Below, one piece after another: positions 1 through 64,000 of a DNA stretch of 64,000 nt (position 1 is the first letter of the stretch; every line of letters begins with the position of its first letter). The translations under genes and the position numbers were made by a program. This DNA is from an uncultured Butyrivibrio sp. (GTDB taxonomy: Bacteria > Bacillota > Clostridia > Lachnospirales > Lachnospiraceae), in assembly GCA_946623755.1 (NCBI GenBank), contig CAMORK010000002.1:1-64000 (forward strand), read 5' to 3'. The notes beneath the pieces are model-generated. The model saw nothing but the letters and a program-made list of their open reading frames with translations. It was not told where the DNA came from and did not search any database.

Positions 1-2
1 TT

Positions 3-317
3 CATCCCGGTGCAACCATCGGTAAATACCTTATGATCGATCACGGAACCGGTATAGTTATCGGTGAAACTTCAGTCATTGGCGACAACGTCAAGATTTA
101 TCAGGGAGTCACCATCGGTGGTCTCTCAACCAAAGGTGGTCAGCAGCTCAAGGGAGTTAAGCGTCATCCCACTATCGAGAACAACGTCACCATTTATGCC
201 GGTGCTTCAATTCTCGGTGGTGAGACTGTCATCGGCGAAGGCTCGGTTATAGGGGCTAACGCTTTCATCACCTCATCCGTTCCGGCAGGAAGCAAGATCA
301 GCATGCAGAACCGCTGA
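3..317 (+). CDS. cysE: Serine O-acetyltransferase, C-terminal part (5' end lies outside the window)
   Basis: Left-handed beta-helix hexapeptide repeats ([40 protein letters not shown]). The reading frame is open to the window edge upstream of the listed ATG at 33. Confidence 0.85.
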
Positions 318-318
318 C

Positions 319-1293
319 TCATACAAATTCACAACCGGCAAAGATATTATTGACCGCAGCATGGTACTCACCCTTGCTGCGGCTTTTTCTTATGGCCTTA
401 AGGTATTTTTCGCAGTCCTTGAAATGCACATGTAGAAATGCCCAGTGTTCCAGCATCTTGAAGATGACATTTCGGTCTTCGGGAATATACTGAGCATAGC
501 CGTCATAAAGTGCGTTCAGATAATCTCTCAGCTCTTTTGACTTAAGCCCCTCCCCTCCCTGCAATTGCCTTACAAGAGAGGGATCGGTCAAAAGACCTCT
601 TCCTATCATGACACTGTCATATGGCAGATCCTTTATTTTCTCAAACCTTTCAATACTGTCGATGTTTCCGTTATAGCAGACATCGGCCTTTCCGCCACTT
701 TCCCTGTAGACTTTTACAGCTCTTTCGTACGCCGCATATCTGGGGCTTTTCCCATAATAGTCCTCCCGGACCCTGGCATGGATTATCAGCTCTTTTACCG
801 GGTATGAAGCATAAATATTCATCAGTGCATCTGCCTCTTTGTCATCGCTAAATCCCAGCCTTGTCTTAAGAGATATACGGGGAAAAGAGTCTTTTGCCGC
901 CTCTTCAAATATCTCATCAAGCATCTGCTTTAAATACTCCGGATCCTGCAAAAGACCTGCTCCTTTATGTCTGTTCACAACAGTCGGCGCAGGGCATCCA
1001 AGATTCAGGTTTACCTCTTCATAGCCCAGCTTTTTGATCTCCTTCGCAGCCCAGAGAAAATCCGGAGCATTTCCCGCCATCAGTTGAGGAACCACCTGAT
1101 TCCCATAATCATCAAAAGCGATGTTCTTGTCGGGAAGCACGTCTTTCTTTTCCCTGTTCTTGAAATGATGGCTGTTTGTTGCAGTTAAAAAAGGCGTGAA
1201 GTATTTGTCTACTCCATCGCCCATAATCTGTCTGTGTATGTTACGGAGGGGATAAAGAGTTATCCCCTCCATTGGTGCATAGTAAAATCTCAT
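319..1293 (-). CDS. dus: tRNA-dihydrouridine synthase
   Basis: MRFYYAPMEGITLYPLRNIHR, NLGCPAPTV and MIGRGLLTDPSL are Dus hallmarks. The listed ORF start (1428) lies inside the neighbouring EAL gene; the ATG at 1293 fits the family N-terminus. Confidence 0.9.
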   Translation of the reverse strand: MRFYYAPMEGITLYPLRNIHRQIMGDGVDKYFTPFLTATNSHHFKNREKKDVLPDKNIAFDDYGNQVVPQLMAGNAPDFLWAAKEIKKLGYEEVNLNLGCPAPTVVNRHKGAGLLQDPEYLKQMLDEIFEEAAKDSFPRISLKTRLGFSDDKEADALMNIYASYPVKELIIHARVREDYYGKSPRYAAYERAVKVYRESGGKADVCYNGNIDSIERFEKIKDLPYDSVMIGRGLLTDPSLVRQLQGGEGLKSKELRDYLNALYDGYAQYIPEDRNVIFKMLEHWAFLHVHFKDCEKYLKAIRKSRSKGEYHAAVNNIFAGCEFV

Positions 1294-1297
1294 TGCC

Positions 1298-2956
1298 TTA
1301 CTTGTACTTCTCCTCAAATTCTTCAACCGGCATTGGCTTGTCGAAATAGTAGCCCTGGAACATCGTACAGCCCATGTCCTGCAAATATGCCAGCTGTTCC
1401 CCGGTCTCGACACCCTCGGTAACGACACTCATTCCGAGCTCGTGTGCCATGTCGATGGTATAGTTTAAAATAACCCTCGCTCTTTTCTGATTCTCGGTCT
1501 TTCTGAGAAAGCCCATATCAATCTTGAGCACATCGGCATTAATATCTTTTAACATATTAAGAGAAGAATATCCAGAGCCAAAATCATCAATCTCAACTTT
1601 AAATCCCGCTTTTTGCAGCTCAAGAATAAGTTTCGCGCACTTGTTTACATCTGATGTCACAGCAGTCTCTGTTATCTCAATATTCAAAAGTCTGGGCTCA
1701 ATCTTGTATCTGGTAATAAGCTCCGTGAATTCTTTCTTTATATCCAGATAGTACAGATCTTTTGGCGAAACATTTACTGATATCGCCAGATCTGGCCTTT
1801 TGGTACCTTTCCATCTGGCAAGCTGAAGTGCCGCAAGTTCCCAGATATACCGATCAAGCTTATAAATAAGATCCGCCCTTTCAAGTACATCAATAAATAC
1901 TCCGGGCTGGATCAGACCATTCTCAGGATGTAACCATCTCGCCAGAGCTTCTGCTCCAAACGGTGTCCCATCAGCATAAACCTGTGGCTGAAGATAGATT
2001 CCGAACTGCCTGTTTATGATGGCAAAGTCGAAACTCGATAAGATCTCTTTTTCCAAAAGGGCATTTACCAGCATTTCATCGCTGTACCAGGCTATCTCGC
2101 ATACACCGTCCTTCTTGATCGACTTGCACGCCATATAAGCCCTGTCGCACATAAGTGTGATATCCATGCTTGGGTCTTTGATCTCATAAACGCCAATCTG
2201 CATGTGAAGCGAATACGATTTACTTGTAACCTTACTGGTTATCTCCCTGACCATCTTCTTGAAGTCCTTCTCAACGAAGTTTTCTTTCGGAATGCAAAGA
2301 GCAAAGTGGTCCCCGTTTATTCTTCCGTAGATATCGTCTTCAGTGACATGCTGTATCATAAGATCAGCAATATTGATCAGTATATCATTGCCTCTCTCAA
2401 GACCAAAGAGCTGGTTAAAGAGCTTAAAATCCCTTATATTTGAGTACAAAAGAAGATATGGTTTTCTTGCGTCCTTAAGCTTATTCTGAGCAGCCTGAGC
2501 AAAGCCTTCTCTGTTGTAGAGCCCTGTCAGATCATCATGAGTAAGCCTGTACTGCTCACCACTTCCGTTCTCAACTATATCAGAGAGGTTCTGGATCGTA
2601 TACATATGACCGATAGTCTTGTTATTATCATCAAGCAGATGCCTGTAGCGAACCTTATAAAGCCTTTCTCTTTCCTGATTTTCAAAGAGCCTGGTCCAGG
2701 CTGCAGAGCTCCGTTCTATTCCAAGGCTGTTCATCCAGTCCTTAAAGGACTTATAAACACTATCAAGACTATACTCAGCATGGAGCAAACTAAAAGCGTG
2801 CCGATTGGCATAGACACACTTTTCGTTTTCATCCAGAAACAGTATGCCCAGTCCCATCTGTTGCACGCCAAAATTTAGAAGTCTTGCTATCTCACAAGGC
2901 TCCACAGTACTATCGACATAGTATGCATTTTTTCCAAAAGGGTTATTTGCATCCAT
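1298..2956 (-). CDS. PAS/GGDEF-EAL protein; GGDEF degenerate, EAL apparently intact (c-di-GMP phosphodiesterase candidate)
   Basis: EALARW, NIEITET, IDDFGSGYSSL and VTEGVE motifs of EAL. The GGDEF position reads INGDHF. Confidence 0.88.
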   Translation of the reverse strand: MDANNPFGKNAYYVDSTVEPCEIARLLNFGVQQMGLGILFLDENEKCVYANRHAFSLLHAEYSLDSVYKSFKDWMNSLGIERSSAAWTRLFENQERERLYKVRYRHLLDDNNKTIGHMYTIQNLSDIVENGSGEQYRLTHDDLTGLYNREGFAQAAQNKLKDARKPYLLLYSNIRDFKLFNQLFGLERGNDILINIADLMIQHVTEDDIYGRINGDHFALCIPKENFVEKDFKKMVREITSKVTSKSYSLHMQIGVYEIKDPSMDITLMCDRAYMACKSIKKDGVCEIAWYSDEMLVNALLEKEILSSFDFAIINRQFGIYLQPQVYADGTPFGAEALARWLHPENGLIQPGVFIDVLERADLIYKLDRYIWELAALQLARWKGTKRPDLAISVNVSPKDLYYLDIKKEFTELITRYKIEPRLLNIEITETAVTSDVNKCAKLILELQKAGFKVEIDDFGSGYSSLNMLKDINADVLKIDMGFLRKTENQKRARVILNYTIDMAHELGMSVVTEGVETGEQLAYLQDMGCTMFQGYYFDKPMPVEEFEEKYK

Positions 2957-3011
2957 ACTATAATTTTACTGTTTTTTTGTTATAAAATCTATTAAATTTT
3001 AGGAAACGCTT

Positions 3012-3671
3012 TTACCTTCGTCTGTATCGTTTCTCCAAGGCCCACCATGCAAGCCCCAGCGCAAAAATAGCAGCGATAAACAGATGCTGGGTTTTCAACA
3101 CAAAGCCGGACTGATCGTTTTTTGCTCTATCCTTGCCGTCCTGATACAGAATCAGTGTTGTACCGATATTATGAGTACTGACCGAGAGTGTATCAGCATC
3201 CTTATCAACATCTTCCTCTAAAACGCACACACCCATAACATCTGTCATTGCATAATACGCCCTCTTCTCTGCTACCAGATAGCGAGGAATCTCGTATTGA
3301 AATTCAATATCATCATAAAGCGTTTCAATGGGATTTATCTCCTCCCCGTCGATACTCTTTTCAGCCCTTACCTCAAAATAGACACCGCTCTTAAGCGGCC
3401 CTGTAAGCATCTCTGCTTTCTCTATTCCGCTTTTAAAATGTGCAAGTTCTTCCTCATCATCCGGTTCATCAGTCATCACATAATGAAAATCAAGAGAAGC
3501 CGAACTTCCCTCACTAATCTCTTCAAGCTCCCTGACGGTAAAGCTTGCTTCCACAGCCTGATAATAATCACCAAACCTGATATCAGGTGCAGCAACTTCT
3601 GTTTCGCTCTCCGTGCTGACTACCAGCGTAACGGTTCCCTCACCATATGTAACCTGAGTCGTTTCCTGCAT
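3012..3671 (-). CDS. Hypothetical protein with a single C-terminal TM segment and RRR tail
   Basis: Strong SD (GGAGGGG) before the ATG. C-terminus LFIAAIFALGLAWWALEKRYRRR. No obvious signal peptide. Confidence 0.6.
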   Translation of the reverse strand: MQETTQVTYGEGTVTLVVSTESETEVAAPDIRFGDYYQAVEASFTVRELEEISEGSSASLDFHYVMTDEPDDEEELAHFKSGIEKAEMLTGPLKSGVYFEVRAEKSIDGEEINPIETLYDDIEFQYEIPRYLVAEKRAYYAMTDVMGVCVLEEDVDKDADTLSVSTHNIGTTLILYQDGKDRAKNDQSGFVLKTQHLFIAAIFALGLAWWALEKRYRRR

Positions 3672-3714
3672 CTACCCCTCCGGATGAATTTGTATTAATT
3701 AAATTATACAACAG

Positions 3715-3742
3715 AAAAAGCCCGCCAAAAAGCGAGCTTTTT
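3715..3742 (-). terminator. Rho-independent terminator downstream of the GH32/fructokinase operon
   Basis: Inverted repeat AAAAAGCCCGC-CAAAAA-GCGAGCTTTTT just after the fructokinase stop codon. Confidence 0.7.
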
Positions 3743-3754
3743 CATCTGCTTCCT

Positions 3755-4720
3755 TTAGATTGCAAGGAACTGTTCTACCTCATGCCTTGTGGGCATTACC
3801 GAGAGAGCTCCTCTCCTGGTGGTTATGACAGAAGCTGCTGCATTTGCAAAATTCAGGCATGAAAGGAGCATATCCTCACTTATGTCCTTTAATCCGTTTC
3901 TGCATATGTAGTCTATGGCACAGGCACAGAAGGTGTCTCCTGCTCCCGTAGTCTCTATCGTGGCAGGATTTTTGTAACCGTCCTTTTTGACCACCATATC
4001 ATCGTAAAATGCCATACTTCCGTCCGGCCCAAGTGTTGCAAAAACAAGCGGGATGCCAAAATCTTCCTTTATTTTGCGTGCTCCTGCTTCAATGTCACTC
4101 ATTCCTGTAAAGAGCTCCACTTCATTGTCTGAGATTTTTAAGATATCGCAGTTCTCAAAGCCGAATTTCATTGCGCCAAGAGCCTTTTCCTCGGACTCCC
4201 ACAGAGGTGCTCTGTAATTAGGGTCAAAAGAGATTAAGGCTTTGTTTTTCTTTGCAATGCCAATTGCCAGCTTTGTGGCCTCAGCAGCCGGTTCATCAGT
4301 CATTGACAAAGTTCCGAAATGGAACACTTTAGTATCTTCCAGAAGGTCTTTTACCCTGTCAACTTCTGCTGCTGTTAGCATCATATCAGCTCCGGGCTTT
4401 CTGTAAAAAGAAAAGTCGCGATCGCCGTTTGGAAGCTTATTAACAAAAGCAAGCGTAGTATGTACGTCACTGTCCAGAAAAAGACCTGTCGTATCAATTC
4501 CCTGCTTCTCAACACGTTCCTTTAACATTCTTCCGAAGAAGTCATCTCCGACCTTGCCGATAAAAGCTGTCTTATTTCCAAGATTGCCCAGCATGGAGAG
4601 AACATTGCAGGGTGCTCCTCCGGGATTGGCTTCAAACATCGGATTTCCCTGCTCGCTGTCTGCGTTGTTGGTAAAATCAATCAGCAGTTCTCCAAGGGCA
4701 ACCACATCAAATCTGCTCAT
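3755..4720 (-). CDS. scrK: PfkB-family fructokinase
   Basis: ALGELLIDF, NPGGAPCNVL and ETTGAGDTFCACAIDY motifs; directly downstream of and overlapping the GH32 gene. Confidence 0.88.
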   Translation of the reverse strand: MSRFDVVALGELLIDFTNNADSEQGNPMFEANPGGAPCNVLSMLGNLGNKTAFIGKVGDDFFGRMLKERVEKQGIDTTGLFLDSDVHTTLAFVNKLPNGDRDFSFYRKPGADMMLTAAEVDRVKDLLEDTKVFHFGTLSMTDEPAAEATKLAIGIAKKNKALISFDPNYRAPLWESEEKALGAMKFGFENCDILKISDNEVELFTGMSDIEAGARKIKEDFGIPLVFATLGPDGSMAFYDDMVVKKDGYKNPATIETTGAGDTFCACAIDYICRNGLKDISEDMLLSCLNFANAAASVITTRRGALSVMPTRHEVEQFLAI

Positions 4721-6216
4721 CTGTCTTTCCTCTCAAGTTCGTACATCTCCACATCCATAAGCAGCTCACCTACCGCCTTGAAGCTGATGCCTTCAGCCCT
4801 GATGTCTGTGAGCACAACCATTGACATTACCTGTTCTCCGTCATTGATGAAAAGTTCACAGCTGTACCGGTCCAGAATAAGACGCAGTTTGATGTTGCCT
4901 TTATTTCCCGATACCCTGCATCGTCTCTGATGTACAATGGCTCTTCTGCTGCCCGAATGCTTTCTGTCTATCTTTACAATGTTCAGCTCAGGATCATACT
5001 CGATCGTTGAGAATGCCTTTCCGTTATCTGCAAAACGAAGTTCAAATTTCTTATAAGAAAGATCTTCCGAAAGGCTTCTGACATTTATTGTCATATCAAT
5101 ACATCTGCCCTCAATACTTGAGAGTGATGCGCTGTCGGATATAAGCACGTTCTTTCTGCTTATCCTTTTTCCGTAGTAATTCTCAATTTCTCTGACAGGC
5201 TTCTGGATAAGCTTACTGCCTCGAAGAGATATCTCCCTCGGAAAGCTCATCTGACCAAACCATGGAAAATCATCACGTCTGATACCACATGTATCCCAGT
5301 TCTGCATCCAACCTATCATTACTCTTCTGCCATCTTCGGTAAGGATGGTCTGAGGCGCATAGAAATCTATGCCATAGTCTACCGCCTGACAGTTTTCTTC
5401 GCAGAAATTGCCGTTTTCGTCAAGGGCCCCGATCACACAGAGTGTTCCGTTACCATTATGAAACTCAAGTTCCTCAGGCAGCATATCCTGCGGACTTGTA
5501 AGAAGAATCTGCTTGTCATCCAGAGCAAAGTAATCAGGGCACTCCCACATTGCTCCGAATCTGTGATTATTCTTGATGACCAGTCTGTCATAGGACCACT
5601 TGAATCCGTCATCACTGACAAACTGCAGAATCTGTCCGTCCTTGTCCGGAGTTTTGTTTCCGACTACCATGTAGTACTTTCCATTTTCTCTCCACACCTT
5701 AGGATCTCTGAAATCGAACTTTCCTGCTCCCTCGGGAAGAAGATCTGCGGTGATCACCGGATTACATTCATATTTCTCATAGTTTTCGCCGTCACCTACA
5801 GCCACACACTGAGTCTGATACTCCAGGATCTCTCCGCTCTCTGCCTCAACCTTGTTTACTCCGGTGTAAACAAGGAGCTGTCTTCCATCTTCCATCTCAA
5901 CAGCACTACCGGAGAAGCATCCATCTTTGTCATACTCTTCATCCGGTGCCATAGCTGCCGGAAGATACTCCCATGTTATAAGGTCGCTGCTCTTTGCATG
6001 TCCCCAATGCATCGGTCCCCAGACCGTATCGTAAGGATAATACTGGTAAAAGAGATGATACTCTCCCTTGTAGCTGCTGAATCCGTTGGGATCGTTCATC
6101 CATCCGCATCTTGGAGTAAGATGAAAGTTTGGTCTCATCTCCTCTGCAATGGTGCTTTCTTTTTTTACTTCATATTCCCTTGCCTTATCCAATTTGCTGC
6201 TCATAATATTCCTCAT
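4717..6216 (-). CDS. scrB: GH32 family glycoside hydrolase (sucrose-6-phosphate hydrolase / beta-fructofuranosidase)
   Basis: WMNDPNGF nucleophile motif, FRDPKVW, WECPDYF, no signal peptide. An alternative start is the ATG at 6204, preceded by AGGA. Confidence 0.9.
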   Translation of the reverse strand: MRNIMSSKLDKAREYEVKKESTIAEEMRPNFHLTPRCGWMNDPNGFSSYKGEYHLFYQYYPYDTVWGPMHWGHAKSSDLITWEYLPAAMAPDEEYDKDGCFSGSAVEMEDGRQLLVYTGVNKVEAESGEILEYQTQCVAVGDGENYEKYECNPVITADLLPEGAGKFDFRDPKVWRENGKYYMVVGNKTPDKDGQILQFVSDDGFKWSYDRLVIKNNHRFGAMWECPDYFALDDKQILLTSPQDMLPEELEFHNGNGTLCVIGALDENGNFCEENCQAVDYGIDFYAPQTILTEDGRRVMIGWMQNWDTCGIRRDDFPWFGQMSFPREISLRGSKLIQKPVREIENYYGKRISRKNVLISDSASLSSIEGRCIDMTINVRSLSEDLSYKKFELRFADNGKAFSTIEYDPELNIVKIDRKHSGSRRAIVHQRRCRVSGNKGNIKLRLILDRYSCELFINDGEQVMSMVVLTDIRAEGISFKAVGELLMDVEMYELERKDR

Positions 6217-6221
6217 TGAAA

Positions 6222-6245
6222 CGGGGAGGAGATTCCTCCTCCCCG
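6222..6245 (-). other. Strong intercistronic hairpin between the substrate-binding protein gene and GH32
   Basis: CGGGGAGGAG-ATTC-CTCCTCCCCG, perfect 10-bp stem, no T tract. Confidence 0.7.
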
Positions 6246-6256
6246 GTAATTAAATC

Positions 6257-7909
6257 TTATTTGTAGAACTCATCCAGATACTTCTGGTAGATTGTAAGGT
6301 AGTCCTCAAGTCCGTAAGCGTCAACCTGCTTAAGGTACTCATCCCACTCAGCATCTGAAAGACCGTTCATAACGAAGTTACTTCTGCTGGTGTTGATGTA
6401 GCTGATAAGATCCTGCTGAATTGTTGTAAGCTTCTCTGTGTCATCAGCTGTCATGAATACGTTAGGATATACGTACTTGCAGTTCATATCGTCTGTGTAA
6501 TACTCCTTGATCCAGTCAAGACGATACTGAGCATCATCAGGACATGTAACGTATACACCGTAATACTCGTCGAGGATTGCAAGAGGTCCACCTACAGCCT
6601 CAGCCTCACGAACCTCAACAGGTGAAGCATCTCCGAGAGGTGCATGCTTAAGCATCTTCCCACCGTTTGCATTCTCTGAAAGCTCAAAGATATCAAACTC
6701 ATCATCCTCACCGTATGTTCCCCAGTTGTTCTGAGGTGACTGGAAAGGATCGTACATAAGATCAAGCCATGCGCATACAAATGCAGGGTTGTCACACTTA
6801 GCAGTAACTACACATCTTCCGCGGTCAAAGCCTGATGTAAATGAACTGTTCATAGGAGTTACATTTACTGTATCAGCCTTAAGTGCTGCAAGAGGCTCGA
6901 AGTCCTCAAGGTTGTCGATGTTAGCAACATCCCATGTAAAGCATACGCCATATCTGTGAGATTTTCCCTTAGCTACATATGTTGACCAGTCCTGTGTAAA
7001 GCACTCGGGATCGATAAGTCCTTCTTCATAGAGCTTATGAAGCCACTGCATACCTGACTTGAAACCATCCTGTGTAGCTGTGCAGATAACCTTCTTGTCA
7101 TCTGTTACTGCAATGTGCTGTCCAATGTCGTTGTCACCGTAGCCCTCACCAAAACCGTTGATAAGAAGGCTTGGATCCTGATCGTTCATGATGCAGCTCA
7201 TAGGAATGATATCACCCTCGATGCCGAACTCAGCCTGAAGCTCTGAAGCGTGATCCTTGAATGCCTTAAGAACTTCTTCAAATTCATCAACTGTTGTGGG
7301 CTTCTCAAGTCCAAGGAAGTTGAGCCACTTTGTGTTGATATATGTGAAGTTGTTACCTACTGTCTGGATTGCTGTCTTGTTTGATCCGAGCTGTTCAATC
7401 CATGGAAGAGCCCAGATGTGTCCCTCAGAATCCTCACACATTGTGCGGTACTCAGGATACTTGTCAAATACTGCCTTTAAGTTAGGCATGTTGTTGTCGA
7501 TATAATCCTCCAGAGGAAGAATAACGCCCTGATCTGCGTATCTGATAAGATCAGAATTGCTGAAACCTGCGTTAAATACCATGTCGGTAAGAGTTCCCTT
7601 GTTGGCCATGTTAAGCTGGATCTTGTCTCCCCACTGATCATTTGAAATTGCTGTCCACTCAACATGTACGTTTGTTGCCTCTTCAAGTCTCTTGAAGATT
7701 GTTCTCTTGTTGGGATCTGACTCTGTTCCCGATGGATAGCTGATGGTACCTGTTATGGTAACCTTCTCTGCCAGCGGGAAGCTGATCTCATCTGCTGATA
7801 CTGCAGCAGCGTCGCTTGTTGTTGCCCCTTTGCCGCAGCCTGCGAGCATGCTTACTGACATAGCTGCTACCAGGGCTGCACTAAGTAACCTTGATGTTTT
7901 CTTTTTCAT
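6257..7909 (-). CDS. Extracellular solute-binding lipoprotein (CUT1 carbohydrate ABC transporter, LplA-like)
   Basis: Lipobox MLAGCGKG; family 1 SBP features; adjacent LplB/LplC-type permeases. Confidence 0.85.
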   Translation of the reverse strand: MKKKTSRLLSAALVAAMSVSMLAGCGKGATTSDAAAVSADEISFPLAEKVTITGTISYPSGTESDPNKRTIFKRLEEATNVHVEWTAISNDQWGDKIQLNMANKGTLTDMVFNAGFSNSDLIRYADQGVILPLEDYIDNNMPNLKAVFDKYPEYRTMCEDSEGHIWALPWIEQLGSNKTAIQTVGNNFTYINTKWLNFLGLEKPTTVDEFEEVLKAFKDHASELQAEFGIEGDIIPMSCIMNDQDPSLLINGFGEGYGDNDIGQHIAVTDDKKVICTATQDGFKSGMQWLHKLYEEGLIDPECFTQDWSTYVAKGKSHRYGVCFTWDVANIDNLEDFEPLAALKADTVNVTPMNSSFTSGFDRGRCVVTAKCDNPAFVCAWLDLMYDPFQSPQNNWGTYGEDDEFDIFELSENANGGKMLKHAPLGDASPVEVREAEAVGGPLAILDEYYGVYVTCPDDAQYRLDWIKEYYTDDMNCKYVYPNVFMTADDTEKLTTIQQDLISYINTSRSNFVMNGLSDAEWDEYLKQVDAYGLEDYLTIYQKYLDEFYK

Positions 7910-7975
7910 TTTCCTCTCCTTTATACCTTCTTTTTTATAAGATCATCCTTGAATAACAAGGAAGTTCTGCTCTCG

Positions 7976-8890
7976 TTAGCCTTTTACTGAACCCACCATA
8001 ATTCCTGAGTCGAAATACTTCTGGAAGAACGGATACATAACAACCAGCGGAAGGCTGGAAATAATAATTGTTGCGTACTTGAGAAGTTCTGCAAGCTGTG
8101 CTCTCTGAGCTGTGCTCTGCATATCCGCGATCATTCCCGGATCAGGCTCGTTCTGAATAAGAATCGCTCTGAGCACCAGCTGAAGCGGCTGCTTATTAGC
8201 AGAGTTCAAATAGATCATTGCGTCAAAATAGCTGTTCCACATTCCTACAAACTGCCACAGTGTGAGTACTGCGATAAGGGGCGTACACACCGGAAGCAGA
8301 ATTCTGAAGAAAAATACCAGCTCGTTGGCGCCATCTACATCTGCCGCTTCTCTGAGCTCAGTAGGGATTCCTTTGTAATAAGTTCTTGCAATTATCATGT
8401 TCCATACACTGAAGGAACCGGGAAGGATCACAGCCCACATGCTGTCCAATAGTCCCATGTTACTTATAAGAAGATATGTAGGGATGAGACCGCCACCGAA
8501 AAACATTGTAATGATAAAAATCGTGTTAAAGATCTTTTTCCCTTTAAAATCATCCCTTGACATGGGATATGCACACAGCAGTGTAATGAAAACCGAGATT
8601 GCTGCAAAAAGTACCGAGTACAGGACTGCGTTAAAGAATCCGGTCCAGATCTGTGAGTTTGTCATGACTCTCTCATAGGCTGTAAGTGTCCACTTGCTTG
8701 TATCGAAAACTATTCCTTTGTTCTGCAGCGTTATGGGATCCATGAATGATGCAATGATGATGTACACAACAGGTCCGATGATCGCTGCCACAAAAAGCCC
8801 CAGTAATATATATCCTGTTAAAAGAAATATCTTGTCCCCAATGGAGGCTCTTGCAAATTCACTTTTTTTCATGGTAAGTGTCTTTTCCAT
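7976..8890 (-). CDS. Carbohydrate ABC transporter permease (LplC/YtcP-like)
   Basis: Multi-TM; EAA-like loop ELREAADVDGANELVFFFRILLPVCTPL. Confidence 0.87.
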   Translation of the reverse strand: MEKTLTMKKSEFARASIGDKIFLLTGYILLGLFVAAIIGPVVYIIIASFMDPITLQNKGIVFDTSKWTLTAYERVMTNSQIWTGFFNAVLYSVLFAAISVFITLLCAYPMSRDDFKGKKIFNTIFIITMFFGGGLIPTYLLISNMGLLDSMWAVILPGSFSVWNMIIARTYYKGIPTELREAADVDGANELVFFFRILLPVCTPLIAVLTLWQFVGMWNSYFDAMIYLNSANKQPLQLVLRAILIQNEPDPGMIADMQSTAQRAQLAELLKYATIIISSLPLVVMYPFFQKYFDSGIMVGSVKG

Positions 8891-8902
8891 CTGAGTTCCT
8901 CC

Positions 8903-9823
8903 TTATAGTCCCTGTCCATCATTCATCTTCTCTACTATCTTATTGACAGTGATAAGAAGTATTACATTTATGATGGTGTTAAAAAGTCCAACGGCTGTTG
9001 AATAACTGTAGTCACCGTTCAAAAGACCTTTCTTGTACACGTAAGTTGCAATGATCTCAGATGATGCCAGGTTCATATCTGACTGAAGAGCATATGCCTT
9101 CTCAAATCCGATACTCATAATGTTTCCTGCCTGAAGTATGAACTGGATCACTACCATATCCTTGATGGCTGGCCATTCAACTGCCTTGATCTGCTGCCAG
9201 ATGTTGGCTCCGTCTATCTGTGCCGCTTCCTTGAGCTCCTTGCTGGCATTTGCCAGAGCTGCGGTGTACATGATGGATGCCCATCCGGCTCCCTGCCAGA
9301 TACCACTTATAATATAGATAGGTCTGAAAGCTGCCGGGATTGTCAGGAAGTTGATGTTAGTTCCCATCATCATGTTCAGCGGTCCTGTTACGGAAAGAAG
9401 GATTCTGACCATACCACAGAGGACGATAACTGAAATGAAGTTTGGCATGTACAGCACAAGCTGGATCTTCTGTTTGATCTTGCTGCTGGCTATTCTGTTA
9501 AGCAGCAGTGCCAGTATGATAGGCATCGGGAATCCCCAGAGAAGTCCGAAAATACTTAGTTTCAAAGTATTCATCAGATACTGAAGGAAATCCGGTGAGG
9601 ACAGGAACTGTTGAAAGTACTTAAGTCCTACCCACTCGCTTCCCAGGATTCCTTTAAAAGGATTGTATTTCTGGAATGCAATAAGAATTCCTCCCATAGG
9701 CAGATACTTAAACACAATGGTAAGTATCAGTGCCGGCCCCAAAAAGAATACATAAAGCTGCCAGTGCTGTCTTATATACACCAGCGTGTTATGCAGATTG
9801 TTGTCCTTTGCTTTCGCATTCAT
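8903..9823 (-). CDS. Carbohydrate ABC transporter permease (LplB/YteP-like)
   Basis: EAA loop ELKEAAQIDGANIWQQIKAVEWPAI. Start at 9823 (MNAKAKDNN) is preferred over the listed 9904. Confidence 0.86.
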   Translation of the reverse strand: MNAKAKDNNLHNTLVYIRQHWQLYVFFLGPALILTIVFKYLPMGGILIAFQKYNPFKGILGSEWVGLKYFQQFLSSPDFLQYLMNTLKLSIFGLLWGFPMPIILALLLNRIASSKIKQKIQLVLYMPNFISVIVLCGMVRILLSVTGPLNMMMGTNINFLTIPAAFRPIYIISGIWQGAGWASIMYTAALANASKELKEAAQIDGANIWQQIKAVEWPAIKDMVVIQFILQAGNIMSIGFEKAYALQSDMNLASSEIIATYVYKKGLLNGDYSYSTAVGLFNTIINVILLITVNKIVEKMNDGQGL

Positions 9824-9836
9824 ATAACTCCCCTCT

Positions 9837-9988
9837 CTTTTACATTTGTAAAAGTTTTGTTTGCGTATGTAAAATATAACACGGTTAAAAATATGTGTCA
9901 ACATAAATTTTTACATTTGTAACATTTTTAATTTACATTTGACACACTTTATTTTACATTTTATAATGAATACGGCGCTTACATGTAA
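9837..9988. promoter_or_regulatory. Divergent regulatory region with repeated TTTACAtttGTAA-type operators
   Basis: Perfect 18-bp inverted repeat CTTTTACATTTGTAAAAG (9837-9854), TTACATTTGTAA (9911-9922), TTACATGTAA (9979-9988), and additional TTTACATTT half-sites near 9932 and 9953. Confidence 0.65.
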
Positions 9989-10021
9989 AAGCACACTTTT
10001 TAAATATATCGGAGAGAATCA

Positions 10022-11071
10022 ATGGCAACTAAAGTTACCCTTCAGGATATAGCGGACGCTCTGGGAGTATCTCGCAACACTGTTTCAAAAGCAATCAATA
10101 ATACGGGAGTTCTGGCAGAATCAACCAGACAGAAAGTCTTGGAAAAAGCTATAGAGATGGGTTACAAGCAGTTTTCTTATGCCAATTCCGTTTCAGAAAT
10201 AAGAAATCCTTCCGTGGCACGAACAAAAGCCTCCGGAGAGATAGCTCTTTTCACCGGAAACTTTCTGAATAATTCACACTTTGCATCTACCATGCTTGAT
10301 AAGTTTCAGCATGAGATTTCTATATTAGGATACAGTCTGACAATGCACAGGGTCGATGAGCACAATATAGCAGACCTTAGTCTTCCCATTTCCTTCAGGC
10401 CCGAAAACACAAAGGCCATCGCCTGCATCGAGATGTTTAACCATCCCTACTGCGAGATGCTATGTAGTCTCGGCATACCGGTACTTATGATCGATGCTCC
10501 GGTTGCCAGTTACTGGAAGCCTCTTAATGCAGACATTCTTTTGATGGATAACTTTTCAAGTATCTATACTGTTGTAAATGATATGAGCAAGAGAGGTATA
10601 ACCTCTATCGGCTTCGTCGGTCAGGTCACACACTGTCGCTCTTTCTATGAGAGATTTATGGCTTTCAGAGAGGCAATGTACATCAACAATCTCTCTGTTA
10701 ATGATGACTACTGTCTCACAGAGGTTCATCCTCACGACGCTGATTACAAAGACTATCTCTATAAAGCACTTGAGAACATGAAGGACTTACCTGAAATGTT
10801 TATCTGTGCCAACGATTTCGTAGCACTTGACCTCTTATACGGTCTCAAGAAGATGGGTGTGGAATGTCCTCGCGACATAAAGCTCTTTGGCTTTGATGAT
10901 TCTCCGGAGTCCAAGATAGTAACTCCTTCACTCTCAACCAGCCACATCCATAGCCAGATCATCGGCTACTCCGCCGCCAACCTTGTAATGTCCAGAATCG
11001 AACAGCCGGATCTTAACTACAGGATCACCTATACAGAAACAGATCTTATCTACAGACAATCAACGGATTGA
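10022..11071 (+). CDS. LacI-family transcriptional regulator, divergent from the GH32/ABC operon
   Basis: N-terminal HTH VTLQDIADALGVSRNTVSKAINNTGVLAESTRQKV and a periplasmic-binding-like effector domain. Confidence 0.9.
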   Translation: MATKVTLQDIADALGVSRNTVSKAINNTGVLAESTRQKVLEKAIEMGYKQFSYANSVSEIRNPSVARTKASGEIALFTGNFLNNSHFASTMLDKFQHEISILGYSLTMHRVDEHNIADLSLPISFRPENTKAIACIEMFNHPYCEMLCSLGIPVLMIDAPVASYWKPLNADILLMDNFSSIYTVVNDMSKRGITSIGFVGQVTHCRSFYERFMAFREAMYINNLSVNDDYCLTEVHPHDADYKDYLYKALENMKDLPEMFICANDFVALDLLYGLKKMGVECPRDIKLFGFDDSPESKIVTPSLSTSHIHSQIIGYSAANLVMSRIEQPDLNYRITYTETDLIYRQSTD

Positions 11072-11090
11072 GGCTATTCCTCAATCCGTT
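11062..11090 (+). terminator. Hairpin terminator overlapping the stop codon of the LacI-family gene
   Basis: AACGGATTGAGG-CTATT-CCTCAATCCGTT, perfect 12-bp stem followed by TT; contains the TGA stop. Confidence 0.6.
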
Positions 11091-11146
11091 TTACTAATAT
11101 CACAGTAGAAACTCCGCTATTTTCCTTAGCCAAACAGGGCAACAAA

Positions 11147-11170
11147 AAAACCGCTCAACTGAGCGGTTTT
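11147..11170 (-). terminator. Intrinsic terminator of the tRNA-Pro transcript
   Basis: AAAACCGCTC-AACT-GAGCGGTTTT stem. On the minus strand it is followed by a T7 tract. Confidence 0.8.
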
Positions 11171-11176
11171 CATGAA

Positions 11177-11249
11177 TCGGAGTGACGTGATTCGAACACG
11201 CGGCCCCTACCTCCCTAAGATAGTGCTCTACCAACTGAGCCACACCCCG
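11177..11249 (-). tRNA. tRNA-Pro, anticodon AGG, no encoded CCA
   Basis: Minus-strand cloverleaf: CGGGGTG/CACTCCG acceptor, GCTC/GAGC D-stem, anticodon arm CTATC-TTAGGGA-GGTAG, T-arm GCGTG-TTCGAAT-CACGT, discriminator A73. Confidence 0.9.
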
Positions 11250-11368
11250 ATTTGGGTTGTCGCAGGTTTCTCAACCAGCGACAAAAGCTATTATATAACG
11301 TCGTCGCCATAAAAGCAACTATAAATTTAAATTTCAGTCAGATAATCGTATTGCCGTATATTTCTCTT

Positions 11369-12967
11369 TTAAATTTCCCAATTCATATAAACTATGAGCG
11401 AACACAGCAATGTAGCGGCCATACAGAAGTTCACAATAAATCTCAGTGCGCTTCCCATAATGCTCTTAACACCTCCGGAGCTGTTCCCGTTACCTGCGTT
11501 TTCCTCATCGCCACTTTTTTGCAACAGCACATACCCCAGCGATGTGAACACCAGTGAAGCTGTCATATATCTGAAGTCGCTCGAGCAGGTATAAGGATAC
11601 TTGAAGACGTACAAACAGAAGCTAAGGAGCATAAACACATAAGTTGACCACAGGAACAGATCCCTTAAGGCCGTCCCTTCCCCTGCTCCCTTAAGCGCCT
11701 TAACAGCATAGTATCCGATAAATACTACAGTTGTTATAACCGCAAGAATAATTGAAGCCACATAGGCAATCTGAGCAAAGGCAAGAAGGAAATCCCCGAT
11801 GTTCGCAGGATATGCTTCTGCAAAAAGACCTGTCTGGAACAGTATTACCCATGTGTTGTGGATTGCCTTGGCACTGAGCGGGTGGAAAGGGAAACCGACA
11901 TGAAGATCTGCGATTGTAGGTATTCCGATAATTGACCAGACCGAGAACTCTCCTGTGTACATTACAGACTCATTGGGAATGAGCGCCGGAGAAGGAATTC
12001 CGGGCTTCTCACCAAAAAGTATCAGATTTCTCACAATGTATGAGAGCCCTATCGGAATACATATAACTCCAAACACCACATACTGCAAAATAGTCTTCCT
12101 GATCGGAACAAGGTTCTTTGACTTTATAACATCCACCAGAACTATAACAAATATCAGCGCAATAGAGAACGCGCAGATAGCTGTATTTAGCTTGCTTATC
12201 ATTCCAAAGCCAAGAGAGAGTGCTATCAGGATAATATTCCTGTAGGTCTTTTCCCTGATCCAGACAAGAGTGCGCCAGATGGTTGTAAGCAGTAAGAGCA
12301 GTGCCAGAATATCGTTGTTTACTGAACCTGCAAGCACCATCATTCTGGGGTGAAAGGCAAATAACAACATTCCGAAGGTCATGAGCTTTTTGGATACACC
12401 GCTCTCCTCCAGTATATGAAGCATAACCATCATGCAAAGTCCGGAGTATATAAGAGTCGGGATCTGAAGGTTCTCAAAAGCCAGCAATTCGGGCACGCCT
12501 ATAAGTCTCTGGATAGTCATCCAGATTGCCTCAATGATATGGTGAAGCGGCGGATGATAATATCCAAAATACTCATACGGATCCATGTCCGGTATATGGA
12601 AGAATTTGTAAATATACTCCACATATCCGATATGTCCGTTGTTGATATTGGGAGTTCCGAAACCGGTGAAGGTTCCTCCGTCGTTCTGAAGTGTCCAGAT
12701 GTCCATAAATAGCACATAAGAGACGCGCATCAGCATTCCAAGAAATATCACATAGAGAATGCTTTTTTCGGAATACATATTTCCTTTGGCGAGCCCTGCA
12801 ATATAAAATGCCACCGCCAAAAATCCTATCAAAAAGATCACTGCAATCTGTGGTTGTCTCTCTGCTCCCGCAACAACTGAGGTTACAGGATTGCCCTGCA
12901 AGAGCGCTGTTACAAGCGCCATTATAATGATCATTAAAGTCCCAACACGATAAATCTTTTTTTCCAT
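11369..12967 (-). CDS. Polytopic membrane protein resembling GT-C (ArnT/PMT-like) glycosyltransferases
   Basis: Many TM segments, early acidic/aromatic loop (FGYYHPPLHHIIEAIW) typical of GT-C proteins. Confidence 0.55.
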   Translation of the reverse strand: MEKKIYRVGTLMIIIMALVTALLQGNPVTSVVAGAERQPQIAVIFLIGFLAVAFYIAGLAKGNMYSEKSILYVIFLGMLMRVSYVLFMDIWTLQNDGGTFTGFGTPNINNGHIGYVEYIYKFFHIPDMDPYEYFGYYHPPLHHIIEAIWMTIQRLIGVPELLAFENLQIPTLIYSGLCMMVMLHILEESGVSKKLMTFGMLLFAFHPRMMVLAGSVNNDILALLLLLTTIWRTLVWIREKTYRNIILIALSLGFGMISKLNTAICAFSIALIFVIVLVDVIKSKNLVPIRKTILQYVVFGVICIPIGLSYIVRNLILFGEKPGIPSPALIPNESVMYTGEFSVWSIIGIPTIADLHVGFPFHPLSAKAIHNTWVILFQTGLFAEAYPANIGDFLLAFAQIAYVASIILAVITTVVFIGYYAVKALKGAGEGTALRDLFLWSTYVFMLLSFCLYVFKYPYTCSSDFRYMTASLVFTSLGYVLLQKSGDEENAGNGNSSGGVKSIMGSALRFIVNFCMAATLLCSLIVYMNWEI

Positions 12968-12974
12968 TTTCCAA

Positions 12975-14018
12975 TTACCTGCTTAAATATTTAATAATGT
13001 TAGATGAAGTAACCTTTTCGTAAGGAAGCCTTATATATCTTCCGTTCTCGATAGTATATCTGTCCGAAAGCTCTTCAATACTGCCCCCGCGGGCAAGGAC
13101 GCTGGCGAGTTCGAACATTGCTGTAGCCTGTCCTTCCTTGTCATTGTATACTGTCCCCAGCATCTTGTCATCCCTGACAGCCTCAAGCCCCACGTTCGTT
13201 CCGTCTATTCCAAATATCACCGGCCATTTATTTCTTGGCACAGCCTTAGCCTCATAAGCATCAATTGCCCCAAGAGCCATATCATCATTGTTGGAAAGCA
13301 CAAGTTCAATGTTATAGCCATAGTCCTCAATAAACTGTGTAGCCTTGGTCTGAGCCTGAGCCCTGTTCCAGTTTGCAATCGCATATCCGAGCTTATCAAT
13401 CTCAATGCCCTGTTTTTTCAAAGTGTTGACAGAAGCCTCGGTCCTTACTATTGCATCCTGATGTCCTGCCTCACCTTCAAGCACGACATACTGGATCACG
13501 CCATCGCCGTTTTTATCGATATCTTTCTTGGTAAGACACGCCCAGGCTGCCAGTTCCCCCTCCATGACTCCCGATTCCTCAGCATTTGCTCCCACATAAA
13601 AGAGCTTGTTCCATCTGCCAATATCTCCTTCAACCAGTTCTCTGTTAAAGAAGATAACAGGCACGTCACTCTTCCTTGCAGCGTCTATAACAGCTGTCGG
13701 ATCTGTCCTGTCCACCAGATTCACGCAAATGACATCCACACCGTCTTCGATCATCTTCTTGACCTGTGAATTCTGAATCTGCTGACTTTGAGCCGCATTG
13801 TAAATTGCAATCTCAACATCCTCACTTTGGAACGTCAAAAAGCAGTCCACAAGCTGTCCCACAAAGGTGTCGTACTGATCATATACAGTGACACCGATCT
13901 TCAGTTTTGATTCATTCTTATTTACAGTCTGCTTTCCGCAACCAGCCAGTGCCACGGTCAAAAGACATATCGCCAGAAGCAGCGATACATAAACCTTTTT
14001 CATATTCATCCTCATCAA
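12975..14018 (-). CDS. MglB-like galactose/glucose-binding lipoprotein
   Basis: Lipobox ALAGCGKQ, DKNGDGVIQYVVLEGE calcium-loop motif, SNNDDMALGAIDA; no ABC partner genes at this locus. Confidence 0.82.
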   Translation of the reverse strand: MMRMNMKKVYVSLLLAICLLTVALAGCGKQTVNKNESKLKIGVTVYDQYDTFVGQLVDCFLTFQSEDVEIAIYNAAQSQQIQNSQVKKMIEDGVDVICVNLVDRTDPTAVIDAARKSDVPVIFFNRELVEGDIGRWNKLFYVGANAEESGVMEGELAAWACLTKKDIDKNGDGVIQYVVLEGEAGHQDAIVRTEASVNTLKKQGIEIDKLGYAIANWNRAQAQTKATQFIEDYGYNIELVLSNNDDMALGAIDAYEAKAVPRNKWPVIFGIDGTNVGLEAVRDDKMLGTVYNDKEGQATAMFELASVLARGGSIEELSDRYTIENGRYIRLPYEKVTSSNIIKYLSR

Positions 14019-14037
14019 TTCTTACTTCCAAAACAAA

Positions 14038-15015
14038 CTAGTGCTCTACAGGGAAAAGAATCCTCTGATTGCCCTCCTCAAACAGGTTATCCCTGTTCAC
14101 CACTCTGAAAGGGATCTTCTCATCCTGCATGGGTGTAAGCCTGTTATCAAGCCTTCCGGCAACTGCCGTCACCGACTGATAACCCATGTAATACTCATTT
14201 GGTACCACCATACTCTTTATCAGCCCATCATCCAGGTAACTGACATTTTTTATGGATGTTCCCACTCCGAAGATAGTCGGAATCTCCTCGATCTTTTGCG
14301 CGTATTCACACGCAGCCTCAAGTCCGTTGTTGTCGAGCGCAACAATTATATCTGCTTTTGTTTCGTTCTGTCGCCTTACAAGTCTGTCTGTCATACTTAC
14401 AGAATCATAATCCGACCAGGCAATCTCAGCTCCCGACGACTGAATGTTCTCGGTAAATCCCTGAAGTCTCTCAGAGAGAGCATTCTGTCTCAGATTTCCT
14501 GTTACTATTCCTATTGCTTTACCACTAAGGTCATTGCCGTAAGCAATCCTTACTTCATTGGCAAGAGCTCTTCCAAGTTCCACATTATCAGCCTGTATAC
14601 AGGCCGATCTTCCCTCTACATCTACGTCTGTATCCGCACTGGTATCAACGAGTAACAGAACTGCTTTTGAGCTTATATCCGATATGAGATTCTCAGTTCC
14701 TCTGCTTCCGGATATCTGCAAAACTATGCCGTCTGCGCCGTCGGAAATCTCCTCATTTATTATCTTGTACTGCTGGCTGAGTGTCAGATTTTTGCCTGTT
14801 GATACGATGTTCAGTTTAATATTTTTGTCCTTGGCCGCCTGTTCAAGCCCCGATATAAAAGAGGTCCACCTTCCCGAGCCGCTGTCGTCTATCACCACCG
14901 ATATTTCGGGAGAATCTTCTCTGATCCCGCTCAGGATCAGCGCCGAAGTCGAAGCCAGAAAGATAATGAACAAAAGGGTCGCCACCACAAGGATAAACAG
15001 ATTTCTATTTTTCAT
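14038..15015 (-). CDS. Sugar-binding periplasmic-type protein with N-terminal membrane anchor (sensor accessory)
   Basis: N-terminal TM without lipobox cysteine, then type-I PBP fold motifs; overlaps the histidine kinase gene. Confidence 0.75.
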   Translation of the reverse strand: MKNRNLFILVVATLLFIIFLASTSALILSGIREDSPEISVVIDDSGSGRWTSFISGLEQAAKDKNIKLNIVSTGKNLTLSQQYKIINEEISDGADGIVLQISGSRGTENLISDISSKAVLLLVDTSADTDVDVEGRSACIQADNVELGRALANEVRIAYGNDLSGKAIGIVTGNLRQNALSERLQGFTENIQSSGAEIAWSDYDSVSMTDRLVRRQNETKADIIVALDNNGLEAACEYAQKIEEIPTIFGVGTSIKNVSYLDDGLIKSMVVPNEYYMGYQSVTAVAGRLDNRLTPMQDEKIPFRVVNRDNLFEEGNQRILFPVEH

Positions 15016-16876
15016 CCTCTTTCTCCTTTCCGGACTCCAGCATTTTCCGGTTATCCTCGTTGTATTCTATTGCAGGCAAATGAATGGTAACTGTCGTGCC
15101 CTCATCAGGCTCGCTCTCTATCTTAAGACCATACTGCTGCCCAAACCTGAGCTGAATTCTTCTCTGCACGTTGATAAGCCCAACTCCCGAGCCTTTCTTC
15201 CTTACTCTTGTATCATCAGTTAAAAGAAGCTCTGTCTGGCTGCTGCTCATTCCAAATCCGTTGTCGGAAACAGTGATGTAAATATCTCCGTCATCGCCTT
15301 TAAATCCCCTGACAACAATCTCTCCGTCCTCCATGTCTTTTACGCCATAGTAGACTGCATTTTCCAGGATAGGCTGCACGATAAGCTTAACCGTACAGTA
15401 GCTCTTTATCGCCTCGTCAATATCAAACTCTACAGAAAAAGCATCCTTGAATCTGACCTTCTGGATGTTCATATAATTGCTGGCGTGACGGATCTCATCA
15501 CCTATTGGAATGATGGTCTTACCGCTTGATAAGCTGACTCTGAAAAGAGAAGCCAGCTGAGTTATCATGAATACCGCCTCATTATATTTTTCGCCCTCGA
15601 TCATCCATACGATGGAATCCAGGGTATTATACAAAAAGTGAGGATTTATCTGAGACTGAAGGGCATCAAGTTCTGCCTTTCTCTTCTCTTCCTGTGATGC
15701 CACCATGTCCCGCATAAGCTCATTTATCTGATCATAACTGTCTCTGAGTGTCCTTCCCAGATGTTCAACCTCTGAAGGTCCTCCGATATAAACACTCGGA
15801 TCAGCTTTGCCCATCTCTATATCTCTGATTGAATCATTAAGTCTTACAAGCGGTCTTGTAACGCGCCTTGCCACAAATCTGTTAAGTATGAGCATGGCAA
15901 GGAGAGTGATCGAGATTACCATCATTACGAAATATCTTATATCTTTCATTCCCATATAAGAGTTACTTGTGGGAATTACACTCACCAGCTTCCATCCCGT
16001 GTAGCTCATGGTATCAACTGTGACAATTCTTTCGCTGCCCTCAAATATCTCCTTGTGACTTCCGTCATCGTAAGAAGCTGCATCCAGATTGTTTTCCTTA
16101 AACAGACCGGCACTTATCTGCATAAGCATCGGGTGATAGATGATAGATCCGCTGTTATCCATAAGATATACATACTGCTCGGAAGGGTTGTTGTTGACCG
16201 CCTCCATCATATCTTCAATAACAGCGTAGTTCATATCAACAAGAAGAACACCCTGCTCCGGTACGCCGCCGTTATTGAGCTCAACATTTCTGCTGAGGGA
16301 CGTAACCCAGTAGTACTTAAAAGTAGGGTCATCAACGAAAATATTCTGAACATGCGGAAGTGAAAAATGAAGGTTCTCAGGCTTGGCAAGTGCTGACACA
16401 AACCAGGACTGGTCTGTAACATCCACGCCTTCCTTTTGAACACCTACGGGAGAAGCTGCAATAAGTCTTCCATCCTCTGAAAAAAGTGCAAGACTTATAA
16501 GATAGTCCTTGTGAGCCTCATACAGAAGGTTCATCTGAGATATGGGTGTTTCCTTACTGATGTCCTGATCCTTGACTACGTTGTAGTAGATGGCATCGGA
16601 CATTCTTCGCATGCTGCGCAGGTAGTCCTCAAGGGTAATTACGCTTTGATCCAGAGTAAGTTCAGTTGAGTCTGTCAGCATTTTCTCAGACCTTACGGCA
16701 AATCTCTGATAAAGAGCCACTCCCATTGCGAGCATACAAACTAAAGCTACAACTGTAAATGAAACTGCAATTGTAGCCTGAATACTTCTTGTGGCTCCGG
16801 ACCTCATATATCTCGAGATCAGCCACTGCATTTTTAAGTTATCGAATTTTCCCTTCAAAAACTTTTTTAAACGCAC
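15005..16876 (-). CDS. YesM-type sensor histidine kinase (dCache-like sensor, HAMP, His_kinase)
   Basis: LQSQINPHFLYNTLDSI phosphoacceptor motif, DNGFGMSS, GSGVGLINVQRRIQL. Confidence 0.92.
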   Translation of the reverse strand: MRLKKFLKGKFDNLKMQWLISRYMRSGATRSIQATIAVSFTVVALVCMLAMGVALYQRFAVRSEKMLTDSTELTLDQSVITLEDYLRSMRRMSDAIYYNVVKDQDISKETPISQMNLLYEAHKDYLISLALFSEDGRLIAASPVGVQKEGVDVTDQSWFVSALAKPENLHFSLPHVQNIFVDDPTFKYYWVTSLSRNVELNNGGVPEQGVLLVDMNYAVIEDMMEAVNNNPSEQYVYLMDNSGSIIYHPMLMQISAGLFKENNLDAASYDDGSHKEIFEGSERIVTVDTMSYTGWKLVSVIPTSNSYMGMKDIRYFVMMVISITLLAMLILNRFVARRVTRPLVRLNDSIRDIEMGKADPSVYIGGPSEVEHLGRTLRDSYDQINELMRDMVASQEEKRKAELDALQSQINPHFLYNTLDSIVWMIEGEKYNEAVFMITQLASLFRVSLSSGKTIIPIGDEIRHASNYMNIQKVRFKDAFSVEFDIDEAIKSYCTVKLIVQPILENAVYYGVKDMEDGEIVVRGFKGDDGDIYITVSDNGFGMSSSQTELLLTDDTRVRKKGSGVGLINVQRRIQLRFGQQYGLKIESEPDEGTTVTIHLPAIEYNEDNRKMLESGKEKEDEK

Positions 16877-16882
16877 GACTAA

Positions 16883-18481
16883 TTATTCCTTGCCGTTTTT
16901 GTATTTTGACGGCGAGACCCCGAACTGTTTTTTGAATACATAACTGAAATAATTAGGATCCGAATATCCTACTTCCTGGGCTATTATATAGGTCTTTTCA
17001 TCGGTCTCAAGAAGCATTCTCTCCGCCTTCTCCATCCGGTAATCGGTGAGATAGCCTACAAAGGTCTTACCGGTTTCTTTTTTAAAGACAGTGGAGAAAT
17101 AAGCGCTGCTGACCCCGAGGTAATTACATATAAAATCCACCGACAGATCCTGATCCGCATAGTGGTCTGCCACATATTCCTGTGCCCTTGTGACAAAAGA
17201 CCTTGTGGTGTCATTTCTCTTATAGTCGATCAGCTCGTGTATTTTAACGCATACATCGCCAAACCATGCTGTGAGCTCTCCCGGCTCCAGCTGCTGAACT
17301 GTAGCATATACATCGGTGTTCATATCAAAAATCTCAGAAAGCTCGAGCTGATTGGTCTTGGCAAATTTGTACAGCTCACTCACCAGCTCCATGACAAAAA
17401 ACCTGTAATTCTGTATTGATGCCTGAACCCTGGTATTATTGTCGATATATCTTTCTGCGGCGCTGCGAACCTCATCAGCACCTGACATTTTCATTTTCTT
17501 GAAGATGTCAAACAAAGAGTCCTCATCTCCGAAGGATGAATCTTCTTTTTCCTTGGGAGAAATCTCGGAAATGTTGATAGCCTTGGTATGTCCGTAAAGT
17601 ACTCTGTAAGACACCGCATCTCTTGCGCCCTGATAGGATGTATCAATTCCTGAAAGACTGTCTGTTACACTGCCTACGCCAATCGTGATATTCGCCTTAC
17701 AGATACTCTCAGCCAGTCTGCAAAGTCTGTCACAGTCATCGGTGAAAGCAGATGCATCCTTCTTAGAAGAGAGCTGCGCGATCATAACGGTACTGCCCTG
17801 ATATGAAAAGAACTTGCAGCCCCATTTTTCGTTCATCCTCTCCTCAAGGAGCTTGCGCACCGACACAGAAAGAAGAACAGGATTCATTCCATCCGGGATA
17901 TTTGACTTGCTGACATGAACTATTGCAGCCAGATAAACAGGCCCCGTAAGTTCAATCCTGTAATCAGACATGAATTTCTCTATCCTGTCATCCTCTATCC
18001 TGCCTTCCACCAGGGATGCAAAGAAATCCTCCTGCAAAAGAGGCAGTGAATCCATATAATAATTCTCAAGTTTTGCTACGTTTTGCTTCTCGTCTATATC
18101 GCGGTCAAGAGCCTCATGAACTCTGGTAAATACAGCCTTGAGCTCGTCGGCATCTATAGGCTTTAAAATATACTCCTCAGCCTCAAGTCTGATGGCTTCC
18201 TTGGCGTATTCAAACTCATCAAATCCCGAAAAGAAAATGATCCTTATATTGGGATAGAGGCGCTTTAAATTCCTTGCAAGCTCCATTCCATCCATATAAG
18301 GCATCTTAATATCGGACATAACAACATCAGGCCTTAGTTCCTCAGCAAAATCCAGAGCTTCAAGACCGTTATGTGCGTATCTGGGAGTCTCAAATCCCAT
18401 GTTCTCCCAGTCAAGTTTTTTCATGATCGCCTGCGCTACATCTTCCTCATCGTCCACAAGCATGACTTTATATCTGTTCAT
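16883..18481 (-). CDS. YesN-type response regulator (REC plus AraC HTH)
   Basis: MLVDDEEDV, DVVMSDIKMPYMDG, C-terminal AraC HTH IAQEVGYSDPNYFSYVFKKQFGVSPSKYK. Confidence 0.93.
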   Translation of the reverse strand: MNRYKVMLVDDEEDVAQAIMKKLDWENMGFETPRYAHNGLEALDFAEELRPDVVMSDIKMPYMDGMELARNLKRLYPNIRIIFFSGFDEFEYAKEAIRLEAEEYILKPIDADELKAVFTRVHEALDRDIDEKQNVAKLENYYMDSLPLLQEDFFASLVEGRIEDDRIEKFMSDYRIELTGPVYLAAIVHVSKSNIPDGMNPVLLSVSVRKLLEERMNEKWGCKFFSYQGSTVMIAQLSSKKDASAFTDDCDRLCRLAESICKANITIGVGSVTDSLSGIDTSYQGARDAVSYRVLYGHTKAINISEISPKEKEDSSFGDEDSLFDIFKKMKMSGADEVRSAAERYIDNNTRVQASIQNYRFFVMELVSELYKFAKTNQLELSEIFDMNTDVYATVQQLEPGELTAWFGDVCVKIHELIDYKRNDTTRSFVTRAQEYVADHYADQDLSVDFICNYLGVSSAYFSTVFKKETGKTFVGYLTDYRMEKAERMLLETDEKTYIIAQEVGYSDPNYFSYVFKKQFGVSPSKYKNGKE

Positions 18482-18496
18482 AGTTCACCCGATAGT

Positions 18497-18808
18497 TTAC
18501 TCAGCATATTTTTCATGTACAAACTTCCACATGAATCCCATGATCACGACAGCCACCACAATAAGAATAAGTGCAGCTATCGGATCAAAGAAAGAAACGA
18601 TTCCCATTGTGATTGCCGCTATGCCCAGGAAAATAATGATCAGCCCTGCGAAAAAAGTATACTCTCTTGGGTGTTTGATACTCTCCGGATTATCCTTTTT
18701 GATGATCTTCACATCTCTTGTAACGATGAGTCTGATACCAAAAAACATGCAAACGAGAAATGCCAGTATTTCGATCCCCATGTGATTAATTATTGTCTGT
18801 ATGTTCAT
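18497..18808 (-). CDS. Small membrane protein of unknown function
   Basis: Three predicted TM segments. Start MNIQTIINHM at 18808 with SD AGGAGAG; overlaps the upstream GGDEF gene. Confidence 0.6.
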   Translation of the reverse strand: MNIQTIINHMGIEILAFLVCMFFGIRLIVTRDVKIIKKDNPESIKHPREYTFFAGLIIIFLGIAAITMGIVSFFDPIAALILIVVAVVIMGFMWKFVHEKYAE

Positions 18809-20927
18809 TTTTACTCTCCTGCTTTCTACCAATCAGGTCATCTGCCCTGTTTAGTACTATATTAATATCTTTTGTCCCATACAAACAATACACTGAAGAG
18901 ACGTTTGCTTCAATAGCATTTTCTTTAAACATCTTTTTGAGTCTCTCGACGTCGCTCTCAAAATAAGCTTCCTCTGTCTCAAATCCAAAGGCATAAAACT
19001 GTGTGCCGCTTATTCTGAACACGCCGGAATCACCGAATATCTCTGTAAGAATCCTTGCTGCAACCACAACAATCTGATCACCCACTTCAAATCCTTCCGA
19101 GATATTGACCTCATCAAGTTTGACAAGATCACAGCGAACCAGCCCAAATGGCTGAGACATATCAAGTCCGTGCTCTAAGTATTTTTTGAAAGCAGCATAA
19201 TTGCTTAAGCCCGAGAGTGCATCTTTATAGGTATAATTCAGCGCCCTGCTCTGTTCTTCTCTCTGTAGAACGAGCTGTGCAAGAAAATAGCTTATGAGAT
19301 TGATGATCTCAGACACTGTCTCGAGCTTCTTTGAAGTTGCTCCCACAACACCGCAGACACCAAAAAGATTGCCTCCCACTTCAAGAGGGCCAATTATCAT
19401 GTTATCTACTTTATTGGTTTTTAACAGGCTGTAAAAGCCCGGAATCGAATTTCTGAATTCTTCCGGATCCCTGACTATCAGCCTGTGATCGTTTTTATTG
19501 AATGCATCATATATCCTGTCAATTATATCCTCTGACGACAAATACATCATTTCAAGAGAAAAAGACTCCTCTCCTTCTTTGTACCATTCATAAGTGCCCT
19601 TGTATTTTCCGTTCTTCTGGTCTTCAAAGATAAAGATTCGCCTGGCATCAAGCTCTTTTCCCAAATAAGCAAGGATTGACCTTATATTCGAATCCGGGGA
19701 GTTGGATGAAAGTGCATACTGAAGCGCACGATTTATGAAGCGGTCACGCTCAATGGCAGCACTGTCCTTCATCCACCATCTGAGAAATTCAATCAGCTCA
19801 ATTGCCACGTAGACAGTAGCACCTATTCGGGTAAAGAGGCCAAATCGCTCAGTAGTCCTTCCGGCCATAAAGTACTGGGCAATATCCAGAAAACCGCTGC
19901 CGGCAAAGATGATCCCACTGATATACAGATATCTGAGTCTGTTTTTCTTTCCTGTTTTTCTGCAGTAAACAGCGTTATCCAGAACCATTATGATAAATAT
20001 TGCAAGGCCGATAATGATATATGCTCCGGCAAACCAGGGGAAGGAATCCATCATATCAATCCCTAATGCATAACGAATGGTTATAATGCCAAAGACACTG
20101 ACCATGGATAACCAAAAGCCCAGATGCTTATATATTTCCCGCTTCTTTTCTGTCTGCGAATTAAAAAAGAGTATGCTGGGATATGCGATCATAAACGGAA
20201 TTATCCTGTTGATATCTCTGCAGACATAAATATGACCTGTGATCAGCTGGAAGATATCCGTGCCGATCAGCAACCAGATTCCTGTAAGTACAGCACTGCT
20301 TCCAAGTGCAAGAACATTAAACGGAAATGCTGATTTATTGGATGATCCGACAAAGGCAATGAGGAATATCAGCCCCAGGAATATATTGAGAATACAGAAT
20401 ATGCATGAAAAGAGACTTTTCCTGATCACCAGCTGAATGAAATCCGAGGCAGAGCATAGATAAACATCAAAAACGGTTCCGTTTTTCTGACCTTCGTAGA
20501 CCTGCTCAAATTCAAGTCTTATGGTCTTTCCTGCATCGTCCTTGTTTATCCCTATTTCGTGAAATGCAACTCCGTAGCACATTCCAGTGAGATTAGACAT
20601 GCTGTAGAATCTGTATACCTGCCTCCCGCCTATGAAAACTCTGATATTTGTGTTCTTTGATTTAAAGCACAGTGCATCCTTGTCCGTTATGCCACCGGAC
20701 AGCTTTTTTTCAACCGCAATCCTTCCACCGTAGTCTTTGATATTAAGGTCATCAACATAAACCTTCTCACCGCCCGGAAGCATCCAGCCATCGGAATATC
20801 CGTCTATATTCTCATGGCTTGTGATCAGCCTGTCTGTAGACATAGGTATCCCGATGAGGATTATCGCAATAAGAATTGCAAAGAATACAGCATATATTAA
20901 GTTTATGAGTGACTGTTTACTCTTCAT
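18786..20927 (-). CDS. Membrane protein with 7TM-type sensor region, GAF-like region and degenerate GGDEF domain
   Basis: N-terminal extracytoplasmic domain, TM bundle, C-terminal DALSGLSNYAAF...RISGTQFYAFGF (GGDEF signature lost). Confidence 0.75.
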   Translation of the reverse strand: MKSKQSLINLIYAVFFAILIAIILIGIPMSTDRLITSHENIDGYSDGWMLPGGEKVYVDDLNIKDYGGRIAVEKKLSGGITDKDALCFKSKNTNIRVFIGGRQVYRFYSMSNLTGMCYGVAFHEIGINKDDAGKTIRLEFEQVYEGQKNGTVFDVYLCSASDFIQLVIRKSLFSCIFCILNIFLGLIFLIAFVGSSNKSAFPFNVLALGSSAVLTGIWLLIGTDIFQLITGHIYVCRDINRIIPFMIAYPSILFFNSQTEKKREIYKHLGFWLSMVSVFGIITIRYALGIDMMDSFPWFAGAYIIIGLAIFIIMVLDNAVYCRKTGKKNRLRYLYISGIIFAGSGFLDIAQYFMAGRTTERFGLFTRIGATVYVAIELIEFLRWWMKDSAAIERDRFINRALQYALSSNSPDSNIRSILAYLGKELDARRIFIFEDQKNGKYKGTYEWYKEGEESFSLEMMYLSSEDIIDRIYDAFNKNDHRLIVRDPEEFRNSIPGFYSLLKTNKVDNMIIGPLEVGGNLFGVCGVVGATSKKLETVSEIINLISYFLAQLVLQREEQSRALNYTYKDALSGLSNYAAFKKYLEHGLDMSQPFGLVRCDLVKLDEVNISEGFEVGDQIVVVAARILTEIFGDSGVFRISGTQFYAFGFETEEAYFESDVERLKKMFKENAIEANVSSVYCLYGTKDINIVLNRADDLIGRKQESKNEHTDNN

Positions 20928-23900
20928 AACATGTCTTCCGTAACATCTGACAACAGCTTTATCTCTTCATAATCCTGCCGCTTAAAAGCAATTTCTATCC
21001 TGTTCATTTTCTCCTGATGTTTTTCAGGGATGTCATATTCCGAAATATCCCTCAGCGTCATCCCGATCATCCTGTCATTGCGCTCCATTGCAGCTTTTCT
21101 AATGGTATCGTAAGCACTTTTGACCAGGATTTTGTCAAAATGGTCATCAACATCCTTTTTGCTGTTACAGAAAGGTTCAAGATTCCTTTTACAGTCTTTG
21201 AGTCTTTCCACAAAATCTTCATTATTATTCCGGATATAGTCCGTATCGTCATTCTTCCCGGCCATTTCAAGCTTTTCCGCATTGTTTCCGAGACTCATTG
21301 CTCCGATCAGCCTTGAAGAACTCTTAAGAGCATGAACCTTGATCGTATAGTCTTTCCAGTTTTCTGCAGCATAGAAATCTTCAAGCTCCTGTATCCTCTG
21401 ATCCAAAGAATCATAGAATATCTGAAGAACGGATTTAAATGCCTCTTCCGATCCGCTGTTTTCCATGGCCTTTTCTGAATCAATCCCGGGTATCTCTTCA
21501 TACCATTTTGTTTTGTCTTCATTTACTTCTTCATACTCTGAAACCGGAACCTGATCTTCGGTAAATTCTATATATTCAGCCTGATTGTTGTCACCGCCTT
21601 GATGAAGTGCATTTGACAGGACCTGACTTAGGCCATAAGGCTCATCTTTCTTTATCAGATACATGATACCCATAGCACCATGGCCACAGTTTAAAGACAT
21701 AACAGAAGAAACCTTCTGGAAGAGAATATGTTCAAAGTTATGCCTCTTCCTGATGGCTTTTTCGACAATCTCTTTTTCCTCATCTGTAAGCGAAATATAA
21801 TCTACTATCGCCACATCAAGATCAGGGTTTGCATTTCTCGGAAGAATAAAATCAAGGTACTTCTGATAGCACTCGTCCATCTCGCCTGTGAATATCCTGC
21901 CTATAGTCACCTTACCGCCTTTGATGTTGATGACAGGCCTTAATCCGAAGGTACTTACAAGTGCATAGGTTGACCTTCTTATACCTCCGCGCTTCATGAG
22001 GAACTCTGCATTCCCGGTAACGAAGCTGCATTTTAAGTTCTTTTTAACCTTTTCCAGATCACCTATTATCCTGTCAAACGCTCTTCCCTGTATTGACATC
22101 CTGTATGCCAAAAGAACGAGCATACCAAGGGCGCTGGAATTGGCTTCTGAATCTATTACCGATACATTTCCGTAAGCCCTTGCTGCTTCAAGTGCGTTTT
22201 CATACTCCTTACTGATTCCGGCAGATACCGCAATGTATATGATCTGATGGGCTTTTTTGACCTCCTGGGCAAAAAACCTCTCGAATTCCGGTACTGTAGG
22301 AGGTGATGACGTAAACTGCGCACCTTCCGCCACATAGCGCATCACTTCATCACTGCTTGCTTCATCATAATCGTAATAGGATTTTCCGTCAGACATAATG
22401 GAGAACGGAATTATATCTATCTGATGTTCCCACAGTGTCTTTCTTGGCAGATCGCACATGCTGCTGGTTGCGACAATGATAGGCATCTTCTTGATGTAAG
22501 CCCTTGAAGAATTCATTTTTGCCCCTTCAAGGTCAGACCCTTCTGTCCTTACAATCTTAGACTCCTGAAGGTGATCAAGGATCATTTCTTCAAGCTGTTC
22601 ACCTGATATCGGTTTTACCAGATATCCATCAAAACCGCTTCTTTCATACAGCTCCCTGCTCTCGGAATCGGCGTTTGCTGTAAGTGCAATGACAGGCGTA
22701 TGATTGTTATGGCCTCCAAGCTGCTTTCTGATCAACTGCAGACATTCAACGCCATCCATACCGGGCATGAGATGATCCATTAAAATAACATCATATGCCT
22801 CTGCATATGTCATGGAAAGAGCCTCAGGACCGCTTAAGGCAGTGTCAATAACAATCTCTGTACCATCAAGAAGTTTCTTTTCAACTTCAAGATTCATCTC
22901 ATTATCATCGACAATAAGTATCCTTGCTTCGGGTGCAATAAATCCCGGAATATATTTTCCCTTTAACTCTCTCTTTCCGTAGTTTTCAATGCTTATCTCA
23001 CCTACAGGCTCACGCCTTGTCACTTTCTGTTTAAGTGACACAATAAAGGTTGAACCTTCAGTATAGGTGCTGTTTACGGTGATTTTGCCGTCCATCAGCT
23101 CCACCAGCTGTTTAACGATAGACAGACCAAGACCTGTACCCTCTATCTTGGCATTTCTCTCCTCGTCCATTCTGGCAAAAGCATCAAAAAGATATGGAAT
23201 AACATCCTGCTTGATTCCCATACCGGTATCAATTACCGAGATCAGAAGAACAACCTCATCACCTTTTGTATTTTCTTCTTTCTCAATACGCAGTGTAACA
23301 GAGCCTTCCTGAGTATACTTGACCGCATTGTTGAGCAGATTTACAAGTATCTGCTTTAATCTCACTTCATCGCCAAAGAGCTCGGCGGGAATCGTCGGAT
23401 CAACTTCAAGATTAAGTGTCAGATCTTTTTGCTGGGCCCTTAACCAGATCATGTTTACAATCTCGGAGATCACGTTTCCAAGGTTATAGTTTACAGGCAC
23501 AATATCCATCTTGCCCGCTTCGATCTTGGACATATCCAGAATGTCATTTATAAGAGACAGCAACATTTTACCGGCTCCCTGAATGTTTTTGGCGTCATTT
23601 ATGATTTCATCGGAAGCATCTTCCTGCCGCAGGATGATCTCATTAAGTCCCAGGATAGAATTTATCGGAGTCCTTATCTCATGGCTCATATTGGAAAAGA
23701 ACCTGTTCTGAGATCTGTTGAGTTCTTCAACCTTTCTGGTCTCTTCCTTGGCTCTTTTATTCTCTTCATCATAAAGCCACTCCTCAAACCAGACCATGAA
23801 GCAGCATATGATACCTACAAGTACCATTGAAATAAGGGAATCGGCAAAGAAAGCCTCTCTTGTATGCTCTACAACCCATTCCGGGAAAAAGTAACCTATA

Positions 23901-24325
23901 GCATACAGAATGACGGACTCAATAGTGAGCACCACGAGCATCAGCGGTTTCCAGAAGCCACTGAGCACAAGTCCTGTATAAAGAAACGTGAATATCATCC
24001 AAAGGATTCCGCCGCCGTATATTCCGCCGCCGGAAAAGAACACCAGGGGAAGGGCAACAAAAACCTGGCCCAATACGATAAGTCTTACCGCAATGGACAC
24101 ATGATTTCTCCTGATCGACACTATGGTTACAATCGGAATTGCCAGCACAATAATAACCAGCGCAATTATCTCAACCATGTTCTCGCCGAGAATAATATCA
24201 CCCAGAAGTGCCAGGAAGATAAAGAAATCCGTAACCATTGTAAGCAGTATGAATACACGCTCTTTAAAACTTCTTGAGGGGTCTTTAAGAAGGTTTTTTA
24301 CCTTCTGTATGATCTTATGAATCAT
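20924..24325 (-). CDS. Hybrid sensor histidine kinase with embedded DegV domain: TM-HisKA-HATPase-REC-DegV-Hpt-C-terminal extension
   Basis: FFSNMSHEIRTPINSILG; ILMDHLMPGMDG; DegV block VATSSMCDLPRK...FTSSPPTVPEFERFF...IYIAVSAGISKEYENALEAAR...VIDSEANSSALGMLV...GGIRRSTYALVSTFGLRPVINIKGGK...CGHGAMGIMYL; Hpt HALKSSSRLIGA. Start at MIHK (24325) after GGAGGT is preferred over the listed 24355. Confidence 0.9.
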   Translation of the reverse strand: MIHKIIQKVKNLLKDPSRSFKERVFILLTMVTDFFIFLALLGDIILGENMVEIIALVIIVLAIPIVTIVSIRRNHVSIAVRLIVLGQVFVALPLVFFSGGGIYGGGILWMIFTFLYTGLVLSGFWKPLMLVVLTIESVILYAIGYFFPEWVVEHTREAFFADSLISMVLVGIICCFMVWFEEWLYDEENKRAKEETRKVEELNRSQNRFFSNMSHEIRTPINSILGLNEIILRQEDASDEIINDAKNIQGAGKMLLSLINDILDMSKIEAGKMDIVPVNYNLGNVISEIVNMIWLRAQQKDLTLNLEVDPTIPAELFGDEVRLKQILVNLLNNAVKYTQEGSVTLRIEKEENTKGDEVVLLISVIDTGMGIKQDVIPYLFDAFARMDEERNAKIEGTGLGLSIVKQLVELMDGKITVNSTYTEGSTFIVSLKQKVTRREPVGEISIENYGKRELKGKYIPGFIAPEARILIVDDNEMNLEVEKKLLDGTEIVIDTALSGPEALSMTYAEAYDVILMDHLMPGMDGVECLQLIRKQLGGHNNHTPVIALTANADSESRELYERSGFDGYLVKPISGEQLEEMILDHLQESKIVRTEGSDLEGAKMNSSRAYIKKMPIIVATSSMCDLPRKTLWEHQIDIIPFSIMSDGKSYYDYDEASSDEVMRYVAEGAQFTSSPPTVPEFERFFAQEVKKAHQIIYIAVSAGISKEYENALEAARAYGNVSVIDSEANSSALGMLVLLAYRMSIQGRAFDRIIGDLEKVKKNLKCSFVTGNAEFLMKRGGIRRSTYALVSTFGLRPVINIKGGKVTIGRIFTGEMDECYQKYLDFILPRNANPDLDVAIVDYISLTDEEKEIVEKAIRKRHNFEHILFQKVSSVMSLNCGHGAMGIMYLIKKDEPYGLSQVLSNALHQGGDNNQAEYIEFTEDQVPVSEYEEVNEDKTKWYEEIPGIDSEKAMENSGSEEAFKSVLQIFYDSLDQRIQELEDFYAAENWKDYTIKVHALKSSSRLIGAMSLGNNAEKLEMAGKNDDTDYIRNNNEDFVERLKDCKRNLEPFCNSKKDVDDHFDKILVKSAYDTIRKAAMERNDRMIGMTLRDISEYDIPEKHQEKMNRIEIAFKRQDYEEIKLLSDVTEDML

Positions 24326-26387
24326 GAGACACCTCCATTCCGGCCTTTTTGCCACCAGACATAACGTGCATCATGACTCTCTCAAAATCATTTATGTTTA
24401 TAGGCTTACTTATGAATCCGTCAAAGCCCTCTTTCAGGAACATCTCTCTTGCACCGCTGACAGCATTGGCTGTGAGTGCGATCACAATGAGCTTTCTGTC
24501 TTTCTGATCTGCGATAAACCTGAGTTTCTTCATCGCCTCAACGCCGTCCATTTCAGGCATCATGTGATCCATAAAGACTATGTCATATGCCTCATGGTCA
24601 TACTTTATCAGAGCTTCCCTGCCACTGTCTGCCGTATCAACCACCATCTTATAATCCTTAAAAAGACCTGTGGCAACAACCAGATTCATAGGCTCATCGT
24701 CAACTATAAGAGCTCTTATTCCTTCCAGATTAAGCGCCTTATTTTCGGCGGTCTTCATAAATGAAGTCACGTCACTCTCTCCGTTTAATACCTTAGCAAC
24801 CGTATATCCGTAAACCGGCTTGGGCATGACAATGATCCGGTTCTTGTTCTTCATAGCAAAACCGGGTTCATTATACATTGCGACAGTGACCCCACTTTCA
24901 GATAATTCATCGAAGAAACCGGGATCCTGTTTATATTCGTCGACTCCCAAAAATACATGCGAAATCTTCCCCGTATCCAAAAGTCTTTTCAGCTCTTTCA
25001 GGGACGGAGCTGAGTATAGATTGATCCTGAGTCCCGTGGCCAGATTGGTCGCCATCATCTCATAAGCTCCACCGACCCTGAAATCATCCAGTTTGTCTGC
25101 AAGCACATGGAAAGCTACACCCAGGAATTTATCAGTATTTACAGTTATGCACGGAGTCGGATCAATAACTTCCTGTACAATACTCACTTTGACAACAGTT
25201 CCCGCTCCAATATTACTTTCAATTGATACAAAGCCGTGCATAAGCCTTGTAAAGCCATAGACGATTGAAAGCCCCAGTCCTATACCGCCGGTACTTCTGT
25301 TTCTCTTTTTATCAGCCTGATAGCTTCCTGTGGCAACTCTTTCCCTGACTTTTTCAGTCATACCGATACCTGTATCCATAACCTCGATTATCAGGTTAAT
25401 GCCGTAATCCTTCTTAATGCAGAAGACTCGTAGAAGAACTCCACCTTTTTTGGTGAACTTAAATCCATTGTCCACAAGATGCATGATTATCTTTTTCAGC
25501 TTCTTGGAATCACCTTTCAAAACAGCAGGCACAGACGGATCCAGATCGATGGTGAAATCAAGGCCTTTTTGCTGATACAGCATCTCATAATTTACCGCAA
25601 TATCGCTAAGGACTGATGTGATCATATACTTTTCTTCCTCTAAGACCGCATCTCCTCTTTCTATTTCACTGTAATCCTGAATATCTTCAATCTGGTAGGA
25701 AAGACGCATACCGGCATCTCTGATTGCCTGTACGTCAGCTCTTGGCTCCCTTTTCATGATCAGTGTAGACATACCGTTTATTACATTGACAGGTGTTCTT
25801 AGTTCATGGGAAATGTTGGCAAGGAAATCCTCCATGCCTTTTTTGACGTTCTCCTCAGTGTCCTGAACAGATTCTATATCTCCTTCAATCCTGCTCATAT
25901 TTCTGAGAATCTCATGAAGAGCTCTGTATATGCTTATTTCAACAACAATATGGAGAATTATCCTTGATATGGTTAAAGGTTCAAGCATAATACTGTTAGT
26001 GATCAGTCCAAAGATCAGCTGACCTGCCATAATGACAAAGAATTCCACAAGAATAACAGGCAAAAATTTCTTTCTGCCCATAACAGACGCTGTGATCATA
26101 AGAAGAACCGAAATAATGATGATATCGTAGAGACTGGTCTGATGAACACCATGAAAGAAAGCCACCATCATCGAGAAGATCAAAAAGAAATTCTCTCTGA
26201 ACCTGACTTCACCATAACCGGTTATGTGAATGCCCCAGCATGCGATTATACCTCCGGCAATAAGAGGTATCACCCAGAGTTCCCACCTTTGGGATATACT
26301 TTCCAGGATTGCTCCGATACAGGTTATCGTAATAATAATTACAACCACATTGTGGGCTCTTAGTGTCCGATTCGCTTTTTCGTTCAA
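24315..26387 (-). CDS. Membrane hybrid histidine kinase (HisKA-HATPase-pseudo-REC-like linker-REC)
   Basis: FLANISHELRTPVNVING, GGIGLGLSIVYGF, REC VDDEPMN...VFMDHMMPEMDG. TTG start at 26387 with upstream AGAGGG proposed; the listed 26441 start falls in a terminator. Confidence 0.85.
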   Translation of the reverse strand: MNEKANRTLRAHNVVVIIITITCIGAILESISQRWELWVIPLIAGGIIACWGIHITGYGEVRFRENFFLIFSMMVAFFHGVHQTSLYDIIIISVLLMITASVMGRKKFLPVILVEFFVIMAGQLIFGLITNSIMLEPLTISRIILHIVVEISIYRALHEILRNMSRIEGDIESVQDTEENVKKGMEDFLANISHELRTPVNVINGMSTLIMKREPRADVQAIRDAGMRLSYQIEDIQDYSEIERGDAVLEEEKYMITSVLSDIAVNYEMLYQQKGLDFTIDLDPSVPAVLKGDSKKLKKIIMHLVDNGFKFTKKGGVLLRVFCIKKDYGINLIIEVMDTGIGMTEKVRERVATGSYQADKKRNRSTGGIGLGLSIVYGFTRLMHGFVSIESNIGAGTVVKVSIVQEVIDPTPCITVNTDKFLGVAFHVLADKLDDFRVGGAYEMMATNLATGLRINLYSAPSLKELKRLLDTGKISHVFLGVDEYKQDPGFFDELSESGVTVAMYNEPGFAMKNKNRIIVMPKPVYGYTVAKVLNGESDVTSFMKTAENKALNLEGIRALIVDDEPMNLVVATGLFKDYKMVVDTADSGREALIKYDHEAYDIVFMDHMMPEMDGVEAMKKLRFIADQKDRKLIVIALTANAVSGAREMFLKEGFDGFISKPININDFERVMMHVMSGGKKAGMEVSHDS

Positions 26388-26421
26388 ATCGTTGCCCTCT
26401 TTTAAGAGACAAAAACAACAT

Positions 26422-26453
26422 AAAAAGGGATGCAGCCTCAAAAAGCTACATCC
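26422..26453 (-). terminator. Intrinsic terminator of the mgl operon
   Basis: Minus strand GGGATGTAGC-TTTTTGAG-GCTGCATCCC followed by TTTTT. Confidence 0.75.
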
Positions 26454-26521
26454 CTATTATATCACGTCGTTATCGATATTGAGATAACTTCGTTAATAAT
26501 TATACATTAAATTTTAGTAAA

Positions 26522-27511
26522 TTACTTCTTAGCAACATACTTACGGATATCAAGTGAGATAGCTACGAAGATAACCAGTCCGATGAAGATGTACTGTGCG
26601 TTAGCATCAACACCAAGGTACTGAAGAGCTGCCTTCAAAAGCTCGAATACGGCAACACCGATGATGGCACTTGAAACCTTACCACGTCCACCTGTAACAG
26701 ATACACCACCGATTGTGCAGGCAGCGATAGCTTCCATCTCATAACCAAGACCAAGGTTTACTGATGCACCACCGGCCTTAGCACCAAGCATGAATCCTGC
26801 AAGGCCATACATCATAGCAGCCTTCATGTAGATGAGTACCATTGTAAGACGAACAGGAACACCGGCAACCTCTGCAGCCTGTGGGTTTCCACCGATTGCA
26901 TACATATACTTACCGTGACGTGTCATATTGAAGATGAACCATGTGATTGCTGCAACAATAATGGCAATCCAGATAAGGTAGCTTATGCCAAGGAACTTTC
27001 CTGTAGCGATGTTTGTGTACTGTGTTGTATATCCACCAAGAGGTGTAGCACCTGTGTAAATAAGAGCAAGTCCATAAACGATTTCCATCATGGCAAGTGT
27101 TGCGATGAATGGAGGAACGTGAAGGAATGCAATAAAGAATCCTGTGATCGCACCAAAGCATCCTGTGATTGCAAGTACAATAAGAAGTGCAACAAAGATG
27201 TTAAGTGGCTGCATATCAGGGAAGAACTTTCCTGAGTAGTCAATCTTCTGAAGAAGTGTACCTGCGATACATGCCGCAAAACCAATCATACGTCCTGCTG
27301 AAAGGTCACATCCTGCAGTGATAACACAACCTGCAATACCAAGGGCAATAACAAGTCTTGAACTCATATTCATAAGAATGTTGAACAGGTTGTTTGATGT
27401 AAGGAACCTGTCGTTTGTAATACCTGTGTAAATAACCAGGATGAACATAACGATGATAACACCGTTATTTATAAGAAAATCAATTGCTTTTTGCTGTTTT
27501 GTCTTAACCAT
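26522..27511 (-). CDS. mglC: Galactose/methylgalactoside ABC transporter permease
   Basis: Polytopic; AGCDLSAGRMIGFAACI and GGVSVTGGRGKVSSAIIGV typical of the MglC/RbsC family; operon with mglA and mglB. Confidence 0.92.
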   Translation of the reverse strand: MVKTKQQKAIDFLINNGVIIVMFILVIYTGITNDRFLTSNNLFNILMNMSSRLVIALGIAGCVITAGCDLSAGRMIGFAACIAGTLLQKIDYSGKFFPDMQPLNIFVALLIVLAITGCFGAITGFFIAFLHVPPFIATLAMMEIVYGLALIYTGATPLGGYTTQYTNIATGKFLGISYLIWIAIIVAAITWFIFNMTRHGKYMYAIGGNPQAAEVAGVPVRLTMVLIYMKAAMMYGLAGFMLGAKAGGASVNLGLGYEMEAIAACTIGGVSVTGGRGKVSSAIIGVAVFELLKAALQYLGVDANAQYIFIGLVIFVAISLDIRKYVAKK

Positions 27512-27544
27512 TTCTTTTTCCTCTCTTATAATAGCCTGCGGATC

Positions 27545-29056
27545 TTAAAACTGAGTAGCGTAGCTCATAACCTTTTCCTGGGTCATGTCTGCTTCTTCTG
27601 TGATCTCGCCACGTAATTTACCGTTACACATTACATAAATTCGATCTGACATACCAAGAAGTTCCGCCATTTCGGAAGATATCATTATGATAGCCTTACC
27701 CTGCTTGGCAAGATCAGTCATGATCTCATAAATCTCATGCTTGGCACCTACGTCGATACCTCTTGTAGGCTCGTCCATTATAAGAATGTCAGGATCATTA
27801 GCAAGCCATCTTGATACGATAACCTTCTGCTGGTTACCACCGGAAAGGTTAGAGATGTGCTCCTGCATGCTTGGTGTCTTGATGCTGAGCTTTTCAATAC
27901 TGTCATCAACAACCTTGTTGATCTTAGGATGATCAAGAATGAATCCGCCGGTGAGATATTTGTTGTAAACAGATACACCAACGTTATCCTTGATTGAAAG
28001 GCATCCGAAGATACCGTTTCCTCTTCTGTCCTCAGTGATCATACCGATTCCGGCATTCATGGCATCTCTGGGGCTCTTTATCTTAACCTGTTTGCCATGA
28101 ATCTTGATCTCTCCGGCTGAAAGATTTCTGATACCGAACAGACCTTCCATAAGTTCTGTTCTCTGGGCTCCGACAAGTCCTCCAAATCCAAGGATCTCAC
28201 CCTTCTTCAAGTTGAAGGATACATTCTGGAAGGACTTCTCATGGATTGATGAAAGTCCGTTTACTTCCATAACCACCTCGCCCGGTGTTCTATCCTTTGG
28301 AGGATAGATATTTGTAAGCTCTCGACCTACCATCTTGGCAATAATATCGTCAATTGTAAGATCCTTGGCAGGCCATGTTCCGATGTATGTACCATCTCGC
28401 ATGATCGTAACATCATCAGCGATACGCTTGATCTCATCCATCTTGTGTGAGATATAGATCATGGCAACTCCCTTTTCTCTGAGCATTTCCATGATTCTGA
28501 AAAGTGCTTCTACCTCACTATCTGAAAGAGAAGATGTTGGCTCGTCGAAAATAATAACCTTGGCGTCATGTGATACAGCCTTGGCAATCTCTACTGACTG
28601 CATCTGTCCGATTGACAGTGTATCAAGCTGCGCCTTTGGATCAAAATCCATGTTGACTTCCTTGAGCCACTTCTCTGTTTCTTCGTACATCTTTTTATGG
28701 TCGATTACCTGAAATGGACCAAATTTCTTGACCGGGAATCTTCCAAGAAACATGTTCTCTCCAACGCTTCTTGCAAGTACCGGTTGCAATTCCTGATGCA
28801 CCATGGCTATACCTTTTTTCATAGCCTCATCAGGGTTGTCGATTGTTGTCTTTTCTCCGTCGATATAGATCTCTCCGGCATCCATCTTGTAAATACCGAA
28901 AAGACACTTCATAAGTGTTGATTTGCCGGCTCCGTTCTCTCCCATAAGTGCATGGACGGTACCGGGCCTAACTGCCAATTGTACGTTATCCAGTGCCTTT
29001 ACACCGGGAAAGGACTTGGATACGCCCCGTAGTTCCAATTTGTACTCTGATGCCAT
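27545..29056 (-). CDS. mglA: Galactose/methylgalactoside ABC transporter ATP-binding protein (two NBDs)
   Basis: Walker A GENGAGKST, LSIGQMQSVEIAKAV, second NBD LSGGNQQKVIVSRWLA. Confidence 0.93.
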   Translation of the reverse strand: MASEYKLELRGVSKSFPGVKALDNVQLAVRPGTVHALMGENGAGKSTLMKCLFGIYKMDAGEIYIDGEKTTIDNPDEAMKKGIAMVHQELQPVLARSVGENMFLGRFPVKKFGPFQVIDHKKMYEETEKWLKEVNMDFDPKAQLDTLSIGQMQSVEIAKAVSHDAKVIIFDEPTSSLSDSEVEALFRIMEMLREKGVAMIYISHKMDEIKRIADDVTIMRDGTYIGTWPAKDLTIDDIIAKMVGRELTNIYPPKDRTPGEVVMEVNGLSSIHEKSFQNVSFNLKKGEILGFGGLVGAQRTELMEGLFGIRNLSAGEIKIHGKQVKIKSPRDAMNAGIGMITEDRRGNGIFGCLSIKDNVGVSVYNKYLTGGFILDHPKINKVVDDSIEKLSIKTPSMQEHISNLSGGNQQKVIVSRWLANDPDILIMDEPTRGIDVGAKHEIYEIMTDLAKQGKAIIMISSEMAELLGMSDRIYVMCNGKLRGEITEEADMTQEKVMSYATQF

Positions 29057-29105
29057 ATCGTGTCCCTTTCTACTTCCACTATCTATCTTGTGTTCCCTTT
29101 AAAAA

Positions 29106-29135
29106 GTGGTGCGGATGCCTGGCATCCGCGCCACC
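29106..29135 (-). terminator. Attenuator-like hairpin in the mglB-mglA intergenic region
   Basis: GTGGTGCGGATGCC-TG-GGCATCCGCGCCAC; on the minus strand followed by TTTTT. Confidence 0.65.
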
Positions 29136-29309
29136 GTATGATGTATAAACAAAACCCGTGATATTCGGATTGCTCCGCTTTGCTCTCGCAATCCTACATA
29201 CATTCAGAATTCGCACCATAGTGCTACTTCTTCATGTATGTTCGGTCTTCAAGGTCAATCAGTTATCTGTGCAAGCACAGAACTACTTGACTTTGAATCC
29301 CTATATCAC

Positions 29310-30449
29310 TCACTTAAGTGAATCAAGAACTGACTGTGCGTTGTCAGTTGTAACCTTTACATAGTCACATCCGATGTAGTACTCGTTGCCTGCACCTGTG
29401 ATGTAGTTGATAGCTGCATCAGCTGCACCGTGAGACTGAGCGATGTGATCGTTGAATACTGTACCTGTCATTGTTCCGGCAAGTACATCCTCAAGAGCCT
29501 CTGTAAGAGCGTCAACACCTACAAGGTAAATGTCCTCACCAACCTTACGTCCGGCTGCCTCGATTGACTGAAGAGCACCAAGTGCCATAGCATCGTTGTT
29601 GCAGAATACTACTTCTGTCTCAGGATTAGCTGAAAGTGCGTTGGCAACGAGCTGCTGAGCTGTAGCCTGATCCCAGTTACCTACCTCGTCATCAAGACAC
29701 TCAACTGTCCAACCGGCATCCTCAAGAGCCTTAACTGAGAACTCTGTTCTGTACTGAGCATCAACGTTCTCAGGGTCACCCTCGATCATGATGTACTGGA
29801 TCTTGCCATCGCCGTTGAGGTCAACCTTCTCCTGGCCGAGGTCAACGATGATCTCGCCCTGCATTGTTCCTGACTGACGAGCGTCACATCCAACATAAGT
29901 TACGTTCCAGTTATTAGCTGACCATCTTGCTTCCTCGTCAGCGTCTGGCTCACGGTTGATGTAAACAAGAGGGATATCAGCGCCAACTACGAGATCTGTA
30001 ATTGTAGCAGCTGAAGATGAGTTAACGGGATTGATGATAAGAACATCAACACCCTGTGTGATAAAGTTCTGAATCTGGTTTGTCTGTGTTGCCTGGTCAT
30101 TAGCACCATCAACGATTGTAATGTTGTCCTTTGAGAATCCCTGTGATACAAGGTAGTTCTCAAGCTCTGTTCTGAAGAGTGTCATGAAGTTATCAGCGAA
30201 CTGATAGATACATACACCAACCTTCTTGTCTGCAAGATCAGCATTTCCTGCTGTCTCTGTTACTGCCTCAGCAGCTGTCTCTGCTGTCTCTGCAGCAGGA
30301 GCCTCTGTTGCTGTCTCTGCGGCAGGAGTCTCTGTTGCTGTCTCTGCAGCAGGAGCTTCAGTAGCTGAGTTTCCGCATCCTGCAAGCATTGCCATAGTCA
30401 TTGCAGAAACTGTCAAAAGACTTACCAATTTCTTTTTCATTTGTAACAT
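29310..30449 (-). CDS. mglB: Galactose/glucose-binding lipoprotein
   Basis: Lipobox MLAGCGNS, DLNGDGKIQYIMIEGD calcium loop, NNDAMALGALQSIEAAG; upstream of mglA and mglC. Confidence 0.92.
   Translation of the reverse strand: MLQMKKKLVSLLTVSAMTMAMLAGCGNSATEAPAAETATETPAAETATEAPAAETAETAAEAVTETAGNADLADKKVGVCIYQFADNFMTLFRTELENYLVSQGFSKDNITIVDGANDQATQTNQIQNFITQGVDVLIINPVNSSSAATITDLVVGADIPLVYINREPDADEEARWSANNWNVTYVGCDARQSGTMQGEIIVDLGQEKVDLNGDGKIQYIMIEGDPENVDAQYRTEFSVKALEDAGWTVECLDDEVGNWDQATAQQLVANALSANPETEVVFCNNDAMALGALQSIEAAGRKVGEDIYLVGVDALTEALEDVLAGTMTGTVFNDHIAQSHGAADAAINYITGAGNEYYIGCDYVKVTTDNAQSVLDSLK
30282..30366 (-). repeat. In-frame tandem 27-nt repeat (9-aa ATEAPAAET unit, about 3 copies) in the mglB linker
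   Basis: ATEAPAAET-ATETPAAET-ATEAPAAET visible in both protein and DNA. Confidence 0.75.
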
Positions 30450-30607
30450 CCTCCTTAAAGTAAGTTATTGGAGCGTAGCTTAAGCAAAGCCCCAATGTTT
30501 GTTTACATGGATAATCTTATCAAAAGCATTTGTGCAAAAACATAGAGAATTCTTCTTTTTATCTTAGAAATCCTTTTGTTTTTTGTTCTTAATTGTGAGT
30601 TTTACAC

Positions 30608-30672
30608 AATAAAAAACACTCCCTTTTGGTAACATTTACTTTACAGAAACGTTTTTTCAAAAAGGAGTGTCG
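30608..30672 (-). terminator. Long-loop hairpin terminator between the 30709 ORF and mglB
   Basis: ACACTCC(C)TTTT ... AAAAAGGAGTGT; the minus strand continues into TTTTTT. Confidence 0.5.
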
Positions 30673-30708
30673 TCATGTTGTAGTATTGTATGAAATTATC
30701 TGTTATTT

Positions 30709-31095
30709 TCACTCAATTTCAGTAGTGCCATCGTCATAGGTTATGACCCAGTAACCTTTGCCTGTACCGCAGTCTTCATGATACTGCTTGTCTACTATCA
30801 CCGGTTCCTTCTGCGCAGGTTTGTCATCAAGGGCAACAGAATCGTTGTCAATATAAGTAATCTTATAATATGAAGCGGGTTTCATTTCAGTTTCTGCCTG
30901 GACATTTTCAGTATCCGGATTTTCATATTCTATCGGCTGTTCGGTTACAGTAACCACCGGTATATTGTCATCAGATACCATCCCGGACAGAAAATGTTTA
31001 TATGCCGGCATCAGAGAATACAGCACTATGTTGAAAATAAACACACATGATATTGTCCCTGCAAATATGAATGTAAATGTCAGTACTTTCCTCAT
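30709..31095 (-). CDS. Hypothetical secreted/membrane-anchored small protein
   Basis: N-terminal TM/signal, C-terminal GTGKGYWVITYDDGTTEIE. Confidence 0.55.
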   Translation of the reverse strand: MRKVLTFTFIFAGTISCVFIFNIVLYSLMPAYKHFLSGMVSDDNIPVVTVTEQPIEYENPDTENVQAETEMKPASYYKITYIDNDSVALDDKPAQKEPVIVDKQYHEDCGTGKGYWVITYDDGTTEIE

Positions 31096-31107
31096 ATCTT
31101 TTCCTCT

Positions 31108-32118
31108 TTAATAATTTACAGGATAGCTGGCTTCTTTTTTTATAGGCCCGGCCGGATAACTCTCGTAGGTCTGCTTGTAATATCCGCTTCCCTTCGCTCT
31201 TTGCATCTCAGCGTCAAATACATACCAGTTTCTTCCAACCTTGACTTCCGTCCAGGCATGTGGTGTTCTGCCGCCAAGAGCCGATGTCACTGTTCCGGTA
31301 CATACCATGGCATCGTAACCAAGGCCTTTGGCTATATATGCAAATGCAGCAGCATATCCGTAGCAGTTGCCTTTATGTTCGCTCATGGTATTCATGGCAT
31401 AGGAACCGGTCCAGTCTCCACTTGGAACTTCCATGCTTCTTTCATATACCACTGATTTTGCAAGATAATCAAAAGAAGCTTCAAGCTGCTCAGCCCGGGT
31501 CATGGAAAATGTGGTGCAAACGTTGACCAGATCTGCTGCCATCTTCATCAACTCTGAAGGAGGATCGACAATATCACCGTTTTCCAGAACCCATTTCACA
31601 GAGCCTGTCGAGTGGATAAAATGCTCTCCCGGAGCATCCCATTCCATACCATTTACAGATCCGTTGTCCTCTACTACTGCTACAATCTCCCTGCGAAGCT
31701 TTTCAGGCACCCCCGAGAGTGCGTTCTTACTTATTGAAACTACAGTGTTGGGAATATATGATGCCGAAAGAGCCGGTGGATAACACACAAGCTCTGTCTG
31801 CATCTTGTCGTAAAGGCATCCGCTGTAAGATGAATAAAACGGGTTATTCTTACTTACTGTAATGCACTTTAAGTGTCCCATTCCTCTGAAGGCCGTTGAT
31901 GTGATCTCATATACATCACTTCCTATATGAATAGAAGTGATACTGTGATCAGGAAAACTTGAGTAATCTAGCACTTCATAATCACCGGCGCTTACTGTAA
32001 GGGAATTTGTACCGAGCATCAACAGAATCAAAATAAGCGATATTAATTTATGGCCATTTCTGAGGATTTTTGTCAGTATCATAATAGGTGTCTGTCTGCC
32101 CTCCCATAGGATTAGCAT
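31108..32118 (-). CDS. Secreted protein with BspA-like LRR segment and transglutaminase-like domain
   Basis: LRR-like TSIHIGSDVYEITSTAFRGMGHLKCITVSKNNP; Cys-His-Asp pattern GNCYGYAAAFAYIAKGLGY / HAWTEVKVGRNWYVFDAE. Confidence 0.75.
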   Translation of the reverse strand: MLILWEGRQTPIMILTKILRNGHKLISLILILLMLGTNSLTVSAGDYEVLDYSSFPDHSITSIHIGSDVYEITSTAFRGMGHLKCITVSKNNPFYSSYSGCLYDKMQTELVCYPPALSASYIPNTVVSISKNALSGVPEKLRREIVAVVEDNGSVNGMEWDAPGEHFIHSTGSVKWVLENGDIVDPPSELMKMAADLVNVCTTFSMTRAEQLEASFDYLAKSVVYERSMEVPSGDWTGSYAMNTMSEHKGNCYGYAAAFAYIAKGLGYDAMVCTGTVTSALGGRTPHAWTEVKVGRNWYVFDAEMQRAKGSGYYKQTYESYPAGPIKKEASYPVNY

Positions 32119-33193
32119 TACTATGTATCGGTTGTCCTGTTAACTGATAGTCACCATCAACATATCTCGGTCTGGTGTTAATAATGTCACTTTCAAATGC
32201 ATATCCGTAATATTCTCTGAAGTCCTGCCTCTTGCCACCCCAGTTGGGATGTACTCCGTATCCTGCCCAGGATTTTATAGGATCTGCATAGGCCTCATGG
32301 TTGTCACAGACTATCTGGCACCATTGATCTTCCCATTTATTTGCATTTACATGGACCCATTTAAGCGGTGGGTATTCTGCCTTAATTCCTGCCAGAAAGT
32401 CCGCATACCATAATTGATCAAGATAATCAAGGATAAGGCCCAAAGCTCTGGTTGATCCGGCACATGTATACTCATGGCCGATAAAAACACCATATGCAGT
32501 TCTGTATAGCTTGTTGTTTGTACTTTCTACCTCATCCCGAGTCAGTTCCTTACCGGCTGCACAATATGCGTTTACAATACCTGTGGCATAGGCCACCATC
32601 TCTATCTGAGTTCCGCTGCCAAAATTATTAACACGATTATATACATGTCTTGCAAGCTGAAGGGCAACGCTCCTTGCCTCATTTTCCTGACGCCTGTTCA
32701 TTCCACCGTTACTGTGGATCTCATCGGGAATAACCGACATTCCGTCCTTCTGCGTTTGTGTCTTTTGATATCTCGGAACAACATATTCAAATTTACTTCT
32801 GGAAGTTCTTGCCGCGGGATTTATAACCATGCTGGCTTCACGGTTCTCATCGAAACCGTGATCTACATAATGCTGATATAACGCAAACGGATTAGCTCCG
32901 ATACCCGGATCTTCTCTCAAATCCTGGTAATTCAGGAAATAGCATAGTGCATTGAAATTTTTGCCATTATATGTTTTGTTAAATTTTTCAAGCGCAAGCA
33001 TTGTATCTTCATCAATTTCTACGCTTGTTGTTGTGGGATCCTTGACTGTGGTTCCGTTAGGAGTCGGTGTTGGAAATGTCACGTTAGCTGTAGCATAAGA
33101 CCTGAAAGGAAACAGTAAAGTCAGAATTAAAACCCCAAGCACAATACTCTCAGCTGCTTTAGCAATTCTTGTAAGTGTAGATCTGCAGAACAT
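32048..33193 (-). CDS. Secreted transglutaminase/cysteine-protease-like protein, active site possibly altered
   Basis: Signal peptide; YTCAGSTRALGLILDYL ... EDQWCQIVCDNHEAYADPI. Start MFCRSTL at 33193 with SD CGGAGG. Confidence 0.6.
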   Translation of the reverse strand: MFCRSTLTRIAKAAESIVLGVLILTLLFPFRSYATANVTFPTPTPNGTTVKDPTTTSVEIDEDTMLALEKFNKTYNGKNFNALCYFLNYQDLREDPGIGANPFALYQHYVDHGFDENREASMVINPAARTSRSKFEYVVPRYQKTQTQKDGMSVIPDEIHSNGGMNRRQENEARSVALQLARHVYNRVNNFGSGTQIEMVAYATGIVNAYCAAGKELTRDEVESTNNKLYRTAYGVFIGHEYTCAGSTRALGLILDYLDQLWYADFLAGIKAEYPPLKWVHVNANKWEDQWCQIVCDNHEAYADPIKSWAGYGVHPNWGGKRQDFREYYGYAFESDIINTRPRYVDGDYQLTGQPIHSNANPMGGQTDTYYDTDKNPQKWP

Positions 33194-33240
33194 TTTTCGC
33201 CTCCGTCTAAAGATTTTTTGGCTAAAAAACACAACAAAAA

Positions 33241-33277
33241 AAGCCAACAAGATTTCATACATTAATCTTATCGGCTT
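33241..33277 (-). terminator. Terminator after the 33298-35220 gene
   Basis: Minus strand AAGCCGATAAGATT-loop-AATCTTGTTGGCTT then a T tract; 14-bp stem counting G-U pairs. Confidence 0.75.
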
Positions 33278-33297
33278 AATTTTATGAATTGTTTATA

Positions 33298-35220
33298 CTA
33301 ATTTATATGTTTTCCGTTTTTTAAAACAAATATCGCACATACAAGACATAACAGCAATATAAACAGTCTTGCGTGCTCCGGTCTTCCGGAATCTGAGGTT
33401 TCTGACCTTCTGGCTCCCAGAACCTGAGGCTTAGCACTGTAAGTTGTTGCTGCCTCCAGACTGTTTGGGACTACATTACCGGTTGTGGCTGTTAATCCGG
33501 AATCTGTCTGCGTCACGGATACGATCGTAGAAGCATATGAGATTGCTACCCCATCACTGTTATCTGATGCTTTGACATTGCTTCCTGTATTCTCAGACTC
33601 TCCGTTTTTTGTATCTACAAGAATAAGTTGTCCGTTAACTTTGCTGATATTATAAAGATAATTAACGGAATTACCATTCTCATCAACTATATCAATACCG
33701 GCTATCTCATTGACCGACCTGCCGGCCCCGGTCTGACTACCGTTTATTACTACTCTCTCTATTCTGTGTCCTTCCATGAGTGAGCCGGAAGTGATTTCAA
33801 AGCTGTCATCCGTAAGGGTCTGTCCATCATCATTTTTGACTGTCGTACCTGCTTCTATAGTGATGTCTTTTGCCTTGATGCTTACGGTTCCCGTATTAGG
33901 AAGTACATTGAACTTGGCCGGAAGGATGTTTCCTGCAGAATCCCTGATTATGAAATCTGCCGCCGTCCTTAGCGGATGGTCCTCTGCATCATAGAAGACC
34001 ACTTCCTGTGAATCTCCGGGATTGGTAACCCTGGCAAAGGCCTTGACTACATTTATCCAGAAATCCTGACCGCGATAAGAAAACTCTGTGCCAAGTCCCA
34101 CATCAGCGTAGGACCTGGTTCCAATAAACCTTCCGTAGCACTCATACAGATAACCTATGATAGGATTTCCTGTCTCTTTGTCATGAATTACGATTTCAAA
34201 ACCGCCTACTATATGCTCTTTGCCGTCAAACTCGATTTCCCTGCACTCTTTACCGTCTTCCAGAAAAAGAGCTCTGATCTCAATCGTAACATCCGGGATC
34301 GGATCCTCTGCGGGAACTTCTGCCGAGTCTTGAGCCGTGTCCTGCACCGGATTTTGAATAAGTTCTTCCTGCTGCACCGGCACTTTAGAAATATCAGTCT
34401 GATCTGAGCCCGAAGTCTTCCCAGTATCTGCAGTTGTCCCAGTATCCTTTGGTTGCCCGGGAAGTGTAGACTCTCCGGAGTCAGCTGTCTGTCCGGCCTT
34501 CTCGGTATCTGTCTTTTTATCAGCCTGACCCGGCTTCTCAGCATCTACCGGTTTCTCAGTCTGACCGGACTTTTCAGCATCTTCAGGCTTATCAATCTCT
34601 CCGGGTTCTTCCGGATTATCAGGACTATCTGCTTCTCCGGGTTCTTCCGGATCATCAGCTGTTTCCTGCGTTCTTTCTCTTATAACGCCGTCAACATGGA
34701 TACCAACGTCAGCATTAGGATAACTTGTTGACGCAGATTTTATCACATACCATACCACATAGTGTCTGGACGGATCAAAATCTTCAACCTCGCCTCTGAT
34801 ATCCGATACTTGCGGGAGTTTATCCAGCATCTGTGAAACCCCGTTTGATGCTGTGAATCCGTCTGTCAAAAGAGATTCATCTGAGCCGTCAATCGCCCCG
34901 GTACTCGGAGAGTACCTAAATGATGACAGCGCACCATTCACTCTGATAGCTGATGAATACAAGTCTGTTGGGTAGTTTCCGGGTTCTGCCGGTATATCTG
35001 CCCCAATGCCTCTGCCTCTGATAAAGAAGCATACGTCCAGGTATTCCTCTTTATCATCAGTATCATCAGCCTGAATCTCTTCCTGCTCGTTATTTAATTC
35101 TTCTGCACCGGCAATAATGGTCATGCCCCTGTTCCCCAGCACGGCAATAAAGACTATCAATGCCATCAGAACGCTAAGTGCGCTTCCGGCAAAGCTTTTC
35201 ATAACGAATTTCACTCCCAT
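33298..35220 (-). CDS. Large cell-surface protein with Pro/Glu/Asp/Lys-rich repetitive linker and C-terminal membrane anchor
   Basis: Signal peptide, repetitive PEEPGE/EKPGQ/DAEK linker, C-terminal VLGARRSETSDSGRPEHARLFILLLCLVCAIFVLKNGKHIN. Confidence 0.7.
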   Translation of the reverse strand: MGVKFVMKSFAGSALSVLMALIVFIAVLGNRGMTIIAGAEELNNEQEEIQADDTDDKEEYLDVCFFIRGRGIGADIPAEPGNYPTDLYSSAIRVNGALSSFRYSPSTGAIDGSDESLLTDGFTASNGVSQMLDKLPQVSDIRGEVEDFDPSRHYVVWYVIKSASTSYPNADVGIHVDGVIRERTQETADDPEEPGEADSPDNPEEPGEIDKPEDAEKSGQTEKPVDAEKPGQADKKTDTEKAGQTADSGESTLPGQPKDTGTTADTGKTSGSDQTDISKVPVQQEELIQNPVQDTAQDSAEVPAEDPIPDVTIEIRALFLEDGKECREIEFDGKEHIVGGFEIVIHDKETGNPIIGYLYECYGRFIGTRSYADVGLGTEFSYRGQDFWINVVKAFARVTNPGDSQEVVFYDAEDHPLRTAADFIIRDSAGNILPAKFNVLPNTGTVSIKAKDITIEAGTTVKNDDGQTLTDDSFEITSGSLMEGHRIERVVINGSQTGAGRSVNEIAGIDIVDENGNSVNYLYNISKVNGQLILVDTKNGESENTGSNVKASDNSDGVAISYASTIVSVTQTDSGLTATTGNVVPNSLEAATTYSAKPQVLGARRSETSDSGRPEHARLFILLLCLVCAIFVLKNGKHIN

Positions 35221-35299
35221 GATCTATATAAAACATACTGAAATATCATAACAAATAATCTATCATATCACTCATCATAATATGGCAATTTTTTGTTTA

Positions 35300-36679
35300 T
35301 CAGAATATCTTCATAGCATCAGAAATGGATGACACACCGATTATCTCCACATCTTTAAAAGTGCTCTTAAGCTTGGACTCAAGGGCTCTTGGAACAATAC
35401 AGGTCTTAAATCCGAGCTTTCTGGCTTCGGACACTCTGGCCTCAGCCATATTCACAGAGCGCACTTCTCCTGAAAGGCCAACCTCTCCAAATGCGATCAC
35501 ATCACCACTTATGGGCTTATTCTTGAAGCTCGAAATAAGCGCAAGGCATATTCCCAGATCAAGTGATGGCTCAGCAATCCTCATACCACCCGCAAGATTT
35601 ACATAGGCATCAGACTCTCCCATCTGCAATCCGACCCTCTTTTCAAGAACTGCCATAAGAAGGTTAACTCTGTTGTAGTCGGTTCCATTTGCCTGCCTCT
35701 TGGGGAAGCCGAAATTACTCCTGCAGACAAGAGCCTGAATTTCTATAAGGATAGGTCTTGTCCCCTCAACCGAGCAGGTTACGATTGAACCACTGGCATT
35801 TTCAGGTCTTCCGTCCAGCATGAACTCCGATGGATTGGTCACTTCAACAAGTCCCTTTTCCTGCATCTCAAAAACACCGATCTCGTTGGTGGATCCAAAA
35901 CGGTTCTTGACAGCACGTAAAATTCTGTAGGATGCATGCCTGTCACCCTCAAAATAAAGCACGGTATCAACCATATGCTCAAGAACTCTGGGGCCTGCCA
36001 CCTGTCCTTCCTTGGTCACATGACCAACGATAAATATCGAGATATTCATGCTCTTGGCAATCCTAAGAAGAACCGATGTTGACTCTCTTACCTGAGAGAC
36101 ACTGCCCGGTGCTGAAGATACAACCTCATTATACATAGTCTGAATTGAATCTATTATGACAACAGAAGGTTTGGCCCTGGTTATGGCCTCTTCTATATTA
36201 CCAAGATTGGTCTCACACATAAATTTCAGCTTGTCAGAAAAATCCCCTATTCTATTGGCTCTTAGCTTGATCTGTCTGAGGGACTCCTCACCTGAAATAT
36301 ATAATATATCCCGTCCGTCAGCTGAAATATTGCCTGCCACCTGCAAAAGAATTGTGGATTTACCTATACCGGGGTCTCCTCCCACAAGTATAAGAGACCC
36401 CCTGACCAGTCCTCCACCAAGGACTCTGTTCAGTTCCCCAATATGCGTGTCATATCTCTCCTCGTCATTCATCTCAATGTCTGACAGGGATTTGGGTGCC
36501 TCATATGCTCCGGACTGCGCCTGTGCAGCACTTACACCCTTAGTAGCTTTAGCCGCAGGTTTAACTGTTTCCTCAACAAATGTATTCCATTCCCTGCACC
36601 CCGGACACTGTCCCATCCATTTGGATGATTCATACCCGCAATTCTGGCAGAAAAATACAGATTTGATCTTTGTAGCCAT
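35300..36679 (-). CDS. radA: DNA repair protein RadA
   Basis: N-terminal zinc finger CQNCGYESSKWMGQCPGC, Walker A GGDPGIGKST, KNRFGSTNEIGVFEM. Confidence 0.96.
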   Translation of the reverse strand: MATKIKSVFFCQNCGYESSKWMGQCPGCREWNTFVEETVKPAAKATKGVSAAQAQSGAYEAPKSLSDIEMNDEERYDTHIGELNRVLGGGLVRGSLILVGGDPGIGKSTILLQVAGNISADGRDILYISGEESLRQIKLRANRIGDFSDKLKFMCETNLGNIEEAITRAKPSVVIIDSIQTMYNEVVSSAPGSVSQVRESTSVLLRIAKSMNISIFIVGHVTKEGQVAGPRVLEHMVDTVLYFEGDRHASYRILRAVKNRFGSTNEIGVFEMQEKGLVEVTNPSEFMLDGRPENASGSIVTCSVEGTRPILIEIQALVCRSNFGFPKRQANGTDYNRVNLLMAVLEKRVGLQMGESDAYVNLAGGMRIAEPSLDLGICLALISSFKNKPISGDVIAFGEVGLSGEVRSVNMAEARVSEARKLGFKTCIVPRALESKLKSTFKDVEIIGVSSISDAMKIF

Positions 36680-36709
36680 TTATCCTCCACATCCCCAATA
36701 AACTAAAAA

Positions 36710-36735
36710 GAGCTTTCCTGTAAGGGAAAGCTCTA
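36710..36735 (-). terminator. Intrinsic terminator after the 36749 gene
   Basis: AGAGCTTTCC-TGTAAG-GGAAAGCTCT; minus strand followed by TTTTT. Confidence 0.75.
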
Positions 36736-36748
36736 AAATGTTATTTTG

Positions 36749-37159
36749 TTATTTACAGACCTTGACCTCTACAGGGCCCTCGCCTGAGAGTTCCACGCTG
36801 ATGTTCAGCTTGCCTCCAAGATTTGTTGCCATCTTGCCGATGCTGTTTCCACCAACGGATACACTGTATTCAGTGTTCTCCAGAAGTCCTAATGTGATCT
36901 GTGCATCATTATCACCTTCAACACTAAACTCCACTCCGTTGTCTGTCTCCTTAAATCCTGTGACAGCAGTTCCGGGAACTGATTCATAAACAAAGTTTTC
37001 ATTGCTCTCGAGCTTCGTTATATCCTTGTAGGTCTTTACCTTGAGAATATTACCGTTGTGCTCAAAATTCTCCAGCTTCTTCTTTTCCGGAAGCTTGTAA
37101 TTGCCAAAGCTTATAGTGCCATCACTTTCAGCTTTGATCAACTGTTCTACGACAGCCAT
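36749..37159 (-). CDS. Small conserved hypothetical (often annotated endosialidase-like in Lachnospiraceae, by memory)
   Basis: MAVVEQLIKAESDGTISFGNYKLPEKKKLENFEHNGN; start at 37159 preferred. Confidence 0.55.
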   Translation of the reverse strand: MAVVEQLIKAESDGTISFGNYKLPEKKKLENFEHNGNILKVKTYKDITKLESNENFVYESVPGTAVTGFKETDNGVEFSVEGDNDAQITLGLLENTEYSVSVGGNSIGKMATNLGGKLNISVELSGEGPVEVKVCK

Positions 37160-37248
37160 AGTAGCCCTCCTAAGCATGTTGCACTTTTTATAAGTAACTC
37201 ATATATAAAGTATATCCTACTCCGACACATTATTAAATTAAAATTTTC

Positions 37249-39825
37249 TTATTTTTTAGCCGGTTTTTTTGTAGTCTTCTTAACAGGCTTTTTTGTGGTA
37301 ACTGTGGACTTTGTCTTAGTTGCAGACCTGGCTTTGGTGGTCTTTACGGACACCTTTTTTACAGATGAGCTCTTGCCGTCCTTGCCGACAAAGACAATCT
37401 TGTCATCCTTAAGAGTTACCGTCACATCCATTCCTGCCTTGATATTGCCCCTGAGGAGTTCCTCTGCCATCGCATCCTCAATGGTCGACTGGATGGCTCT
37501 CTTAAGAGGTCTTGCACCCATCTTGGCATCTGAATACTTAGCAACAAGATGCTTCTTAACAGCAGGAGATATTGTGAGGTTTATATCCAGCTGAGTCTTG
37601 CATCTCTTGGCCAGATTGGATGAAAGAAGAGTAACGATATCCATCATCTCTTTTTCGGTCAGAGTATGGAATACCATGATCTCATCAATACGGTTGATGA
37701 ACTCCGGTTTAAAGAGCTTTTTGACCTCATCCATTACTCCGGACTTCATGTCCTCGTAGTCTCTCTTGGCATCTGGACCTGAGCCAAAGCCAAGCTTCTT
37801 GGGATCTACAATCCTCTGAGCTCCGACATTGGATGTCATGATAAGGATGGTATTCTTAAAGCTTACCTTCCTGCCCTTAGAATCCGTGATATGTCCGTCA
37901 TCAAGCACCTGAAGCAGGATATTGAATACATCAGGATGTGCCTTCTCAATCTCATCAAAAAGAATAACTGAGTAAGGGTGACGACGTACCTTCTCAGACA
38001 GCTGACCGCCATCATCAAATCCCACATATCCGGGCGGTGATCCGATCATCTTGGATACCGAATGACCTTCCATGTACTCTGACATATCAACTCTTATAAG
38101 AGCGTTCTCATCACCGAACATGGCCTCTGCCAGGGCCTTGGACAATTCTGTCTTACCTACACCTGTAGGTCCCAGGAAAAGAAATGATCCAATAGGCCTG
38201 TTGGGATCCTGAAGCCCTACTCTTCCTCTTCTGATAGCCTTGGATACAGCCTTGACAGCATCCTCCTGTCCGATAACTCTCTTGTGAAGGACAGATTCAA
38301 GTTTAAGAAGCTTCTCTGTCTCTTTCTCGGCAATCTTCTTAACAGGGATTCTGGTCCATTCAGCCACAACCTCTGCAATATCATTTTCATTTACAATAAA
38401 TCCCGATGTCTGATTTTTCTTTTTCTCAGCATTTCTGACCTTCTGAAGCTTGCCAAGAAGCAGATTCTGCTGTTTGTTGTAGGCACCGGCCTTTTCAAAA
38501 TCACTTTCCTTAAGGGCAGTCTCTATGCTGATATCAAGGTCCTTGATCTGCTGCTCAAGGTCTTTTACCTTGGATGAAACACCCATAGTGCGTAGTCTGA
38601 CCGCCGAAGCCGCCTCATCAATAAGGTCAATGGCCTTATCAGGAAGGTTTCTATCGTTGATATATCTCTCAGAGAGCTCCACGGCAGCCTTAATAGCCTC
38701 AGGTGTTATTGTAACCCTGTGGTGCTCCTCATACTTACTGACAATACCCTGCAAAATCTCAGTGGCCTCTTCCTTGGTGGGTTCATCCACATTGACAGGC
38801 TGGAATCTCCTCTCAAGAGCTGCATCCTTCTCAACATACTTGCGGTACTCAGTGATCGTAGTCGCACCGATCATCTGTATCTCGCCTCTTGCAAGAGATG
38901 GCTTTAAAATATTGGAAGCATCGATCGCACCCTCTGCGCCACCGGCGCCGATAAGTGTATGCATCTCATCTACAAAGAGGATGATATTGCCATCATCGGC
39001 CACTTCCTTGATGACCTTCTTGATCCTCTCCTCAAATTCACCTCTGTACTTGGATCCGGCAATCATTCCCGAAAGATCGAGAGTAACAAGTCTCTTGTTC
39101 TGCACTGTAAGCGGAACGTCGCCGGAGGCAATCCTCTGGGCAAGACCTTCCACAACAGCAGTCTTACCTACACCCGGTTCACCGATAAGACATGGATTAT
39201 TCTTGGTTCTCCTGGAGAGGATCTGGATAACTCTCTTTATCTCCCTCTGCCTTCCGATTACAGGATCGAGCTTGCCTTCCATAGCAAGCGCTGTCATATC
39301 ACGGCTGTACTGAGCCAGGATTGAAGCTTTCTTGCCGGCCTTGGGTGACATTGTCTTTTTGCCAAGATCCTCTTTTACCAGATTGGGGTCCTCACCCATG
39401 GCTGCCAGAGTCTCCGCATATATTTTCTGAGCCGGCACATTGAGGGTGCTGATAAGCCTTACAGCTACATTCTCCCCTTCCTTGATAAGTGCAAGAAGAA
39501 TATGCTCTGTTCCTGTCTTGTTGGCATGGAAGCGTTCTGCAAGCTTGTGTGCTTCCTCAAGAACCTTCTCTGCCCTCGGAGAAAATCCGTCTCTGTCGAG
39601 GGTCCTGACATTGCTGTCCGGCACGATCAGATCCCTTATCATATCCATCATCCTGTTCTCATCGATCCCATTATCAATAAGAATCCTGGATGCCACACAA
39701 CCATCCTCAAGAATAAGTCCCATGAGGATGTGCTCGGTACCTACGTAATTGAGTTTGAGTGTTCTGGCTGTCTTCTTGGCGAGCTTAAGAACATCAGCTG
39801 CCATTGCTGTAAATTTAGATTCCAT
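37249..39825 (-). CDS. clpC: ATP-dependent Clp protease ATP-binding subunit ClpC
   Basis: Clp N-domain repeats, GEPGVGKTAVVEGLAQRI, GPTGVGKTELSKALAEAMFG; basic Lys/Thr-rich C-terminal tail. Confidence 0.94.
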   Translation of the reverse strand: MESKFTAMAADVLKLAKKTARTLKLNYVGTEHILMGLILEDGCVASRILIDNGIDENRMMDMIRDLIVPDSNVRTLDRDGFSPRAEKVLEEAHKLAERFHANKTGTEHILLALIKEGENVAVRLISTLNVPAQKIYAETLAAMGEDPNLVKEDLGKKTMSPKAGKKASILAQYSRDMTALAMEGKLDPVIGRQREIKRVIQILSRRTKNNPCLIGEPGVGKTAVVEGLAQRIASGDVPLTVQNKRLVTLDLSGMIAGSKYRGEFEERIKKVIKEVADDGNIILFVDEMHTLIGAGGAEGAIDASNILKPSLARGEIQMIGATTITEYRKYVEKDAALERRFQPVNVDEPTKEEATEILQGIVSKYEEHHRVTITPEAIKAAVELSERYINDRNLPDKAIDLIDEAASAVRLRTMGVSSKVKDLEQQIKDLDISIETALKESDFEKAGAYNKQQNLLLGKLQKVRNAEKKKNQTSGFIVNENDIAEVVAEWTRIPVKKIAEKETEKLLKLESVLHKRVIGQEDAVKAVSKAIRRGRVGLQDPNRPIGSFLFLGPTGVGKTELSKALAEAMFGDENALIRVDMSEYMEGHSVSKMIGSPPGYVGFDDGGQLSEKVRRHPYSVILFDEIEKAHPDVFNILLQVLDDGHITDSKGRKVSFKNTILIMTSNVGAQRIVDPKKLGFGSGPDAKRDYEDMKSGVMDEVKKLFKPEFINRIDEIMVFHTLTEKEMMDIVTLLSSNLAKRCKTQLDINLTISPAVKKHLVAKYSDAKMGARPLKRAIQSTIEDAMAEELLRGNIKAGMDVTVTLKDDKIVFVGKDGKSSSVKKVSVKTTKARSATKTKSTVTTKKPVKKTTKKPAKK

Positions 39826-39841
39826 ATATTAATCCTTTCTG

Positions 39842-40225
39842 TTAAAGGTTTGTGTTTGCTTCGTAATTGTCATAAAGTTCATCTACCAGTGAATGGATAT
39901 CATCTCTTCCGATACCCTTACATATTCCCCTGGCAAGCACCACTGCCAGTTCTTCTCTTGCTTCCTTAAGTGCCTTGAGCTTGTTGATATCGATGGCTAT
40001 GACAGCTCCCCTTCTCCTGTCGATCTTGACAAATCCGTCCTGCTGAAGAATTGAGTAGGCCTTGTTGACCGTATGCATATTGATGCCGATAGTCTCAGCC
40101 AGCTGTCTCACACTTGGAAGCTGCTCTCCCTCTCTGAACTGAGACGTTGCAATTCCCAGTATAATCTGATTACAGAGCTGGACGTAAATCGCTTCATCAC
40201 TGTTAAAATCAATTTCAATTATCAT
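39842..40225 (-). CDS. GntR-family (YtrA-like) transcriptional regulator
   Basis: AIYVQLCNQIILGIATSQFREGEQLPSVRQLAETIGINMHTVNKAYSILQQDGFV; start at 40225 (MIIEIDF) preferred. Confidence 0.88.
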   Translation of the reverse strand: MIIEIDFNSDEAIYVQLCNQIILGIATSQFREGEQLPSVRQLAETIGINMHTVNKAYSILQQDGFVKIDRRRGAVIAIDINKLKALKEAREELAVVLARGICKGIGRDDIHSLVDELYDNYEANTNL

Positions 40226-40475
40226 TTCGATCTCCCTGATAAAGAAGTTCTGCCTGGTGTGACACATTTAGTATAACACATATTACAGATTTTTCCTACT
40301 TCGGAAGAAAATCCCGTAAGTGTGCTGCATATGCCCGCATTCGCCACAGACTTCTGCCTGAGGCAGTTCCTTGTGCAAGCTTTTTTCATGTCCCAATCAT
40401 GGATATGCAGCTATTTGCCACAAATGGAATTCCATTTTCATTTCCGGCAAGTAAACAAACTGTGCATAGTGACAA

Positions 40476-40504
40476 AATCCCCTCCGCGCTATGCGGAGGG
40501 GATT
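40476..40504 (-). terminator. Intrinsic terminator after the SH3b protein gene / pur operon
   Basis: AATCCCCTCCGC-GCTAT-GCGGAGGGGATT; minus strand followed by TTTT. Confidence 0.8.
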
Positions 40505-40532
40505 CCATCAGACAGATTATCTGTCACGCTTT

Positions 40533-42026
40533 TCATTTATCATCATCAAGATCAAGGAACTCAAACTCAAAATCATCTTCATCTCCGATGAAGTTCTTAG
40601 CCTTACGTCTTGGTGCCTCTTCTCTTCTTGACTGCTCTGCTTCAGCTCTTTCAGGTCTTCTTGTAGAGCGCTCCTGTGCATCATCTCTTACAGGCCTTCT
40701 TGCAGGTCTGTCTTCAGGATTTCTCCTTGACTGACGTTCCTGACGTTCTTCATCGTACTCTGCTGATCTTCTTGGTCTTGCAGGCCTCTCCTCAGGCTCT
40801 TCTTCTCTTCTTGCCCTTGAAGATCTTACATTCTCTTCTCTTGAAGCTCTTACATTCTCTTCTCTTGAAGGTCTTACTGTTCTCTCTTCAGCAGCCTGCC
40901 TTCTAACAGGTCTGCGCTCTTCCTCTTCATCATCATCGTCATCACGTGCTCTTCTTCTGGAAGTCTGTGAATAACGATCATACTCTTCATTTTCGTCCTC
41001 ATCATCTTCATAATAGAGTGAATCGCGAAGCTTAAGAGCAAGAAGGATAAGTCCTACTACAAGTGCAGCAATTACTACTGCAAGGATGATAAGAATTGTC
41101 TTGTAATTGTTATTTGATTTAACGAGCTTGCTAACCTCATCACTGCTCTTAGCTGCATCAATGAGTTCATTAACCTTTACTCTGTAACCCTCAATGTTGT
41201 CATAGAGGTACCATACTGCGCCGTTTTCACCGTCCTCAAGGTATACAAGTGAATAATGTCCGTCACCTGCATCACTGGCTGATTCCGTCTGCTGGCTCTC
41301 CTCCGGCTGCTCCTCTGCAGGAGCCTCTGCGTTCTCTCCCTCGCCCTCTACGGCTTCAGATGCCTCACCACCCTCAGGAGTCTCTGTAGTCTCTGCAGGA
41401 GCTGCCTCACTAACCTCTAAAAGGTCACTTCTGATAAATCCTGTCTTATTGCTGCTTCCAAATGTAACCTGATACCATGTCTTGTTGTCTGAATCTGTTG
41501 CCTCGCCTGTAATTGTAACGGTATCGCCTTTTGTTACCTTACCAACTGAATTGTAAGCTGTACCTGCACCTTCACGAACATTTACGCTGTCCTGAGTGAT
41601 AGTTGCGGGTCTTGCTTCTGTAGCTGTTGCTGTTGTTGCAGGGAGTGACGCTGCAGCAGCATTGCTCTCTGTAGTATTGGTGGTTGTAGTTGTTGTAGTC
41701 TCAGCTTTGGCCGATGAATCTCCGGACTTCTTGATAAGATCACTTCTTACATAGCCTTTTTCGGTCTTGTTGACACGAATTTTGTACCACACATATCCCG
41801 AAGCATCTGTTGCCTCATCGATGATCTCTACAGTATCTCCCTCTCTTAAACTGGAAATCTGAGATGCTGTTGTGCTGGCTTCTGATCTTACCTTAACATT
41901 AGATGTAGCAACAGTTCCGGTAGTCTCTGTATAGGCAAACGCCTGTACTCCCATTGACACGAATATAGTCGCTGATAATACGGCTGAAAGGCCGAGCGAC
42001 ATCAGTCTCTTTCCTATTCTTTTCAT
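40533..42026 (-). CDS. Secreted SH3b (two copies)-TM protein with long polyampholytic Arg/Glu/Asp-rich tail
   Basis: Signal peptide; two SH3b motifs (NVKVRSEASTTASQISSLREGDTVEI, SVNVREGAGTAYNSVGKVTKGDTVTI); TM TILIILAVVIAALVVGLILLAL; RRRARDDDDDEEEERRPVRRQ... tail. Confidence 0.8.
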   Translation of the reverse strand: MKRIGKRLMSLGLSAVLSATIFVSMGVQAFAYTETTGTVATSNVKVRSEASTTASQISSLREGDTVEIIDEATDASGYVWYKIRVNKTEKGYVRSDLIKKSGDSSAKAETTTTTTTNTTESNAAAASLPATTATATEARPATITQDSVNVREGAGTAYNSVGKVTKGDTVTITGEATDSDNKTWYQVTFGSSNKTGFIRSDLLEVSEAAPAETTETPEGGEASEAVEGEGENAEAPAEEQPEESQQTESASDAGDGHYSLVYLEDGENGAVWYLYDNIEGYRVKVNELIDAAKSSDEVSKLVKSNNNYKTILIILAVVIAALVVGLILLALKLRDSLYYEDDEDENEEYDRYSQTSRRRARDDDDDEEEERRPVRRQAAEERTVRPSREENVRASREENVRSSRARREEEPEERPARPRRSAEYDEERQERQSRRNPEDRPARRPVRDDAQERSTRRPERAEAEQSRREEAPRRKAKNFIGDEDDFEFEFLDLDDDK

Positions 42027-42029
42027 ATT

Positions 42030-43307
42030 TTACTCCTCCATTTCATCAATCGCCTTACCAATGTCATGACGCATGTATTTATTGTCAAAGTCTACCCACT
42101 CTGTAGCCTCATAAGCCTTTTTGCGAGCCTCTGAGAGAGTGTCACCTTTAGCTGTGATGCCGAGCACTCTGCCACCGTTTGTAACAATGCCTTCAGGTGT
42201 GAGCTTTGTTCCTGCATGGAAACAGTAATATCCGTCCTTGTTCTTGAAATTCTCAAGTCCTCTTATGAGCTTGCCCTTCTCATAGCTGAGAGGATATCCG
42301 TCACTGGCGAGTACAACGCATACTGCTGCCTTGTCTTCAAATTCAAGATCAAGGTCAGAGAGTGTACCGTCTATGCAGGCATTACAAACATCAATTATAT
42401 CAGTTTTAAGTCTCGGAAGCACTACCTGAGCCTCCGGGTCACCAAATCTTGCATTATATTCAAGAACCTTAGGGCCATCCTCGGTCAGCATAAGTCCGAA
42501 GAAAATAACTCCCTTGAACTCTCTTCCCTCTTTGGCCATAGCTTCTACAGTTCTGCCGTAGATATTGTCGCGACAGAACTTGTCAATCTCATCAGTATAG
42601 AACGGACTGGGTGAGAAGTTACCCATACCGCCCGTGTTGAGTCCTGTATCCCCATCCCCTGCTCTCTTGTGATCCTGAGCGCTGGACATGAGCTTGTATG
42701 TCTTACCGTCCACAAATGACAGAACAGAAACCTCCCTGCCTGTCATGAACTCTTCGATTACCATGTGATTGCCGGCATCTCCGAATTTCTTGTCTTGCAT
42801 TATCTGCTTAACACCGGCCTTCGCTTCATCAAGGTCCTGGCAGATAAGAACTCCCTTGCCAAGAGCAAGACCATCAGCCTTAAGAACAATCGGGAATTTG
42901 GCGTTCTCGAGATATTTAAGTGCTTCTTCTGCATTATCAAATGTCTCATAGGCAGCGGTAGGAATGTTGTACTTCTTCATAAGATCCTTGGAAAAAGCTT
43001 TACTTCCTTCAAGGATTGCTGCATTTTTACGAGGGCCGAATACCCTGAGCCCCTCTGCCTCAAATGCATCTACAATACCGCCAACAAGCGGATCGTCCAT
43101 TCCAATTATGGTAAGATCGATCTCTTTCTCTTTTGCAAAAGAAGTGAGCTTATCAAATTCCATTGGAGTAATGGGCACACATTCGGCAAGCTCCGCAATT
43201 CCGCCGTTGCCCGGCGCACAGTATATCTTGTCTACCTGAGGTGATCTAGAAACCGCCTCAGCTATTGCATGCTCACGTCCGCCTCCGCCAACAATCAAAA
43301 CTTTCAT
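42030..43307 (-). CDS. purD: Phosphoribosylamine--glycine ligase
   Basis: MKVLIVGGGGREHAIAEAVSRSP, LEYNARFGDPEAQVVLPRL. Confidence 0.96.
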   Translation of the reverse strand: MKVLIVGGGGREHAIAEAVSRSPQVDKIYCAPGNGGIAELAECVPITPMEFDKLTSFAKEKEIDLTIIGMDDPLVGGIVDAFEAEGLRVFGPRKNAAILEGSKAFSKDLMKKYNIPTAAYETFDNAEEALKYLENAKFPIVLKADGLALGKGVLICQDLDEAKAGVKQIMQDKKFGDAGNHMVIEEFMTGREVSVLSFVDGKTYKLMSSAQDHKRAGDGDTGLNTGGMGNFSPSPFYTDEIDKFCRDNIYGRTVEAMAKEGREFKGVIFFGLMLTEDGPKVLEYNARFGDPEAQVVLPRLKTDIIDVCNACIDGTLSDLDLEFEDKAAVCVVLASDGYPLSYEKGKLIRGLENFKNKDGYYCFHAGTKLTPEGIVTNGGRVLGITAKGDTLSEARKKAYEATEWVDFDNKYMRHDIGKAIDEMEE

Positions 43308-43951
43308 CAGAAAACTGTCTCCTCTTCATAACCTTCAATAAATACTCTGTTTTCCCTGATCTGAACTTTATTGTTGGCAATCAGATCAATTGCCATCGGA
43401 AGAATCTTCCATTCAGCCTGCTCCATGATCCTCTTCTGAAGAGTCTCGGGAGTATCATCCTGTCTGATCATTACAGGCTTTTGTAAAATGATAGGTCCTG
43501 TATCGGTGCCCTCATCCACAAAGTGAACGGTTGCCCCTGAAACTCTTACACCTCTCTCCAAAGCCTTCTCGTGAACTTTAAGGCCATAATAGCCCGTTCC
43601 GCAGAAGGAAGGGATAAGCGAAGGATGGATGTTTATTATCCTGCCTTCATAAGCTCTGACAACAATATCCGGAATAACAACAAGACACCCCGCCAGTACG
43701 ATCAGATCCGGATCAGCATCCTGAAGGATCTGCAAAAGAGCTTTATTGAAGTCCTCTCTGTTATCAAACTCCTTAGGGCTCTTGCAAACACTCTTTATAC
43801 CGGCTTTCCTGGCTCTTTCAAGAGCATAAGCATTGGGATTGTTGCTGTATACCAGACAAATCTCCGTATTGGTAATAGTTTTATTCTCTATAGCATCGAT
43901 AATAGCCTGAAGGTTAGTACCTCCCCCAGACACGAGAACCGCTATTCTCAT
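43307..43951 (-). CDS. purN: Phosphoribosylglycinamide formyltransferase
   Basis: VLVSGGGTNLQAIIDAI, INIHPSLIPSFCGTGYYG. Confidence 0.95.
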   Translation of the reverse strand: MRIAVLVSGGGTNLQAIIDAIENKTITNTEICLVYSNNPNAYALERARKAGIKSVCKSPKEFDNREDFNKALLQILQDADPDLIVLAGCLVVIPDIVVRAYEGRIINIHPSLIPSFCGTGYYGLKVHEKALERGVRVSGATVHFVDEGTDTGPIILQKPVMIRQDDTPETLQKRIMEQAEWKILPMAIDLIANNKVQIRENRVFIEGYEEETVF

Positions 43952-43962
43952 ACTCGTACCTC

Positions 43963-44997
43963 TTATACCAGTTCAGCGCACTTCTCGCCGCTCTCACATG
44001 AGCCTACTACCCATGCCTTGTCTCCTGAAGCCTCAATAGCCTTCAGAGCAGCCTCTGCGTCTTTCTTATCAACTGCAAGAACCATTCCCAGTCCCATATT
44101 GAAGGTGTTGTACATCATCTTCTCATCAATTCCGCCCTTTTTCTGCATAAGCGGGAAGATAGGCGGAATGTCGTAACTGTCTTTTTTGATCACTGCCTTG
44201 ATCCCATCCGGAAGCATTCTCGGAATATTCTCGTAGAATCCGCCACCGGTAATATGTGAGCAGCCCTTAACTTTGACACCTGAAGTCTTTAGTGACTTCA
44301 TCATCTTTACATATATTCTTGTGGGTGTAAGAAGACACTCGCCAAGAGTCTGGCCAAGTTCATCATAATAAGTCTCAAGATTTTCTTTGGTCACATCAAA
44401 GACCTTACGAACCAGTGAAAATCCGTTGGAGTGAACGCCACTGCTTGCAACTCCTATAAGTACATCGCCGGCCTTAATGCTGCTGCCGTCTATCATATCT
44501 TTTCTGTCAACAACGCCTACGGTAAATCCGGCAACATCGTACTCATCCTCAGGCATAAGGCCGGGATGCTCAGCTGTCTCACCACCGATAAGTGCGCAAT
44601 CGGACTGCTTGCAGCCCTCAGCAACACCCTTTACGATTGCTGCAATCTTCTCAGGAATATTCCTTCCGCAGGCAATATAGTCAAGGAAGAATAATGGCTC
44701 ACCACCGGCGCATGCAACGTCGTTTACGCACATTGCAACCGCATCAATTCCGATAGTGTCGTGCTTATCCAGAAGAAATGCCAGCTTGATCTTAGTGCCG
44801 ACACCGTCTGTTCCCGATAAAAGTACAGGATCCTCCATATTCTTGATCGCAGCCATGGAAAAGGCTCCCGAGAATCCGCCAAGCCCGCCTAAAACCTCGG
44901 GCCTGTTTGTCTGTTTAACATAATCCTTGATAAGTTCAACTGATTTGTAGCCTGCTTCTATATCTACTCCGGCTGATTTGTAATCCAGTGCCATCAT
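43963..44997 (-). CDS. purM: Phosphoribosylformylglycinamidine cyclo-ligase
   Basis: YKSAGVDIEAGYKSVELIK, LSGTDGVGTKIKLAF, GGETAEHPGLM. Confidence 0.96.
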   Translation of the reverse strand: MMALDYKSAGVDIEAGYKSVELIKDYVKQTNRPEVLGGLGGFSGAFSMAAIKNMEDPVLLSGTDGVGTKIKLAFLLDKHDTIGIDAVAMCVNDVACAGGEPLFFLDYIACGRNIPEKIAAIVKGVAEGCKQSDCALIGGETAEHPGLMPEDEYDVAGFTVGVVDRKDMIDGSSIKAGDVLIGVASSGVHSNGFSLVRKVFDVTKENLETYYDELGQTLGECLLTPTRIYVKMMKSLKTSGVKVKGCSHITGGGFYENIPRMLPDGIKAVIKKDSYDIPPIFPLMQKKGGIDEKMMYNTFNMGLGMVLAVDKKDAEAALKAIEASGDKAWVVGSCESGEKCAELV

Positions 44998-45013
44998 TCA
45001 CTCCTCATAATTC

Positions 45014-45517
45014 TTATTTGTAATTCTTGTATCCGACTTCCTGCAGCTTCTTGTCCTTGGCTACAACCGCATCCTTAAGAGATGCTGAATAATCCTTGAG
45101 TTTTCCAAGAAGTTCATCATCAGATGTTGCAAGGATCTTAGCAGCAAGTAATCCCGCATTTGCCCCGCCATTAATTGCGACGGTGGCAACAGGAATGCCT
45201 GAAGGCATCTGTACTATACTGTACAGAGAATCTCTTCCTCCCAGGGAAGTCGTGTGCATTGGTATTCCGATAACGGGCATCGGAAAAATCGCAGCGCACA
45301 TACCGGGCAAATGAGCTGCCATGCCTGCTCCTGCTATTATAACTTTAAAGCCCTTTTTCTCAGCTGACCTTGCGTATTCAAAGAACTCATCAGGCTCTCT
45401 GTGCGCAGAAATTATACGCATCTCATACGAAATCCCCAGCTGATCAAGAACATCTGCTGCCTTACTCATTACGGGCATATCTGAATCACTGCCCATTACA
45501 ATTCCTACTTTTGGCAT
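45014..45517 (-). CDS. purE: 5-(carboxyamino)imidazole ribonucleotide mutase
   Basis: VGIVMGSDSDMPVMSKA, SAHREPDEFFEYA, GAGMAAHLPGMCAA. Confidence 0.96.
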   Translation of the reverse strand: MPKVGIVMGSDSDMPVMSKAADVLDQLGISYEMRIISAHREPDEFFEYARSAEKKGFKVIIAGAGMAAHLPGMCAAIFPMPVIGIPMHTTSLGGRDSLYSIVQMPSGIPVATVAINGGANAGLLAAKILATSDDELLGKLKDYSASLKDAVVAKDKKLQEVGYKNYK

Positions 45518-45620
45518 TGTATCCTCCTATATTTAGTCACACGTATCATAACATAATACTAAATATTGTGCCACTAAAATCTTACAAAAAAATTAACATT
45601 TACGCCTGCAAAAATCCCGG

Positions 45621-45971
45621 TCACATAAAGCCCAAAACCAGCAAAAATACGATAAAAATAATGGATAAAAGGTTTAGTATGATTCCAAGATTAGGAAAAA
45701 GCTTGAAAATATCTCGTTCAAATCTTGACATTATTCCGAGTATAATTCCCGCAACAGAAAAAATGGCCGCAACTAAAGCCGCTGCGGCGTATCTGATCTG
45801 CGCCTGGCCTCCGTCCCTGTAGGTAAAAACGACGGAAACAACCAGTGCCGTAACAGATATACATCCCAAGATTGCGGACATAACGCCTTTCTCGGGATGC
45901 CTGTTATCGGTAAACATATAACGGTCTCTGACCGGTTCGAATTTTTTAATACGAAACTTGAACTTTTTCAT
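45621..45971 (-). CDS. Small multi-TM protein of unknown function
   Basis: MKKFKFRIKKFEPVRDRYMFTDNRHPEKGVMSAILG..., three to four TM segments; start 45971 preferred. Confidence 0.6.
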   Translation of the reverse strand: MKKFKFRIKKFEPVRDRYMFTDNRHPEKGVMSAILGCISVTALVVSVVFTYRDGGQAQIRYAAAALVAAIFSVAGIILGIMSRFERDIFKLFPNLGIILNLLSIIFIVFLLVLGFM

Positions 45972-45972
45972 A

Positions 45973-46125
45973 TCAGAATATAATTTTCTTTCTTGATGCA
46001 AGGAGTTTAGCTCCGCTGATGATAAGAAGAACTCCTGTTGCAACTCCTACAATTATTGAGATGATTCCGAAAGCGATGTTAAGTGCTCCGGATCCTCCCA
46101 AAACCTTATATACATGCTCGTCCAT
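45973..46125 (-). CDS. 50-aa single-TM small membrane protein (not in the supplied ORF track)
   Basis: ATG with strong SD (AGGAGGTC); translation MDEHVYKVLGGSGALNIAFGIISIIVGVATGVLLIISGAKLLASRKKIIF; one nt before the next start codon. Confidence 0.75.
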   Translation of the reverse strand: MDEHVYKVLGGSGALNIAFGIISIIVGVATGVLLIISGAKLLASRKKIIF

Positions 46126-46139
46126 AATGACCTCCTGTA

Positions 46140-46817
46140 TTATTTAGCGCCGTACTCAGCGTAGTATTCATCAATAGATTTCTTGATCTCTTTTGTCAAA
46201 AGAACTTCTCCGTCTATTGGTCTGTTGTAGAGATATTCAACAACGTCTGACATATTCACGATCGCATGAGCCCCAAAGCCGTATCTCTCCTTGATCTCAT
46301 CAAGAGCGCTCATGTCGGAATCCTGACCCTTTTCCTGTCTGTTAAGCGAAACCATAAGTCCTACGATATCGCAGTCAGCCTGAGCCTGAATGATAGGAAC
46401 AGTCTCTTCGATGGATTTACCGGAAGTTGTAACATCCTCAATGATCAGAACCCTGTCGCCGTCACGAAGCTTGGATCCCAAAAGGATTCCCTTATCTCCA
46501 TGGTCCTTGATCTCTTTTCTGTTAGAGCAGTATCTGATCTCTCTTCCGTAGAGTTCGCTGATGGCAACGCTTGTTACAACAGCCAGCGGAATTCCCTTGT
46601 ATGCAGGTCCGAAAAGCACATCAAACTCAAGACCATAGGTATCATGGATCGCTCTTGCATAGTACTCACCAAGTTTTCGAAGCTGAGAACCTGTTACATA
46701 AGCTCCGGCATTCATGAAAAACGGAGACTTGCGTCCGCTCTTAAGTGTGAACTCCCCAAACTTAAGAACATTGCTGTCCACCATAAACTCAATAAACTCT
46801 TCCTTGTACCTCTCCAT
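46140..46817 (-). CDS. pyrE: Orotate phosphoribosyltransferase
   Basis: FTLKSGRKSPFFMNAG, VLIIEDVTTSGKSIEE. Confidence 0.95.
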   Translation of the reverse strand: MERYKEEFIEFMVDSNVLKFGEFTLKSGRKSPFFMNAGAYVTGSQLRKLGEYYARAIHDTYGLEFDVLFGPAYKGIPLAVVTSVAISELYGREIRYCSNRKEIKDHGDKGILLGSKLRDGDRVLIIEDVTTSGKSIEETVPIIQAQADCDIVGLMVSLNRQEKGQDSDMSALDEIKERYGFGAHAIVNMSDVVEYLYNRPIDGEVLLTKEIKKSIDEYYAEYGAK

Positions 46818-46819
46818 AA

Positions 46820-47749
46820 CTATACTCTCCTTTGTAATGCATCTTCAATGTCTTTTTTCATATCAAGAGCAGCTGCTCTTGCAGCTTCTCCGACTCGTCC
46901 GTCTGAAAATTCCTTGTACGCATCACTCTTCCATGCAGCAATTATACCTCTTGAAGAGTTAACGATGGCTCCGAGGCCGTCTTTGTTAAAGAAATGAACC
47001 AGGTCTTTTCCCTTACCACCCTGAGCTCCATAGCCCGGAACAAGTATATAGGCCTTAGGCATTATCTCTCTTAATATCTTACCCATCTCGGGATAGGTTG
47101 CGCCTACAACCGCACCGACATTACTGTATGCACCGTCCATGGAGTCAAGTCCCCATTTGTCAACCTGCTCTCCGACAACCTCATAGAGCGGCTTACCATC
47201 TATAAGTCTGTCCTGGAACTCGCCACTGGAGGGGTTTGAAGTCTTAACAAGCACAAATATGCCCTTGTCAGCGCTGTTACAAACATCTATGAAAGGCTTA
47301 ACGCCGTCTGATCCAAGATAGGGATTTACTGTGGCGAAATCTGCATCGAAGCCGCTGAATGTAGAATCCCCGATTTTAACTCCTCCCAAATGAGCCTGTG
47401 CATATGAAAGAGATGTTGAACCTATATCACCTCTCTTGACATCCGCAATTACCACAAGGCCTTTTTCCTTACAGTAATCAACTGTTTTCTTGTAAGTAAT
47501 AAGTCCCGGTATACCAAGTTCCTCATACATCGCTATCTGAGGCTTAACAGCCGGAACAATGTCACATATACTGTCAACGATCTCCTTGTTATACTGCCAG
47601 AAGGCTTCAGCTGCGCCTTCAAGGTTCTTGCCTTTTTCTTCGAAACATTTGTCCTTGATCCTGTCCGGGATATAATCCAGCTTCGGGTCAAGCCCCACTA
47701 CAATCGGAGCATTAGTCTTTTGAATCTTGTCAATAAGTCTGGAGATCAT
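46820..47749 (-). CDS. pyrF: Orotidine-5'-phosphate decarboxylase (long form)
   Basis: IVVGLDPKLDYIP, VIADVKRGDIGSTSLSYA, VPGYGAQGG; start 47749 preferred. Confidence 0.94.
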   Translation of the reverse strand: MISRLIDKIQKTNAPIVVGLDPKLDYIPDRIKDKCFEEKGKNLEGAAEAFWQYNKEIVDSICDIVPAVKPQIAMYEELGIPGLITYKKTVDYCKEKGLVVIADVKRGDIGSTSLSYAQAHLGGVKIGDSTFSGFDADFATVNPYLGSDGVKPFIDVCNSADKGIFVLVKTSNPSSGEFQDRLIDGKPLYEVVGEQVDKWGLDSMDGAYSNVGAVVGATYPEMGKILREIMPKAYILVPGYGAQGGKGKDLVHFFNKDGLGAIVNSSRGIIAAWKSDAYKEFSDGRVGEAARAAALDMKKDIEDALQRRV

Positions 47750-47768
47750 GAAATTTACCTTTTCCTTT

Positions 47769-48548
47769 TTAATTATTAGATTTGTTCCTGTTTTCAAGAA
47801 CCGTAAAAAAGTCATCAATTGCGCCGATAAGCTTTTCTTTGGGCATTGATTTCAAAAGATATTTGGCAGGCTTTAGGCTTACGACCTTCATTACGCTTTC
47901 CTTGTCATCCTTGGCTGTAAGGAAAATAACAGGAATATTCCTTAGAGTAGGGGTCTCTCTGATCTCTTTGAGCACATCGGGTCCGCTCATGACGGGCATC
48001 TCATAGTCCAAAAGAATGAGGTCCACCGGATTCTGCATCAAAAAGCTCATAGCTATCTTACCTGAGCTTGCCATATATACGTGATACTTGACCGAGAGCC
48101 ATGTTCTCATCATTCTGAGCATCGCTCCGTCGTCATCTATGATAAGCACTTTTTTCCTGAGGCTTTCGTCCACTGCACTGTAATCAAATACTACGTTAAG
48201 ATCCTGTACAAGGAGTTTGACATCAAGAGGTCTTAGATATGTTTCCTGGATCTTTTCCTTGGGAATTATACACATTGCAAGGTCGAGCTCCTCTTTGTTA
48301 CCGATAAGGTAAAGCATGAATCGCTCTGAATCGATTGCTTCATTGAGATACTTCAGAACACTGATATGGTCCTCAGTAAAATCCCCGAGATACAGAACGT
48401 AAACCTTGGGTCTGTCCGCCATCTCACTGATTGAACTCTTACTGGGGCCTGCAGTCTCTACCTGGAAATCCTCTTTGCGAAGTCCGATCATTATTGCATT
48501 TATCATAAAACTCTTTTGTATTCCGATAAGCAATACTCTTTTGTCCAT
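47769..48548 (-). CDS. Response regulator with degenerate N-terminal REC and intact C-terminal REC
   Basis: Second domain VLIIDDDGAMLR...LILLDYEMPVMSG...FLTAKDD; the first half aligns with a REC fold but lacks the phosphoacceptor context. Confidence 0.82.
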   Translation of the reverse strand: MDKRVLLIGIQKSFMINAIMIGLRKEDFQVETAGPSKSSISEMADRPKVYVLYLGDFTEDHISVLKYLNEAIDSERFMLYLIGNKEELDLAMCIIPKEKIQETYLRPLDVKLLVQDLNVVFDYSAVDESLRKKVLIIDDDGAMLRMMRTWLSVKYHVYMASSGKIAMSFLMQNPVDLILLDYEMPVMSGPDVLKEIRETPTLRNIPVIFLTAKDDKESVMKVVSLKPAKYLLKSMPKEKLIGAIDDFFTVLENRNKSNN

Positions 48549-48576
48549 CCGCCAGCGCCTCTCACTTATATTTACT

Positions 48577-51500
48577 CTACAATATATTTAAAAGTCCATC
48601 CCTGTCAACTGCTGCCATAAGTCTTTTTACTTCGTGGTATTTGTTCCTGTATTCCGCAGGAATGCTGTAATCTTCCAGCATTTTCATAATATCATCCGCA
48701 CTGTCGAAGTATGATGCCGATACAAATTCTTTTATCGTAGCGAAGGCATTTTCCAGCTCTTCAGGTGATATTTCGGTTTTTTTGTCTTCATCTTCCTTAA
48801 AGAGCGGTTCAAGTCTTCTGTTATAACTTCTGTACATAGCAAGAAGATCCGGAGTCAACATTCTTATATTATCAACATCTGCGTTGTTTCCGCAACTCTC
48901 AAGAAATTCCGCTTTTTCCGCAAGATCAAGAGCTCCGATTGCCCTTGCCGAGCTCTTTAGGCCATGAACGTAAATGGTATAATTCTTAATATCATTTTCC
49001 ATCTCATAGCGCTCAATAGCACCGGATCTCTCATCGATAGACAGCCAGAAGTCCTTCATTACATCTCTTGCCAGAGCTGCTGATCCGCATCTCTCAATGG
49101 CGGCATTTATGTCCACGCCTGTTATCTTCAAAAGATCCTGAAATGCAATCTTATCCTCTTTGTCCGTTTCGGCACCCGCAGAGATGAACCCCTCATCTGA
49201 AGATCTCATAACCATGTCTTTTGGCAGATAAAGGAGGATCATTTCCTCAAGCTTCTCCGGATCCACCGGTTTTGACATATAATTTGCAAATCCCTCACCC
49301 AGGTACATTTCCCTGGAGCCGGAGATTGCATTGGCTGTAAGCGCCACAACCGGTGTATTCTTATTAGGATTGTCAGGCATCTCTTCCATGGCATGGAAGG
49401 TCTGGATTCCGTCCATTTCAGGCATTCTGTGATCCAAAAAGATTATATCGTATTTATTGTTTTTTACCATCTCAAGTGCATCCATACCACTGATTGCAGT
49501 ATCCACCTGCATTCTGGTCTGTTTTAAGAGGCCCTTGATAACAGTAAGATTAGTTTTCGTATCGTCAACCACAAGTATCCTGGCGTTTTCCGCGTGGAAG
49601 CTCTCCTGATATACCCCCATTGCTTTTTGGACTTCACCGGCCTTCTGAGTGAAATCTCCGACAGGCTCCCAGTCCACAACCCGTTGTTTTATAGCAAAAG
49701 AGAAGACGCTTCCCTCGCCATACTTACTGCTGACATCCAGTTTGGAGCCCATAAGTTCAAGAAGCGAAACCACAATATTTATACCAAGGCCCGATCCCTC
49801 AATAGTCCTGTTCTTTTTGGCATCTATTCTCTCAAAAGCAGACATGAGTTTATCCATGTCTTCTTCCCTGATACCTATTCCGGTATCACGGACACTTATC
49901 TTTAGCATGATATCCTGAACATCATCATATTCAGGATTCTCAGGTTCTACTTCCTCATAGTCAACATCAAGCACAACAGATCCGACCTCTGTATACTTGA
50001 CAGCATTGGTAACAATGTTCAGTATACACTGCTTTATCCTGATCTCATCGCCAAAAAGAATATGCGGGATTTTCTCGTTAACATTGATGGAAAGATCAAG
50101 ATTCTTTTCCCTTGCTCTTACATCAGACATATTAAAGAGGTCGTTGAGCAGCGATCCGAGCTCGTATTCCACCGGAATGATCTCCATCTTGCCGGCTTCT
50201 ATTTTGGAGAAGTCAAGGATATCGTTGATCAGTGCCAGAAGAGTCTTACCTGATCCCTGAATATCTCTGGCATACCCCAGTATTGTATCATCTGTAGACT
50301 CCCTGAGGATCATTTCATCAAAGCCCAGAACAGCATTGATAGGAGTTCTGATCTCATGCGAAATGGCAGACAGGAATCTGGATTTGGCTTCGTTGGCTGA
50401 TTTGGCTATCTGGAGCTGATCTTCAATGTTCTGTCTGGCCTTAACCAGTTCAATGTACTCCACAAGCCTGTACACAGTGAGGTCAACAGCATGATACAGC
50501 CCTTCAATTTCATCTTTGGTCCTGATGTCAAGGTTGTGAACCTCATCAACTGCCGCATTCAGATTATTGTCATTGGAATTGTAAATACTTGACACAGCTT
50601 TGGACAACACCCTGATCGGCCTTGCAATTCTCCACTGGGCATATCTGTTTACGAAAACAGCCATTGGAATGACAATGACAGAAATCAGCATGGCCAGCTG
50701 AATGCTGAATTTATAATCTATCCGTCTCTGTCCTGATACCTGTTCATTAAAATATGTTGTTTCATCCTGGAACACGCCTTCCATCTCACGGCTGACGATC
50801 AGTTCCATCCTGTCTGCGCTTCCAACATCCCTCAGTGAATTCTCCCTCACCGACTGTTCCAGGTTAGAATCGTTTTTTACAATCGGCAAAATGGTATTGG
50901 AAGCAAGCTCTGCTGATATTCCGATTACCAGAGCTTCAAAAATAATGATATTCATAATGATAAGGCTGATCCTGGAAGTTGATTCCACAGTATATCTCTC
51001 ATCTTCGGAGAGCTTGGAAGGATCCACATAGTATTTGCCGTTACCAAATAAAAGTTTAATCTTATCAGGAAGTTTTTTGAATATTAAATAGACAATAAAG
51101 CTGCTTAAAAGACATCCCGGCAGCTCATTTAAAAAAAAGAGCAACTGCTGCTCCGGTGAAATAGCAGCAATTCCTTCATCACTAAGCAGTATAAGAATGA
51201 TACCCCAAAAGTTACCGACCAGTATCTGCAGGAAAACAGATGCCAGAAAGGTTTTATGCTTTTTGGCATAGAACCCTCTTCTGGCAAACAAATCCACGAC
51301 GCACACCACAAGAAGGTACACAAATGTCATATATGAAAAAGAGCTGCTGACATAAGACCTGTGAAGAAACACCAGAAGGACGCATGTCATCCCCGGAATG
51401 TTACCGCCGAGAGCGGTAACAATTACCAGGGGAATATATCTGACTGCATATAAAAGTCCGGCAGTAAAATAGCCTGATCTTTCAACATAGAGTACGTTTT

Positions 51501-51621
51501 CGTTGTACAGTATGATAAAAGCTGCAGTAAGCAGCACCATCAGAGCTGTTATGATTCTCTTTATGATCTGTTTCGGATTTCGGGGTCGTTTGAACATTCC
51601 GGCTATTTCCATATATGGCAC
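48577..51621 (-). CDS. Membrane hybrid histidine kinase: TM sensor-HisKA-HATPase-REC-Hpt-C-terminal extension
   Basis: FLSAISHEIRTPINAVLG, GSGLGINIVVSLLELMG, IIFLDHRMPEMDG, Hpt HGLKSSARAIGA. Confidence 0.92.
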   Translation of the reverse strand: MPYMEIAGMFKRPRNPKQIIKRIITALMVLLTAAFIILYNENVLYVERSGYFTAGLLYAVRYIPLVIVTALGGNIPGMTCVLLVFLHRSYVSSSFSYMTFVYLLVVCVVDLFARRGFYAKKHKTFLASVFLQILVGNFWGIILILLSDEGIAAISPEQQLLFFLNELPGCLLSSFIVYLIFKKLPDKIKLLFGNGKYYVDPSKLSEDERYTVESTSRISLIIMNIIIFEALVIGISAELASNTILPIVKNDSNLEQSVRENSLRDVGSADRMELIVSREMEGVFQDETTYFNEQVSGQRRIDYKFSIQLAMLISVIVIPMAVFVNRYAQWRIARPIRVLSKAVSSIYNSNDNNLNAAVDEVHNLDIRTKDEIEGLYHAVDLTVYRLVEYIELVKARQNIEDQLQIAKSANEAKSRFLSAISHEIRTPINAVLGFDEMILRESTDDTILGYARDIQGSGKTLLALINDILDFSKIEAGKMEIIPVEYELGSLLNDLFNMSDVRAREKNLDLSINVNEKIPHILFGDEIRIKQCILNIVTNAVKYTEVGSVVLDVDYEEVEPENPEYDDVQDIMLKISVRDTGIGIREEDMDKLMSAFERIDAKKNRTIEGSGLGINIVVSLLELMGSKLDVSSKYGEGSVFSFAIKQRVVDWEPVGDFTQKAGEVQKAMGVYQESFHAENARILVVDDTKTNLTVIKGLLKQTRMQVDTAISGMDALEMVKNNKYDIIFLDHRMPEMDGIQTFHAMEEMPDNPNKNTPVVALTANAISGSREMYLGEGFANYMSKPVDPEKLEEMILLYLPKDMVMRSSDEGFISAGAETDKEDKIAFQDLLKITGVDINAAIERCGSAALARDVMKDFWLSIDERSGAIERYEMENDIKNYTIYVHGLKSSARAIGALDLAEKAEFLESCGNNADVDNIRMLTPDLLAMYRSYNRRLEPLFKEDEDKKTEISPEELENAFATIKEFVSASYFDSADDIMKMLEDYSIPAEYRNKYHEVKRLMAAVDRDGLLNIL

Positions 51622-51629
51622 CCTCAGTA

Positions 51630-53102
51630 TTACATATGACCGTCTCTATGCATCGAAAACTTATCCATAGGATAATTCTTGAGATTTTCCAAAACTTTTC
51701 TGTCATCCGCTTTTGCAAGAAGAGCTTCTCTCGGCTTATTGATATCGCTGATATTCTTGTGCCTTGAAGGTCCTCCTACACAGCCTCCGGGACAAACCAT
51801 ACCTTCGATGAAGTCCTCTGGAAGCTTGCCAACCTTAAGAAGCGTGAGAGCTTTTTTACACTCTGCTCCGCCGGCTGCTCTGTGGAGCTTGATACCCTCG
51901 GTATCTTCTCCTCTCTCATGCATACATTCGATAACAGCATTTGCAACTCCGCCACTGGCTGCGAATCTCTTTCCCCAGATTGAAGACTCCTGATAATCCT
52001 CAGGAACAGGCTCAAATTTGGCATCCCTGGATCTCATAAGAGCCCGGAGTTCTCCATAGGTTACAACATAATCCGCATTGTCCGGAACTGATTTATCCTG
52101 AGCCTCAGATTTCTTGGCGATACATGGTCCGATAAATACCGTCACACATCCGGGTCTTGTTGCCTTCAGATATCTGGAAATAGCACACATCGGAGAAACA
52201 GTGGATGACATGTTCTCCTTGTACTGCTCAGGGAAATGCTTCTTTAACATATTGATGAATGCAGGACAGCATGAAGTTGTCATCTTTCTGCCTTCTTTGT
52301 ATGCCTCAGACCACTCTGCAGACTCATAGGCAGCTGTCATGTCACCGCCAAGTCCTACTTCTACCATATCTGCAAAACCAATCTTTTTAAGCCCTTCCCT
52401 GATGGAACCCATGGTGATCTCCTCACCGAACTGTCCCTCAGTCGCAGGTGCACACATTGCGATAACTTCTTTACCAGCCTTGATCTCTTTAATGATATCT
52501 ACCAGGAAGGTCTTGCTTCCGATAGCTGCGAAAGGACAGCTGTGGATACAATGGCCGCACTGTATGCACTTATCCTCGTCAATCTTGCAATATCCGTACT
52601 CATCGTAGGTAATTGCGCCTACAGGGCAAGCCTTCTTGCAAGGTCTCTCAAGGTGAACGATAGCGTTATAAGGACACGCATTGGCACACATTCCGCACTC
52701 CTTGCACTTGGCAGGATCGATGTGCATATGTGTATCACCCGGTGTGATAGCTCCGAATTTACAGGAACTAAGACATGCCTTACCCATACAGAATCTGCAG
52801 TTATCTGTTACCGAATATGCGGCAATAGGACACTCGTCACAGGCCGGATCGATAACCTGAACAATATTCTCGGATTCAGGATTGTAGCTGGGAGCCTTGG
52901 CATTTGCCAGATTGATCCTCTGCCTTACGATCTCCCTCTCCTTATATACGCAGCAACGATACTCGGGCTTGGGTCCCGGTATCATCTTGAGCACAAGCTG
53001 CTCAATGTGCTCCTGGTCATTTTCACCATTCCACTCCAGTCTGCACACTTCCTCCATGATCTTGTGCTTGAAGCTGTTCATACTCGCATCATTTGTTACC
53101 AT
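51630..53102 (-). CDS. [FeFe]-hydrogenase-like protein with ferredoxin-type [4Fe-4S] domains (group B-like H-cluster motifs)
   Basis: L1 TTSCCPAFI, L2 GPCIAKKSE, L3 EGMVCPGGCVGGP; CKECGMCANACPYNA and CIQCGHCIHSCPFAA. Confidence 0.88.
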   Translation of the reverse strand: MVTNDASMNSFKHKIMEEVCRLEWNGENDQEHIEQLVLKMIPGPKPEYRCCVYKEREIVRQRINLANAKAPSYNPESENIVQVIDPACDECPIAAYSVTDNCRFCMGKACLSSCKFGAITPGDTHMHIDPAKCKECGMCANACPYNAIVHLERPCKKACPVGAITYDEYGYCKIDEDKCIQCGHCIHSCPFAAIGSKTFLVDIIKEIKAGKEVIAMCAPATEGQFGEEITMGSIREGLKKIGFADMVEVGLGGDMTAAYESAEWSEAYKEGRKMTTSCCPAFINMLKKHFPEQYKENMSSTVSPMCAISRYLKATRPGCVTVFIGPCIAKKSEAQDKSVPDNADYVVTYGELRALMRSRDAKFEPVPEDYQESSIWGKRFAASGGVANAVIECMHERGEDTEGIKLHRAAGGAECKKALTLLKVGKLPEDFIEGMVCPGGCVGGPSRHKNISDINKPREALLAKADDRKVLENLKNYPMDKFSMHRDGHM

Positions 53103-53118
53103 AAAAAATCTCCTTTTT

Positions 53119-53700
53119 TCATACCATCTGAATTACACGGCCAAAGCCAAGCCCTCTTGTGTCATGAGTCGTAAGGACCAGCGGTCCCGACCCCTGCTTG
53201 TGTCTTATGTATTCAATACACTTCTCCCTTGACTCATCGTCAAGTCCCGTGAAAGGTTCATCCATTATCAGAATATCACTGGGAATGGCACAGGCTCTGA
53301 CGATTGCCACTCGTCTTCTCTGGCCTCCCGACAGCTCTTTTACCGGTTTATGAATTGCCTCCTCCGGAAGGAGCTTAAGCAGTTCCTCCGTTACCGTCTC
53401 CTTAAAGACCTTCCTGCTGACCATCGTCACATTTGTGACTGCATCATATTCCTCACAGAGCCTGTCTTCCTGAAAAACAGTTCCCGAATTGATAAATGGA
53501 TATTTATAATCGCCAAGGAGCTTCACTGTCCCCGCATCCGGCTTCTCAAGTCCCAGTATAAGACGCAGGAGAGTTGTCTTGCCACAACCGGAAGGTCCTG
53601 TGATTATGTAGCTGTGCTCTGATTCTATATTTAAGCTGAAGTCCTCAAGTACGACCTTGCCATCGTATGACTTCTTCACATCTTTTACTTCAATTGTCAT
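53119..53700 (-). CDS. ABC transporter ATP-binding protein (SsuB/TauB-like, short)
   Basis: GPSGCGKTTLLR, LSGGQRRRVAIVRA, ILIMDEPFTGLD. Confidence 0.88.
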   Translation of the reverse strand: MTIEVKDVKKSYDGKVVLEDFSLNIESEHSYIITGPSGCGKTTLLRLILGLEKPDAGTVKLLGDYKYPFINSGTVFQEDRLCEEYDAVTNVTMVSRKVFKETVTEELLKLLPEEAIHKPVKELSGGQRRRVAIVRACAIPSDILIMDEPFTGLDDESREKCIEYIRHKQGSGPLVLTTHDTRGLGFGRVIQMV

Positions 53701-54434
53701 TTTGTTTCCCCCGCTATCAGGGCAAGTATCTTTTCACAGATAAAAGAGATCAGGACTATAACTATAGTCCAGGCAAAAAGCTCGCCGGTCTCCAGATAAA
53801 CCTTGGCAAGATACAGGCCGTTGCCCATTGTGTGAAGGGGCTGTCCGATAACCTCTGCAGCTATTCCGCTCTTAAAGCTCATACCGATTGCCAGTTTAAA
53901 GGCGCTCTGGAAAAAGGGACGCAGCTGCGGCAAAAAGATATATCTGATAACCCGGGTTCTCGGCATCCTGAAAACACCGGCCATCTCAAGGAGTTTGACA
54001 TCTGTAGAAAGAAGTCCCTCAAGTGTGCTTAGATAGAGTATCGGAAAAACTACCATTGCACAGATTATCACGGATATATTCCTGCTTCCGAACCATATCA
54101 GCAAAAGTATTACAAAACTTGCTACAGGTACGGATTTCAAAGTTACAACAAAGGGCTGTAAAAAATCTCTGATAAACTCTTTTGTGTACGCCAGATATGC
54201 GGCTCCTGTTCCAAGAACCGCTCCCACAAAGAATCCAAGTAGTATTCGCCATGTGCTCTCTGCTACTGACTCCCAGAAATCTGCTGTCCCAGAGAGGCTT
54301 ATCAGCGCCCTGACAGTCTCTATCGGTCCTGCCAGAAGTATTTTATTATGTATTATCAGGGCTACCATCTGCCAGATTGCAAGCCATAAAAGCACCGGAA
54401 TACCCTTCTTTAAAACTTTTTTCAACAAGTCCAT
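53697..54434 (-). CDS. ABC transporter permease (SsuC/TauC-like)
   Basis: TLKSVPVASFVILLLIWFGS, LPQLRPFFQSAFKLAIGMSFKSGIAAEVIG. Confidence 0.87.
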   Translation of the reverse strand: MDLLKKVLKKGIPVLLWLAIWQMVALIIHNKILLAGPIETVRALISLSGTADFWESVAESTWRILLGFFVGAVLGTGAAYLAYTKEFIRDFLQPFVVTLKSVPVASFVILLLIWFGSRNISVIICAMVVFPILYLSTLEGLLSTDVKLLEMAGVFRMPRTRVIRYIFLPQLRPFFQSAFKLAIGMSFKSGIAAEVIGQPLHTMGNGLYLAKVYLETGELFAWTIVIVLISFICEKILALIAGETK

Positions 54435-54442
54435 CCCCCAGG

Positions 54443-55444
54443 TCAGGCTCCATAGTAAAACTCATCGCCGGGAACATTTCCTCCAACGGATTTGGGATCC
54501 TGCTCGAATAAAACCTTCAGATACCCTGCGAGAGTATCCTTCATCTCTTTTCCGGTAATACATGTTATGCTGCAGTTCGGAATAGCCTTCTTAGCCAGTG
54601 GCTCCTTGGCTATGATTCCCTGCTCCACTACAAGGGCTGCTGTGGTATCCACATCTGAAAGTGCCTTATCAGCGCTATCCTTGTGATCTTTAAGGAATGA
54701 ATCTACAAGGCTTTTATGCTCCTTGATGAAGGAATTGGCCGCCACCGTAACTCCTGTGACGATCTTGCAGTCAGTATTAACCTTGTTCCACTCGTCATTT
54801 AAGTCAAAGGCAATCTTCAGCGACTCATTCTGAGCAAGTGCTGCGGTCACAAAGGGCTGCGGAAGGATTGCAACTGCGTCGGGGTTTTCAGCAAATATAG
54901 AAACAATCTCAGTGGGCTCTGACTTGAACTCGAGGTTGCAGTCCGTTACGCCATTTGCCTCAAGAAGGTATCTGATAGTATATTCAGGAACCGCTCCCTG
55001 CCCTGTTGCATATACCGTCTTGCCTGACAGATCGGATATACCTGTGATCTGATCACCGGCTGATATGCAGTTTAAAACCCCAAGAGTGTTGATATCTATT
55101 ACCGATACTCCGCCCTCTACTTTGGTGTTCATAACACATGCCACATTGGCCGGTACAGTGGCTATATCGACTTCTCCGGCCACCATTGCTGCCATGACAT
55201 CGCTGCCTGCGGTGTACATCTCAAAACTATAATTTGAAGCCTCTCCTTTGTTTATCTTATCAACCAGGTTGACGAGTCCAATTGTGGTGGCACCCTTCAT
55301 GCCTCCGATTCTAATTACTGTGTCATCCTTCTTTTCTACTGCCCCACACCCCATAAGTGCACTGGCAATTGTCCCGATAACCATAGCCAGAATAAGAATA
55401 AGTGCAACACTTGACAGTATCCTTTTTGATTTGTTCATTCTCAT
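54443..55444 (-). CDS. ABC transporter substrate-binding lipoprotein (NitT/TauT-like)
   Basis: Lipobox ALMGCGAV, GGMKGATTIGLVNLVDKI, DISGKTVYATGQGAVPEY-like segment; adjacent permease and ATPase. Confidence 0.85.
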   Translation of the reverse strand: MRMNKSKRILSSVALILILAMVIGTIASALMGCGAVEKKDDTVIRIGGMKGATTIGLVNLVDKINKGEASNYSFEMYTAGSDVMAAMVAGEVDIATVPANVACVMNTKVEGGVSVIDINTLGVLNCISAGDQITGISDLSGKTVYATGQGAVPEYTIRYLLEANGVTDCNLEFKSEPTEIVSIFAENPDAVAILPQPFVTAALAQNESLKIAFDLNDEWNKVNTDCKIVTGVTVAANSFIKEHKSLVDSFLKDHKDSADKALSDVDTTAALVVEQGIIAKEPLAKKAIPNCSITCITGKEMKDTLAGYLKVLFEQDPKSVGGNVPGDEFYYGA

Positions 55445-55472
55445 TTTGCGAAAAAATCCAGCCTTTCTGTAT

Positions 55473-56288
55473 TTATTTTTGGTTTATCATGCCTGCAAGA
55501 TATCCGGCACCAAAACCATTATCTATATTTACCACGCTCACTCCGCTGGCGCAGGAATTAAGCATGGCTAAAAGAGCTGCAACACCTCCGAAAGAAGCTC
55601 CGTATCCGACACTTGTCGGCACAGCAATAACCGGCACTGACGCAAGTCCTCCTATAACACTCGGCAGAGCGCCTTCCATTCCGGCAATTGCTATGATCAC
55701 ATTAGCCGTCATTATCTCTTCCATAGGTTCCTGTGCAAGCAGTCTGTGTATGCCCGAAACACCCACATCATAGAGCCTTACGACCTTATTACCAAAAAAC
55801 TCAGCAGTAAGAGCCGCTTCCTCTGCTATCGGAATATCACTTGTTCCGCCTGTAGCAACTACTATCTTGCCTTCACCCTCAAAAGGAGAAGCCTTTACAT
55901 CATGAGGAACGGTGAACCCGGGTTTACCCTCATCTGTGTAGGCTATTCCGACTTTGCTGTGTCTGTCATATATGAAAAAGCCTGCTGCTTCCGATAAATT
56001 ACACTCATAGTACTGTGCTGCTTCTTCTGACATTCTGGTTATAAGCACCCTGTTCTGGCCATGACCAAGGAGAGCCTTTGATATTTCGAATATCTGCTCG
56101 GGAGTCTTGCCGGCACCGTATATTACCTCAGGTTTGCCCTGTCTGATTCCTCTGTGAAAATCGGGTCTTGCAAACCCCATGTCTTCAAACGGCTCTTCCT
56201 TCAAACTCAGGACTGCCTCATCAATCGAAATTTCACCTGATTTTACAAGGTTTAAAAGTTCCTTGACACTTCTCTCATCCATAGCCAT
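55473..56288 (-). CDS. larB: Nickel pincer cofactor biosynthesis protein LarB
   Basis: PurE-like C-terminal half (VVATGGTSDIPIAEEAALTAEFFG, AGMEGALPSVIGGL) with LarB N-terminus (FARPDFHRGIRQGKPEVIYGAGKTPEQI). Confidence 0.88.
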   Translation of the reverse strand: MAMDERSVKELLNLVKSGEISIDEAVLSLKEEPFEDMGFARPDFHRGIRQGKPEVIYGAGKTPEQIFEISKALLGHGQNRVLITRMSEEAAQYYECNLSEAAGFFIYDRHSKVGIAYTDEGKPGFTVPHDVKASPFEGEGKIVVATGGTSDIPIAEEAALTAEFFGNKVVRLYDVGVSGIHRLLAQEPMEEIMTANVIIAIAGMEGALPSVIGGLASVPVIAVPTSVGYGASFGGVAALLAMLNSCASGVSVVNIDNGFGAGYLAGMINQK

Positions 56289-56317
56289 TCTCCATATCAG
56301 CGCATAATAGCCTGATA

Positions 56318-58591
56318 TTATTCTACCACAGAATTTATCTGATCCAGCAATTTCTGAACATCGTCTACGCTCATCATTCCGAAGCTGGCCAGACTAAGAA
56401 CAGGCATTTCCATTATCATCTTCTCAAACATTTTTTTGCCTGCTTCGCCAAGGGATTCATCGTTTCCGCCCTCAGCATCGTTTGCATCAAGCACCTTTTT
56501 AATGACAGGTCCGAGTATCTCTTTTCCCTTTCTGTTCTCGAGAATATCCTCAATAGGAGTAAACGTGATAAAGTTTCCTGGAAGGTCAGTCGTTCCCTCA
56601 ACATGAACCTGCACAGCATGTCTGATGTCAGCTGAGGAAGCACCGATCATGATACTGTAGTCATCACTCGGTACATAGAAGTCATGAAGTCTCTCATCGT
56701 AGTAGGCAAAAGACCTCTTGTCTAAAGTAAAGGTTACAGTCGTACTCTCACCGGGATTCAGTTCGATCTTTTTAAAGCCCTTAAGTTCTTTATGCGGTCT
56801 TGAAACCCTGGGAGCATTCTCAGAAACATAGAGCTGGACTACTTCCTTGCCGGGATATCTTCCTACATTCCATACATCAATGCTGACATTCACCGTATCC
56901 TGATCTGTGATGCTATCCTTGTCTATACTTATATTGGAATACTCAAACTCCGAATAGCTAAGGCCATGTCCGAAGGGGAACAGTACCTGCATTCTCTTCT
57001 TTTCATAATACCTGTAGCCTATGTAAACGCCCTCAGCATAGACAGGATTACCGTGTTCTCCCGGGAAATTCAAAAAGCTTGGGTTGTCAGAAAGCTTGAG
57101 GGGATATGTCTCTGCAAGCTTACCCGAAGGATTTACCTCTCCCCATAAAAGTCTTACAGTGGCCTCTCCCACTGCATCTCCAGCCAGCATCATATCAAGC
57201 ACCGCATCAACGTTGTCGATCCATGGCATTGCCACAGCACCTCCGTTGTGAAGCACCACAACAACCTTTTTACCGGTGTGAGAAAGGTCATCGATAAGCT
57301 TGTCCTGCTCTCTCGGGAGATTGATATCTTCTCTGTCAAAGCCTTCTGATTCGTAAGATGCGGGAAGTCCGGCAAATACAACTATCACATCTGCATCTTC
57401 TGCAGCCTGCATTGCCTCTTCTCTGAGAATGTAACTGTCTTTGCTGTTTGAAGTGTCATATCCTCTTACATAAGAAACACCTTTGTCTGCTGCCGCATCA
57501 AGAGCATTGGAAACACGGATACTGTTGATGTGCGAAGAGCCCGATCCCTGATATCTGGGATTTTTTGCAAACTCGCCCACAAAAAGGATTTTCTTATCCT
57601 TCTTAAGCGGAAGCACTTTGTTGTTTTTAAGAAGAACCGCACTGTTTTCTGCAAGTTCCCGGGCAAGTTCATAGTCAGCCCTGCTTGTATCCTCATTGGA
57701 TGGCTCAGCATTCTTATCGGCATTGTCATCATTCCAGAAGAACACATCGAGTATGCGTCCTGCCGCTTTATCAACCAATGCCTCATCCAGCTCTCCCGCT
57801 TCAACAGCAGCGATGATTGCCTTCTCGTGATCCTTTGGTCCGCCGGGCATAACAAGATCAAGTCCTGCCTCAACGCCCTTTGCAGGTCCTTTTCCTGCGC
57901 CCCAGTCAGTTACAACAAAGCCTTCAAATCCCCACTTGTCCCTCAGGACATCGGTGAGCATGTATTTATTCTCTGAAAGATAGGTTCCGTTAAGCTGGTT
58001 ATAAGCACACATGATGGACTTAGGTCCTGCCTCTTTAACCAGCATCTCGAATGCGGTCAGATATATCTCATGAAGTGTCCTCTCATCTACGATTGAATTG
58101 CCGGACATTCTCCTGTATTCCTGGTTATTGGTGGCAAAATGCTTGGGGCAGGCAGCAACGCCTTTTGACTGAACACCCTTAACAAAGGCAGAAGCCAGTT
58201 TTCCCGCAAGGTAAGGATCCTCAGAAAAATACTCAAAGTTTCTTCCGCATACAGGACTTCTCTTCATGTTAAGTCCGGGACCCAGAAGCATGCTTATATG
58301 CTCCCTGTTGCACTCATCGCCAAGGCTCTCTCCAAGCTTTTTCTCAAGCTTTACATCAAAGCTTGATGCAAGGGTATTGGCTGAAGGATAGCAGACAGTT
58401 TTGATACTCTCCTTTTTGCCGAGATGATCAGGGCTGCCCTCCTGCTTTCTGAGACCGTTAGGGCCGTCGCACATCATATATCCCTTGATGCCAAGCCTTT
58501 CTATAGCCTGTGTATGCCAAAAGTCACCTCCCGAAAGAAGAGATGCTTTTTCCTGTAATGTCATTTTTGATATAAGTTCCGCTGATTTCAC
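56318..58591 (-). CDS. GH3 family beta-glucosidase with C-terminal fibronectin-III-like domain
   Basis: GPGLNMKRSPVCGRNFEYFSEDPYLAG, VVTDWGA nucleophile region, FPFGHGLSYSEFEYS. Confidence 0.93.
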   Translation of the reverse strand: MKSAELISKMTLQEKASLLSGGDFWHTQAIERLGIKGYMMCDGPNGLRKQEGSPDHLGKKESIKTVCYPSANTLASSFDVKLEKKLGESLGDECNREHISMLLGPGLNMKRSPVCGRNFEYFSEDPYLAGKLASAFVKGVQSKGVAACPKHFATNNQEYRRMSGNSIVDERTLHEIYLTAFEMLVKEAGPKSIMCAYNQLNGTYLSENKYMLTDVLRDKWGFEGFVVTDWGAGKGPAKGVEAGLDLVMPGGPKDHEKAIIAAVEAGELDEALVDKAAGRILDVFFWNDDNADKNAEPSNEDTSRADYELARELAENSAVLLKNNKVLPLKKDKKILFVGEFAKNPRYQGSGSSHINSIRVSNALDAAADKGVSYVRGYDTSNSKDSYILREEAMQAAEDADVIVVFAGLPASYESEGFDREDINLPREQDKLIDDLSHTGKKVVVVLHNGGAVAMPWIDNVDAVLDMMLAGDAVGEATVRLLWGEVNPSGKLAETYPLKLSDNPSFLNFPGEHGNPVYAEGVYIGYRYYEKKRMQVLFPFGHGLSYSEFEYSNISIDKDSITDQDTVNVSIDVWNVGRYPGKEVVQLYVSENAPRVSRPHKELKGFKKIELNPGESTTVTFTLDKRSFAYYDERLHDFYVPSDDYSIMIGASSADIRHAVQVHVEGTTDLPGNFITFTPIEDILENRKGKEILGPVIKKVLDANDAEGGNDESLGEAGKKMFEKMIMEMPVLSLASFGMMSVDDVQKLLDQINSVVE

Positions 58592-58604
58592 GCTGATCCT
58601 CCTT

Positions 58605-59180
58605 TTACCTGATATCCTCTAAAAGTCTGTGTCTGCCATCTATGGATTCGTAGACAAAAATCTCGCAGTTCTTGGGCCTTGGGCGCCAGATAACCCCGCT
58701 TTTTCTGTTTTCAAGATATCCTCTTATGGGTCTTATTATTCCGCCATGGCAGGCAACAAGTACATTTTCGTAATCCTTTTGCTCCAGCTCCTTAAGAAAA
58801 GAACTTGTCCTGTCTATCATTTCCCGAAGGGTCTCAACGCCTTTCGGTGCCTTGAATATCTCCGGAAAAGACCAGTACGACATCATGGGAAGTCCTGTCA
58901 TGTAGTAGTTCTTGAGCTCATATTTTCCGAAGTCTGCCTCGATGATCCTCTCATCTTTTATGATCTCATCTTCGGACACATTTCCAATAATCTCTGCTGT
59001 CCTGACTGCTCTTATAAGAGGGCTTGAATAAACCGCATCAAACTTTATACTGCCAAGAAGTTCTCTCTTTGCCCGAGCCTGGGAAAGCCCCGCTTCGTTT
59101 AAGGGAATATCACTTCTCCCCTGCATCATTCTGTGTTTGTTATAGTCTGTCTGACCATGTCTTACGACATAAATCTTCAT
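58605..59180 (-). CDS. Histidine phosphatase (phosphoglycerate-mutase-like) family protein
   Basis: VVRHGQTDYNKHRMMQGRSDIPLN, VACHGGIIRPIRGY. Confidence 0.88.
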   Translation of the reverse strand: MKIYVVRHGQTDYNKHRMMQGRSDIPLNEAGLSQARAKRELLGSIKFDAVYSSPLIRAVRTAEIIGNVSEDEIIKDERIIEADFGKYELKNYYMTGLPMMSYWSFPEIFKAPKGVETLREMIDRTSSFLKELEQKDYENVLVACHGGIIRPIRGYLENRKSGVIWRPRPKNCEIFVYESIDGRHRLLEDIR

Positions 59181-59192
59181 CGGGTAAAAACC

Positions 59193-60104
59193 TCATTTCT
59201 TCTTTGAATAATCGGGTCTTGCATTTTTCAGATCCCTATAAATGATCCTGTAATTGTCATACCTTACTCCCGAGAGCTTTCCTTCTTCAAGAGCTGCCTT
59301 GACTCCGCAATCAGGCTCTGCAATATGGGAGCACCCTCCAAATCTGCAAAGAGGCTCAAATTCCTCAAATTCAGGATAGTACCCCATAAGTTCATCGGCA
59401 CCGACATCCCTGAGTTCCAGTGATGTAAAGCCGGGAGTATCTATTATAAAGGTATCCTGTCCCTCTTCTGAGAGCTCTTTTACGAAAAAGAGCTCTGAAT
59501 GTCTTGTAGTATTCTTGCCCCTGTCAATCTTTCTGCTGAGTTCTCCTATCTGCATATCAGCATCGGGAACCAGTTTGTTTAAAAGAGATGACTTGCCGAC
59601 GCCGCTGGGTCCTGCCAAAGTTGAAGTCTTGCCCTTTAAAAGGCTCCTCAGCTCATCGAGGCCGCGTTCTTCCTTAACACTTACAAACAGAACCTTGTAG
59701 CCACACTTCTCGTAGGCGTCGTGAAGTTCTTTTTGCTCCTCTTTAGTTGCAATATCCTGCTTGTTGAAGCAGATGATGACCGGGAGATTCTGCTGTCTCA
59801 TCATGATAAGAAAGCGGTCTAACAGATTGTAATTGGGATCCGGCTTAACAATTGCGAACAAAATAACCGCCTGGTCAACATTTGCAACAGGCGGTCTGTA
59901 AAGACAATTTTTTCGAGGCAGGATATCCGTAAGATTTCCCTGCCTGTTTTCTTCATCAATAATCTCGATCTCAACATTATCGCCTACTATTGGTTTTATA
60001 CCGGACCTTCTGAAGATCCCTTTAGCCTTGCATTCATAGACCTTGAGATCTCTGGTCTCCACATAATAAAACCCGGCGATGCCCTTAAGTATCCTACCTC
60101 GCAT
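59193..60104 (-). CDS. rsgA: Ribosome small subunit-dependent GTPase A
   Basis: CFNKQD, GPSGVGKSSLLNKL (circularly permuted GTPase), zinc-binding C-x-GGCSHIAEPDCGV. Confidence 0.95.
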   Translation of the reverse strand: MRGRILKGIAGFYYVETRDLKVYECKAKGIFRRSGIKPIVGDNVEIEIIDEENRQGNLTDILPRKNCLYRPPVANVDQAVILFAIVKPDPNYNLLDRFLIMMRQQNLPVIICFNKQDIATKEEQKELHDAYEKCGYKVLFVSVKEERGLDELRSLLKGKTSTLAGPSGVGKSSLLNKLVPDADMQIGELSRKIDRGKNTTRHSELFFVKELSEEGQDTFIIDTPGFTSLELRDVGADELMGYYPEFEEFEPLCRFGGCSHIAEPDCGVKAALEEGKLSGVRYDNYRIIYRDLKNARPDYSKKK

Positions 60105-60109
60105 AAGGG

Positions 60110-62152
60110 TTAGTTCTCCTGCGTAAAAGTAACCGCTCTGGTTACTGTGTACTCCTGAGTCTCTCCACCTGTTGTCTCTCCTGTTTCAGGATTGGTGGAT
60201 GTAGGAGCAGTTGCTGTGTAAACAAAGGTGAGTGTTCCGGTTGGTGCTGTTATCCCCTTGTATGTACCCTGTACAGGGAAGTCAGTAGTTGTCGTACTAA
60301 GAAGTGTTGTTCCGTCTGATGTTACCAGCGTCACCTTTACAGGAATTCCGTATGTATAATTCTCTCCCTCTGTGGGAGCTGCTATCTCTGCATTGTAACT
60401 GTATGTAACCTTGGCAGGGCCCGTTGAAAGCTCCATATTTATAACTGTACCCTGTGAAACCGAAGTCTGAGGAGCTATGCTCTGTGCACAGATAAGGCCT
60501 GTAAGATTTGAATCCTCATTGGTAGTTTCTACAACCTTACCGGCTTCAAGTCCGGCTTCTACCAGAGTTATAACTGCATCTTCAGAAGTCATTCCAATTA
60601 TATTCGGAACCGTAACCTGTCCCTCTGACTTGGCTGTTGAAACCTCTGCAGTTGCCGCCTGTGTGCTATAATTTGAACCGTCACTTATGTAAATTGTGAC
60701 CTTTGATCCGCTCTGTGTCTTGTCGCCTGCTGCCGGACTCATTGAAACAACAGTGTCCTTGGCTGCAGTATTTGCAGAATCAGCTGCTTTCTCCACATCA
60801 AATCCCTTGTCGTCATGAAGTATGGAAACAGCTTCTGCCACAGTCTTGCCCACTACATCCGGAACCTCAATTCCATCAGATGACTCAGTGACCTCCTCTA
60901 CAGAGCTGAGCTCAGTGCTGGCACCCTCTATAGGCTCTTCCTCGCCGCCGAATATTCCAAGGCTTCTACCGAGAAGGAGCAGAACAATAAAGCCCACAAG
61001 AGCCGCTGAAATGATTGCCATCACTATAGTCAGCTTCTCAACTCTTGACTGTGAAGAGTTTGAACCCGAACCTGACCTTCTTTTGTTTGGTGACTTGGAA
61101 TATCCGTAAAAATCGTCATCATCGTCGTAGGTTCTTCTTCTGGGTCTCTTTTTATCGTAATCATCGTAGTTATCGTCTCTGTCATAGTCCTTCATAACAT
61201 CGGACTTGAGCCTCATCTGCTCTGTATCGGAAAGTCTTCCGCTGCCGCCATGAAGCATCTCTTCCTCTTCCTCAGAGGCAACCCTTGTAGCTCCCTCCTC
61301 ATCGGGATCCACCAAAGACACAAAGTCTTTGTCGGGCGTGATCAGTGATCTCTTAAGGTCCGCTATAAGCTCGGCAGCGCTCTGATAACGTCTGTCCGGG
61401 CTCTTCTGGCAGCACTTAAGCACGATCTTCTCAACACTTATCGGTATCTCATCATTGAACTCAGCAGGGCTTGGAAGCTCTTCCTGAATATGCTTGATGG
61501 CAATTGCAACTGTAGTGTCCCCGTTGAAAGGAACTCTTCCTGTCAGCATCTCAAAGAGCGTGATTCCCAGTGAATAGATATCACTCTTGGCATCACTGTA
61601 TCCGCCTCTTGCCTGCTCAGGAGATGTATAGTGAACCGATCCCATAACATTGGAAGTAATGGTGTTACTGGTTGCAGCCTTGGCAATACCAAAGTCTGTT
61701 ACCTTAACCTTACCGTCTCTTGAGATCATGATATTCTGCGGTTTGATATCTCTGTGGATGATACCGTTATTGTGAGCAGCCTCCAGTCCCATAGCCACCT
61801 GGATTGCTATACTGACCGCTTCCTTGACTGAGAGCCTTGACTTTTTCTCGATGTATTTCTTGAGAGTAATTCCGTCAACCAGCTCCATTACGATATAGTT
61901 TATTCCATCTTCATCACCTACATCATATACATTAACTGTGTTCGGATGAAGAAGACCTGCTGTTGACTGTGCTTCTACCCTGAACTTTGATACGAAATTC
62001 TCATTCTCTGAGAATTCCTGTTTAAGTACTTTCACAGCAACAAGTCTATTAAGCTTATGATCTTTTGCTTTGTAAACATCGGACATGCCGCCGGTGCCAA
62101 TCTTCTCCAGCACCTCATAGCGATCTCCGATCACCATTCCAATCTTAACCAT
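60110..62152 (-). CDS. prkC: Serine/threonine protein kinase with two PASTA domains (PrkC/Stk1-like)
   Basis: IHRDIKPQNIMIS, DFGIAKA, TM segment, PASTA repeats VPDVVGKTVAEAV and VPNIIGMTSEDAV. Confidence 0.95.
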   Translation of the reverse strand: MVKIGMVIGDRYEVLEKIGTGGMSDVYKAKDHKLNRLVAVKVLKQEFSENENFVSKFRVEAQSTAGLLHPNTVNVYDVGDEDGINYIVMELVDGITLKKYIEKKSRLSVKEAVSIAIQVAMGLEAAHNNGIIHRDIKPQNIMISRDGKVKVTDFGIAKAATSNTITSNVMGSVHYTSPEQARGGYSDAKSDIYSLGITLFEMLTGRVPFNGDTTVAIAIKHIQEELPSPAEFNDEIPISVEKIVLKCCQKSPDRRYQSAAELIADLKRSLITPDKDFVSLVDPDEEGATRVASEEEEEMLHGGSGRLSDTEQMRLKSDVMKDYDRDDNYDDYDKKRPRRRTYDDDDDFYGYSKSPNKRRSGSGSNSSQSRVEKLTIVMAIISAALVGFIVLLLLGRSLGIFGGEEEPIEGASTELSSVEEVTESSDGIEVPDVVGKTVAEAVSILHDDKGFDVEKAADSANTAAKDTVVSMSPAAGDKTQSGSKVTIYISDGSNYSTQAATAEVSTAKSEGQVTVPNIIGMTSEDAVITLVEAGLEAGKVVETTNEDSNLTGLICAQSIAPQTSVSQGTVINMELSTGPAKVTYSYNAEIAAPTEGENYTYGIPVKVTLVTSDGTTLLSTTTTDFPVQGTYKGITAPTGTLTFVYTATAPTSTNPETGETTGGETQEYTVTRAVTFTQEN

Positions 62153-62906
62153 TTAGTCCTCCAATGTGCCCCGGTTCATCTGCATAAGGCTCAATAAGAA
62201 TAACTGCTATATTGTCCTTGCCTCCGTTGTTATTGGCGTGGTCAACCAGCTTTTGCGCCTTTTCGATAATATCCCTCTGACCACTTACTATCATGCGGAT
62301 TTCTTCATCCTCCAGCATGTTTGTAAGTCCGTCAGAACACATGAGAACGATGTCCCCACGGTTTAATTCCACATTAAAAAAGTCGATGTCTACTGTCTCA
62401 GTGGCACCGATAGCCCTGGTAATTATATTCTTATCAAGGTGAGTCCTTGCGGTTTCTCTGTCTATTCCACCCATGCGGACCATCTCTTCCACAAGGGAAT
62501 GGTCTCTGGTTATCTGAGTGATCTTGTCGTTAATGACATAAAGCCTTGAATCTCCGACATTTGCAACCTGCAGATATCTTCCGAGAACAGTAGCTGCAAC
62601 TACAGTTGTACCCATTCCAAAGAGACTGGGATCCTCTGCTGCTCTCTCGCGGAGCTTTTTGTTGGCTGTCTTAATAGCATTTTCCAGGATCTTGACAGGG
62701 CTCTGTTCAAAAGACTTCTCAATCTCCTCCACCATTGTTTCAACGGTAAAGCGCGATGCATAATCACCTGCATTGTGGCCTCCCATACCGTCTGCAACAA
62801 TAAAGACGTTGGAGAGATTACCGATCCTGGTGTCGGATGAAAAGACATAATCCTGATTTAGTTTTCTCTTTTTTCCGATATCCGTAATGGAAAAAGTCTT
62901 AAGCAA
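62145..62906 (-). CDS. prpC: PP2C-family protein phosphatase (PrpC/Stp1-like)
   Basis: VADGMGGHNAGDYAS, VGDSRLYVIND, MCSDGLTNML; 8-bp overlap with the kinase gene. Confidence 0.94.
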   Translation of the reverse strand: MLKTFSITDIGKKRKLNQDYVFSSDTRIGNLSNVFIVADGMGGHNAGDYASRFTVETMVEEIEKSFEQSPVKILENAIKTANKKLRERAAEDPSLFGMGTTVVAATVLGRYLQVANVGDSRLYVINDKITQITRDHSLVEEMVRMGGIDRETARTHLDKNIITRAIGATETVDIDFFNVELNRGDIVLMCSDGLTNMLEDEEIRMIVSGQRDIIEKAQKLVDHANNNGGKDNIAVILIEPYADEPGHIGGLNG

Positions 62907-62954
62907 AACTGCCTCCTAAGAGTACATTTATTCATGGAAAAAAAGCAGGTGGTA

Positions 62955-63998
62955 CTATTTCTCTTCCAGATGGCGCCTCCTGAGCTGTCCACAGGCTCCG
63001 TCTATATCCCTGCCCATTTCTCTTCTAATAGTAACATTTATATGGCTTTTTTCAAGTTTATTTTTGAACTGCTCCGCCCCTTTGCGATCCGTAGGTTTGA
63101 ATGTTCTCTCCTTGATTGGATTGACCGGGATCAGGTTAACAACAGCATTGAGCCCTTTAAGAAGATCCGAAAGCTCCGCAGCGTCTCTGTCAGTATCATT
63201 GACCCCGCTCACCAGCGAATACTCAAAGGTAAGCTGTCTTCCGGTCTTGTCAAAATATGCCCTGCAGGCATCAAGCACTTCCTTGATTGTGTATGTGTTG
63301 GCGATAGGCATAAGCTCTTTTCTCTTCTCATCGTTAGATGCATGGAGGGAAAGCGCAAGGTTAATGGCAAAGTCTTCATCTGCCAGCTTGTATATGTTAG
63401 GGACAATACCGCATGTGGATACCGTTAGATTTCTCTGGCCAAGATTGTGACCATCGGGATCACTTACAAGCCTGATAAACTTCACCACATTGTCATAGTT
63501 GTCCAGCGGTTCTCCGCTTCCCATTACTACAACTCTTGCTACTTTTTCCCCTGTGATCCTGGAGATGGCATATATCTGGTCAAGCATCTCCGATGGCAAA
63601 AGACCTCTTACCACTCCGTCAATAGTCGACGCACAGAACTTACATCCCATCCTGCATCCCACCTGGGATGAGATACATACGCTGACGCCGAATTTGTACT
63701 TCATGAAAACACTCTCGATGACATTGCCATCGGAGAGTGCAAATAAAAACTTTTTGGTCTCGTCCAGTTTGGACTCCTGAAGATCCACCTGCTCAAGGGA
63801 TGTAAAATCAAAACTCTCAGAAAGCTTGCTCTTTAAAGACGTCGGAATATTGGTCATCTCATCGTAGCTTCTGGCCATCTTCACGTGCATCCACTGATAG
63901 AGCTGCTTTGCCCTGAATGCAGGTTCTCCCATCTCCCTCATCGCAGCTGTTAATTCGTCAAGGTTCAGAGACTTTATATCTCTATTTAAATCGTACAT
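62955..63998 (-). CDS. rlmN: Dual-specificity 23S/tRNA adenine C2-methyltransferase RlmN
   Basis: Radical SAM CRMGCKFCAS, VVMGSGEPLDNYDNV, SLHASNDEKRKELMP. Confidence 0.95.
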   Translation of the reverse strand: MYDLNRDIKSLNLDELTAAMREMGEPAFRAKQLYQWMHVKMARSYDEMTNIPTSLKSKLSESFDFTSLEQVDLQESKLDETKKFLFALSDGNVIESVFMKYKFGVSVCISSQVGCRMGCKFCASTIDGVVRGLLPSEMLDQIYAISRITGEKVARVVVMGSGEPLDNYDNVVKFIRLVSDPDGHNLGQRNLTVSTCGIVPNIYKLADEDFAINLALSLHASNDEKRKELMPIANTYTIKEVLDACRAYFDKTGRQLTFEYSLVSGVNDTDRDAAELSDLLKGLNAVVNLIPVNPIKERTFKPTDRKGAEQFKNKLEKSHINVTIRREMGRDIDGACGQLRRRHLEEK

Positions 63999-64000
63999 CA

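Follow-up and report, generated by a model that had tools for sequence, protein, structure and literature searches.

A DegV (FakB-like) domain in a conserved family of probable two-kinase phosphorelays of Lachnospiraceae, a possible cytosolic fatty-acid sensor

Introduction

Proteins of the DegV/FakB family are known as carriers through which exogenous fatty acids enter phospholipid synthesis. In the study behind the FakB2 structure 4x9x, residues T61, S93 and H266 reportedly hold the fatty-acid carboxylate, while R170 is said to be needed for the kinase reaction and R202 for the binding of FakA. Among signalling proteins, RpfC senses fatty-acid signals (DSF) via an N-terminal membrane sensor region. 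The DhaK fold binds dihydroxyacetone, and the DhaK paralogue DhaQ co-activates transcription of the dha operon, working with a TetR-type regulator.

Here we describe a hybrid histidine kinase gene, gene B, that carries a DegV domain and is encoded in a 64,000-nucleotide stretch of DNA from an uncultured Butyrivibrio sp. (the window; positions 1 to 64,000 of contig CAMORK010000002.1, assembly GCA_946623755.1). Its DegV domain shares with the FakB/DegV proteins (PF02645, TIGR00762; S. aureus FakB2, PDB 4x9x) the family, the predicted fold and the Thr/Ser and Ser hydroxyls; unlike FakB, which stands alone, it sits in a kinase, has R170, R202 and H266 replaced, and belongs to a clade of its own with 100/100 support. 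The His-Asp-His relay with intact phospho-sites is that of the BarA/ArcB/TorS/EvgS-type tripartite kinases (HisKA-HATPase-REC-Hpt), to which gene B adds a DegV domain between REC and Hpt, a co-encoded second kinase, and an Hpt domain found in the family on either partner. With RpfC-type kinases it may have in common, besides the hybrid kinase organization, a response to fatty acids and a link to cyclic-di-GMP, whereas RpfC has no DegV domain and its sensor is unrelated in sequence. DhaQ (2iu4), a metabolite carrier subunit of a related fold made into a regulator, is a logical precedent rather than a homologous system: here the setting is a phosphorelay, and the fold similarity is partial (TMq 0.51).

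DegV proteins are familiar, and so are hybrid phosphorelay kinases. We found no account, in the literature that we searched, of a conserved, paralogue-rich family that joins the two and has systematically lost the Fak residues. The original prediction had named no characterized system of such design, and in agreement with it the openly searchable literature contained no description of a DegV fusion to a histidine kinase, a hybrid kinase or a GGDEF protein.

Results

Domain organization of gene B

Gene B is a single uninterrupted open reading frame at 20924-24325 on the minus strand of the window, and its product of 1133 aa has the domain order TM-HisKA-HATPase-REC-DegV-Hpt. The longest open frame (20924-24355) begins with GTG and would encode 1143 aa; the ATG at 24325 is the better start, with a GGAGGTG ribosome-binding site six bases before it. 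The features of the locus are as follows.

24315-26441, minus strand: gene A, the partner hybrid kinase TM-HisKA-HATPase-REC, overlapping gene B by 11 nt (Pfam, neighbourhood)
20924-24325 including the stop codon, minus strand: gene B, hybrid kinase (open reading frame, translation, Pfam, ribosome-binding site)
23792-24256, minus strand: six predicted transmembrane segments of gene B, aa 24-178, N-terminal, before the kinase (hydropathy scan)
23513-23710, minus strand: HisKA domain, phospho-acceptor His215 at nt 23681-23683, invariant in 119/119 relatives (Pfam)
23027-23374, minus strand: HATPase_c domain, N-box Asn333 and G1 Asp366 invariant (Pfam)
22580-22921, minus strand: REC domain, phospho-acceptor Asp517 at nt 22775-22777, invariant in 118/118 relatives with the domain (Pfam)
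21656-22477, minus strand: DegV domain, aa 617-890, Ser at the positions of FakB2 T61 and S93, without R170, R202 and H266 (PF02645, residue comparison, AlphaFold2, Foldseek)
21242-21430, minus strand: Hpt domain, phospho-acceptor His998 at nt 21332-21334, invariant in 103/103 relatives with the domain (Pfam)
18786-20927, minus strand: downstream membrane protein with a degenerate GGDEF domain, SGTQF replacing GGDEF, overlapping gene B by 4 nt (PF00990 at 9.4e-8, motif, transmembrane segments)

All domains of gene B score above the Pfam gathering cut-offs, with E-values of 1.2e-16 for HisKA, 8.6e-28 for HATPase_c, 1.9e-23 for Response_reg, 2.8e-43 for DegV (PF02645) and 9.4e-8 for Hpt. The match to PF02645 (148.7 bits against a cut-off of 27) covers positions 3-278 of the 280 in the profile, and the NCBIfam DegV model TIGR00762 is passed as well (159.5 bits, cut-off 99.7); among the best 25 NCBIfam hits, gene B stays below the cut-off of every named hybrid-kinase model. 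As in a tripartite phosphorelay hybrid kinase, HisKA, HATPase_c, REC and Hpt are present with intact His, Asn, Asp, Lys and His residues. The initial reading of one frame with a TM region, HisKA, HATPase, an intact REC, DegV and Hpt was correct in order, position and motifs; the DegV segment, located by it at nt about 21646-22486, coincides with the Pfam match and lies, as expected from it, between Response_reg and Hpt.

The relay residues were compared over 119 distinct DegV kinase proteins. The HisKA His and the residues of the N and G1 boxes are invariant in all 119, the REC Asp, Thr and Lys in all 118 with a REC domain, and the Hpt His and Lys in all 103 with an Hpt domain. The one protein without REC, L053 (G029:C64, ORF 983-3490, minus strand), is a natural variant that lacks the TM region as well but retains the HisKA, HATPase, DegV and Hpt domains; SHEISSVIN is its H-box, and its partner kinase is intact. 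Mean pairwise identity is 0.80 in HisKA, 0.70 in HATPase, 0.68 in REC, 0.56 in Hpt, 0.46 in DegV and 0.37 in the TM region, DegV being the fastest-changing cytosolic domain (0.46 versus 0.56-0.80 in the others). The high variability of DegV and the TM region is expected of input domains. The window also encodes a 1014-aa hybrid kinase HisKA-HATPase-REC with a weak C-terminal Hpt and no DegV domain (48577-51621, minus strand).

The two-kinase operon and its neighbours

The functional unit is the two-kinase operon of genes A and B. In 75 loci the DegV kinase has a homologue of gene A directly upstream, and in 62 of them the two genes overlap by 4 nt; the His and Asp phospho-sites of this partner kinase are themselves invariant. 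The Hpt domain is present on one kinase or the other: none of 75 partners of Hpt-bearing DegV kinases has it, and where the DegV kinase is Hpt-less and ends after DegV, the partner ends in Hpt in 18 of the 19 cases in which its end is visible. In the single exception (L184) the partner Hpt is degenerate and lacks the His. A transfer of the Hpt by descent from the partner to gene B is unsupported, because an unrelated Hpt of the window scores as well against the gene-B Hpt profile (68.6 bits) as the Hpts of the partners (57-92 bits), and we claim complementary presence only.

Two loci have the system in split form. The gene order in L183 is HK-REC, DegV-Hpt as a gene of its own, and REC-GGDEF; in L194 it is HK-REC-Hpt, DegV alone, and REC-GGDEF; the GGDEF motif is intact in both. 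These orders tie DegV to the relay, whether fused or separate. For gene B the prediction that DegV lies between the REC and Hpt steps of a phosphorelay stands, and the phospho-sites are intact, but the position is not essential: since sister proteins have the Hpt on the partner, and DegV or DegV-Hpt is a separate gene in two loci, the constant link is that of DegV with the kinase pair, and DegV is no obligatory spacer.

In the window, no obvious cognate response regulator lies directly adjacent to genes A and B, and the GGDEF domain encoded downstream is degenerate; homologues of this downstream membrane protein occur near several other DegV kinase loci. Among the neighbours in 81 loci, a pseudoREC-REC protein of ~260 aa is encoded in 42, a GGDEF-containing membrane protein in 22 and a REC-GGDEF protein in 17. 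The ~260-aa protein (L083:10583-11371 and homologues) has an N-terminal REC-like part without a Pfam match, followed by REC, and is a candidate for the terminal phospho-acceptor of the kinase pair. Other genera, too, have a REC protein of this size behind the Hpt-bearing form (L167, L169-L171), as does L168 from the same genus. In L177 a CheY-like single-REC gene (127-549, plus strand) separates the DegV kinase from what looks like the end of its partner kinase. Behind the DegV kinase, roughly one locus in four (21 and 26 of 81; L097, L113, L141 and similar) has a DUF6976 gene and then a sodium:alanine symporter gene.

The DegV domain

FakB2 numbering was checked on chain 4x9x, where one tag offset fits all five residues. 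In the 103 Hpt-bearing proteins, the hydroxyls at the carboxylate-holding positions are retained in 97 at T61 (Ser 90, Thr 7) and likewise in 97 at S93 (Ser 94, Thr 3), the window domain having Ser at both. R170 is retained in only 9 of the 103 and replaced by hydrophobic residues, and H266 in 2, with Asn in 86. R202 is retained in 26/103 in one alignment and 1/38 in a second, a count that depends on the alignment register and amounts to loss in both; the window domain lacks all three of R170, R202 and H266. The Hpt-less subclade is less uniform, with Arg at 170 in 21/35, Ser at S93 in 14/35 and Ser or Thr at T61 in 18/35. The 35 stand-alone DegV controls, which include 24 from Butyrivibrio and its close relatives, all conserve T61, S93, R170 and R202; at the H266 position 25 have His and 10 have Tyr.

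The AlphaFold2 model of the window DegV domain has a pLDDT of 91.2 and a pTM of 0.90. Its top Foldseek matches are all DegV/FakB proteins (E down to 1.7e-26, TM 0.8-0.9), many with a bound fatty acid; the best in the PDB are FakB2 4x9x (TMq 0.82), the fatty-acid-binding DegV 2dt8 and the lipid-binding 1pzx, whereas DhaK and DhaQ match at lower similarity (2iu4, TMq 0.51). In a model of REC-DegV-Hpt the domains are well folded and their arrangement is uncertain (pTM 0.51), with a disordered REC-DegV linker, so that it offers no sign of allosteric coupling. This linker has 28 aa in 94 of 119 proteins; we set aside the fixed spacing as a rigid coupling, given a linker pLDDT near 37.

We think it rather probable that genes A and B make up a two-kinase phosphorelay, with DegV sensing a fatty acid or a similar ligand in the cytosol and no longer serving as a partner of FakA. 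Against a ligand sensor, the replacement of H266 by Asn and of T61 by Ser could alter or abolish the binding of a carboxylate. The same two replacements occur in an apparent FakA-DegV fusion of 596 aa from another family of the order (L193; G238:C1:4777500-4782000, ORF 728-2515, plus strand), in which R170 is kept; this fusion resembles gene B in these residues but, as read from its sequence, DegV is joined there to a FakA-like kinase domain and not to a histidine kinase. Because L193 has both replacements, they are by themselves no proof of a lost Fak role.

The ligand might not be a free fatty acid; if it were a different carboxylate, an acyl-phosphate, an acyl-ACP or a small sugar-like compound, the domain would be a novel cytosolic sensor, though not one of fatty acids. 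Asn at H266 and a hydrophobic residue at R170 change the polar end of the pocket, and the related DhaK fold, which accommodates dihydroxyacetone, has in DhaQ a regulatory co-activator as paralogue (fold match 2iu4). However, fatty-acid-binding DegV proteins are nearest in fold, and the carboxylate-holding Thr/Ser-Ser pair is kept; we regard such a ligand as doubtful, if worth serious consideration.

We consider it unlikely that DegV is a ligand-free structural or scaffolding module, serving dimerization or the docking of A to B, with the pocket as a relic. This would account for the loss of several FakB signature residues and for the Hpt-less subclade, whose members often lack the hydroxyls too. 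Yet the Hpt-bearing clade retains the hydroxyls (about 94%) but not the catalytic or docking residues, the domain is under purifying selection (dN 0.036, dS 0.60 for the window versus L062), and its fold is predicted with high confidence to be intact. The poor retention of the hydroxyls in the Hpt-less subclade does mean that not every member need bind the same ligand.

A continued FakB role, in which the fused domain hands FakA its fatty acids and the kinase does no more than control this step, appears highly improbable, even though the domain belongs to PF02645, FakA is encoded in close relatives, and 21 of 35 Hpt-less members keep the Arg at 170. R202 is lost from almost all fused copies and R170 from the clade of the window, and the fused form has beside it separate canonical stand-alone DegVs with the full set of FakB residues, including in the window's own genome. 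FakA itself is above the cut-off in most close relatives tested, with a short low-scoring match in the 60%-complete genome of the window. As judged from these residues, the fused DegV is probably not a FakB feeding FakA: almost every copy in the window's clade has R170 and R202 replaced, and the same genomes encode canonical stand-alone FakB-type proteins.

Origin and distribution

The kinase-linked DegV domains have a single origin. In a tree of 111 DegV domains (IQ-TREE, LG+C20) all of them, split forms included, fall on one side of a branch with 100/100 support, apart from the stand-alone FakB-type DegVs, and the Hpt-bearing form is a clade, again with 100/100 support.

A search of 61 genomes found full-length uninterrupted homologues of gene B in many genomes of the same genus, often several per genome, and 52 of 52 fused DegV domains tested match PF02645. 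A scan with a 16-row alignment over 85,462 species, one genome each, gave 479 related stretches; in the best 80, which were kept, the domain order is identical and without stops in 80/80 loci, wherever the contig covers the region. The names of these 80 are Butyrivibrio, Pseudobutyrivibrio, Eubacterium sp. and Lachnospiraceae, with titles mostly of rumen or gut origin, and loci with an open fused frame include the isolates Butyrivibrio sp. XPD2006, NC2007 and MC2021. Sampling the order, the class and the phylum evenly, we found fused DegV kinases across many genera of the window's own family and, beyond it, in a second family of the order (G297, G351) and a further one of the class (G495, G567, G733, of which G567 and G733 had their domain content checked). 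The phylum sample held no further fused form at E 1e-60, a threshold at which independent fusions less like the profile would escape.

The fusion in gene B is real and not an assembly artefact: a chimeric frame made by mis-assembly or by a missed frameshift between a kinase and a DegV gene, one of the two findings that were to overturn the prediction and one for which the fragmented, 60%-complete assembly gave some occasion, is practically out of the question when 80/80 loci from independent assemblies, isolates included, have the same fused frame open.

Discussion

In the two-kinase phosphorelay with a DegV sensor that we favour, the ligand, the direction of phosphate flow, the allosteric coupling, the sign of regulation and the output are matters on which we infer the following. 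Phosphate would pass from the HisKA His to the REC Asp and on to the single Hpt His common to genes A and B, and from there to a separate response regulator. The likely acceptors in relatives would be the pseudoREC-REC protein or the REC-GGDEF diguanylate cyclase encoded beside the pair, through which the relay may have its output. DegV, as a repurposed FakB, would bind a fatty acid or a similar acyl carboxylate in the cytosol, and the bound ligand would alter the kinase, phosphatase or phosphotransfer activity. The natural rearrangements of the system, with the Hpt on either partner, the REC missing or DegV as a gene of its own, make this relay logic testable.

The family is large, and it has kept the residues that hold the ligand and lost those related to FakA; if our reading is true, its members would sense intracellular fatty acids directly. 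Unsaturated fatty acids poison or inhibit rumen Butyrivibrio, which biohydrogenate them (PMC2836310), and a fatty-acid sensor would make sense in these bacteria for that reason. Tentatively, and with somewhat less than an even chance of being right in full, we suggest that Lachnospiraceae have a so far undescribed class of two-kinase phosphorelays in which a repurposed FakB domain is an internal fatty-acid sensor. To response regulators including cyclic-di-GMP enzymes it would report on the pool of exogenous fatty acids in the cytosol, which for rumen Butyrivibrio may be the toxic unsaturated ones that they biohydrogenate. How Butyrivibrio senses fatty acids is also a practical question for the lipids of ruminants.
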